A stretch of 28,498 nt of DNA, taken from positions 1-28,498 of the IMG/VR virus record IMGVR_UViG_3300050011_000100. One strand, written 5' to 3'. This DNA comes from a virus. Below are positions 1-28,498 of this stretch, piece after piece. The notes below the pieces were generated by a model. It had not been told where the DNA came from and did not search any database. It saw nothing but the letters and a program-made list of their open reading frames with translations. Numbering within the stretch: the stretch's first letter is position 1; each line of letters starts with the position of its first letter. The translations under genes were made by a program, and so were the position numbers.

Positions 1-2
1 CG

Positions 3-806
3 TCGGCGACGTTCACCACGTCCGGGTTCAGCTACCGGGACGGGCAGGTCAGGCTCGCGAAGATGGCCGCCCCGCTGGACATCCGCTGGTCGCGCCCGCT
101 GCCGGAAGGCGCGGAACCGTCGACGGTCACCGTGTCGCGGGACGCGGCCGGACGCTGGCACATCTCCATCCTCGTCGAGGAAACGATTCAGCAGTACCCG
201 GCCACGGACTCGGCGGTCGGGATCGACGCCGGGATCACGACCCTGCTCACCCTGTCGACCGGGGAGAAGATCGCCAACCCCCGTCACGAGCGCCGCGACC
301 GGGAACGCCTCGCGAAAGCACAAAGGGCCATGGCCCGCAAGCAGAAAGGCAGCAAGAACCGGGACAAGGCCAGGGTGAAAGTCGCCCGCGTCTACGCCCG
401 GATCACGGACCGGCGCAAAGACAACCTCCACAAGCTGTCCACGAGGATCATCCGCGAAACCCAAACGGTGATCATCGAGGACCTGTCGGTCCGCAACATG
501 GTCCGCAATCACTCCCTCGCCCGCGCGATCTCCGACGCATCCTGGTCGGAATTCCGCCGGATGCTGGAGTACAAGGCGGACTGGCACGGGCGGACCGTGA
601 TCGCGGTCGACCGGTTCTACCCGAGCAGCAAGACCTGCTCGGCGTGCGGCAAGATCGCCGCGAAAATGCCGCTCAGCGTCCGGGACTGGACGTGCGCCTC
701 TTGCGGCGCATCCCACGACCGGGACGTGAACGCGGCAGTGAATGTACGGGCGGCAGGGCTTGCCGTCTTGGCCTGCGGAGATGGTGTGAGACCGTCCCGC
801 GCGTAG
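3..806 (+). CDS. tnpB: TnpB, RNA-guided nuclease of IS605-type element (5' end cut by window)
   Basis: TnpB is an RNA-guided DNA endonuclease (RuvC fold, ancestor of Cas12) that helps its insertion sequence persist. The frame is open from base 3, before the first ATG at 63, and the upstream residues fit the family, so the true start is outside the window. Counting from the ATG at 63, the catalytic set is intact: Asp54 in VGIDAG, Glu139 in IIEDL and Asp221 in HDRDVNAA. The zinc ribbon Cys192/195/211/214 (CSACG, CASCG) lies between the second and third. A basic helical stretch (about 75-125) precedes the glutamate. Nothing suggests decay, so it is probably active. The stop at 804-806 leaves about 85 bases to the element's right end. 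What is seen is the motifs; activity is inferred. Confidence 0.93.
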   Translation, partial: SATFTTSGFSYRDGQVRLAKMAAPLDIRWSRPLPEGAEPSTVTVSRDAAGRWHISILVEETIQQYPATDSAVGIDAGITTLLTLSTGEKIANPRHERRDRERLAKAQRAMARKQKGSKNRDKARVKVARVYARITDRRKDNLHKLSTRIIRETQTVIIEDLSVRNMVRNHSLARAISDASWSEFRRMLEYKADWHGRTVIAVDRFYPSSKTCSACGKIAAKMPLSVRDWTCASCGASHDRDVNAAVNVRAAGLAVLACGDGVRPSRA

Positions 807-892
807 CGCAGGAAGGCGACCGTCAGTGAAACAGGAACCTTGGCCCGCGAGGGCTGAGAATCCCCGTCCTTCAGGGCGGGGAGAAAGTCAAT
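740..892 (+). ncRNA. Probable omega RNA (right-end guide RNA) of the TnpB element
   Basis: In this family the 3' end of the tnpB transcript folds into the scaffold RNA, and the guide is copied from the DNA just past the right end. Here the tnpB 3' end overlaps a structured region ending in the hairpin 862-881, then GAGAAAGTCAA. The guide would begin at about 893, in the interrupted phage gene. The 5' limit given is a guess, because processing sites cannot be read from sequence. Confidence 0.5.
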
Positions 893-1788
893 ACAGCAAC
901 CAGTGGGACGACGACGAATCCGGGGGAGTGTCCTGCGCGTGCGGCCGGGCCTGCGCCGAATCCGACTACCAGGGCAACCCCAAAACCGGGCCGAGAGCGT
1001 TCTGCCGCACCGACGAAGGCCACATCGGGGCGGCGATCCGCATCCTCCCCGAACGGTACGTCGAACTCTCCCTGAAGCTCGCGAAAACCAGCCGGCAGCA
1101 GGAACGCGTATCCGGCGGCGGCCACGAGCCCCCCGTGCCCGTCGACCTCGAAACCGAGGCGTTCATGCGGCACGTCATCCTCGTCGCCCTCTCCTGGGAA
1201 GACCAGGTCCGCGCCGCCGCCCGCCTCTCCGAACCTCCCGGCCGGGTACGCGACAGTGCCGCGCTCGGCCGCGCCTGCCTGCTGCTCGGCGGCCAGGACC
1301 AGGACCGCACCGGATACCTCCCGACGCTCCTGTCCCTCGAACCGGAAGACAAGCGCCGCCCCGTCCCCGGATCGAAACGCCTCGCCGAGCTCAAGCCCGG
1401 CTGCGTCATCGTCATCGACAGCTCAGGCGACGCGTGGGAGAACCGGGCACGCGACGGCGCAGACGCCGGACTCGAGTTCCTCGACCTCAACCGGCGGGCA
1501 CGCGGCATGCTCGGCCTGTCCCTGAAACGCCGCCGCGTCCCCCTCCGCTGCGACGGCGACAACTGCAACAGCCTCACCCTCGTCCAGCGGGAAGCCGCGG
1601 CGGGCGGGTGGGAGGCGGTCGTGAAGTGCACCGCCTGCCCTCAGGCGTACATCGGGGACGACTACCTGCTGCTCATGGGGAGATGGTTTGACGCCACCAT
1701 GCAGGCCGCTAAAGCATCGTTACCGAGCGGTACGCAAGCGCGACACGCCCGAGCGCTGGCCGTCTTGCTTTTGCGGCCGATGCCGTGA
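826..1788 (+). CDS. Zinc-ribbon phage protein whose 5' end is replaced by the IS right end
   Basis: The function is not recognised. The open frame begins at a GTG (826) inside the insertion sequence, and its first 22 codons are translated IS right end including the hairpin. Native-looking protein starts at about codon 23 (base 892). It shows a Cys/His cluster (CACGRAC...FC...H) and a helical middle, then a C-terminal Cys pair set (CDGDNC...CTAC) like a second zinc ribbon, suggesting nucleic-acid or protein binding. No native start codon is visible after the IS before the Met near base 1168, so the original start was upstream of the element. The gene is either broken or expressed as a short fusion. 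The last 35 codons use more A/T-ending codons than the rest, so the true C-terminus is also slightly uncertain. A terminator follows at 1813. Confidence 0.6.
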   Translation: MKQEPWPARAENPRPSGRGESQYSNQWDDDESGGVSCACGRACAESDYQGNPKTGPRAFCRTDEGHIGAAIRILPERYVELSLKLAKTSRQQERVSGGGHEPPVPVDLETEAFMRHVILVALSWEDQVRAAARLSEPPGRVRDSAALGRACLLLGGQDQDRTGYLPTLLSLEPEDKRRPVPGSKRLAELKPGCVIVIDSSGDAWENRARDGADAGLEFLDLNRRARGMLGLSLKRRRVPLRCDGDNCNSLTLVQREAAAGGWEAVVKCTACPQAYIGDDYLLLMGRWFDATMQAAKASLPSGTQARHARALAVLLLRPMP

Positions 1789-1812
1789 GACGCTACGCCC
1801 TGAACACACGTG

Positions 1813-1853
1813 TGCCCGCAGACGCCGGAAGGTGCCTGCGGGCATTCTGCTTT
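1813..1853 (+). terminator. Rho-independent-type terminator
   Basis: A perfect 9-bp stem pairs 1813-1821 (TGCCCGCAG) with 1836-1844 (CTGCGGGCA) around a 14-base loop. It is followed by the T-rich run TTCTGCTTT (1845-1853). It lies after the zinc-ribbon gene and before the HTH gene, separating IS/upstream transcription from the packaging operon. Confidence 0.7.
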
Positions 1854-1865
1854 CACGGGGGTGCG

Positions 1866-2111
1866 ATGGCGCCGCGGCCGACCCTCGACCCGTCCGACCT
1901 CGTAACGCCCACCAAGTTCGCCCGCCAGACGGGCCTTTCGGCGTCCACGGTACGGACGTGGATCCAGCGCAGCGGGCAGATGATCGGCCGGAAGGTCGAA
2001 CCGCTCGGGCTGCTCGGCAGGTGGCCCGCCTACGACTGGAACGACCTCGCCGCGCTTGAGGCGGCGGCACGGGTGAAGGGCAGCCTGCAAGGCGAGGCGC
2101 AGGCCGCATGA
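1866..2111 (+). CDS. Small helix-turn-helix DNA-binding protein (MerR/excisionase-like)
   Basis: This 81-residue protein starts at an ATG preceded by a G-rich ribosome site (GGGGGTG). The segment from about residue 11 to 45 (LVTPTKFARQTGLSASTVRT, then WIQRSGQ) is a classic helix-turn-helix of the MerR/excisionase type. It is followed by a wing-like stretch (IGRKVEPLGLLGRWPAYDW) and a C-terminal helix. Such proteins ahead of terminase genes can be regulators, excisionases or terminase-associated DNA-binding factors; the sequence does not decide. Its stop overlaps the start of the next gene by 4 bases (ATGA, 2108-2111), so the two are translationally coupled. Confidence 0.75.
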   Translation: MAPRPTLDPSDLVTPTKFARQTGLSASTVRTWIQRSGQMIGRKVEPLGLLGRWPAYDWNDLAALEAAARVKGSLQGEAQAA

Positions 2112-2293
2112 CCGCAACCGTAACCGGGGCCGGGGCCGACGGCAGGCACTGGGCGCTCATCACGTCCGGGGACAGGCCGGCGCTGTGCTGCGAGCACGGG
2201 CACCCTGACCCTGCCGAGGCCGGGCGGCACGCATGGAAGCTCACGCGGGCACTCGCCCGAACTGATCGTGTTAACGGCGTTACGGGCGGATAG
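2108..2293 (+). CDS. Small hypothetical protein, coupled to the HTH gene
   Basis: This 61-residue protein is not recognised. It overlaps the preceding HTH gene by ATGA, which supports it being real. It contains a CCEHGHPDP segment with two Cys and two His that could hold a metal, and the rest is rich in Ala, Gly and Arg. A 107-base non-coding stretch with inverted repeats separates it from the small terminase. Confidence 0.55.
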   Translation: MTATVTGAGADGRHWALITSGDRPALCCEHGHPDPAEAGRHAWKLTRALARTDRVNGVTGG

Positions 2294-2362
2294 TCGCGTT
2301 CCCAGGGTCCGGGGCGCTGAACAGGGGAAAGTCACGATCCCTCACCCTGGCCGATAAGCACG

Positions 2363-2393
2363 CCCCGGTCACTCGCAAGCAGCAAGACCGGGG
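2363..2393 (+). promoter_or_regulatory. Hairpin covering the ribosome site of the small terminase gene
   Basis: A perfect 8-bp inverted repeat, CCCCGGTC (2363-2370) and GACCGGGG (2386-2393), encloses a 15-base loop. The right arm contains the G-run that would serve as ribosome site for the ATG at 2401. A second, longer-range pair lies just upstream: CCAGGGT at 2302-2308 with ACCCTGG at 2344-2350. The placement suits translational control, a small-terminase binding site or part of a cos/pac region. The structure is seen; the role is inferred. Confidence 0.45.
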
Positions 2394-2400
2394 GAACGTC

Positions 2401-2988
2401 ATGACCGAGGGAACACGCGACGGCAAGGGCAAGTTCACGCGCACGCCGAGCACCGCTAAGCGCGACGCCGAAGCCGCGACCCTCCGGGCCAAGGGCCGCA
2501 CGTTCGACCAGATCGCCGGCGAGATGGGCTACGCGTCCCGGGGCAAGGCGTACGAGGCTGTCATGCGCGCCTACGCGGACATCCCGTACGAGCAAGTGGA
2601 GGAAGCCCGCCGCCTCGACCTGGAGCGCCTCGACCGGCTCATCGAGCAGGCGTGGGCCGTGATGGAACGCGAGCACGTCACCGTCTCGCAAGGCCGCGTA
2701 GTCGGCAAGCAGACCGGTTTCCAGCGCGACCCGGATACCGGTGAGGTACTCCGCGACAGCGACAACCAGCCCATCCCGGAGTACGAGGACATCCTCGACG
2801 ACGGGCCTCTGCTGGCCGCGATCCGGGAAATCCGCGGGCTCCTCGAACGGCGGGCGAAGATCATCGGGTACGAGGCACCCGCCCGGTTCGAGCACCTGAC
2901 GATCGACGCGATCGACGCGGAGATACGGATGCTGAAGGCGGAGATGGGCGAGCTCCCGGCGGAAGTCCCGGCCGGGCACGAAGGGTAA
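2401..2988 (+). CDS. terS: Terminase small subunit (HTH DNA-recognition protein)
   Basis: The small terminase binds the packaging start site and hands DNA to the large subunit. This 195-residue protein begins with a basic tail and a helix-turn-helix (about residues 20-55: AKGRTFDQIAGEMGY, then SRGKAYEAV). A long helical, probably coiled-coil oligomerisation region follows (about 60-180, with repeated LDRLIEQAW and IRGLLERRAKI type heptads). Length, fold pattern and position directly ahead of the large terminase fit the role. The start is the ATG at 2401 with a G-rich site that sits in a hairpin arm. Small terminases diverge widely, so the call rests mainly on context plus HTH. Confidence 0.75.
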   Translation: MTEGTRDGKGKFTRTPSTAKRDAEAATLRAKGRTFDQIAGEMGYASRGKAYEAVMRAYADIPYEQVEEARRLDLERLDRLIEQAWAVMEREHVTVSQGRVVGKQTGFQRDPDTGEVLRDSDNQPIPEYEDILDDGPLLAAIREIRGLLERRAKIIGYEAPARFEHLTIDAIDAEIRMLKAEMGELPAEVPAGHEG

Positions 2989-3000
2989 CCGGGGGCTTCT

Positions 3001-4623
3001 TTGGCTTGCTCGCTGGCCGAACTCAAGGCGGCCAAGCTTGAGGAACTGAAAAGCCTTCGCCTAGAGCGCGACCGCCGCGAGGCCGAGCGCCTGGCGAACG
3101 TGGACGCGTTCGAGGTGCTCGGGTACGAACCGATCTGTCTGCCACGGCAGGAGGCGCGTAAGCGCGAAGACGCGGTAATTCCGGCGTCTTGCGGGAAGTG
3201 TCCGCAAGAGCAATTTCACGCCGCGACCGAAGACGACATTTTGTATGGCGGCGCGGCCGGTGGCGGAAAAACCGCCGCAATTGTGGCCGAGTCTCTGAAA
3301 CTGTGCGTTAAGCATCCCGGTATCCGGGTCCTGATCCTCCGCCGGTCGTACGACGAACTGGCCGAGTCGATCTATCCGGAGTTCCAGCGGTTCGGCTGGG
3401 GTGCGGCTCTCGGCGGGCACTGGAACAAGACCGAGAAAGAGGTCACCTTCCCGAACGGGTCGGTTATCCGCCTGCGGTACATGGAGACCCTTGAGGACGC
3501 GTCCCGCCGGCAGGGCGGCGCTTACCAAGCCGTCTTCTGCGATGAGCGGACCTTGCTGGCCCCGGGAATTATCGACGTGATCGCGCTTGAGCGGCTGCGC
3601 TCGGCGCATGGCGTGCCGGTCATCGGCATACGTTCGACCTCGAACCCGGGCGGCCCTTCCCATGGCGAAGTCCGCAACCGCTATGTGGAGCCGACCGGGC
3701 ACGGTCGCAAAGTCGTCACTAACGACCAAGGGCTAACGGTCCGGTTTATTCCGGCAAAAGCGACAGATAACCCTCATCTTGATGAGGCGTACTTCCGCCG
3801 CCTCGACTCGATTGCCGACCCAGCCCGCCGCGCGGCCATGCGGGATGGGGACTGGGGACAGTTCAGCGGCCAGATCTTCAGGCAGTGGCGGCACGACCGC
3901 CACGTTATTGACCCGATAACGCTGCCTGCCAGTTGGAAGAGGTACAACGGCATCGATTGGGGCCATGCCGCGCCCTGGAGTTGCCTTTGGGGTAGTTCTG
4001 ACGAAGATGGCCGTATTTGGGTATACCGGGAGATATACGAAACACAGGTAGGCGAGTCCGAGCAAGCACAGAGCGCGTTGGCGGCAGAGGCTCCCGATGA
4101 GCGGATTATCGCCCGGTACGCAGACGACGCCGTTTTTGCCACGCGGGGAGAGGCCCGCCCGATCAGCGAGATCTGGTCAGAGAACGGCCTGCACGTCATA
4201 GCTGCCGGAAAGGGCCCGGGGTCACGAGTGACCGGGTTGCAGCGCATCCACAGCTACTTGGCGGAAGCCCCGGCGTGCCCCCATCACCGCGCGCTCGGCT
4301 GGGAAACCTGCCCGAAGATGCACGTCTTCTCGACCTGCACCAACCTGATCCACGAAATCGGCAACCTCCCGTACGCCCGCCGGGGCAACGTTGAAGACAG
4401 CGACCCGGCCGCCCCGGACCATGCCGTCGACGCTCTCAGGTACATGCTGCTGAACCTCGGCACCGGCCCATCCTGGCCTGATACGGACCCGCAACCCGAA
4501 CCTCTCGTCGCCGAGCAACTCGAGCAGCGCGGCCAGTTCGCGTACCGCCATAACGACCGTGACGGCCTTGACCCCGACCGCGATCCCCGCGCGGGGAACA
4601 CGCAGCGCCCGCCGTGGGCGTGA
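3001..4623 (+). CDS. terL: Terminase large subunit (packaging ATPase and nuclease)
   Basis: This is the motor that pumps DNA into the prohead and cuts it. The 540-residue protein has the ATPase half with Walker A GGAAGGGKT (83-91), Walker B AVFCDE (177-182) and the coupling motif TSNPGG (213-218). The RNase H-like nuclease half has acidic residues Asp319 (GIDWG), Asp375/376 (YADDAVF) and Asp473/477 (DHAVDALRY). The start is a TTG at 3001 behind a G-rich stretch 5 bases upstream; it lies 12 bases after the small subunit. Between roughly 3160 and 4260 the gene uses noticeably more A/T-ending codons than its neighbours, suggesting a different evolutionary source. Confidence 0.97.
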   Translation: MACSLAELKAAKLEELKSLRLERDRREAERLANVDAFEVLGYEPICLPRQEARKREDAVIPASCGKCPQEQFHAATEDDILYGGAAGGGKTAAIVAESLKLCVKHPGIRVLILRRSYDELAESIYPEFQRFGWGAALGGHWNKTEKEVTFPNGSVIRLRYMETLEDASRRQGGAYQAVFCDERTLLAPGIIDVIALERLRSAHGVPVIGIRSTSNPGGPSHGEVRNRYVEPTGHGRKVVTNDQGLTVRFIPAKATDNPHLDEAYFRRLDSIADPARRAAMRDGDWGQFSGQIFRQWRHDRHVIDPITLPASWKRYNGIDWGHAAPWSCLWGSSDEDGRIWVYREIYETQVGESEQAQSALAAEAPDERIIARYADDAVFATRGEARPISEIWSENGLHVIAAGKGPGSRVTGLQRIHSYLAEAPACPHHRALGWETCPKMHVFSTCTNLIHEIGNLPYARRGNVEDSDPAAPDHAVDALRYMLLNLGTGPSWPDTDPQPEPLVAEQLEQRGQFAYRHNDRDGLDPDRDPRAGNTQRPPWA

Positions 4624-4644
4624 CCTGAGACCGGGGGAGGCTCA

Positions 4645-6546
4645 ATGCCGCTGCCCGGCTGGCTTCCTCCCGCGTTCCGCCGGTCCGGGGACGTGGCGGA
4701 GAAGAAGAAGCAAGCCGCGGCGATAGCGGCAGGGCCGCAGCGGGCGCTTCCGGCACGCGTGGGATTTGTGCCGGGCATTCCGCAGGGCGGGATAGACGAG
4801 CATATCCAGTCGATCGGCTCATCAGCGGGCACTGACCGCAAGTCGATGCTCGAGGAACTTTACGATTGTTACATAACGGTCCCGTGGGCGTGGGTGTGCG
4901 TTCAGGTCATTGCCCGCACGATCACCGCCGGCGGCCTGTACACCGACTGGGACGCTGACACCGGGGAAGGCGACAAAGCCCCGGACAAGCCCCCGGCCGT
5001 GGTGGCACTGGAACGGTTCTACGCGTTCGCGAACCCCACCCAGGACATCCGGCAGATACTCCGGAACGCGATCGCCGCCCTGATCGTGTTCGGTGACGCC
5101 CTGCTCGAGGTGGCGTGGGACGGGCCGACCCCGGTGGCCCTGTACAACCTTGACGTGCCCACCACCTACCCGCGTGCGGACGAGCACGGGATGGTAACCG
5201 GGTGGGTGCAGCAGACCGACCTGGGGCAGACCGCGGAGTTCGAGTCCCGTGAGGTCATCCACATCAGCCTTGACAGTGCCCGCCCCGGTGTCAACGGGGT
5301 AGGCCCGGCGCAGGCGATGCTGCAGCCGATGGCCGCATGGCTGTACGCGTCCGCTTTGGAGAAGGAGATGCTCCGCAAGGGGCTCCCCGCCAATCTTCAC
5401 GTCGACCTGCCTGTCGGCACCTCTGATGATGAGGTGACCCGGTTCGATAACCGGTACCGGTCGCGGAACCTCGGGACGAAGAACGTGGGCGCCCCGCTGA
5501 TCTCCAAGGGCGGCGGGAAGGCGACCGAGTACGCGGCCGGGAAGCTCGCGGATGTCCTGGCGGCGAAGCGGGACGCGCGTGACGAGATCGTCGCCGGGTG
5601 CGGTGTCCCCCCGGCCGAAGCGGGCATCATCGAGTCGGGGAACCTCGGGGGAGGCACCGGGGACGCGCAGCACCGGGCGTTCATGCTGAATACCTGCAAC
5701 CCGGTCGGCGAGCTGGTCCTTGAGAAGCTGAACTTCCACATCGCCGTTGAGGGTTTCGGGATCCAGGGGTGGCACAGCAAGTTCCGCGAGGTCGACTACC
5801 GTGACTCGATGCTGGTGGAGCAGATCCGCGACACGAGGCTGAGGAACGGCACGTGGACCCGGAACCGGTACGCGGCCGACATCAACGAGCCGCCGGTTGA
5901 GGGCGGAGACGACGCGGTCCTGGTCGACCGGCAGAACCTGGTGCTGTGGTCGGACATGAACGCCATGTCGAAAGCCATGGTTGCGTCCAAGGCCGGTCCC
6001 GCTGTCGCTCCGGCCGTTCCCGGCCAGGTGCCCGGCCAGCCGCCGCAGGGGCCGCCCGCCCCTGAGTCACTGGCACGAGGCAGGGCCGGGGTGCGGGAAG
6101 CACTCCGTGCCTACCGGGCAGCCGAGCAGGCACTGTACGAAGACGCCGCGTCGGGTGTTGCCGCGATGCTCGCGAAGAACTTCAGCCCCGCCGCAACGAA
6201 ATGGGCCAGGAAAGCCGCATGGGCGGGCCCGTCGAAGGTGCCGCTGTCGAAGATCGACTTCTCCGACAAGGCCGAGTGGGACGCGTCGAAAGAGCCCGGC
6301 CAGCTGAAACGGATGCGCGCCAAGCTCCGCAAGCGGGCCGCTAAACGGGAGCAGATGAAGCCCGTTGTCCTGGTGAAAACACCCGGCGGAGCGAAGCTGA
6401 TCATCGCGGACGGCCACCACCGGGTACTCGCCGCACAGGCCGAAGGCCAGGGCTGGGTGTGGGCGTATACCGGCAAGGTCGACGCCGATCACGGGGACTG
6501 GGAAGTCATGGCCAGCGCCGAGCGAGACCGCGACAAGGCCGCCTGA
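4645..6546 (+). CDS. Portal protein with a C-terminal ParB-like domain
   Basis: Portal proteins form the ring through which DNA enters the capsid. Residues about 50-430 follow the HK97/SPP1-type portal pattern, including the stretch around ALIVFGDALLEVAWDG (145-160), a clip/stem region around 220-330 (IIESGNLGGGTGDAQH) and DVPTTYPR near 170-177. A Pro-rich linker (450-475) follows. Residues about 531-612 look like a ParB/sulfiredoxin-type domain: an initial VPLSKIDF strand, then VVLVKT and the IIADGHHRVLAAQ signature (586-598). The fusion is unusual; such domains bind nucleotides or DNA in other settings. Position right after the large terminase fits. The portal call is firm, the domain identity is good, and its job here is unknown. 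Confidence 0.93.
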   Translation: MPLPGWLPPAFRRSGDVAEKKKQAAAIAAGPQRALPARVGFVPGIPQGGIDEHIQSIGSSAGTDRKSMLEELYDCYITVPWAWVCVQVIARTITAGGLYTDWDADTGEGDKAPDKPPAVVALERFYAFANPTQDIRQILRNAIAALIVFGDALLEVAWDGPTPVALYNLDVPTTYPRADEHGMVTGWVQQTDLGQTAEFESREVIHISLDSARPGVNGVGPAQAMLQPMAAWLYASALEKEMLRKGLPANLHVDLPVGTSDDEVTRFDNRYRSRNLGTKNVGAPLISKGGGKATEYAAGKLADVLAAKRDARDEIVAGCGVPPAEAGIIESGNLGGGTGDAQHRAFMLNTCNPVGELVLEKLNFHIAVEGFGIQGWHSKFREVDYRDSMLVEQIRDTRLRNGTWTRNRYAADINEPPVEGGDDAVLVDRQNLVLWSDMNAMSKAMVASKAGPAVAPAVPGQVPGQPPQGPPAPESLARGRAGVREALRAYRAAEQALYEDAASGVAAMLAKNFSPAATKWARKAAWAGPSKVPLSKIDFSDKAEWDASKEPGQLKRMRAKLRKRAAKREQMKPVVLVKTPGGAKLIIADGHHRVLAAQAEGQGWVWAYTGKVDADHGDWEVMASAERDRDKAA

Positions 6547-6564
6547 CGGACGAGGGGGCACTGC

Positions 6565-6696
6565 ATGAGCGAGCCGCCGCCCGAAGAGCCGTACGAATTG
6601 CCGGGCACTGAGCCGGCGTGGGAGCCGGAGACGCTGCCGAACCGGGGACTGACCGCCGCCGGGGCAATGCCGTTCGTCTCCAAGATCATCTCGTGA
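6565..6696 (+). CDS. Very small hypothetical protein (43 residues)
   Basis: The ATG at 6565 follows a strong GAGGGGG ribosome site. The 43-codon product is acidic and Pro/Glu-rich at the start (MSEPPPEEPYELPG) and ends MPFVSKIIS. Its TGA overlaps the GTG of the next gene (GTGA, 6693-6696), a coupling that argues it is real. Similar short acidic proteins often follow portal genes in actinophages. No function can be assigned. Confidence 0.55.
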   Translation: MSEPPPEEPYELPGTEPAWEPETLPNRGLTAAGAMPFVSKIIS

Positions 6697-6992
6697 TCGC
6701 CTGCATTACGTGCGGGGGGCCGCTGGTACCAGAAAAGCCTCCGCCCGGTTCGCTGACCCCGGTATGGGCGCACGCCTCGCCGCCCGCCGGCAGCCACGAC
6801 CCTGCCGTTCCGCCGCTCGTCGTCACCTACACCCGGCACGGCGACTGGTGCGACGCGGAGTGCCCGGAGGTGCCGGGGTTCCCCGTCCGGGGCGCGCTGG
6901 GCATCGGCGAAGCGAAGTCCATCGCCTGGGTCGTGCTCGGCCGCGTGCTGCCGCCGCGCCCGGTCGTCGAGCACGTCAGGGACGGCAGTTGA
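6693..6992 (+). CDS. Small hypothetical protein with CxxC motif
   Basis: This 99-residue protein starts at the GTG that overlaps the previous stop. It begins with a CITCGG zinc-type motif followed by a Pro-rich stretch, then a compact region with WCDAECPEVPGFPVRGALGIGEAKS. The pattern of Pro-Glu-x-Pro-Gly followed by Gly and Glu-Ala is faintly like HicB antitoxins, but no partner toxin is adjacent, so this is not claimed. The neighbour downstream is convergent on the minus strand, 12 bases away. The function is unknown. Confidence 0.6.
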   Translation: MIACITCGGPLVPEKPPPGSLTPVWAHASPPAGSHDPAVPPLVVTYTRHGDWCDAECPEVPGFPVRGALGIGEAKSIAWVVLGRVLPPRPVVEHVRDGS

Positions 6993-7004
6993 CCCGCCTC
7001 GCCA

Positions 7005-7421
7005 TCAGGCGAACGGCGATCGCTGCACGGTGGATGCCCACTGCGTTTCCGTGTTGCTCACGGCAACCAAAGGGCGCTGCTCGTGAGGCGTTCCCGCGCT
7101 GAGCGTCCCGTTTGCGTAGCGTTCGGCGCGCACGCCATCCGGCATGATCTCGAAGTCTCCCCGGCAGTTATCGCTGGCGCATCCGTCAATGAGCCCGCGC
7201 TTGATGAGTTTCTTGGCCTTGGCCCTGACGACCTTCTCGGGGACCTGCACCGACCCGTCCGTCGCTCCCGGGCCTCCGATCCATTCCGGGTGGCCGTCGA
7301 GCACGGCGGCGATGTCCCAGATGGACGCCCCGATCCACTGCGGGTTACTGCCCCACCGGTCGCAGTGGACAGTTCGGATGGCGTCGAGAAACGCGTCGTC
7401 GGTGATGTCTGCGGCTTTCAT
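7005..7421 (-). CDS. Winged-helix-like hypothetical protein, antisense in the packaging/head operon
   Basis: This is a 138-residue minus-strand gene. The region from about residue 55 to 95 (QVPEKVVRAKAKKLIKRGLI then DGC) reads as a winged-helix recognition unit followed by a Cys-containing loop (CASDNCRGDFEI). This layout is seen in actinophage proteins that link a wHTH to a small metal site. The N-terminal part (ADITDDAFLDAIRT) is a helical extension. On the minus strand CAGGAT lies 6 bases before the ATG, similar to a -10 element of a leaderless transcript. It faces two plus-strand genes and interrupts an otherwise plus-strand block, suggesting separate acquisition and control. Confidence 0.72.
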   Translation of the reverse strand: MKAADITDDAFLDAIRTVHCDRWGSNPQWIGASIWDIAAVLDGHPEWIGGPGATDGSVQVPEKVVRAKAKKLIKRGLIDGCASDNCRGDFEIMPDGVRAERYANGTLSAGTPHEQRPLVAVSNTETQWASTVQRSPFA

Positions 7422-7448
7422 GACCCGATCCTGCCATGCCAGGGGGTC

Positions 7449-7664
7449 GTGATCGCGGCTCCGCCCCCCGACGCCGAGCGCCTGCTAGGTGCTGTCGCCG
7501 AAGCCCTGAACGCCTGCCAGTCGGCCGGCATCGAAGTCAAGCTCAAGCACGGCGCGGTCATGTCGGAGTTCGGCTACGTGCTCCCCGTCAGAGACGGGTG
7601 GGTTGCGCGAACCCGCACCTACACCGAGTTCACCCCGGCACCGGGGGATGACGACGAGGAGTAG
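7449..7664 (+). CDS. Small hypothetical protein
   Basis: This 71-residue protein starts at a GTG (7449) after AGGGGG. It has a helix (DAERLLGAVAEALNACQSAG) followed by beta strands (IEVKLKHG, EFGYVLPVRDGWVARTRTY) and an acidic tail (PGDDDEE). A compact alpha-beta fold is likely. No family is recognised. It is followed 4 bases later by another small frame. Confidence 0.6.
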   Translation: MIAAPPPDAERLLGAVAEALNACQSAGIEVKLKHGAVMSEFGYVLPVRDGWVARTRTYTEFTPAPGDDDEE

Positions 7665-7667
7665 CCG

Positions 7668-7796
7668 ATGCCCGCAGGCTGGTTCACCGGCTGGGGTGAC
7701 TGGTTCGTTCCCGAGCAGCCGAAGCCCGGTCACTGCGCGCGCCGCTGGGGCCGGCTGGTCCTGACTTCAAGATGGTCATGCGGGGCGACGCGGTGA
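7668..7796 (+). CDS. Very small hypothetical protein (42 residues), possibly first half of a frameshifted gene
   Basis: The ATG at 7668 lies 4 bases after the previous stop. The product starts MPAGWFTGWGDWFVPEQPKP and then loses natural composition (many Trp/Arg) before a TGA at 7794. It overlaps a second frame starting at 7772. The natural-looking start and natural-looking second frame suggest one gene split by a frameshift between about 7725 and 7770. Confidence 0.4.
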   Translation: MPAGWFTGWGDWFVPEQPKPGHCARRWGRLVLTSRWSCGATR

Positions 7797-7951
7797 CCGC
7801 GCACGCGGACGGCAGCGAGATCGCGTCCGGTTTCCTGTCTGGTCTCGCCGACCGAAACCCGGACGCCGACCAGGCGCTAAGCCGCGCGGGCGACCGGTTG
7901 CGCACGGCCATCACGGAGCGCGCCGGTACCGGCCGGGAGCCGCAAGCGTGA
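7772..7951 (+). CDS. Small hypothetical protein (59 residues)
   Basis: The ATG at 7772 opens a 59-residue frame (MVMRGDAVTAHADG..., SGFLSGLADRNPDADQALSR) with good helical character and host-like codon use. It overlaps the next gene by GTGA (7948-7951). Its upstream frame is open back to 7700 and contains PAGPDFKMVM, so the protein may be longer, fused to the frame starting at 7668 by a frameshift. No ribosome site is evident before 7772. The function is unknown. Confidence 0.5.
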   Translation: MVMRGDAVTAHADGSEIASGFLSGLADRNPDADQALSRAGDRLRTAITERAGTGREPQA

Positions 7952-8304
7952 CCGACCCAATCGCCGTCTACGTGTCGATCGGCAACAGCGACGACAAACT
8001 GCCACAGGCCCGCTGGCATGAGTTCTGGGTGGAGTTCCGCCGCACGGTCGTCCACCACGCAAGCCAGGTCCACGGCGAGTGGCTGAGCATCGGGTGCGCG
8101 CCGTACCAGAACGCCTGCATCTGCCTTGAGTTGCCCGCCGGTAACGCGAACGGCCTGAAGATCGACCTGGCCACCCTGGCGGCCGAGTTCGGGCAGGACT
8201 CCATTGCGTGGGCTGAGGCGCGGACGGTGTTCATCAAGCCGGAGCGCACGGAGGACTTATGTCCCGCGTCTGCCCTGACTGTCTTAACCCGCTGCGCCCG
8301 GTGA
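7948..8304 (+). CDS. Hypothetical alpha/beta protein
   Basis: This 118-residue protein starts at the GTG coupled to the previous stop. It has strand IAVYVSIGNSD, helix ARWHEFWVEFRRTVVHHA, strand GEWLSIGCAP, CICLELPAG, helix IDLATLAAEFGQDSIAWAEA and strand RTVFIKPE. This regular fold resembles small actinophage proteins of unknown role. The last 15 codons overlap the start of the Tad2-like gene at 8259 by 46 bases, so the natural end may be a later extension. The two are likely co-expressed. Confidence 0.65.
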   Translation: MTDPIAVYVSIGNSDDKLPQARWHEFWVEFRRTVVHHASQVHGEWLSIGCAPYQNACICLELPAGNANGLKIDLATLAAEFGQDSIAWAEARTVFIKPERTEDLCPASALTVLTRCAR

Positions 8305-8621
8305 ATGAGTGCATCTGCGATATCGACGACGAAAGCGAAGGAACCGCAAGCATGGACTTCGGTCAGGCACTAGCTGCCCTCAAGAACGGCAGGCAGGTTG
8401 CCCGGCACGGCTGGAACGGCACCGGCATGTTCGTCGCCTACCAGGCCGGCTACCCGGACGGGATCGGGATCAACGCGAACACCGCGACCGCGACCGGCAT
8501 CCCGCAGGGCACCGTGTGCGTCTTCCGGCCGTACCTGATGATGAAGACCGCCGACGACGAGTTCGTGCCGTGGGTGGCGTCTCAGACGGACCTGCTGGCC
8601 GACGACTGGTTCGAGGTCTGA
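8259..8621 (+). CDS. tad2: Tad2-like anti-Thoeris protein (DUF2829) with N-terminal zinc knuckle
   Basis: Tad2 (DUF2829) proteins are phage anti-defence factors. They bind the signalling molecule made by Thoeris ThsB, so the ThsA effector is not triggered. Residues 32-120 match the family pattern closely: MDFGQALAALKNGRQVARHG then WNGTGMFVAY near the start, and PYLMMKTADDEFVPWVASQT then DLLADDW at the end. The residues before 32 (MSRVCPDC...CIC) add a CxxC...CxC knuckle not part of the usual short family. The ATG at 8259 has GAGGA just upstream; the ATG at 8352 (Met32) would give the core domain alone and has AAGGAA upstream, so both forms are possible. Its place between portal and MuF-like genes is a typical guest-gene slot. 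Confidence 0.85.
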   Translation: MSRVCPDCLNPLRPVNECICDIDDESEGTASMDFGQALAALKNGRQVARHGWNGTGMFVAYQAGYPDGIGINANTATATGIPQGTVCVFRPYLMMKTADDEFVPWVASQTDLLADDWFEV

Positions 8622-8640
8622 CCGCTACGGAGGCTGTCCG

Positions 8641-9615
8641 GTGCCGCTCCCTCCGCTGCCGTGCCTGCACTGCCCCCCTGACGGGTCGCCGTGCTCGAAC
8701 TGCGACGACGACGGAGACAGTACCCCGCCGCCGGTAGCCGAGGCCGCCCCCGCGATCGACCTGGGCAACCTGCAAGGCATCTGGGCGGACGTCTTCGGCC
8801 GGCAGGACGCCCTCTACGCCAAGCACGAGCGGAAAGCCCGCGCCGCATGGCGGAAGACCACAGCCGGGCTCGACCTCGCCGCCCTCGTGACCGCGTTCCG
8901 CCGCCACGCCCTCATGAACGACGACGGGCCCGCCGCAGGAACCGACTCCGACTCGCCCGAAGCCGCTAAGCGGCACAAGGCCGAGATCCTCGCCCTTGCC
9001 CGGTCGATGGCTTCCGGGTTCCTCGCCGGCGTCAACGACCAGCCTGATTACAGTCTCCTGCTCGCCGTGCTCACCGCCGCGCTCACCGCCGCGGCGGGCG
9101 AGGGAACCGCTGCGGCGCTCGCCGTGTCCGCCGCAGAAGCGGGCTACCTGGCGTTCGCCTGGGAGAAAGCCGCCCGCGACGGCAGGACCGCCCCCGACCC
9201 GGGAACGGTTAACGGGTGGCTCGCGAAGATCCTCGCCGGGGCTGTCACCGACCTCGCCCGGACACTGGCCGCCGGGGCGATCGCGGGCTTGTCCGCTGAA
9301 GCGATACTCAAGGCTGCGTCGAAGGTTCTCGCCGCAGGCCGGTCGGTGGCCGTGTTCGCGAACTATGCCATGACGGCGGCGGTCAGTGCGGCTGCCGCCG
9401 CTGCTTACGCGGCGCTCGGCGGCATTGAGCTGCTGGATTTTGTCACGGCGGGCGATGGCAGGGTTTGTACCGTTTGCGGCGCTTGCGAGGACAACAGCCC
9501 GTACAGCATCGCGGACTACCCCGGAAGTCAGCATTCGAGATGCCGCTGCCAGCCGGTCCCTTCCGCAGGCATGACGCTCCCCTTCGGCGCATTCGCCGCC
9601 TACCTCCTGTCCTGA
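8641..9615 (+). CDS. MuF-like minor head protein
   Basis: MuF/SPP1 gp7-type proteins are minor capsid components that interact with the portal and enter the head. The C-terminal part has the family signature: DFVTAGDGRVCTVCGACEDN, then PYS..DYPG..H..CRC (Cys276, 279, 282, His298, Cys301, 303), a metal-binding fold. The N-terminus has an extra Cys-rich stretch (CLHCPPDGSPCSNC). Residues about 100-260 are Ala-rich helices, unusually hydrophobic between 130 and 165 and 235 and 262. The start is a GTG at 8641 with ACGGAGG 6 bases upstream. Position after portal and before protease/scaffold fits. Confidence 0.85.
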   Translation: MPLPPLPCLHCPPDGSPCSNCDDDGDSTPPPVAEAAPAIDLGNLQGIWADVFGRQDALYAKHERKARAAWRKTTAGLDLAALVTAFRRHALMNDDGPAAGTDSDSPEAAKRHKAEILALARSMASGFLAGVNDQPDYSLLLAVLTAALTAAAGEGTAAALAVSAAEAGYLAFAWEKAARDGRTAPDPGTVNGWLAKILAGAVTDLARTLAAGAIAGLSAEAILKAASKVLAAGRSVAVFANYAMTAAVSAAAAAAYAALGGIELLDFVTAGDGRVCTVCGACEDNSPYSIADYPGSQHSRCRCQPVPSAGMTLPFGAFAAYLLS

Positions 9616-9639
9616 CAACCCGAACAGGAGGAACGCCCC

Positions 9640-10077
9640 GTGTCCAACCTCTACCCCCGCTCCCGCGTCCTGTGGACCCTCGCCCCCTCCGGCCTCGGAA
9701 CCACCATCGCCGGGTCCGGGAACTCCGGCGGATGGCAAGGCTTCCCGCCGGGCCAGGACGTGCCCCCGCTCGACTTCGCCGCCTCCATCGACCTCCGCGA
9801 CATACAGGACGTGGCGCTGTTCGTGAACGTCGGTGCCATCACCAGCACGCCCGCGCTGGTGGTACAGCTCGACTTGTTCGACGACGCCGGGAACATGTAC
9901 GCGCAGGTCATGAAGACCGCCACCCTCTCGGCCCCCGGGTCCGCCGCCCCCGTGTATGCCGGCATCCACGGCGGTTCCGCCTCCTCCTACCTGGTCCTGC
10001 CGTCCTGGGGCCGCGTGTCGTGGACCTGCACGGGCGGCACCGTCACCGGCACATCCATTTTCCTCTACGGCCGGTAA
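9640..10077 (+). CDS. Beta-rich putative virion protein
   Basis: This 145-residue protein starts at a GTG behind AGGAGGA, a strong site in keeping with high expression. Predicted structure from composition is nearly all beta: VLWTLAPSG, VALFVNVG, ALVVQLDLFDDAG, YLVLPSWGRVSWTCTGGT and SIFLYGR. This fits a jelly-roll or Ig-like decoration or fibre protein. It sits with a second beta-rich gene between the MuF-like and protease genes, where capsid accessory proteins are common. No named family is recognised. Confidence 0.65.
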   Translation: MSNLYPRSRVLWTLAPSGLGTTIAGSGNSGGWQGFPPGQDVPPLDFAASIDLRDIQDVALFVNVGAITSTPALVVQLDLFDDAGNMYAQVMKTATLSAPGSAAPVYAGIHGGSASSYLVLPSWGRVSWTCTGGTVTGTSIFLYGR

Positions 10078-10114
10078 CGGACCGTCCGCCTGAACCCCGG
10101 AAAGGGGCCGAACC

Positions 10115-10453
10115 ATGCCGCAGCGTTCACCCGTCCTTTGGCACGCGAACTTCGACGACCACGGCAACTCCACCGTCGCCGAGGCGACCGCCGCGATCGC
10201 CGGCAACGCAGCGTCCACCACCGTCGTCAAGGCGGCCGGGGGCCGCCTGATGATCGTCGTGGTCACCGCCGCCGGCACCTCGACGGCCACCACCATCTAC
10301 GACAGTGCCAGTACCGGCACCGGCACCATCCTGGCGGTCATCCCCGCGACGACCGCTGTCGGCACGCAGCTCACCATCAACCTCCCCGCCGCGGTCGGCA
10401 TCACGGTCGTTCAGGGCGCGAGCAGCGTGGGCCTCACCATCGGGTACAACTAG
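10115..10453 (+). CDS. Small beta-rich putative virion protein
   Basis: This 112-residue, Thr/Ala/Val-rich protein has alternating strands (RLMIVVVTAAGTSTATTIYD, TILAVIPA, QLTINLPAAVGITVVQG, VGLTIGYN), as seen in trimeric phage surface proteins. The start ATG has GGAAAGGGG upstream. Its TAG stop overlaps the TAG of the convergent nuclease gene in the tetranucleotide CTAG (10450-10453). The role as decoration or stabilising protein is inferred from composition and place. Confidence 0.6.
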   Translation: MPQRSPVLWHANFDDHGNSTVAEATAAIAGNAASTTVVKAAGGRLMIVVVTAAGTSTATTIYDSASTGTGTILAVIPATTAVGTQLTINLPAAVGITVVQGASSVGLTIGYN

Positions 10454-11688
10454 GCCGCTTTCACGCCGCCGACTCCGGGCCAGTTGTCGGCGATGTCAAG
10501 GATCACCGGCAACGCGGCGATGTCGTAATACTCGCGACCCCAGACGGGCGAGAGTCCGCCATCCCGCAAGCCGGATTGAACGACCCTCTCAAGGGTGGCC
10601 GCATCCGGAAGGCCGGTCATCGTCCTGATGATCCGGGCGTACCCGCGCCTCTTGTGCTCCGCGAGTCGCTGCCTCGGATCGTTTGTGGTGATGCCGAACT
10701 TCACCCGGTTGGCATCGTCGTTCGCCACGACGTAGAAGATGTCCCATTCGCTGTGTGTGCAGTACCGGCAGATTCCCTGCCCCCCGCCCACGGGTCCGGG
10801 GCGGGGAATGCACAGGTGGCCGGCCTTGCAGATGACGCGGTGCGGAACATCACTGCCAAGCCACCGGGGTTCGATGACGAGCCCCCCAAGCGCGGAGACG
10901 CGATCTTTGAACGCCTGCCACACCTGTTCGGGTCCGCGCCCGGCGCAGACCGCGCACGGGCTGCCGCCTCGCGTGACCGTGATCGGATGGGCCATTGTGG
11001 TGTGGCCGTTGGCGCAGATGATCCGGTGCAACTTCCGGGCTCCGAGCCATGCGGGTTCGACCACTCGGCCTCCGAGCGCGGCGATGCCCTCGCAGAATGC
11101 CTGCTCAGTTACGGCAGGATCCTTGCCTGCACAGGTCAGGCAGACGCCGTGCCCCTTGTTGACGTCGCTCGGACGCGGGCGGCACTGGTGACCGTTCGCG
11201 CAGATGACACGGTGCGGAATCTTTGCGCCGAGCCATGATGGTTCAGTGACAAAGCCGGCGACTTCGGCGATCCGCTCGCGGAACGTCCGCTCTGCTGTGG
11301 AGGTGTCGTTTCCGGCGCAGGTGCGGCAGATGCCGCCTCGCGACTGGACGTCATTCGGTCGCGGAGATGACTCGTGACCGTCCTTGCAGATGATCCGGTG
11401 CGGAGTCTGACATCCAAGCCATCCGCCTTCGACGACGACCCCGCCAGCCTCGGTGACCCGCTGCTGGAATGCCAGCCATGCGGTCTTCGGGTCCTTGCCC
11501 GCGCACGCCCGACAGAGACCGCCGCCGCGCCTTAGCCGGGCGGGCATCGGCGTCACTTCGTGTCCCACCTCGCACGTGACGCGGTGCGGCGTGTTGACCC
11601 CGAGCCACTCCGGCTCGATCACTTGACCGCCAAGCTCGGCTACCCGATCGCGGAACTCCTGCCACGCCACCGCCGGGGAGCGCTTCAT
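10450..11688 (-). CDS. GIY-YIG-type nuclease with five tandem zinc modules (putative homing endonuclease)
   Basis: This 412-residue protein has residues 8-317 made of five consecutive 62-residue repeats. Each has a W/F helix start, GG-x-V-x-E-x2-WLG, then C-x3-GH ... GG-x-C-x2-C (zinc ligands at repeat positions 32, 36, 52, 55). The C-terminal domain (318-412) fits the GIY-YIG superfamily, T5orf172/MUG113-like branch: FYVV (318-321), VKFGIT (329-334), the R-rich helix PRQRLAEH, Glu367 (TLERVV) and Glu386 (GREYYD). The modules probably read DNA and the last domain cuts. The repeats resemble in logic the DUF723-type zinc modules fused to phage nucleases. It lies antisense between virion genes, coupled by ATGA to a small upstream partner. 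The zinc array and GIY-YIG fold are seen; homing is inferred. Confidence 0.85.
   Translation of the reverse strand: MKRSPAVAWQEFRDRVAELGGQVIEPEWLGVNTPHRVTCEVGHEVTPMPARLRRGGGLCRACAGKDPKTAWLAFQQRVTEAGGVVVEGGWLGCQTPHRIICKDGHESSPRPNDVQSRGGICRTCAGNDTSTAERTFRERIAEVAGFVTEPSWLGAKIPHRVICANGHQCRPRPSDVNKGHGVCLTCAGKDPAVTEQAFCEGIAALGGRVVEPAWLGARKLHRIICANGHTTMAHPITVTRGGSPCAVCAGRGPEQVWQAFKDRVSALGGLVIEPRWLGSDVPHRVICKAGHLCIPRPGPVGGGQGICRYCTHSEWDIFYVVANDDANRVKFGITTNDPRQRLAEHKRRGYARIIRTMTGLPDAATLERVVQSGLRDGGLSPVWGREYYDIAALPVILDIADNWPGVGGVKAA
10738..11667 (-). repeat. Five tandem 186-bp coding repeats (zinc modules)
   Basis: The five units encode exactly 62 residues each without spacers. Conserved positions are the WLG, PHR-[IV]-x-C, GH, GG-x-C-x2-CAG and D-P linker residues; the other positions vary strongly. 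Nucleotide identity is clearly lower than protein pattern identity, so the duplication is not recent. Confidence 0.9.
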
Positions 11689-11909
11689 CGCGGCGCGGTC
11701 AGGTAGCGCTCGACCTCGTCCATGTCAGCCAAGAAATAGTGCCGCCCGGGTGCCGGTGTCGCCGCTGGCGATCCACCGGCTGCCTCCATGCGGTACCGGC
11801 CGTAGTCCAAGCCGCGCGTGTCTCGCTGCGGCGATTTGACTAGCCGGAGTCCGCGCCGAGCGGCCATGCGGCGGAGGCGATTCTCGCGAACCTTCTCGTC
11901 CTGTTCCAT
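11685..11909 (-). CDS. Small basic actinobacterial protein, partner of the zinc-array nuclease
   Basis: This 74-residue protein has the pattern ENRLRRMAARRGLRLVKSPQ, then DYGRYRM...YFLADMDEVERYL. It is known to me as a widespread short family in actinobacterial chromosomes and mobile elements, of unknown function and often with a basic N-terminal helix. It overlaps the nuclease start by 4 bases, so the two are translated together. A likely leaderless promoter (TATGAT 7 bases before the ATG) drives both. It may help the nuclease bind DNA or regulate the cassette; that is inference from linkage only. Confidence 0.8.
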   Translation of the reverse strand: MEQDEKVRENRLRRMAARRGLRLVKSPQRDTRGLDYGRYRMEAAGGSPAATPAPGRHYFLADMDEVERYLTAPR

Positions 11910-11916
11910 GCTTCAA

Positions 11917-11922
11917 ATCATA
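11917..11922 (-). promoter_or_regulatory. -10 element (TATGAT) of a leaderless promoter for the nuclease cassette
   Basis: On the minus strand TATGAT lies 7 bases before the ATG at 11909. This is the spacing at which transcription would begin at or next to the start codon, as is common in actinobacteria. No convincing -35 hexamer and no ribosome site are present in the AT-rich 30 bases upstream. The same 55-base gap carries the plus-strand ribosome site of the protease gene. Confidence 0.55.
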
Positions 11923-11964
11923 CCCGAATCTATGCCCGGATACATGCCGGGAAGGGGAGGTGCC

Positions 11965-13749
11965 GTGGCTAAGACGATTGCCACCATCACGGGCACCGCC
12001 CTCCGGCCGGGCGTGTCCGCTAACAAGCGCTGGTACAAGCCGGAGCATGTCGCCGAAGCGGTCCGCAAGGCGCAGGAGCGGATCAAATCCGGCGACAAGC
12101 CGATGGTCATGCTGACCTTCCACGGGGCCGATGACAACTCCCAGTTGATCGCAGCCTCGATGTCGGGTGCGTCCCTTAACGAGCGCGGCGAGATGGACTT
12201 CACGGCCGGGATCGTGGATACCCCGGCCGGGTGGGACATCGCCTGGCTCGCCGACACGTCGGACGGCAAGCCGGCGCACCTGAAGAACGTCTCGATTCGC
12301 GGCTACTGGCTCGGCAAGGTCCGCAAGGAGCGCGGCCCTTCAGGCGAGATGGTGGAGACCGCTGACGGGGTCGTTCTCGACGGCGTTGATTTCACCCGTT
12401 CGCCCGGAGTGGCCGGTGCGGAGATCAAGACCTTCGCCTGGGCGAATGGCGGCGCGACCGAGACGACTGAACGAGTCGCGATCACTGAGAGCGCGGAGGC
12501 GAGCGTGACCATCACCGAGGAAACGGCACCCGGGCAGCAAGGCGTGCCCGAGGGGCTGGCGGAGATGCTCGCGCCGCCGCCTCACGTCCTTGAAAACGGG
12601 ACATGCGCCACCTGCGCGCAGGTCGCGGAAGGCGGCAACGCCCCCGGCAACGGCGACAAGCCGTTCGGGGATGTCCCCTATGCCGACCCCGGCTACCAGG
12701 CGGACAAGAAGAAGCGGTACCCCGTCGACACGAAGGCCCACGTCAAGGCCGCGCTCGGCTACCTAGCACAGAAGTCCAATGCGGTCAAGTACTCGTCGAC
12801 TCAGCTCAAGCGGGTCAAGAGCAGGGTCATGGCGGCGGCGAAGAAGTTCGGCGTCACCGTGTCCGCCGAGTCCGCCGGGTGGACGTTCGACGCCCCGGTG
12901 CAGGTCGGCGAGGCACTGGCCGAGCACATGGGCATCCCGTCGTGCGCGGGCTCGTGGTCCGTCCGCGCATCTAACGGCCCGGTCGACATCTGCCTGTCCT
13001 CGTACAGCGTGGACCCCGAAGACCTCGACGTCATCCTCCGTGCCGCCGCCGACGCCGCGTGCAAGGCACTGGCGGCGCTGGACCCGGACATGGACGGCGA
13101 CGTCGACGTGCCCGGCGTCGGCGCCAACAGCGACCCGAACGGCGACGCGGGCGAGTCCGCGGCCGAGGGCGAGCAGGAAACAGAAGACCAGGCAGCCGGT
13201 CCGGCCGCCGCGACAACGGAAACGGAGGGTTCCATGACGGAGCCTGCCACCCCGGCGGCGGAAACCGCGCCGGGAATCGACCCCAAGGCTCTCGCTGAGG
13301 CGGTCGCCGGCATTCTCGGCGCCCGCGATGAGGCGAAGGCCACCGCGAAGCAGGAGAAGCGGGCCCGCAGGGCAGCCGAGGAGGCCGCCGCCGCGAAGAC
13401 CGCGACCGAGACCGCCAAGCCCGCCCCCGCCACGGTCGCCGAGACCGACGACCAGCGCCGCGCCCGCCTTCAGGCGGTCGTCGACGCCCAGTTCGCCACG
13501 GCGGCCACAGCCGAGGGCCTGTCCGCCGTCAAGACCGACGAGCAGCTCGTCGCCGAGATGCTCGAGGAGCGCATGATCCCGCTCCGGCAGGCACGCGCCG
13601 AGGGCGGCGGGGTTCAGCGCAAGGGCATCGCCCAGCTCGAGGCCCTCGCCGACGCCCCCGGTGTCAACGCGAAGCTCTCGACGGCGAGCAATGAGGAACT
13701 GGCCGCGCTGGCCGGTGCCGCGTTCGGCTCCCACGCCGGCCGCCGCTAA
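11965..13749 (+). CDS. Capsid maturation protease fused to scaffolding protein
   Basis: This 594-residue protein starts at GTG 11965 behind GGGGAGGT; earlier in-frame starts would overlap the antisense gene and give unnatural residues. Residues about 5-160 resemble prohead proteases, with candidate His53 (MLTFHGADD) and Ser110 (HLKNVSIRGYW) and the closing VDFTRSPGV. Residues about 239-297 (ADPGYQADKKKRYPVDTKAH then VKAALGYL...) fit DUF6582. Residues 325-400 include a Cys-containing region and the Asp-rich DPDMDGDVDV. The last 170 residues are Ala/Glu/Lys-rich helices with a basic C-terminus, typical of scaffolds. An internal ATG (13234) with its own ribosome site may make scaffold separately. 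Position ahead of the capsid gene is standard. Confidence 0.85.
   Translation: MAKTIATITGTALRPGVSANKRWYKPEHVAEAVRKAQERIKSGDKPMVMLTFHGADDNSQLIAASMSGASLNERGEMDFTAGIVDTPAGWDIAWLADTSDGKPAHLKNVSIRGYWLGKVRKERGPSGEMVETADGVVLDGVDFTRSPGVAGAEIKTFAWANGGATETTERVAITESAEASVTITEETAPGQQGVPEGLAEMLAPPPHVLENGTCATCAQVAEGGNAPGNGDKPFGDVPYADPGYQADKKKRYPVDTKAHVKAALGYLAQKSNAVKYSSTQLKRVKSRVMAAAKKFGVTVSAESAGWTFDAPVQVGEALAEHMGIPSCAGSWSVRASNGPVDICLSSYSVDPEDLDVILRAAADAACKALAALDPDMDGDVDVPGVGANSDPNGDAGESAAEGEQETEDQAAGPAAATTETEGSMTEPATPAAETAPGIDPKALAEAVAGILGARDEAKATAKQEKRARRAAEEAAAAKTATETAKPAPATVAETDDQRRARLQAVVDAQFATAATAEGLSAVKTDEQLVAEMLEERMIPLRQARAEGGGVQRKGIAQLEALADAPGVNAKLSTASNEELAALAGAAFGSHAGRR
13234..13749 (+). CDS. Scaffolding protein from an internal in-frame start
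   Basis: Inside the protease gene an ATG at 13234 is preceded by GGAGGG (13224-13229) with a 4-base spacer, and it is in frame. The 171-residue product starts MTEPATPAAETAPG and covers exactly the helical scaffold part, ending in the basic ...AAFGSHAGRR. This is the arrangement of lambda C/Nu3, where protease and scaffold share a C-terminus. The motif and domain border are seen; use of the start is inferred. Confidence 0.55.
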   Translation: MTEPATPAAETAPGIDPKALAEAVAGILGARDEAKATAKQEKRARRAAEEAAAAKTATETAKPAPATVAETDDQRRARLQAVVDAQFATAATAEGLSAVKTDEQLVAEMLEERMIPLRQARAEGGGVQRKGIAQLEALADAPGVNAKLSTASNEELAALAGAAFGSHAGRR

Positions 13750-13847
13750 ATCCGCTTCCCGCTTCACCTGTTCAGCCCGCTTAACCATCCTGGCCGCCAG
13801 CCGACCGCTGGTGCTCGAAGGGCAGAAATGGCCTCCCGCTGACCACC

Positions 13848-13881
13848 GAAGGCCCCGCCGTGTGCGGGGCCTTCCGCTTTC
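13848..13881 (+). terminator. Strong hairpin terminator directly ahead of the capsid gene
   Basis: An 11-bp perfect stem pairs 13848-13858 (GAAGGCCCCGC) with 13864-13874 (GCGGGGCCTTC) around loop CGTGT, followed by CGCTTTC. It sits 15 bases ahead of the capsid ATG's GAGGAG ribosome site. No clear promoter lies between, so it may be partial or act as a processing/stability hairpin for capsid mRNA. The rest of the 13750-13895 gap shows nothing else. Confidence 0.7.
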
Positions 13882-13895
13882 CCAGAGGAGACCTC

Positions 13896-15272
13896 ATGTC
13901 CGAGATCCGCGAGGCGCTTACCGCCGCGGGCGCCAGTCCGTTCGTCCCGAAGCTCATCGATCCGACGCTGGTGGAGTACCAGCGCCGGTTCGCGCCGTGG
14001 TGCCGGGCGATCCCGACGAAGAAGACGAACAGCACCCAGTACTTCTTCAACACCCGCACGGTGGTCGTGTCCGGCGGGGCGGTGCCCGACGGCGGCGCCC
14101 GCACCGTCTCCACCAGCACCTACCAGCAGGGCAGCTTCACGATGGCCCACATCCAGGCCGTCGGCAGTGTCACCGGGTACGCGCAGGCGGTCACCACCGA
14201 CCTCGTTGACCTGCGTGCCACTGAAATCAACGGGGCCATCAAGGGCTACTACTGGGACATCGAGACGTTCTGCGGGTGGGGCAACGCGGCGTCGACCCTG
14301 AACCAGGCTCAGCCCCAGTTCGACGGGCTCGACACCCAGATCCAGCAGTTCACGGGCGGGACGCAGAACACGATCGACTACGCGGGCCGGTCGCTGTCCC
14401 TGTCGACGCTCGACGAGCTCGCGGTGCTGGTGTCGGGGAACGCCGCCGAGGTGGTGTACAACCCGGGGTGGATGTACGTCATGTCGGTCAGCTCAGAGGC
14501 GCGGATCGCGCAGCTCCTGACCGCGCAGCAGCGGTACAACAGCGTGGAGATCGCCGCCGGCCTGGTCGTGGCCACGTACAAGAACATCCCGCTCGTGCCG
14601 TCGTCGTTCCTCAGCACGCTGGGGTACCAGATGGGCACGGTCACGGCGGCGACCGCCACGACCGGGGGCACCCTCCCGGCGTCGACCACCTACCGGTACG
14701 TGGTGTCGGCCGTCATCGCCCGGCAGGGCGAGATCCTGCCCTCGGTGGAGGTGTCGCAGGCCACCGGCGGCAGCACGTCGACCAACACGGTCACCCTGTC
14801 GTTCTCCCAGCCGGGCGGGCAGGACGGGCTCGGCCCGCAGCTGTACAAGGTGTACCGGTCGCCGGCGAACGGGGTCCCCGGGTCCGAAACCTTCTTGGGC
14901 TACGTCGACTCCACGGTCGGGCTCGCGTCCGACCAGGTGACGCCGATCCTCGCCACCCAGATCGTCGACACCGGCACTGCGCTCGTCCCGCAGGCCAGCG
15001 GCCCCATCGTTCCGAGCATCCTCCCGGTGCAGTACTACAGCACCAACGCGGCCATGCTGCCGCCGGGAGCCGGTCAGGAGAACATCTACCTGATGTCCCG
15101 CGACCCGGGCAACATCGTCCGGCCGTTCGTTCGCGAGGCGCTTCCGCTAGATGTGTTTCCAACCACTTCGTCCCCGGATAGCATGCCATTCGCCATAATG
15201 GGGGATACGTGCTTGGCGGTGCGAACGCCCAAGTTTGTCGGACGTGCGTACCGTGTGGCGGTAGCGGTCTAG
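13896..15272 (+). CDS. Major capsid protein with an inserted Ig/FN3-like domain
   Basis: This is the shell protein, 458 residues, called by place (after protease-scaffold, before connector), strong ribosome site (AGAGGAG) and pattern. The N-arm is helical (MSEIREALTAAGASPFVPKL). Regions like YFFNTRT, STYQQGSFTMAHIQAVGSVT and DLRATEINGAIKGYYWDIET read as HK97-fold E-loop and spine. Residues about 246-345 are Thr/Ser-rich and beta-like (TYRYVVSAVIARQGEILPSV, QLYKVYRSPANG), consistent with an FN3/Ig-like surface insertion. The last 44 codons (from 15138) switch to A/T-ending codons (16 of 44 against 4 of 44 in the preceding block, hand count) although the protein stays sensible. This suggests replacement of the 3' end next to the HNH gene. 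Confidence 0.85.
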   Translation: MSEIREALTAAGASPFVPKLIDPTLVEYQRRFAPWCRAIPTKKTNSTQYFFNTRTVVVSGGAVPDGGARTVSTSTYQQGSFTMAHIQAVGSVTGYAQAVTTDLVDLRATEINGAIKGYYWDIETFCGWGNAASTLNQAQPQFDGLDTQIQQFTGGTQNTIDYAGRSLSLSTLDELAVLVSGNAAEVVYNPGWMYVMSVSSEARIAQLLTAQQRYNSVEIAAGLVVATYKNIPLVPSSFLSTLGYQMGTVTAATATTGGTLPASTTYRYVVSAVIARQGEILPSVEVSQATGGSTSTNTVTLSFSQPGGQDGLGPQLYKVYRSPANGVPGSETFLGYVDSTVGLASDQVTPILATQIVDTGTALVPQASGPIVPSILPVQYYSTNAAMLPPGAGQENIYLMSRDPGNIVRPFVREALPLDVFPTTSSPDSMPFAIMGDTCLAVRTPKFVGRAYRVAVAV

Positions 15273-15322
15273 TTGTCCGTTTCAGTCTGGCGGGTCAGCC
15301 GGAGACTTCACGCACTGATCCG

Positions 15323-15328
15323 CTAGAC
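15323..15328 (+). promoter_or_regulatory. Possible -10 element (TAGACT) for the HNH gene
   Basis: TAGACT is a typical actinobacterial -10 hexamer. It lies just after the capsid stop and 13 bases ahead of the hairpin at 15341. No good -35 is found 17-18 bases upstream, so the call is weak. Confidence 0.35.
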
Positions 15329-15340
15329 TGTTCGCATAAG

Positions 15341-15372
15341 GTTCCGGAGGGTGCTAGAACACCCCCCGGAAC
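15341..15372 (+). terminator. Hairpin between capsid and HNH genes (terminator or leader structure)
   Basis: A 13-base stem with one A/C mismatch pairs GTTCCGGAGGGTG (15341-15353) with CACCCCCCGGAAC (15360-15372); the loop is CTAGAA. No T-tract follows, so it may be a transcription-processing or leader hairpin rather than a strong terminator. It is part of the 131-base gap after the capsid gene. Confidence 0.5.
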
Positions 15373-15403
15373 GGACATCATCGATCTGATTGGGCAGACC
15401 GAC

Positions 15404-16021
15404 ATGGACGATCGTACGCTCGCGCTGTTCATGAGCAAAGTGGAGATACAGCCGGACGGCTGCTGGCGCTGGACCGGCCACATCAAGAAAGACGGCTACG
15501 GAGCCTTCTACATCGACGGCGCGAACCGCCTCGCGCACCGCGTGGCTTACGAGCACTTCATCGGCCCGATCCCGGACGGCCTTGAACTGGACCACCTGTG
15601 TCACACCAGGAGTTCGGGATGTGCTGGCGGCAAGACCGACTTGCATCGGCGGTGCGTCAACGCCATCCGTGATCTTGAGCCGGTAACGGGCATAGAGAAC
15701 ATCCGCCGGGGTGCGGCGCTCATCACCCACTGCCCGCAGAATCACGAGTACACGCCCGAGAACACGTACTGGGCGCCGAACGGCGGCCGGGAATGCCGCG
15801 AGTGCCGCGCGGAAACCGCACGCCGTTGGGTGGCGGAGCATAACCCGGGCGTCCTTCACGGCACCGAGACCCACTGCCCGCAGAACCACCCGTATTCGGG
15901 CGACAACCTGTACATCATCCCGTCAACGGGCGGGCGGGTGTGCCGGATTTGCAAGCGCGAGCAGGGCCGCGAGTGGATGCGTGCCAAGCGCGCTGCGGCC
16001 AAGGCGGCTCGAATCGCATGA
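15404..16021 (+). CDS. HNH endonuclease with two C-terminal zinc modules (putative homing endonuclease)
   Basis: This is a 205-residue free-standing HNH protein. Residues 17-104 follow the phage HNH_3 pattern: DGCWRWTG, AHRVAYEHFIGPIPDGLELD then H64 (LDHLC), Cys73/Cys84 and CVN (Asn86) before LEPVTGIENIRRG. Where relatives have a His before LEPV, this one has Asp90 (RDLEPV), so the third catalytic/metal position is altered. Two zinc modules follow: HCPQNH...GGRECREC (109-134) and HCPQNH...GGRVCRIC (157-183). The end is basic. The ATG at 15404 is chosen by homology of the start; Met10 at 15431 is an alternative, and no good ribosome site is visible. It lies right after the capsid gene, a classic homing site. 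Confidence 0.88.
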   Translation: MDDRTLALFMSKVEIQPDGCWRWTGHIKKDGYGAFYIDGANRLAHRVAYEHFIGPIPDGLELDHLCHTRSSGCAGGKTDLHRRCVNAIRDLEPVTGIENIRRGAALITHCPQNHEYTPENTYWAPNGGRECRECRAETARRWVAEHNPGVLHGTETHCPQNHPYSGDNLYIIPSTGGRVCRICKREQGREWMRAKRAAAKAARIA

Positions 16022-16042
16022 CCTAGACGAAGGAGACCGCCC

Positions 16043-16453
16043 ATGTGGGTCCGTAAAGAGTCCGGCGGCACTACCGTCAACTGGCAGCGTGTCCCGTACG
16101 AGTGGCCGGATGACGGCTCGGTGATCGAGGTCCCGCCGGAGTTCGGTGCCGAACTGCTGGGCATCCGTGGCGGCGGGTTCTCCGAGGTCCCCGAGCCTGA
16201 GCAGCCGGAGGCCATCACCGAGCCGGGGCCGTCCGGGGAGATCACCGAACCGGGACCGGTCGCGACAGTCACCGAGGGCGAGGGCTCGCAGGAGCCGGGG
16301 GAAGGCGGCGCCGCCGGCCCGGATGGTTCCGAGGACGACGGTGGCGGCGGCGACCCGGACGGCGATCCTGCCGCCGAGGGTGACGTCAAGCCGGAGACCG
16401 TCAAGGCTGCCCGTAACGGCCGCGCCAAGGCCAAGGACGCCCCGGAAGCCTGA
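16043..16453 (+). CDS. Small acidic head protein candidate
   Basis: This 136-residue protein has a short folded start (MWVRKESGGTTVNWQRVPYE then WPDDGSVIEVPPEFGAELLG), followed by a long Glu/Pro/Gly/Asp-rich low-complexity region and a basic end (KAARNGRAKAKDAPEA). The site AAGGAGA lies 10 bases before the ATG. The gene order (capsid, small acidic, connector) is common in actinophages, where this protein is of unknown role. The gene at 20633 has the same plan: folded start and disordered charged tail. Confidence 0.7.
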   Translation: MWVRKESGGTTVNWQRVPYEWPDDGSVIEVPPEFGAELLGIRGGGFSEVPEPEQPEAITEPGPSGEITEPGPVATVTEGEGSQEPGEGGAAGPDGSEDDGGGGDPDGDPAAEGDVKPETVKAARNGRAKAKDAPEA

Positions 16454-16464
16454 CGCCCCCAGTT

Positions 16465-16499
16465 CCCCCGTTACCCGCCCTGCCTGACGCGAACGGGGG
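16465..16499 (+). other. Inverted repeat ahead of the connector gene
   Basis: CCCCCGTT (16465-16472) and AACGGGGG (16492-16499) form a perfect 8-bp stem with a 19-base loop, ending 5 bases before the GTG at 16505. The right arm includes the G-run that would act as ribosome site. There is no T-tract. Translational control is possible. Confidence 0.4.
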
Positions 16500-16504
16500 C
16501 CGAC

Positions 16505-17167
16505 GTGGCAGACAGCCCCATCCCCCTATGCTCCGTGGCGGCCTTCACCGAGTCAGCCTTCGGCGACCTGGTGAAAGACTTTTCAGACCAGGCCAAATCC
16601 GATCTCACCATCGAGGCCACCCGCATCTGCGAGGGCGAGGCGGGGAACCGGCGCCTTGCCCCGTTCACGGTCACCGAAACAACAAGAGCGGACGGGATCG
16701 ACCCGGATGAGTACCCGCCGGGTGCGAGCATGCCGATGCCGATCCAGGGTACTGTCGGGTGGTCGCAGGCTCTGGCGATGGGCGGCAACGACCTTGTGCG
16801 GCACTGCTGGGTGTCGCAGTTCCCGCCCCGCTACCCGGACCTGTGGGCGTACTCGGGCGTGTCGGTCACAGTGGTCCGGTCGTATGCGGGCACGGAGACG
16901 CTCAGCCAGTCGCAGGTCCTGAACGGTCCGGACAACCTGGGTCACCTGTGGTTCCAGATCGGCACCCTCGTGCCTATCGGGTCGCGGATCGCGGTCACCT
17001 ATTCGGGCGGGTACACGGTGGCGATCCCCGCTGATCTTGTGCGGGCATGCAAGCTGGTGTGCGCGTGGCTGGCGATCGGGGAACTTAACCCGGGGACCAC
17101 CGACCACAACCCGGACAAGCTGTATACGGATGCGCTGATGATCCTCGCGAACTACCAGCGGTCCTGA
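16505..17167 (+). CDS. Head-tail connector (adaptor) protein
   Basis: This 220-residue protein starts at a GTG after a G-rich run. An N-terminal helical part (SAFGDLVKDFSDQAKSDLTI then EATRICEGEAGNRRL) resembles HK97 gp6/SPP1 gp15-type adaptors, which bind under the portal. It carries a central beta-rich insertion (about 65-165: VSVTVVRSYAGTETLSQSQV) and a closing helical part (PADLVRACKLVCAWLAIGEL) ending near YTDALMILANYQRS. Place after capsid genes and before tail genes supports the role. The family name is by analogy, not certain. Confidence 0.75.
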   Translation: MADSPIPLCSVAAFTESAFGDLVKDFSDQAKSDLTIEATRICEGEAGNRRLAPFTVTETTRADGIDPDEYPPGASMPMPIQGTVGWSQALAMGGNDLVRHCWVSQFPPRYPDLWAYSGVSVTVVRSYAGTETLSQSQVLNGPDNLGHLWFQIGTLVPIGSRIAVTYSGGYTVAIPADLVRACKLVCAWLAIGELNPGTTDHNPDKLYTDALMILANYQRS

Positions 17168-17781
17168 CCGTGGCACGGGCACGGCGGGCGCGGCGGAACA
17201 AGAAGGTGCGGTTCCGTTCCCACCGGGGCGCCGGGCACTCGAAAGTGTTCCGGGCTCATAAGGCGGCGGTTACCCGGCGGGTGTTCGGCGCCCACCTGAA
17301 ACGGGCGCTGAAAGCACGGCGGGTCAAGGCGGCGCGACCGTGGAAAGCACCGAAGCCGGCGGCGTACAAGGGGATCGGGACGAGGAACCCGTTCCCGGTG
17401 CACGCGAAAGCGAAGGCGTTCAAGGCCGCGGGGCGGAACGGGCACGCGATGCGGGCCGTCAAGCGGAAGAAAGCGGCGAAATACCGGAAGGCTTAGCCGG
17501 GCGGGTCCTAACCAGCCCTGGAGTACCGCCACCTGCTCGGGACTCAGTTCCTTGCCGCCTGCGGTGACGTGATCGAACTCGATCGCCGGATCGGATTCGC
17601 CGCAGCCGTCCAAGTCCGGGCCGCGTCCCGGCTGCGGGTCTGCGTCGGCCCGGAAGACGAGCCTGCCGTCCTCAACCGACCACTCGCCCCTCAATGTCAC
17701 GGTGAACCGGCAGTGGCCGCAGACGGCTAGCGGGTTCTCGATTTCCAGCGTCGCGTGACGCTCGGGCAGTTTCGTGCTCAC
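17152..17781 (-). CDS. Last gene of the antisense operon; C-terminal half is antisense to the basic protein gene
   Basis: The frame starts at a GTG (17781) with GAAGGA 8 bases upstream. The first about 90 residues look natural: ERHATLEIENPLAVCGHCRF, VTLRGEWSVEDGRLVF, AIEFDHVTAGGKELSPEQVA and VLQGW, with one CGHC motif and beta character. After about residue 92 it becomes Arg/Pro-rich and merely mirrors the plus-strand basic gene. One base shift near 17510 would end the protein at a TAG (17508-17510) right beside the plus-strand stop, like the other convergent junctions here. So the real gene is probably 17508-17781, with a frameshift or natural readthrough. The function is unknown. Confidence 0.5.
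   Translation of the reverse strand: MSTKLPERHATLEIENPLAVCGHCRFTVTLRGEWSVEDGRLVFRADADPQPGRGPDLDGCGESDPAIEFDHVTAGGKELSPEQVAVLQGWLGPARLSLPVFRRFLPLDGPHRVPVPPRGLERLRFRVHRERVPRPDPLVRRRLRCFPRSRRLDPPCFQRPFQVGAEHPPGNRRLMSPEHFRVPGAPVGTEPHLLVPPRPPCPCHGQDRW
17170..17496 (+). CDS. Small, very basic protein
   Basis: This 108-residue protein is rich in Arg, Lys and Ala throughout (MARARRARRNKKVRFRSHRG ... KRKKAAKYRKA), with few acidic residues. It starts at a GTG two bases after the connector stop and uses the preferred CGG/AAG/GCG codons, which supports it over the antisense frame. It could bind DNA or RNA, or neutralise charge at the head-tail joint. No family is recognised. The convergent minus-strand frame 17152-17781 runs through it. 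Confidence 0.7.
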   Translation: MARARRARRNKKVRFRSHRGAGHSKVFRAHKAAVTRRVFGAHLKRALKARRVKAARPWKAPKPAAYKGIGTRNPFPVHAKAKAFKAAGRNGHAMRAVKRKKAAKYRKA

Positions 17782-17795
17782 GGTTCAATCCTTCG

Positions 17796-18092
17796 CTAGA
17801 TGATGCTGGACAGCGGGAACGGCGGGTAGGGCATCGGCGGAACGGCGTAGGTCTCCGGCCGCCACGGCGAGCGGGGCGGTTCCAGGTCGAAGTCGAACGG
17901 CGGCAGCGGGAAGACAGGCGGCAGCACGCGGGGCACCCGCTTGAACGTGCATGTCGGGCATGACTGTCCGACAGCGGGGCCTCTCATCGGAGGCCACGGC
18001 GGCTCCCATGCTGGCAGCAGCTTGCGGATGGTGAATGCCGGGCCCCATGTGGCACCGAGCGTGTGGACGTACGGCCCGATTGGCTCGATCAT
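17796..18092 (-). CDS. Pro-rich small protein of the antisense operon
   Basis: This 98-residue protein starts at the ATG at 18092, inside the ATGA overlap (18089-18092) with the gene before it; a GTG nine bases upstream is an alternative. It has a folded start (IEPIGPYVHTLGATWGPAFT), a CPTC motif and then a Pro/Phe-rich tail (PPVFPLPPFDFDLEPP ... PMPYPPFPLSS). No family is recognised. It is 14 bases from the next gene. Confidence 0.65.
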   Translation of the reverse strand: MIEPIGPYVHTLGATWGPAFTIRKLLPAWEPPWPPMRGPAVGQSCPTCTFKRVPRVLPPVFPLPPFDFDLEPPRSPWRPETYAVPPMPYPPFPLSSII

Positions 18093-18367
18093 GTCGTCCA
18101 CTGCGCCATCATCTCTTCGCTTGCCTGCTTGGCGCGGTCGCTGACGAGCATGTCGAACAGGTCCGCTTCGGGGATCGACTCGTACGGCCCTACCGCGCCC
18201 ACCCAGACGATCCGGCCGAGCAGCCCGAACCTGTGGAACTGGTACCTGACCTGAGTCCCGCCCGGCAGGTCCGCGAAGACCAGGCCGGGCCCCAGAAGCG
18301 CGGCGGCCACCTTGAAATCGCCGCCCTTTAGCGGGCCGTCCATGTAGAGCGGATGTACGTCCCTCAT
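18089..18367 (-). CDS. Small beta-rich protein of the antisense operon
   Basis: This 92-residue protein starts at the ATG at 18367, in an ATGA overlap with the preceding gene and with GAGGAGG upstream. The first two thirds are strands and turns (DFKVAAALLGPGLVFADLPG, TQVRYQFHRFGLLGRIVWVG) and the end is a helix (EADLFDMLVSDRAKQASEEM). The product looks like a compact folded protein. No family is recognised. Confidence 0.65.
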   Translation of the reverse strand: MRDVHPLYMDGPLKGGDFKVAAALLGPGLVFADLPGGTQVRYQFHRFGLLGRIVWVGAVGPYESIPEADLFDMLVSDRAKQASEEMMAQWTT

Positions 18368-18675
18368 CGCTTCCTCCTCTTTACTCGCGCCCGCTGTCTC
18401 CTGTGGTACTCGCCGAGACGAAGGCGGGGCTTCCGCCGGGCGTACCAGTTGATCACGGTCACCGGCCCGGCCGATTCGAACGTCACCGGCAGTTCTTCCC
18501 CATCAGGGCCGTGTGCGGTAATCCGGTAGCCGTACGACCCGTGCCGCCAGTAGTTCCACAGCACCGGCCAGAGCGGGGTGCCGAAGTCCTCGCAGATCGC
18601 CAGCGGCTCACCGGGCCGGTACTCGGGGATGGTCCGGTATCCGGGGATGTGATGGGGCGCAAGCGTCGCGGTCAT
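18364..18675 (-). CDS. Small basic protein of the antisense operon
   Basis: This 103-residue protein starts at the ATG at 18675, overlapping the stop before it by ATGA (18672-18675); the longer open frame upstream is antisense shadow. It holds an aromatic centre (TPLWPVLWNYWRHGSYGYRI), strands (LPVTFESAGPVTVINWY) and a strongly basic C-terminus (RRQRARVKRRKR). The end suggests nucleic-acid contact. No family is recognised. Confidence 0.65.
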   Translation of the reverse strand: MTATLAPHHIPGYRTIPEYRPGEPLAICEDFGTPLWPVLWNYWRHGSYGYRITAHGPDGEELPVTFESAGPVTVINWYARRKPRLRLGEYHRRQRARVKRRKR

Positions 18676-19115
18676 GTCCACGGCTTCCATGCCTGCCTGT
18701 AGTCCGGGTGTGCGTCCCAGATCGCGGCCATGTCGCGAAGCTCCGGGCAGTCGCTCATCTTCTCCGTCACCGGATCGTCGCAGTAACCCTCTGTCCCGCA
18801 GCCCGCGCATGCTTGGGCCCGGTAACTTGGGGTCCCGCCTACAGGGCGGTGCCGTTCGAGGACCCGCCGCTTGGCCGCGACTTCGCGGAGCGCGCGCGCC
18901 GGGTCGTAGCGGGCGATGTGGTCGGCATCCGGGCGCCCCCAGACTCCGCCGCCCTCGTGGCCAGGGCCGGCGACTATGCCAATCCCGCGCAGGATGTGCC
19001 AGCCTCCGTCGCCGTCTTCCCGGCCGACTGCCCATGGCCCGATCGTCGCGGCGTTCGCCGCTGCCTCGTCCTCGTCGAGCCGCGCCCCGATGAACGCCAC
19101 GAGGTCATCGCTCAT
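18672..19115 (-). CDS. DUF6221-like protein (second copy)
   Basis: This 147-residue protein starts at the ATG at 19115 (ATGA overlap with the first copy). It has the DUF6221 layout: MSDDLVAFIGARLDEDEAAA start helix, a glycine-rich middle with HIARYDPARALREVAAKRRV (the family core helix), a Cys-rich stretch (CAGCGTEGYC) and a C-terminal segment (LRDMAAIWDAHPDYRQAWKP). The family occurs in actinobacteria and their phages; its function is unknown to me. It shares the plan with the gene before it, a tandem paralog pair. Confidence 0.8.
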   Translation of the reverse strand: MSDDLVAFIGARLDEDEAAANAATIGPWAVGREDGDGGWHILRGIGIVAGPGHEGGGVWGRPDADHIARYDPARALREVAAKRRVLERHRPVGGTPSYRAQACAGCGTEGYCDDPVTEKMSDCPELRDMAAIWDAHPDYRQAWKPWT

Positions 19116-19513
19116 GCCGACCACCCTTCCTGCCATCCGTCACGGTGCCGGTAACCGGAAGCGAGCAGGCGCACCGCGAGCCGAAGCCCCGACCATTGCC
19201 GCTGCCGTTCGCATTCCGGCCCGAGCATGAGAACCACGTCGTTCTCGCGAGCCTCGTACTCGTCGAGCAGCCGGAGTTTCGCGTCGCAGTCCGCGATCTT
19301 GTCACGCGGGTCATGGATGACGATGTGGGCGGCCTGATGCTCATCCGGAGCGCCCTCATCGTAAACGACCGGCCCCCCGAGGCTTGAGATCGCGCCCGGG
19401 TAGTGCTGAGGGTCGTCCTGCTTCCACTGGGAGCCCTCGCGTGCCGCTAGTTCTGCCGCCGCCTTGTCCGCCTCAACCTGCGCGCGAAGCCATGCGGTCA
19501 TGTCGCCGGTCAC
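19112..19513 (-). CDS. DUF6221-like protein (first copy)
   Basis: This 133-residue protein starts at the ATG at 19513, overlapping the previous stop by 4 bases. MTGDMTAWLRAQVEADKAAA is the family's opening helix; HIVIHDPRDKIADCDAKLRL then LDEYEA is the core; a closing helical part (LRLAVRLLASGYRHRDGWQE) follows. Compared with the second copy, the Cys-rich loop is missing and the middle is shorter. The two copies likely diverged after duplication or were captured separately. Confidence 0.78.
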   Translation of the reverse strand: MTGDMTAWLRAQVEADKAAAELAAREGSQWKQDDPQHYPGAISSLGGPVVYDEGAPDEHQAAHIVIHDPRDKIADCDAKLRLLDEYEARENDVVLMLGPECERQRQWSGLRLAVRLLASGYRHRDGWQEGWSA

Positions 19514-19722
19514 GCCAGTGCCTCGCTTACCCGCTTCATCGCCGGGTCGCTGTCCACGTCGAAGTGCCGTGCGTACCCGTAGACGGCGGCCAGGTCCTCG
19601 CGGTTGACGGTCACGGTCGTACTCGACGCCGACGACGGGGCATCGGGTGGCTGTCCGGCATCCATCGCGGGCCGCATCAAGGTTGCCGGTACCTGCTCCG
19701 GCCTGATCTCGCTCATTTCCAT
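19510..19722 (-). CDS. First gene of the antisense operon, small hypothetical protein
   Basis: This 70-residue protein starts at the ATG at 19722 (an ATG at 19716 is also possible). After a Pro/Ser-rich start comes TVTVNREDLAAVYGYARHFD, then DPAMKRVSEAL. This short helical pattern recurs in actinophage hypothetical proteins. On the minus strand GATACT lies 7 bases before the ATG with no ribosome site, compatible with a leaderless start for the whole seven-gene operon. The plus-strand tail gene begins 33 bases away, divergently. Confidence 0.65.
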   Translation of the reverse strand: MEMSEIRPEQVPATLMRPAMDAGQPPDAPSSASSTTVTVNREDLAAVYGYARHFDVDSDPAMKRVSEALA

Positions 19723-19754
19723 GCCTGCCAGTATCCCGCTACCGGGGGTGACGA

Positions 19755-20258
19755 GTGCCTGCCTACACCGGCATCTCCACAGTAGAGACCCGCGAGACGG
19801 CATGGCTCACCACGGCCGACGCCCTGCCGGCCCTGCTGACCGCCGACGGCGGCCCGTGGGACAACATCCAGGCCTTCTGGACCCGAACCCCCGCAACCCA
19901 GCAGACAACGATCTACGTCATGTCACTGAACCTCGACGACGAGCGGACCTCAAGCCAGCGGATCATGCCGCACTACCAGATCACCCTTGAGTGGCACTGG
20001 CCGATCCGGCAGACATCATCCCCGGTCGCCGAGGGCGAGCAGCAGGCGATGAAGAACGCCAGCGACCTGCTGATACAGCGGGTACGCGGCCCGCTCGGCG
20101 ACAAAACCCACGGCGGCCGGTTCCTGTCCGCCGGGGAAGCCCCGAGGTTCCCGGGCCCGCACTGGTCAATGGAACCGCCGTGGGTGACGATCCCGCAGGA
20201 CAAGGAACTACGCGGAACCCTCGTCTACTACGCCGACGACAACGAGGTAAACGGCTAG
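19755..20258 (+). CDS. Tail terminator / tail completion protein candidate
   Basis: This 167-residue protein starts at a GTG (19755) behind GGGGGTGACGA. It reads as a small alpha-beta protein with strands (TTIYVMSLNLDDERTSSQRI, HYQITLEWHWPIRQ), a helix (AEGEQQAMKNASDLLIQRVR) and closing strands (RGTLVYYADD), the general pattern of phage tail terminator proteins that cap the tail tube. Position between connector and tail tube genes fits. The family cannot be confirmed by eye. Its TAG shares CTAG with the convergent gene that follows. Confidence 0.65.
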   Translation: MPAYTGISTVETRETAWLTTADALPALLTADGGPWDNIQAFWTRTPATQQTTIYVMSLNLDDERTSSQRIMPHYQITLEWHWPIRQTSSPVAEGEQQAMKNASDLLIQRVRGPLGDKTHGGRFLSAGEAPRFPGPHWSMEPPWVTIPQDKELRGTLVYYADDNEVNG

Positions 20259-20596
20259 GCCGTGATCCCGGCCGCGCCCGTTTCGTCTTGGAGATCAGCG
20301 GCGTAGCAGCGGTGCACGGGCAGGTATTCGGCGATCCGGTAGACGAGCGTCCGTCCGTCCGCCTCAATGCGGAGCGCCGCGCCCCGCCAGCCGAACGGGT
20401 CGCCGTCCCCTGGCACCCCGGTTTCGCGTAGCTCCGCCCATGGCGAGTCCCCGGCCTCGACCAGCGCCAGCAGCGGAACCGTGATCAGCACCGAGCGTCC
20501 GGTCGTGGCGATGCGCGGGCCTTCGTCGGTCCAGGCAATAAAGACCTCGCCGCGCCCGTGCTCGGGCAGCCGCTCGCCGATTCCCTCCGCAGTCAT
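20255..20596 (-). CDS. Antisense accessory gene, unknown function
   Basis: This 113-residue protein starts at the ATG at 20596. It is compact and acidic, with strands GEVFIAWTDEGPRIATTGRS, LITVPLLALVEAGD and ALRIEADGRTLVYRIAEYLP, and an end helix. On the minus strand TACGGT lies 6 bases before the ATG, a possible leaderless -10. It is inserted between tail terminator and the small gene at 20633, and its stop overlaps the plus-strand stop in CTAG (20255-20258). No family is recognised. Confidence 0.65.
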   Translation of the reverse strand: MTAEGIGERLPEHGRGEVFIAWTDEGPRIATTGRSVLITVPLLALVEAGDSPWAELRETGVPGDGDPFGWRGAALRIEADGRTLVYRIAEYLPVHRCYAADLQDETGAAGITA

Positions 20597-20632
20597 CCCA
20601 CCACCGTAGCCCCGCCACCGGGAGGCATCCGC

Positions 20633-20917
20633 ATGTCCAGATTCCGCAACGACACCGGGGATGTGCGGACGGTCAACGACCTCGGTATCCGGGTCGGCCC
20701 GTTCGAGGAGTTCGACTGGCCGGCCCATGACGTCAAGGTCCACGGCCTGCCCACGGGCTGCACATGGCTTGACGCCCCGGAGAGCGACGCTGCGGCCACG
20801 GAAGCCCACGCCGCCACGGACGGCAGCGGGAACGGCGAGACGCCTCCCACGGACAGCACGCAGCCCGCGAAGACCCAGGGCAAGAAGGCCACGGCCAGCA
20901 AGGAGACCGGCGAATGA
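20633..20917 (+). CDS. Small acidic protein ahead of the tail tube gene
   Basis: This 94-residue protein starts at the ATG at 20633 with GGGAGG upstream. The first 50 residues are folded (MSRFRNDTGDVRTVNDLGIR, VGPFEEFDWPAHDVKVHGLP, GCTWLD) and the rest is a disordered Ala/Thr/Lys tail. It has the same plan as the gene at 16043. It overlaps the tail tube start by ATGA (20914-20917), so the two are coupled. The role is unknown. Confidence 0.7.
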   Translation: MSRFRNDTGDVRTVNDLGIRVGPFEEFDWPAHDVKVHGLPTGCTWLDAPESDAAATEAHAATDGSGNGETPPTDSTQPAKTQGKKATASKETGE

Positions 20918-22089
20918 CCTACCTTTCCCGCCTCGCCAAGTTCGGGCTCGTCAAGGAGTCGGTGCAGTACACGTACCAGGTTCCGGGGATCTCGGTCCCG
21001 TTCTCGACCGTCAAGTACCTCGACATCATCGCCCCGCTGCGGGACGAGTCGATGCGGGCCAACGACAGTGTTCTCCAGGGCCTCAACCAGGGCCCCTCAT
21101 ACTCCACGGTCGACATCGAGACCAACGCCTACGCGGACCTGATCGGGCACTGGCTGCGGGCCATCATCGGCCCCGACACGGTAGCCGCAGGGGTGACCAC
21201 GACCCTGGCCGCGAACTCCGCCGTGAACGCCACCACCCTGTCCCTCACCGCCTCGGTGGCCTCCAACACGGTCATCCAGGTCAGCGACACTGCCGGGGCG
21301 AACCTCGAGTGGGTGAAGGTCGGCACGGTTACCGGTTCCGGCCCGTACACGGCCCCGGTGACAGTCGGCGGCGGGTCGGGCGGCAACAGCACCAAGTTCG
21401 CGCACACTGCTGCGGGCGGGGCCGTGGTCTCCCAGTCGACGCATGTCTTCAAGCAGTCGCGGACGTTCTCCACCGTGTGGCCGACGTACTCGTTCACGAG
21501 CGATGACGGCACTGACCAGCTCGGCTGGGCCGGGTGCGTCGCCAGTGAGCTGGGGATCAAGATCGACCCCAAGGGTTTCATCACGATGAGCCCGAAGTTC
21601 TCCGGGTACCCGTCGGCTGTCGAGTCGACGTTTGCCTATGCGGCGTCCGCGGTGCAGCCGATCGTGGGCTGGGCGTGGACCGTGACCAACGGCGGGGCGG
21701 CGTCCACGCGCGGGCTGACGATGGACTTCACGTTCAAGCGGCCGGTGGAGGTCATCGACTCGTCGGACGGGACTCAGGGGCCGCGCGAGCTGTTCGCCGG
21801 GGCGCTCGAATCTGACGGAACGTACAAAGCGATCTTTGAGAACGATACCGACCGGAACCTGTTCAAGCTGTACTCGCAGCTCCCGACGGTGCACACACTT
21901 ACCCAGCCGGTCACGTCGGGCGGCGCGGTCCTGGCGATCACCATGAGCCAGTCCGGCTACACAACGGGCGAGACGGACCTCGGAAGTGTGTACGCGCAGC
22001 TGACCCAGGCGCTGTCCGGTATCGCCAACGCGACCGATGGCGGGGTCGTATCTGTCAGTTTGTCCAATTTCCTCACATCTGCCTACTGA
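20914..22089 (+). CDS. Major tail tube protein with a beta-rich insertion
   Basis: This 391-residue protein is called from its place before the frameshifted chaperone and tape measure and from its beta-rich pattern. The N-terminus (KESVQYTYQVPGISVPFSTV then KYLDII) and later parts (GCVASELGIKIDPKGFITMS, MDFTFKRPVEVID, LFAGALESDGTYKAIFEND) fit tail tube proteins. Residues about 92-160 are Thr/Ser/Ala-rich with VIQVSDTAGANLEWVKVGTV, looking like a surface Ig-like or loop insertion between tube strands. It is expected to form the polymeric tube around the tape measure. Confidence 0.85.
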   Translation: MTYLSRLAKFGLVKESVQYTYQVPGISVPFSTVKYLDIIAPLRDESMRANDSVLQGLNQGPSYSTVDIETNAYADLIGHWLRAIIGPDTVAAGVTTTLAANSAVNATTLSLTASVASNTVIQVSDTAGANLEWVKVGTVTGSGPYTAPVTVGGGSGGNSTKFAHTAAGGAVVSQSTHVFKQSRTFSTVWPTYSFTSDDGTDQLGWAGCVASELGIKIDPKGFITMSPKFSGYPSAVESTFAYAASAVQPIVGWAWTVTNGGAASTRGLTMDFTFKRPVEVIDSSDGTQGPRELFAGALESDGTYKAIFENDTDRNLFKLYSQLPTVHTLTQPVTSGGAVLAITMSQSGYTTGETDLGSVYAQLTQALSGIANATDGGVVSVSLSNFLTSAY

Positions 22090-22129
22090 TCGGTAACTTA
22101 CCGGTCGCATCGAAGGAGACACGCAGCCC

Positions 22130-22764
22130 GTGGGCTACCGCAATGCCGTCATCACCCGCCGCTACGACGAGCTCGTGGAGGAAGGCGACACCTGCCACGT
22201 CATCATCCGCAACCCGAAGACGATGCCCGGCACCGAGTTCACCTCACTGGCCGCCGGCAGCGACACGGAAAGCGGCGAGGAAAGGATCAAGCGCGTCTGC
22301 GGGCTGATCGCCCGCCTCGTCATCGGCTGGCGCGTCTGGGACCCCACCGTCCCCGTCAAGGCCGACCAGGAGACCGGGGAACTCATCCACGACGAGGAAA
22401 CCGAGCCCCGCCTCCTGCCGCTCCCCGCGACCGCCGAGAGCGTAGGGATACTCCCGCAGGCGATCCTCATGGACCTGATGAACCAGGTGACCGGCGTCAT
22501 GGACCCTCCGCAGCCGAGCCCGGAGGATGGTACTTCGAAGACGTCCTAGCCCCCGCCGAGAGCATTTACGACGGCACGTGGGGCGGCACCGAGGTTCCCG
22601 CCGAGGTCGCCGATTACGAGCTCATGCGGGAAATGCGCTGGTCCTGGGATGACTTCCAGAACGCCCCGCTCTACGTCCGCCGGTACTGCTGGGATCTGAT
22701 GAACATCCGCCGCCGCGTTGAAGGCGAGCGGGCCGAGCGGAGGAGTTCGGGGGGGCAGCGATGA
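22130..22764 (+). CDS. Tail assembly chaperones, short form and -1 frameshift extension
   Basis: The GTG at 22130 gives a 139-residue short form ending at the TAG at 22547-22549. The -1 frame is open beyond it to a TGA at 22762-22764. It encodes GGWYFEDVLAPAESIYDGTW, RWSWDDFQNAPLYVRRYCWD, LMNIRRRVEGERA, natural protein with no start codon of its own in that frame. This is the conserved G/GT arrangement of siphophage chaperones, which coat the tape measure. A likely slip is C-CCG-GAG (22519-22525): Pro tRNA can move from CCG to CCC, giving about 211 residues (22130-22522 joined to 22522-22764). The long form overlaps the next gene by ATGA, a strong sign it is real. Confidence 0.85.
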
Positions 22765-23252
22765 GCTCGAACGCGGCCCGGCAGGTAGCGGACAGGCTCC
22801 GGGTCATCCGGGCCAAAGCCGAAACCGAAGCCCCGGTAGCAGCATGCGCGGCGCTCGGGCAGGCCGCGCAGGTCCAGATCATGGTGACGCTCTCGGCGAC
22901 CACCCACCCGCCGGGAACCCGCACCCCGTCCGTACCGGGACAGCCCCCGTCACGGATCACCGGACGCCTCGCCGACTCGATCCACTGCACCACCGCCCGC
23001 AGCATGGGCCCCGGTGTCGCAAGGTGCGCTGTCGGGACCACCCTGGTTTACGGGCCGGTCCACGAGTTCGGGCCGGTCACGATCCGGGCGAAGAACTTCC
23101 CCCAGCTGGGGAACCCGGCCGTGGGGTTCTTCGGCAGGAGCGTGGTAATCCCTCGCCGGCCGTTCATCGCCCCGACCGTGCGCCTCATGGAGTCCACCGG
23201 CATGGCACGCCGGGTCGGCACCGACGCATGGAACGCGGTCATGGACTTCTAG
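22761..23252 (+). CDS. HK97 gp10-like tail completion protein
   Basis: This 163-residue protein has the family signatures: PSVPGQPPSRITGRLADSIH, then VYGPVHEFG, FFGRSVVIPRRPFIAPT and a closing helix. HK97 gp10-type proteins join head and tail or finish the tail. They usually sit before the tube gene; here the gene sits between chaperone and tape measure. The start ATG lies in the overlap with the frameshift product's stop. Confidence 0.82.
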   Translation: MSSNAARQVADRLRVIRAKAETEAPVAACAALGQAAQVQIMVTLSATTHPPGTRTPSVPGQPPSRITGRLADSIHCTTARSMGPGVARCAVGTTLVYGPVHEFGPVTIRAKNFPQLGNPAVGFFGRSVVIPRRPFIAPTVRLMESTGMARRVGTDAWNAVMDF

Positions 23253-23267
23253 CCGCTCGGAGGGGCC

Positions 23268-26200
23268 ATGCTGGACCCCGCTGTTCAGGTTTTCTCGGTA
23301 GATGCGGCCAAATTTCTCGCAGGCATCGACGCGATGCTCGAGCGCGTCGACAAGCTCACCGCATCGATCGACGCGGCAGTAGCGGCATCGGACCGGCTTT
23401 CCGGGATGACGGCCGGCCTGGGCGGCGCGCTCGACGAGGCAGCGGGCGCGGCCAGCCGGGCAGCCGAAGAGCAGACCGTCCTGTCCGACGCCGAGAAGGC
23501 CGCAGCCGACATGGCGGCGTTCGAGCGGGACATGCTCGCCGACCTCGATCGCGGGCAGAAGCTGCTCGCCGACTCGGCGAAGATCGTCACTGACGGGCTG
23601 GCCGCTGAAGCGCGGGCAATGAAGGTCGTCGCGGATTCCGCGGCGATGGCCGGAGATGCCGTAGTGGCCGCCGGTGACGAGTCCGCGGTCGCGGGCGACA
23701 AGATGGCCGCGTCCGGCGACAAGGCCGTGGCGTTCGGCAGTCACATGAAAATGGCCCTGCTCGGGGTCGGCCTCGCCCTGATCTACGGAATCGCGAAGGC
23801 TGCGAGCTTCCAGCAGCAGGTCGCGCGCCTGTACACGGCAGCCGGGCTAACCGGGTCGACCATGGCGAAGGTATCGGCGCAGATCCTCAAGGTCGGCGAC
23901 GCCACCGGTTACACCGGTACCCGGATCGCCGAAGCCCTCTACCACCCGGTGTCGGCCGGGCTGAGCCTGAAGGCATCCCTCGCCGCGGTGACATACGGGG
24001 CGCAGCTCGCCCAGATCCACGGCGCGAACCTCGACGACACCATGTACGCCCTGTCGTCGGTGATGAAATCGTTCAACATCGACGCCGGCGGGGCAGGGAA
24101 GGCCGCCGCACTTCTGAACAGCATCGTCGGGCAGGGCGACATGCGGTTCCAGGACTTCAACGAGTCCATCAAGAACTGGGCGCCGACGGCGGCGTCGATG
24201 GGGATCTCAATCCAGTCGATGGGCGCGGGCATCGCCTACCTGACCGACCGGGGCAACACCGCCGAGGTAGCCGCCACGCGGCTCACCATGGGCTTGTCGA
24301 TGGTCACGTCGGGCAGCAAGCAGGCCAACACGATCCTTCAGGCGCTCGGGCTGACCACCGGCAGTATCGCCCTGCGGAACCAGACCCTCGCGTCGGTCAT
24401 GAACAAGGCCGGGCTGACCACCAACCGGATCGCCGCAGACCTGAAGAAGCCCGACGGCCTGTACGTTGCCCTGACTGACCTGCGGGGGGCATTCGACAAG
24501 TCGGGGCTGTCCGCGTCGCAGGCCGACCAGGTGATGGCGAAGCTGTTCGGCGGCGGCCGGTCCGACAAGGCAATCCTCGCCCTGATGCAGAACCTTGACG
24601 GGCTGAAGCAGAAGTACGAGTCGATCGGCAAGGGCGTCAAGGACTACGGGAACTCGTGGGCGAAAACCCAGGAAACGACCGCGTACCAGTGGAAGCAGAC
24701 CGTCGCCGACGCGCAGAACCTGGCGATCACCTTCGGCGCGGTCCTGCTCCCTGTGGTTCTCCGGCTGCTCGGCGGACTCACCCGGTTCATGTCGATGCTT
24801 CAGCAGCACCCGGTCCTCGCCGCTTTCGCCGGGGCGATCCTGGCCATCGCCGTCGCGTTCAAGGTCGCCGCGACCGCCACGGCGCTGTTCGACGCGGCAC
24901 TCGACGCCAACCCGGTCATGCTCGTCATCATCGCGATCGTCGCCCTCGTAGCCGCCCTGTACGAGCTTTACAAGCACAGCAAGCTCGTCCGCGATGCCGT
25001 GGCCGACGTGGGCAAGTTCTTCGTCAGCACATGGCAGGACGCGGTGAAGATCGCCGGGGCGGTCGTGACGTGGTTCGTGAACGGCCCGCTGGCGTTCATC
25101 AAGCAGCAGATGGCTGTTTTCTCGGCGTTCTGGGCGCAGCACGGCGCGCAGATCGAGCAGGTCGCGAGCGCGGTCTGGGGCGCCATCCGCGACATCATCG
25201 TCACGTACTGGCGGATCATCTGGGACGGGGAGATCCGTCCTGGCCTGGTGATCCTGGCAGCCGTGTGGAAGGTCGCGTGGGGGCTGATCCGCGACACGGT
25301 CACCCTCGTGTGGGACACCATCGCAGCGGTTATCCGCACAGCGGTCAAGGTACTGCTCGACGTCATTTCCCTCGGGCTGGACCTGATCACCGGCAAGTGG
25401 GGAGCGGCATGGGCTGACCTGAAGAGGCTGGTTTCTGACGCCATCAACGGCGTCCTGCTGATCCTGAACACTTTCGCGGCCGGGGCGCTTCACCTGCTAT
25501 GGGACGCGGGCGTCAACATCATAGAGGGACTGATCGGCGGCATCAAGTCGATGGCCGGCGCGGTCGGCAACGTGATCGGCGACATCGGGCACGGCATCGC
25601 CGGGGCGTTCAAATCGGTGCTGCACATTTTCTCCCCGTCTAGGGTGTTCTACGACCTCGGGGCGAACATCACGAAGGGCCTGGCGCTCGGCCTCACCGAG
25701 ACCGCCGCGCAGGTGTACGCGGCGGCTGCCGCACTGGCCCGGCAGGTCACGGCAGCGTTCGGGGCAGGGCAGATCACCGGCAGCCAGGAGAACAGTCTCC
25801 TCGCCCGCATATCGACGTCCCTGTCGGCCCGGAAGCTGTCGCTGGCGAAGATCGCGGCGAGCATCAACTTCGAGAAGCTCGGCGCGGACATCACCGCCCG
25901 TATCGGGTCGGGCATAAACGAGACCATGGGGCAGGCGCAGGCCGCCGCCCGCAAGCTCATGGCGGCGATCGCCCGGGAACTGGCCCACGGGCAGATCAGT
26001 ACCGCCGACGCCGAGCGCCTCGCCCTGAAAATCCAGGAAGCACTGACCTCCCGGCAGGACCGGCTTGTCAAGACGATGCGGGAAATCGGCCTGAAGATGG
26101 CCGCCGGGATGCTGTCGTCACTGGAGAACGCCGCGACGGCATCCCAGGCGAAATCGGCTGTCAGCAAGATGATCGCCTACGTGCGGGAAGCCTGGGGCGC

Positions 26201-26972
26201 GGGAGACATCACCACGTCCCGGGCGACCGCCATGACGGCGTGGCTGGAAGCGGACAGCGACCGGTTGCAGAAACTCGCGGCCCGGCGGCAGGCGCTCACG
26301 GCGACGATCAAGAAGGCTGACGCCTACGCCACGGCCACGGCAACGAACACCGAGCAGTGGGCGGGGCTGTCGTCCGTCGCGGGAAACACGACCTCCGGGG
26401 GCATGATCTACTCCGGGAACCTGCTCGCCGGGATGCAGGCCAACCTCGCATCAATCCGCCAGTTCGGCGCGGCGATCAAGAAGCTCGCCCACATGGGCCT
26501 GCGGAAAGACCTGCTGAACCAGATCATCCAGATGGGCCCCGCACAGGGCCTGCAGGTGGCCAACGCGCTGCTCGACGGGCCCGGCAAAGTCATCGGGGAG
26601 ATGAACCGGACGCAGGCGCAGATCGCGGCCGGGTCAACAGCGCTCGGCAACGCTGCGGCGAACGCGATGTTCGACACGGGAAAATCTGCGGGCAAGGGAT
26701 TCCTCAGCGGCTTGCAGGCCCAGGAGCATCAGGTCACGGCGATGTTCGACCGGGCCGCCGTGTCGATGGCGAAGACGCTCCGCCGGGAGCTCGGCATGAA
26801 CGGCGGCAAGGGCAGCACGTACGGCGGAGGCCCCCAGTTCCACATCGCCGTCAACGGGTTCGTCGGGAACAACGCCGAACTCGTGGAGGAACTCCGCAAG
26901 GTCTTGCAGGAAGCCACATTGCAGTACGAGCACAGGAACGGCCGGAACGGGCTGAGCCTGAGCTTCTCCTGA
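23268..26972 (+). CDS. Tape measure protein
   Basis: This 1234-residue protein sets tail length and enters the cell at injection. It has an Ala-rich coiled-coil N-terminus (1-150). A TP901-type tape measure core follows (about 160-400: SFQQQVARLYTAAGLTGSTM, YHPVSAGLSLKASLAAVTYG, AYLTDRGNTAEVAATRL). Hydrophobic, membrane-type segments lie near 490-560 (LAAFAGAILAIAVAFKVAAT, VMLVIIAIVALVAALY). The Trp-rich amphipathic region 580-760 follows, and then three related helical units between about 815 and 1020. The end is short and beta-like. No lysozyme or peptidase motif is evident. The start ATG has GGAGGGG upstream. At 3.7 kb the length fits a siphophage tail of roughly 180 nm by the usual 1.5 A per residue rule, an estimate only. 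Confidence 0.95.
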   Translation: MLDPAVQVFSVDAAKFLAGIDAMLERVDKLTASIDAAVAASDRLSGMTAGLGGALDEAAGAASRAAEEQTVLSDAEKAAADMAAFERDMLADLDRGQKLLADSAKIVTDGLAAEARAMKVVADSAAMAGDAVVAAGDESAVAGDKMAASGDKAVAFGSHMKMALLGVGLALIYGIAKAASFQQQVARLYTAAGLTGSTMAKVSAQILKVGDATGYTGTRIAEALYHPVSAGLSLKASLAAVTYGAQLAQIHGANLDDTMYALSSVMKSFNIDAGGAGKAAALLNSIVGQGDMRFQDFNESIKNWAPTAASMGISIQSMGAGIAYLTDRGNTAEVAATRLTMGLSMVTSGSKQANTILQALGLTTGSIALRNQTLASVMNKAGLTTNRIAADLKKPDGLYVALTDLRGAFDKSGLSASQADQVMAKLFGGGRSDKAILALMQNLDGLKQKYESIGKGVKDYGNSWAKTQETTAYQWKQTVADAQNLAITFGAVLLPVVLRLLGGLTRFMSMLQQHPVLAAFAGAILAIAVAFKVAATATALFDAALDANPVMLVIIAIVALVAALYELYKHSKLVRDAVADVGKFFVSTWQDAVKIAGAVVTWFVNGPLAFIKQQMAVFSAFWAQHGAQIEQVASAVWGAIRDIIVTYWRIIWDGEIRPGLVILAAVWKVAWGLIRDTVTLVWDTIAAVIRTAVKVLLDVISLGLDLITGKWGAAWADLKRLVSDAINGVLLILNTFAAGALHLLWDAGVNIIEGLIGGIKSMAGAVGNVIGDIGHGIAGAFKSVLHIFSPSRVFYDLGANITKGLALGLTETAAQVYAAAAALARQVTAAFGAGQITGSQENSLLARISTSLSARKLSLAKIAASINFEKLGADITARIGSGINETMGQAQAAARKLMAAIARELAHGQISTADAERLALKIQEALTSRQDRLVKTMREIGLKMAAGMLSSLENAATASQAKSAVSKMIAYVREAWGAGDITTSRATAMTAWLEADSDRLQKLAARRQALTATIKKADAYATATATNTEQWAGLSSVAGNTTSGGMIYSGNLLAGMQANLASIRQFGAAIKKLAHMGLRKDLLNQIIQMGPAQGLQVANALLDGPGKVIGEMNRTQAQIAAGSTALGNAAANAMFDTGKSAGKGFLSGLQAQEHQVTAMFDRAAVSMAKTLRRELGMNGGKGSTYGGGPQFHIAVNGFVGNNAELVEELRKVLQEATLQYEHRNGRNGLSLSFS

Positions 26973-26985
26973 CGGGAGGCCCGCC

Positions 26986-28498
26986 GTGGCGGTCACCATC
27001 GTCAGCACCTGGTCCGGGACGAGCGCGCTCCCGGCCGGGTACGCGACACCGCCCGCCGCCCAGTCTCTCGCGGTCCCGGTCGCGAACACGGGACTGGGCG
27101 GCCGGTGGCTGATCGCGGTCTGCGCATGGCGGACCCCGCCGTCAGTGCTGACCACTGTCGCGGTCGGCGACGACGCCCACACCTCGAGTCCCGGCACCAA
27201 CGTGTGGGAACCGCTCGGGGCACCGAACGGCACCACGCCGCTGTCGGGGAACGTGGCCGCGTCGGTCTGGTACTGCCGGAACGCATGGCCGGCGGAGAAC
27301 GCGTACGTCAGCCCGAACGGCATGGTCACCGCCATGTCCGTGCTGATCATAGAGGTTGACGGGCTCGGCCCGTGGGCGACTCTCGCAGCGCTGGCGACCG
27401 GGTACGCGGGCGCGGCCACGGCAGGGCCGCCCCTGCCTGCCCCGGCACCGCCCGCGCAGGCACTGCTGTTCACGTCCCTCGCCAGCGATAACGACGCGGA
27501 CACGGTCACCGGGCCCGGTGCCGGGTGGACGGCACTGCCCACGGTGACCGCCGCGAACGGCACCGATCACACGGCGGACTGCGTCCTGTCCGCCGCATGG
27601 CAGGTCACGGCAGGATCGGCGACGGCCGCATGGTCGTCGTCGGCCGCCCAGGACATGGCAGGCGTCCTCGCCGGGGTCCTCGTGACCGGCACGGCACCGC
27701 AGGCCCCGTCGCAGGCGTGGCCGTTCATGCAGTTCCTGACCGGGTTCGGCTCCGGCGCGCAAACCCCGTGGGACCAGATCGCGTTCACTGACCTGACCCC
27801 CCGCCACCTCGGGTCGTCCACGTCACGCGGCAAGCAGTACGAACTGGATTCCATCGAGGCGGGAACCACCAACCTCACCCTGGCGAACAACGACGGTGCC
27901 CTGACCCCGCAGTTCGGGGGCTCCCCGTATTTCCCGTGGGTACAGCCCTACGTTCCCGCCCGGCTCCTCGCCACATGGCCGCCGCCGCCCGCCCAGAACG
28001 CCCGCACCTACAGCGTGTGGCGGGGGTTCATCGAACGCTGGCCGCAGGCACTCTCCCCGGCCCGCTACCAGAAATCCAACGCGGTCGCGACCGACGTGTA
28101 CGCGCTGCTGACCCCGCTGATGAAAACCCTCGCGCAGGCGGAGATCCTCGCCGATGCGCCTTACGCCTACTGGGCGCTGAACGACCCGCCCGGCGCTTCT
28201 TACGCGGCGAACCTCGCCAAGGGCAACAGCCAGCAGCTCCAGGTAGCCCAGTCGAAGTTCGGGGCCGGCGGGGCGGTCGCGGCGTTCAACGTCTCCAGCT
28301 CGTTCCTCGCCGGAGACCCGGGCTGCACCGGGTGGCAGCAGTCCGCGGTGTCGGCGGCGGGAATCCAGGGCTGGTGCCTGTACTACCAGGAAACCGGGCT
28401 CCCGGCCCTGTCCGGCGGGCTGACTGTCGAGGGCGAGTTCGCCCTGAACACCGGCCAGCCGGCCGGCACGACCCTGACCCTGATCGCGGTCCGCAACT
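26986..28498 (+). CDS. Minor tail protein with a LamG-like start (3' end beyond window)
   Basis: The GTG at 26986 follows GGGAGG. The frame stays open to the window end (504 codons). Residues 1-240 are beta-rich (GRWLIAVCAWRTPPSVLTTV, MSVLIIEVDGLGPW). Residues about 260-370 (TDLTPRHLGSSTSRGKQYEL, TTNLTLANNDGALTP, YSVWRGFIERWPQ) follow the pattern of actinophage minor tail proteins whose genes come right after the tape measure. From about 390 (APYAYWALNDPPG ... FGAGGAVAAFN) a concanavalin/LamG-like carbohydrate-binding domain begins. It probably belongs to the distal tail tip and may contact the host surface. Confidence 0.85.
   Translation, partial: MAVTIVSTWSGTSALPAGYATPPAAQSLAVPVANTGLGGRWLIAVCAWRTPPSVLTTVAVGDDAHTSSPGTNVWEPLGAPNGTTPLSGNVAASVWYCRNAWPAENAYVSPNGMVTAMSVLIIEVDGLGPWATLAALATGYAGAATAGPPLPAPAPPAQALLFTSLASDNDADTVTGPGAGWTALPTVTAANGTDHTADCVLSAAWQVTAGSATAAWSSSAAQDMAGVLAGVLVTGTAPQAPSQAWPFMQFLTGFGSGAQTPWDQIAFTDLTPRHLGSSTSRGKQYELDSIEAGTTNLTLANNDGALTPQFGGSPYFPWVQPYVPARLLATWPPPPAQNARTYSVWRGFIERWPQALSPARYQKSNAVATDVYALLTPLMKTLAQAEILADAPYAYWALNDPPGASYAANLAKGNSQQLQVAQSKFGAGGAVAAFNVSSSFLAGDPGCTGWQQSAVSAAGIQGWCLYYQETGLPALSGGLTVEGEFALNTGQPAGTTLTLIAVRN

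What the first reader, a model, noticed from the sequence alone, without database searches (positions are those of the whole stretch)
10450..11909. Antisense GIY-YIG nuclease with five exact 62-residue zinc modules: a modular DNA-reading array?
Five consecutive units of identical length, each with the same zinc ligands (C-x3-GH and C-x2-C) but variable other positions, precede one GIY-YIG domain. This looks like a tandem DNA-recognition array coupled to one cutter, comparable in logic to zinc-finger or TALE-type readers. Array length may set site length. A small coupled partner protein and its own leaderless promoter complete a two-gene cassette inserted between virion genes. I do not know this combination as a described system.
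Basis: partly seen in the sequence, partly recalled or inferred. Interest (0 to 1): 0.85.

Follow-up and report, generated by a model that had tools for sequence, protein, structure and literature searches.

The report
Phage homing nuclease with zinc-module array
This is a selfish DNA-cutting gene (a homing endonuclease gene) sitting between the capsid genes of a phage related to Streptomyces phages; its five zinc-binding modules probably hold it on its target, and this architecture has already been described in other phages.

Summary
ORF 10450-11688(-) holds five units of exactly 62 residues (residues 5-314) followed by one GIY-YIG/T5orf172-type nuclease domain with its catalytic residues intact. 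The best explanation is a free-standing homing endonuclease. Related phages have the same virion gene order with no insert at this junction (L035, L039, L043, L044, L045, L048). Nuclease and phage backbone disagree in relatedness in both directions: against L041 the nuclease is 45% identical but the capsid protein 85%; against L005, 65% and 50%. Nuclease-domain clades follow insertion sites. Unit number runs from 2 to 7 in relatives, and the zinc ligands are invariant in 115 of 115 units. The units relate to the CapR/DUF4379 treble-clef domains of T5orf172 homing endonucleases, an architecture published in 2023 (PMC10448857), so the combination is not new. The 74-aa partner is absent from all but one nearly identical group of relatives, truncated in L005, and found without a nuclease beside an integrase; it is a passenger, not part of a two-gene system. 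That array length sets site length is untested. In L005 the nuclease interrupts the prohead-protease gene and is followed by a second, diverged protease start, a phage mirror of fungal mitochondrial gene hybrids.

The parts
10450..11688 (-). homing endonuclease gene, 412 aa: five CapR-like zinc modules plus a GIY-YIG/T5orf172 nuclease domain
11491..11676 (-). zinc unit 1 (residues 5-66)
11305..11490 (-). zinc unit 2 (residues 67-128)
11119..11304 (-). zinc unit 3 (residues 129-190)
10933..11118 (-). zinc unit 4 (residues 191-252)
10747..10932 (-). zinc unit 5 (residues 253-314)
10450..10746 (-). GIY-YIG/T5orf172 nuclease domain (residues 315-412) and stop; Y319, K330, F331, G332, T334, R341, H345 and E367 invariant across 23 aligned members
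11685..11909 (-). 74-aa accessory ORF, 4-nt overlap with the nuclease gene; homologue at the same place in L041, remnant in L005, homologue without a nuclease in L131
11917..11922 (-). candidate leaderless -10 element TATGAT, 7 nt before the ATG of the 74-aa ORF
   Evidence: sequence; TANNNT 5-6 nt before a start also in 7 of 23 relatives
10115..10453 (+). left flank: 112-aa virion-region gene; its stop TAG overlaps the nuclease stop within CTAG
11965..13749 (+). right flank: prohead-protease-like gene; its conserved 5' end (IATIxGTxLxPGVSxNxRxY) is the likely homing target region (inferred)

Best explanation
The gene is a free-standing homing endonuclease gene of the T5orf172/GIY-YIG class, carried in an actinobacteriophage-like genome. 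The five flexibly linked CapR-like treble-clef zinc units bind and position the protein along a long target at the 112-aa-gene/prohead-protease junction or the conserved 5' end of the protease gene in phages lacking the insert. The GIY-YIG domain cuts there, and repair from the carrier copies the gene into the rival genome. Sequence shows the anatomy, the intact catalytic residues, empty and occupied sites, and histories that point to horizontal movement. DNA binding by the units, cutting, the exact target and homing itself are inferred from the family.
For: Empty sites with the same gene order in six relatives. Discordant relatedness in both directions: window-L041 nuclease 45.5%, protease N-terminus 63%, capsid protein 85%; window-L005 nuclease 65%, protease 43%, capsid protein 50%. 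Nuclease domains of the three protease-site genes form a clade (support 97/83), and other clades sit at other shared junctions. In L005 the gene interrupts the protease gene at its N-terminus and is followed by a second, diverged protease start, a signature known from mobile endonuclease genes in fungal mitochondria. Catalytic residues are invariant in 23 aligned members. Profile and fold link to CapR/T5orf172 homing endonucleases. Published T5orf172 genes have the same architecture and lie near capsid and terminase genes.
Against: No cleavage or homing was shown. The closest empty-site phages are only about 80-85% identical in capsid protein, so no near-isogenic plus/minus pair exists. The window's own units score below Pfam's CapR and DUF4379 thresholds; the link runs through relatives. 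No PDB structure matches.
Confidence: 0.87

Rival explanations
1. A resident exclusion nuclease: the gene is kept because it cuts competing phages in mixed infection, with homing incidental or lost.
For: Homing endonucleases also give marker exclusion in T-even phages (established knowledge); intact catalytic residues and own promoter-like element.
Against: No immunity or methylase partner; the 74-aa ORF is dispensable. Occupied/empty alleles and discordant histories fit homing.
Confidence: 0.07
2. A domesticated repressor like CapR: the zinc array controls the virion operon and the nuclease no longer cuts.
For: CapR of phage satellites is a related zinc-finger protein that represses ICP1 capsid expression (PMC10448857); this gene lies antisense just upstream of the protease and capsid genes.
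Against: Nuclease motif fully kept across 23 aligned members; relatives sit at several unrelated junctions.
Confidence: 0.04
3. A strictly modular reader in which each 62-residue unit contacts a fixed DNA segment, so unit number sets site length and variable residues set specificity. This is a refinement of the best explanation, not exclusive of it.
For: Exact 62-residue period, unit number 2-7 in relatives, invariant zinc ligands with variable positions 23, 27-29, 42, 46-47, 49, 52; beads without fixed arrangement.
Against: No DNA-bound structure or target data; variability may be drift. Between window and L005 units the changed positions overlap only partly with the proposed set.
Confidence: 0.12
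4. Part of a group I intron or intein rather than a free-standing gene.
For: L005 interrupts the protease gene; another phage of this group carries an intein in a head gene (L048).
Against: No Rfam intron match in the window, L005 or L041; in the window the gene lies wholly between two complete genes; in L005 the downstream copy has its own start.
Confidence: 0.01

Closest known systems
T5orf172 (GIY-YIG) homing endonucleases with CapR/DUF723/DUF4379 zinc-finger repeats (PMC10448857)
   Same: Several treble-clef zinc domains with one GIY-YIG-class nuclease domain; repeat number varies; genes lie near capsid and terminase genes.
   Different: Strict 62-residue period in this Streptomyces-phage clade; CxxxH...CxxC ligands; window sequence below Pfam thresholds for CapR.
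Streptomyces phage phiSAJS1 gp30 and Krischvirus FL04 WWP71658.1 (hypothetical proteins)
   Same: Same kind of units plus the same nuclease domain; gp30 is also antisense between tail genes.
   Different: 2 units (gp30) and 4 units (FL04); 37% and 25% identity.
I-TevI of phage T4
   Same: GIY-YIG nuclease domain with flexibly linked DNA-binding parts.
   Different: Nuclease domain at the N-terminus, single zinc finger and helix-turn-helix, inside a group I intron (general knowledge).
Mobile endonuclease ORFs making gene hybrids in fungal mitochondria (Allomyces atp6; PMC3630166)
   Same: L005: insertion within a gene together with a diverged replacement of the interrupted end.
   Different: Replacement of the N-terminus in a phage gene, endonuclease antisense; the fungal cases replace the C-terminus.

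Membership tests
T5orf172/GIY-YIG homing endonucleases with CapR-like arrays | GIY-YIG-class catalytic domain with conserved Tyr/Arg/Glu | tested here: met
   Y319, K330-G332, R341, E367 invariant in 23 aligned members; T5orf172 E=0.0034, 18.3 bits against a 20-bit cut-off; phrog_681
T5orf172/GIY-YIG homing endonucleases with CapR-like arrays | Tandem CapR/DUF723/DUF4379 zinc domains | tested here: met
   Not met by direct Pfam scan of the window; met through relatives: CapR in 4 of 23 members, best 1.8e-17; CapR in FL04; profile-profile probability 95.5%; fold matches to CapR/treble-clef proteins
T5orf172/GIY-YIG homing endonucleases with CapR-like arrays | Inserted near essential phage genes, with empty alleles in relatives | tested here: met
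T5orf172/GIY-YIG homing endonucleases with CapR-like arrays | Site-specific cleavage and homing | not testable with these tools
   Only indirect: discordant histories and site-linked clades
TALE or C2H2 zinc-finger readers | Homology to those modules | tested here: not met
   No such Pfam match
TALE or C2H2 zinc-finger readers | One module reads a fixed number of bases | not testable with these tools
   No bound structure or target data
Group I intron-encoded endonuclease | Surrounding self-splicing intron | tested here: not met
   No Rfam match up to E=0.1 in the window, L005 or L041
Two-gene nuclease plus partner system | Partner gene conserved with the nuclease | tested here: not met
   Homologue beside the nuclease only in L041 and its near-identical contigs; remnant in L005; homologue beside an integrase without a nuclease in L131

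The most novel reading that the evidence does not exclude
The 62-residue units form a truly modular, in-register DNA reader: each unit covers a fixed stretch of target, unit number (2 to 7) sets target length, and a small set of variable positions sets sequence preference, so that the clade is a natural series of nucleases of graded target length.
Probability: 0.13. Interest if true: 0.75.

Novelty: new member of a known kind. Interest (0 to 1): 0.36.

Why it matters
The clade gives a clean series of nucleases with 2, 3, 4, 5, 6 and 7 near-equal zinc units on one nuclease domain, with known empty and occupied sites. That makes an open question directly testable: do the repeated zinc fingers of T5orf172 homing endonucleases read DNA in register, or only add affinity? 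L005 shows how such a gene can invade an essential gene and still leave a complete reading frame.

Tried and rejected
Single-sequence peptide scan of viral contigs with the window protein found nothing; the alignment-based scan did. DNA-level search of phage records found no relative. PDB sequence and fold searches gave nothing useful. The 74-aa ORF has no Pfam, PHROG or NCBIfam match; only weak plasmid matches, the one inspected lying at the start of a GNAT protein between Ku and DNA ligase D genes; none in three Streptomycetaceae genomes (without a positive control). No sigma-70 promoter match in the region. Rejected: restriction-modification (no methylase in the cassette), intron or intein for the window gene, chance periodicity.

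Full report
What is there. The minus-strand ORF 10450-11688 encodes 412 residues: five units of exactly 62 residues (5-66, 67-128, 129-190, 191-252, 253-314), then a nuclease domain. Units are 40-52% identical to each other; self-identity at lag 62 is 45.6%, against a shuffled maximum of 15%. Cys35, His39, Pro45, Cys55 and Cys58 are invariant in 115 of 115 units collected from the window and its relatives. The nuclease domain scores just under Pfam's cut-off for T5orf172, and the whole protein matches phrog_681 'endonuclease' at 8.7e-29.

Relatives. A profile scan of viral contigs gave 28 loci and a genome scan gave 12, nearly all in Streptomyces, with one Kitasatospora and one Actinacidiphila. 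Unit number: 2 in phiSAJS1 gp30 and L027, L028, L029, L032; 3 in L024 and L124; 4 in most; 5 in the window, L005, L006, L010, L114 and L116; 6 in L011 and L117; 7 in L030/L122. Tyr319, Lys330-Gly332, Thr334, Arg341, His345 and Glu367 are invariant in the 23 aligned proteins. Pfam CapR is found in 4 of 23 members (best 1.8e-17) and in the T4-like FL04 relative; a profile-profile comparison of the units with the FL04 CapR domains gives 95.5% probability.

Structure. AlphaFold2 gives mean pLDDT 90.5 but pTM 0.47: confident separate domains whose relative placement is not fixed. Foldseek against viral predictions returns CapR-homology, treble-clef and T5orf172 proteins and annotated homing endonucleases; the PDB has no match.

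Mobility. The window gene lies between a 112-aa virion-region gene and a prohead-protease-like gene, both on the plus strand. Phages with the same gene order but no insert include L035, L039, L043, L044, L045 and L048, with gaps of roughly 30-90 bp in place of about 1.5 kb. L041 (and near-identical contigs L006, L007, L026) has the same gene at the same junction. Relatedness disagrees in both directions: window-L041 nuclease 45.5%, protease N-terminus 63%, capsid protein 85%; window-L005 65%, 43%, 50%. In a tree of nuclease domains the three protease-site genes form a clade (97/83), and genes near the terminase and portal of related phages, or at a third shared junction, fall in other clades, apart from L024. 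This is what site-linked homing with horizontal transfer predicts; inheritance by descent alone does not.

L005. Here the nuclease gene interrupts the protease gene: MAGRIATITGTMLTPGVSRNGRLYA, then the antisense nuclease, then a second start MANIIARFRGVCLVPGISRNGRLYER leading into the full protease. The two versions of the 5' end match at only 40 of 72 nt. This resembles hybrid genes made by mobile endonuclease ORFs in fungal mitochondria (PMC3630166), mirrored to the N-terminus. The order of events is inferred.

The partner. The 74-aa ORF has a 53% identical homologue in L041, a truncated remnant in L005, none beside the other relatives' nucleases, and homologues in phage contigs without the nuclease, one beside an integrase. 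It is best read as a passenger. A TATGAT box lies 7 nt before its ATG, and TANNNT boxes 5-6 nt before a start occur in 7 of 23 relatives; expression from its own leaderless promoter is plausible, not shown.

Known or new. T5orf172 homing endonucleases with one or more CapR, DUF723 or DUF4379 zinc fingers, described as beads on a string and lying near capsid and terminase genes, were published in 2023 (PMC10448857). The window gene is a new member of that kind. What remains open is whether the units read DNA in register; the clade offers a graded series to test it.

Noticed in passing
L048:2800-4000 (IMGVR 3300036820_000012): The head gene homologous to window 8641-9615 holds an intein-like insertion (CFPAGTKVATPDGDRPIESL ... 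AAGIRVHNC) whose sense frame is open throughout, while the opposite strand of the same stretch encodes a 340-aa Vsr/DUF559-type nuclease with cysteine-rich zinc motifs (L048:2865-3887 -). An endonuclease antisense inside an uninterrupted intein frame deserves its own look.
   Followed up: partly
window 15209-16021 (+): A second endonuclease, HNH type (phrog_826, E=1.5e-59), directly after the capsid gene; a 76% identical homologue in L034, but none between the capsid gene and the next gene in L035-L038, L040 or L041.
   Followed up: partly
L005:4800-6300: Protease gene with a stub of its original 5' end, the antisense nuclease, and a diverged second start.
   Followed up: yes
L114 and L115 (Streptomyces acidicola contig NZ_VMNX01000001.1): The two 9.2-kb loci around the nuclease gene are identical although about 90 kb apart on one contig; recent duplication or assembly artefact not distinguished.
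   Followed up: no
L126 (Sphingobium plasmid pSH1): A stretch like the 74-aa ORF forms the start of a GNAT-annotated protein between Ku and DNA ligase D genes.
   Followed up: no

Follow-up and report, generated by a model that had tools for sequence, protein, structure and literature searches.

The window comprises 28,498 bases and is a complete viral record. It probably harbours two freestanding nuclease genes of the homing type, unrelated to each other, within the capsid gene cluster of an actinobacterial-type phage, and their products bear two distinct kinds of zinc module. In the product of one gene, a GIY-YIG protein, five tandem zinc units of ~62 aa, probably of the CapR/DUF4379 class, would form the target-recognition arm; the other product, an HNH_3 protein, would end in two treble-clef-like fingers of ~40 aa, distinct from the long units. 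The two sets are different modules that have only a zinc core of ~28 residues in common, and the resemblance of this C..GH..CxxC core is distant (at the level of a superfamily) or convergent and is not the trace of a recent transfer between these two genes.

A zinc-ligand motif is found in both nuclease genes

The original prediction had described a motif C-x3-[GN]H shared by the two proteins. The pattern is real but, as written, one residue too long; the correct form is C-x2-[GN]-H-x(15-17)-C-x2-C. Exactly seven matches to it were found in the six frames of the window, five in the GIY-YIG ORF, two in the HNH ORF and none elsewhere. Residue shuffling gave an expectation of 0.0006 and 0.0004 per protein (<0.001), and the number of matches in triplet-shuffled windows was 0. 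The spacing from His to the second Cys pair is 15 in all five GIY-YIG units and 16 and 17 in the HNH units. The Gly-Gly said to precede this pair in both proteins was indeed present in both HNH units (GGRE and GGRV) and in three of the five GIY-YIG units, but in a different register, and it was absent from the other two (GGGL, RGGI, GHGV, GGSP and GQGI in units 1 to 5).

The GIY-YIG protein carries five long zinc units

The GIY-YIG (T5orf172-like) protein of 412 aa is encoded on the minus strand (ORF 10450-11688, feature 10453..11688); the five zinc units make up its N-terminal part, and the nuclease domain lies at the C-terminus. The GIY-YIG/T5orf172 catalytic domain (10453..10746, minus strand) was assigned by its conserved residues and by an Slx1-like predicted structure. 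An alignment of 17 sequences revealed conservation of FYV..KFG, Arg149 and Glu177/Glu196, and the catalytic part of the model (residues 115-222) resembled Slx1 with a Z-score of 6.2 and an rmsd of 3.2 over 90 residues, which points to a GIY-YIG fold with the conserved Arg and Glu. The AF2 model, which includes zinc units 4 and 5, had a pLDDT of 91.8, and its named neighbours in a library of viral structures were CapR, treble clef, zinc-ribbon, T5orf172 and homing-endonuclease proteins. The protein matched the endonuclease family phrog_681 (8.7e-29); the scores with Pfam T5orf172 (E 0.0034, 18.3 bits) and Pfam GIY-YIG (13 bits) were below the cut-offs of 20 and 22.6, respectively.

The five long units are located, all on the minus strand, at 11491..11688 (unit 1, CEVGH...GGGLCRAC), 11305..11490 (unit 2, CKDGH...RGGICRTC), 11119..11304 (unit 3, CANGH...GHGVCLTC), 10933..11118 (unit 4, CANGH...GGSPCAVC) and 10747..10932 (unit 5, CKAGH...GQGICRYC); they were delimited by motif and alignment and, in the case of units 4 and 5, also by the AF2 model. 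Each has a conserved N-terminal half of the form F..R..A..GG.V.EP.WLG...PHR, and 9 of the 15 positions invariant across the five units lie upstream of the first ligand Cys. The HNH units contain no counterpart of this half. In the AF2 model, which is without zinc, strands 31-34 and 40-43 are predicted on either side of the C-x3-H turn of a long unit; a short helix (45-49) comes next, and the CxxC (C55/C58) has no helix on it.

Pfam CapR and DUF4379 did not match the window protein directly up to an E-value of 10, a search in which the fast filters may drop weak matches. Relatives and profiles nevertheless link the long unit to repeats of the CapR/DUF4379 type, to which it would belong. Relatives found by tblastn are encoded in phages of E. 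coli, Vibrio, Streptomyces, Bacillus and Enterococcus; they match CapR (PF21817, E down to 2.7e-42) and DUF4379 (PF14311, 'probable treble clef'), and several also carry T5orf172, while others have a REase_MTES_1575-like domain (L040 and, weakly, L037). One CapR-positive protein, that of FL04, was reached from the window protein by tblastn with 5e-12. Furthermore, a profile built on 23 units from the branch of the window protein matched CapR/DUF4379-type units with 98% over 61 of 63 columns, and with 116 units the match amounted to 98.7%.

When long units were searched for by a DNA pattern of the module only, all 18 proteins found ended in a GIY-YIG domain, and an association with HNH was not seen among these 18. 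PHROG 559 matches the long units and bears the name 'HNH endonuclease', but this name was discounted as evidence for a fusion of long unit and HNH, since the PHROG 559 member in phage EA1 has no Pfam HNH match. Compared with the nearest GIY-YIG relative (L048), the window units were 74, 69, 67, 66 and 62% identical to the units at the same positions and 39-61% identical to units at other positions; the order of the units matches that of their orthologues. The collected relatives contain 2, 3, 4, 5 or 6 long units. The array of L068:3854-5263(+) has units up to 87% identical to each other, which suggests a recent unit duplication there. Two identical GIY-YIG relatives (L063 and L064) are located ~90 kb apart on one contig of Streptomyces acidicola, and in Enterococcus phages (L039, L042) a CapR/DUF4379-type repeat protein is flanked on each side by a piece with the annotation terminase large subunit.

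The HNH_3 protein ends in two short zinc fingers

The HNH_3 protein of 205 aa is encoded at 15404..16021 on the plus strand, with the major capsid gene (13860..15272, plus strand; phrog_752, 6.6e-36) directly upstream. The mechanical ORF starts with GTG at 15209; the ATG at 15404 is the more likely start, because the GTG lies inside the capsid gene and the closest relative, L074, aligns only from residue 65. The protein matched HNH_3 (8.8e-8, 32.1 bits, cut-off 24.8) and phrog_826 (1.5e-59). Its model (pLDDT 87.8) was similar to I-PpoI (Z 6.1) and I-HmuI (Z 5.9), and the nearest named models in the viral library were HNH nucleases, consistent with an HNH_3 domain of predicted His-Me fold. The H-N-H motif is incomplete: DH and Asn are kept, but the last His is replaced by Asp in the window protein (CVNAIRDLEPVT). 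The same position is Asp in L074 and Thr in L002, and most relatives have CVNPxHLE. This exchange may alter the activity of the protein, which is therefore uncertain; Asp could still bind metal, so that the exchange lowers our confidence in activity and not in the HNH_3 assignment.

The two fingers, located at 15722..15850 (HCPQNHEYTPENTYWAPNGGRECREC plus helix) and 15866..15994 (HCPQNHPYSGDNLYIIPSTGGRVCRIC plus helix) on the plus strand, were identified by motif, alignment and predicted structure. They conform to a unit of ~40 aa with the consensus THCPxGHEYTPENTY...GxRxCRxCRRER. In the prediction, a knuckle with C110 and H114 is followed by a hairpin (121-123 and 129-131) and by C131 and C134, which open a helix (132-146). 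This would be the treble-clef order, that is a knuckle, a beta-hairpin and a helix whose first turn bears the last two ligands (PMC4999995). The C-terminal helix into which the HNH units run is missing from the long units in their predicted structure.

The short finger is combined with several nuclease families

The short finger has no matching model in Pfam or NCBIfam. A survey with a DNA pattern of the finger yielded 111 proteins among the matches listed, and the counts are to be read as a sample. One copy was present in 101 of these listed proteins and two in the other 10. The Pfam families found in these 111 listed proteins were HNH_3 (77), NUMOD4 (7), LAGLIDADG_3 (4), NUMOD3 (3), T5orf172 (3), Recombinase (3), Endonuclease_7, Phage_integrase, HNH and HNH_5 (1 each) and others, and no listed family explained the finger itself. 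Three long proteins (L153:1668-3638(-), L208:3530-5131(-) and L222:4593-6371(+)) consist of a Recombinase-like N-terminus, NUMOD3, a finger, T5orf172, HNH_3 and a second finger, and thus unite two nuclease domains in one chain. The protein L169:4-1452(-) is a tyrosine integrase with a C-terminal short finger, and the HNH_3 protein L084:8014-9255(+), whose gene follows the capsid gene at the same place as in the window, has six short fingers.

Given this range of partner domains, the idea of a small zinc module common to several nuclease families holds for the short finger; that one and the same module is shared by the two genes of this phage is not supported. Copy number was also considered as a property of the nuclease family and rejected: there are 2-6 long units and 1, 2 or 6 short fingers, and since the number varies inside each family, 'two versus five' says nothing specific.

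The two zinc modules share a core only

The profile-profile comparison that had been proposed as a check gave a match for the core, but the N-terminal half of the long unit had no partner. With the first alignments, hhalign aligned long unit and short finger with 93.4% over 27 columns, and with 136 short and 116 long rows with 95.6% over 28 columns; the long unit meets the short finger in this core only, which speaks against the same module in both genes. When the columns of the short finger were shuffled with the ligands and the conserved Gly/Asn kept in place, the score dropped to 17.8 +/- 3.1 versus 36.1 observed, and the observed match was reached by none of 80 shuffles and, in an earlier run, by none of 200. 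A chance resemblance of the ligands only, in its simple form, is ruled out by these shuffles. Two other segments of HNH proteins with conserved Cys, used as controls, both remained below 1%. On the other hand, the profile signal was gone after masking of the four ligands (probability 0.55%). The HMM of each module family ranked the other family close after its own members, and core identity across the two sets outside the ligands was 10-38%. Searches of solved structures with both module profiles gave only weak matches, to zinc sites of ribosomal uS14, and the VIA-align rows of the modules were weak as well (long unit, 6hiw_DS with Z 2.9; short finger, HHARI/ARIH1 with Z 2.5).

That the modules are different follows from the unit length, the N-terminal half of the long unit, the predicted secondary structure and the association of long units with GIY-YIG in 18 of 18 proteins. 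A single shared and recently shuffled module was rejected on account of the extent of the units, orthology and domain association. That the two genes of this phage recently swapped a module, the copy number (2 versus 5) setting the specificity, as originally predicted, is highly improbable: both genes have the same class of ligand spacing, but the long units are orthologous one by one to those of the nearest GIY-YIG relative, identity of the cores outside the ligands is low, the pattern survey found no long units with HNH, and the copy number ranges from 2-6 and 1-6 inside the two families.

Two accounts of the core come into consideration; both are compatible with two homing-type nucleases and they differ on the origin of the core. 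The similarity of the core beyond the ligands makes a distant common origin plausible, but homology stays unproven as nothing is left in ligand-masked profiles. Short finger and long unit could descend from one ancestral zinc module that was passed between nuclease families over long times, and either the long unit would have gained its N-terminal half or the short finger would have been trimmed; we regard this as possible and hold it tentatively. It would explain the core match, which ligand-, Gly- and Asn-keeping shuffles did not reach and other Cys-rich segments of HNH proteins did not show, as well as the mutual ranking by the HMMs, and in L153, L208 and L222 the short finger indeed adjoins a T5orf172 domain. 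Against it stand the loss of similarity upon masking, the differences in predicted hairpin and helix, the small number of controls (two segments) and the fact that treble-clef families may have emerged independently (PMC4999995). Alternatively, two small zinc sites made of a CPxGH knuckle and a CxxC may have converged; the need for Gly/Asn in the knuckle turn and the small size of the fingers would account for the likeness. This has close to an even chance in our view: most of the score comes from the ligands and the residues of the turn, as the masking indicates, and the predicted elements around the zinc site differ, but the residual match beyond ligands and Gly/Asn was well above that of the shuffles. 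A further-reaching proposal, which we consider rather unlikely, traces short finger and CapR/DUF4379 repeat back to a single ancient zinc module whose branches serve phages as interchangeable DNA-targeting parts. If true, an ancient module would have been recombined with HNH_3, Endo VII, LAGLIDADG, GIY-YIG and REase_MTES_1575-like nucleases and a tyrosine integrase.

Relation to known homing nucleases

The pair probably adds one more case to the known phage homing nucleases, equipped with two finger types that are already widespread. A survey that prints DUF4397 in places has described T5orf172 homing endonucleases in which zinc fingers of the CapR, DUF723 or DUF4379 type are repeated in varying copy number, with recombination between the repeats (PMC10448857). 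Like those of ICP1 (gp174/gp165), T5-like phages and Vibrio phage Helene (PMC10448857), the window GIY-YIG protein has tandem N-terminal zinc repeats of variable number and a C-terminal GIY-YIG-type domain, and its gene lies beside structural genes and is present in some relatives and absent from others. Unlike them, its units form a divergent branch (C-x2-GH-x15-CxxC, WLG...PHR) below Pfam detection, and its named relatives are mostly in genomes of Streptomyces and Kitasatospora, the rest in viral contigs. The same class of zinc unit makes up CapR, a PLE-encoded repressor derived from the DNA-binding domains of a T5orf172 homing endonuclease; unlike the window nuclease, CapR is a transcriptional repressor of the capsid operon of the helper phage (PMC10448857).

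The HNH protein resembles freestanding HNH_3 phage endonucleases (I-HmuI/I-PpoI fold; phrog_826) in its HNH_3 core, its C-terminal finger and its place behind a capsid gene, but differs from them in having two fingers, the exchange of the last motif His for Asp and a finger without a Pfam or NCBIfam match. Small DNA-binding modules in variable patterns are known from phage homing nucleases of the HNH, GIY-YIG and EDxHD families (PMC3943268, PMC1564403), and the short finger would be a comparable module; unlike these NUMODs it has no Pfam NUMOD match, and some of the proteins that bear it also have NUMOD3 or NUMOD4. A divergent repeat-bearing GIY-YIG branch and a very common, apparently uncatalogued short finger occur in one phage. 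Given its spread over several nuclease families and an integrase, the short finger deserves a name as a candidate targeting module.

Both genes occupy sites that are empty in related phages

The site behind the capsid gene is occupied by an HNH gene in the window, L074 (76%), L002 (66%) and L084 (36%). In L075-L083 it is empty, and the homolog of 16043-16453 comes ~80-350 bases after the capsid gene. The GIY-YIG gene is inserted between 10115-10453 and 11818-13749; this site is occupied in the window, L080/L081 (45%) and L100 (65%) and empty in L075, L076, L078, L082 and L083. L080/L081 carry the GIY-YIG gene but lack the HNH gene, so the distribution of one does not depend on that of the other. 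Furthermore, GIY-YIG relatives are located at other places of related genomes (L052, L058, L059); the one in L052 is flanked by the homologs of 2401-2988 and 3001-4623, two regions with a gap of 12 bases between them in the window. A 74-aa ORF (11685-11909, minus strand) overlaps the start of the GIY-YIG gene; at its site it was matched only in the GIY-bearing L080/L081 (49%), with no match in the empty-site loci or in L100.

Both genes are thus present or absent at fixed sites among relatives. Their location beside capsid genes, at sites that are empty in related phages, is the pattern of freestanding homing endonuclease genes, and we infer zinc binding, DNA binding, cleavage and homing for both proteins. 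The zinc units would line the target DNA and bring the cleavage domain into place; when an allele without the gene is cut, the gene-bearing copy would serve as the template for repair and the gene would spread. The empty sites in close relatives would allow direct tests of homing and of the role of finger number. Elsewhere in the window, a stretch of 66 bases (826-891) is ~86% identical to a stretch annotated as transposase in mycobacteriophages, for example ShiLan.

Follow-up and report, generated by a model that had tools for sequence, protein, structure and literature searches.

Within the head-tail genes of a soil actinobacterial virus, a run of small genes lies on the opposite strand, which raises the question of whether it encodes one dedicated system or fills a site whose content changes from phage to phage. 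We analyzed the whole of IMG/VR record IMGVR_UViG_3300050011_000100 (28,498 bases, hereafter the window), an actinophage-like fragment extending from terminase to tape measure.

A coupled minus-strand block among the late genes

The features of the site are listed below, with the block genes numbered from the first gene onward and other loci given by L numbers.

16505-17167, plus: head-tail adaptor, left border of the slot; phrog_442 in 9/10 homologues
17170-17496, plus: Lys/Arg-rich late gene inside the slot, coding-like, convergent with the minus block; conserved in L042 and L043
17506-17781, minus: g7, about 92 aa with a CGHC motif; shares 79% identity with the L042 homologue (95 aa)
17796-18092, minus: g6, 98 aa, Pro-rich, with a CxTC motif and an LSSII end that is conserved; related genes seen nowhere but in this slot of L042 and L043
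18089-18367, minus: g5, 92 aa orphan, coding-like, no relatives found; predicted beta-rich at low confidence
18364-18675, minus: g4, 103 aa, basic tail EYHRRQRARVKRRKR, the tail DNA including the AGGAGG for g5; related genes in L018 and, as a partial copy, in L043
18672-19115, minus: g3, 147 aa, DUF6221 of a second lineage, C..C...C pattern; PF19730 102.2 bits
19112-19513, minus: g2, 133 aa, DUF6221; PF19730 74.7 bits; slot-associated lineage with L042, L049 and L050
19510-19722, minus: g1, 70 aa, opens the block; matches L045 in its N-terminal part and L043 in its C-terminal part
19723-19740, minus: predicted promoter of the block, leaderless with an extended -10 (CGG-GATACT-ggcaggc-ATG), within the 32-bp gap that precedes the putative tail terminator gene
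19755-20258, plus: putative tail terminator, right border of the slot; labelled by position alone
20255-20596, minus: an eighth antisense gene (family F6) occupying the following intergenic slot; upstream TACGGT-ggtggg-ATG

Seven small coding ORFs made up the block, which extends from 19722 to about 17506 on the strand opposite to the head-tail genes. GC content at codon position 3 was highest in all seven minus frames (joint highest for g2), and each gene obtained its best coding score in its own frame (for g7, in its N-terminal part). Five of the six junctions were 4-bp overlaps, namely GTGA between g1 and g2 and ATGA at g2/g3, g3/g4, g4/g5 and g5/g6; g6 and g7 were spaced by 14 nt containing an AAGGA Shine-Dalgarno (SD) sequence. 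The first-pass annotation, which had described nearly all genes as joined by overlaps in a compact, translationally coupled accessory block placed antisense, was thus borne out on these points. Its seven minus-strand genes, given as 17152-19722, proved to be real coding frames, with the corrections that g7 ends at about 17506 and that the eighth minus-strand gene had been missed. The g7 ORF stays open to 17152, and we took the protein as about 92 aa because the stretch 17152-17505 was not coding-like, the plus-strand gene to which it lies antisense was coding-like, and the L042 homologue stops at 95 aa. As for the borders, reported as a connector and a tail terminator gene, the adaptor label agrees with the phrog_442 matches, the immediate left neighbor of the block being the plus-strand gene at 17170-17496, and the gene labelled tail terminator had no PHROG match. 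No terminator-like site was found at the block end, so the block transcript might run on.

Several further observations were made in the window. Another antisense gene of 138 aa (7005-7421, minus), preceded by CAGGAT-cgggtc-ATG in the same leaderless design, lies between portal and protease. A 608-aa minus ORF (8470-10296), considered as a second antisense block, was not coding-like, and the plus ORFs opposite it (8641-9615, 9640-10077 and 10115-10453) were. Beside the terminase region, the C-terminal part of a TnpB RNA-guided nuclease (3-806, plus; NF040570, 277 bits) is cut at the contig edge, and an HNH endonuclease gene (15209-16021, plus) directly follows the major capsid gene, the end of which its ORF overlaps. 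The basic tail EYRRRQRARVKRRKR (window 18364-18410, minus; also in L018, L043, L087 and L099) is fused to differing small proteins, its DNA including the AGGAGG of the next gene; the tail/SD junction REYRRRQRARVKRRKR as an exchange site was set aside, having been encountered in only five contigs, and a repeat shared by the starts of g1 and g4 was judged to be chance.

Gene content of the same slot in relatives

Relatives were gathered as 62 viral loci retrieved with the major capsid protein and the tail protein (gene at 20914-22089). The tail protein also retrieved ten loci from genomes of Streptosporangiaceae, Catenulispora, Kitasatospora and Streptomyces; among known phages, neither megablast with the region nor tblastn with the tail protein gave a match. 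Genes of the relatives were called by a home-made codon-based caller trained on this virus family, so that slot counts may shift a little; by these calls the slot was empty in L017, L046 and L058, with an adaptor-tail gene distance of 39-54 bp, and the block therefore separates genes that stand next to each other in relatives, as expected of phage morons. In other kin the site was occupied by a plus-strand gene or by antisense genes of different identity, and many kin were without any antisense block. On the tail-protein tree, the state of the antisense block required five changes, at least three of them forced by supported branches. The slot orders were as follows.

Window: g1, DUF6221, DUF6221, g4, g5, g6, g7
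L042: DUF6221, x, g6, y, F18, g7
L043: g1-like, g4 remnant, zinc-ribbon-like protein, g6-like, F18
L018: g4, zinc-ribbon-like protein (the same as in L043), another
L045: g1 N-terminal fusion and an 81-aa gene

The only recurring members were DUF6221, g1, g4, g6 and g7, each in few close kin and in consistent order, the common order across the window, L042, L043 and L018 being g1, DUF6221, g4, g6, F18, g7 with gains and losses. No relatives of g6 and g7 were found outside this slot; tblastn of g4, g5, g6 and g7 in phages returned no matches, and neither did a search of 296 genomes from a single actinobacterial class for g5 and g7, run without a positive control. The structure model of g5 (pLDDT 51) was too poor to use. 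Between g7 and its L042 homologue, dN was 0.11 and dS 0.64 (dN/dS about 0.17), showing purifying selection on g7.

An antisense block is therefore present at the same place in relatives, mostly with other passengers, and slot genes were gained and lost singly, the complete window set occurring in no relative. Such single-gene turnover, together with the different passengers, argues for an accessory slot and not for one conserved system, and the earlier proposal of a single undescribed multi-gene system could not be sustained: conservation as a block had been named as the mark of a system, yet the closest kin share the order and differ in the members, and the occurrence of DUF6221 singly at several sites comes close to the scatter of lone genes that had been named as its refutation. 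In L042, this slot also contains a tRNA-Ala gene (5653-5724, plus) where the antisense block ends; its anticodon AGC is unusual for bacteria.

To our knowledge, DUF6221 (PF19730) is a family without known function. With membership defined as a PF19730 HMM score above the curated gathering cut-off of 27.6 bits, both g2 and g3 belong to it, as the description of two DUF6221-like paralogs had anticipated; their identity of only 24% indicates two lineages and not a recent duplication, so that two divergent members stand here in one antisense operon. DUF6221 genes were also found on the minus strand at other slots (L010, L014, L049 and L050) and singly in actinophages that are unrelated, in several cases close to lysogeny or early genes, and their neighbors across bacterial genomes showed no common partner. 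The structure model, mostly helical (pLDDT 71), had no match in the PDB, and a literature search found no mention of the family. At L003 (1454-4231, plus), a DUF6221 gene lies directly behind an AAA ATPase and an RloB-like gene and converges with an NlpC/P60-like gene (names by eye).

Whether the block could nevertheless be a dedicated system, with several proteins cooperating in anti-defence or superinfection exclusion, was weighed on these data. Such a system would account for small orphan proteins within one coupled operon, has precedent in prophage-expressed defence genes of actinophages (Sbash 30/31 and CarolAnn 43/44, PMC6426596), and gains some support from the distant L003 gene beside its AAA ATPase/RloB-like pair, yet it is unlikely given that the gene set is conserved in no relative, that DUF6221 occurs singly in other slots and phages, and that g1-g7 had no PADLOC match and no transmembrane candidates (maximum 19-residue hydropathy 0.03-1.29). 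Searches of g1-g7 against NCBIfam likewise gave no match.

The predicted antisense promoter

When antisense first genes taken from different slots of kin were aligned, a -10-like hexamer became visible just before the start codon, and the start-site region was alignable among the window, L042, L043 and L045 despite their different first genes. In a test set of 21 non-redundant late-region antisense first genes, each no more than 60 bp away from the late gene that it faces, similarity-filtered and of shared ancestry, NANNNT ended 6-7 nt before the candidate start codon in 19, compared to a mean of 2.2 and a maximum of 8 in 2000 composition shuffles. TANNNT was present in nine of the 21 (null 0.35, maximum 3), other spacings accounted for 0-2 cases, leaving the spacing almost only 6-7 nt, and the extended -10 G at the TGn position (G-N-NANNNT) was found in 17 of the 19 motif-bearing genes. 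No -35 consensus emerged among the 21, and the absence of a -35 explains why a sigma-70 consensus scan of the block returned no promoter. Plus-strand genes carried a -10 element at 6-7 nt in 15 of 437 cases; in a wider set, TANNNT at this spacing preceded 14/48 first genes, 3/64 internal minus genes and 0/437 plus genes, and SD-like sites were seen at 20/48 antisense first genes versus 47/64 internal genes.

These motif statistics argue for a promoter of the block's own, the other feature expected of a moron, and uphold the earlier suggestion of a likely leaderless promoter; with the -10 element 6-7 nt before the start codon, leaderless transcripts are predicted. The conserved element among the slots of kin is this putative promoter, not the gene set. 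In actinobacteria, leaderless initiation with a TANNNT element is a familiar feature. Motif and spacing are the same here, with the -10 about 6-7 nt before the start codon and no SD needed, and would be reused for antisense passengers inside a phage late operon. In mycobacteriophage Adephagia, a leaderless gene expressed in lysogeny has been predicted (PMC11373665).

The ribosome-binding site of the putative tail terminator shares its gap with the antisense promoter motif. In several slots the predicted promoters lie in the same short gap as a late-gene ribosome-binding site, which, along with the missing terminator, could also mean that the antisense transcript is itself the function. It would dampen the late head-tail genes of the lysogen, as an antisense RNA or by interfering with their transcription, and the ORFs would be secondary; this reading is quite improbable, as all seven ORFs are coding-like, g7 is under purifying selection, and many kin are without the antisense block.

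Proposed expression and role of the block

We consider it likely that the block is a moron-type accessory operon with its own leaderless promoter, located in a late-operon slot of a probably temperate actinophage and switched on when the late operon is silent. Host RNA polymerase would start at the extended -10, 6-7 nt before the start codon, to give a leaderless mRNA, from which the downstream block genes would be translated by coupling via the 4-bp overlaps. The promoter, in a gap of about 30 bp with the next late gene's ribosome-binding site, would face the late transcript, such that the block would fire in lysogeny or early infection and opposing late transcription would overrun and silence it. 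Expression early or in lysogeny is consistent with this architecture, and passengers that are on while the late operon is silent would be expected to act on the host or on competing phages, not in virion assembly, making a role in host fitness or in competition with other phages plausible. It is from these computed features that we infer transcription, its timing and such a benefit. Some larger kin records carry tyrosine integrases, and distant kin reside in Streptomyces, Kitasatospora and Catenulispora genomes, which supports a temperate life style; the 28.5-kb window is a fragment with no integrase, and the temperateness of its phage is accordingly drawn from kin. That the passengers are passive genomic cargo, fortuitous transfers without selected function and soon lost again, would suit the high turnover, the orphans and the presence of partial genes, the g4 remnant of L043 among them, and is quite improbable in view of the conserved promoter architecture, the coupling and the purifying selection on g7.

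Phage morons are accessory genes that sit among late genes and have a promoter of their own, and the block resembles them in lying between conserved structural genes, in being absent in kin and in its predicted independent transcription. Unlike usual morons, it is antisense and multi-gene, with coupled overlaps and no terminator seen, and its predicted promoter, leaderless with an extended -10, shares a gap with the ribosome-binding site of the next late gene. The Sbash and CarolAnn genes offer a possible analogy, being non-structural, near virion genes and expressed in lysogeny, some of them leftward operons of unknown function; their position is central, close to the ends of the integrated prophage, unlike the head-tail slot here.

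If the proposed moron-type operon is real, it would be a clear case in which accessory and virion genes are mutually exclusive through facing promoters. More tentatively, and with the odds somewhat against it, the whole actinophage family may place antisense leaderless extended -10 promoters in late-gene ribosome-binding-site gaps at several slots, so that genes dropped in there are on while virion genes are off and are silenced by late transcription; these slots would then be ready-made places to find lysogeny-expressed anti-phage genes. Should transcripts confirm the prediction, the motif G-N-NANNNT, placed 6-7 nt ahead of a start codon on the strand opposite to a late gene, would become a simple search rule for accessory genes hidden inside actinophage structural operons, which would be a likely source of new prophage-encoded traits.
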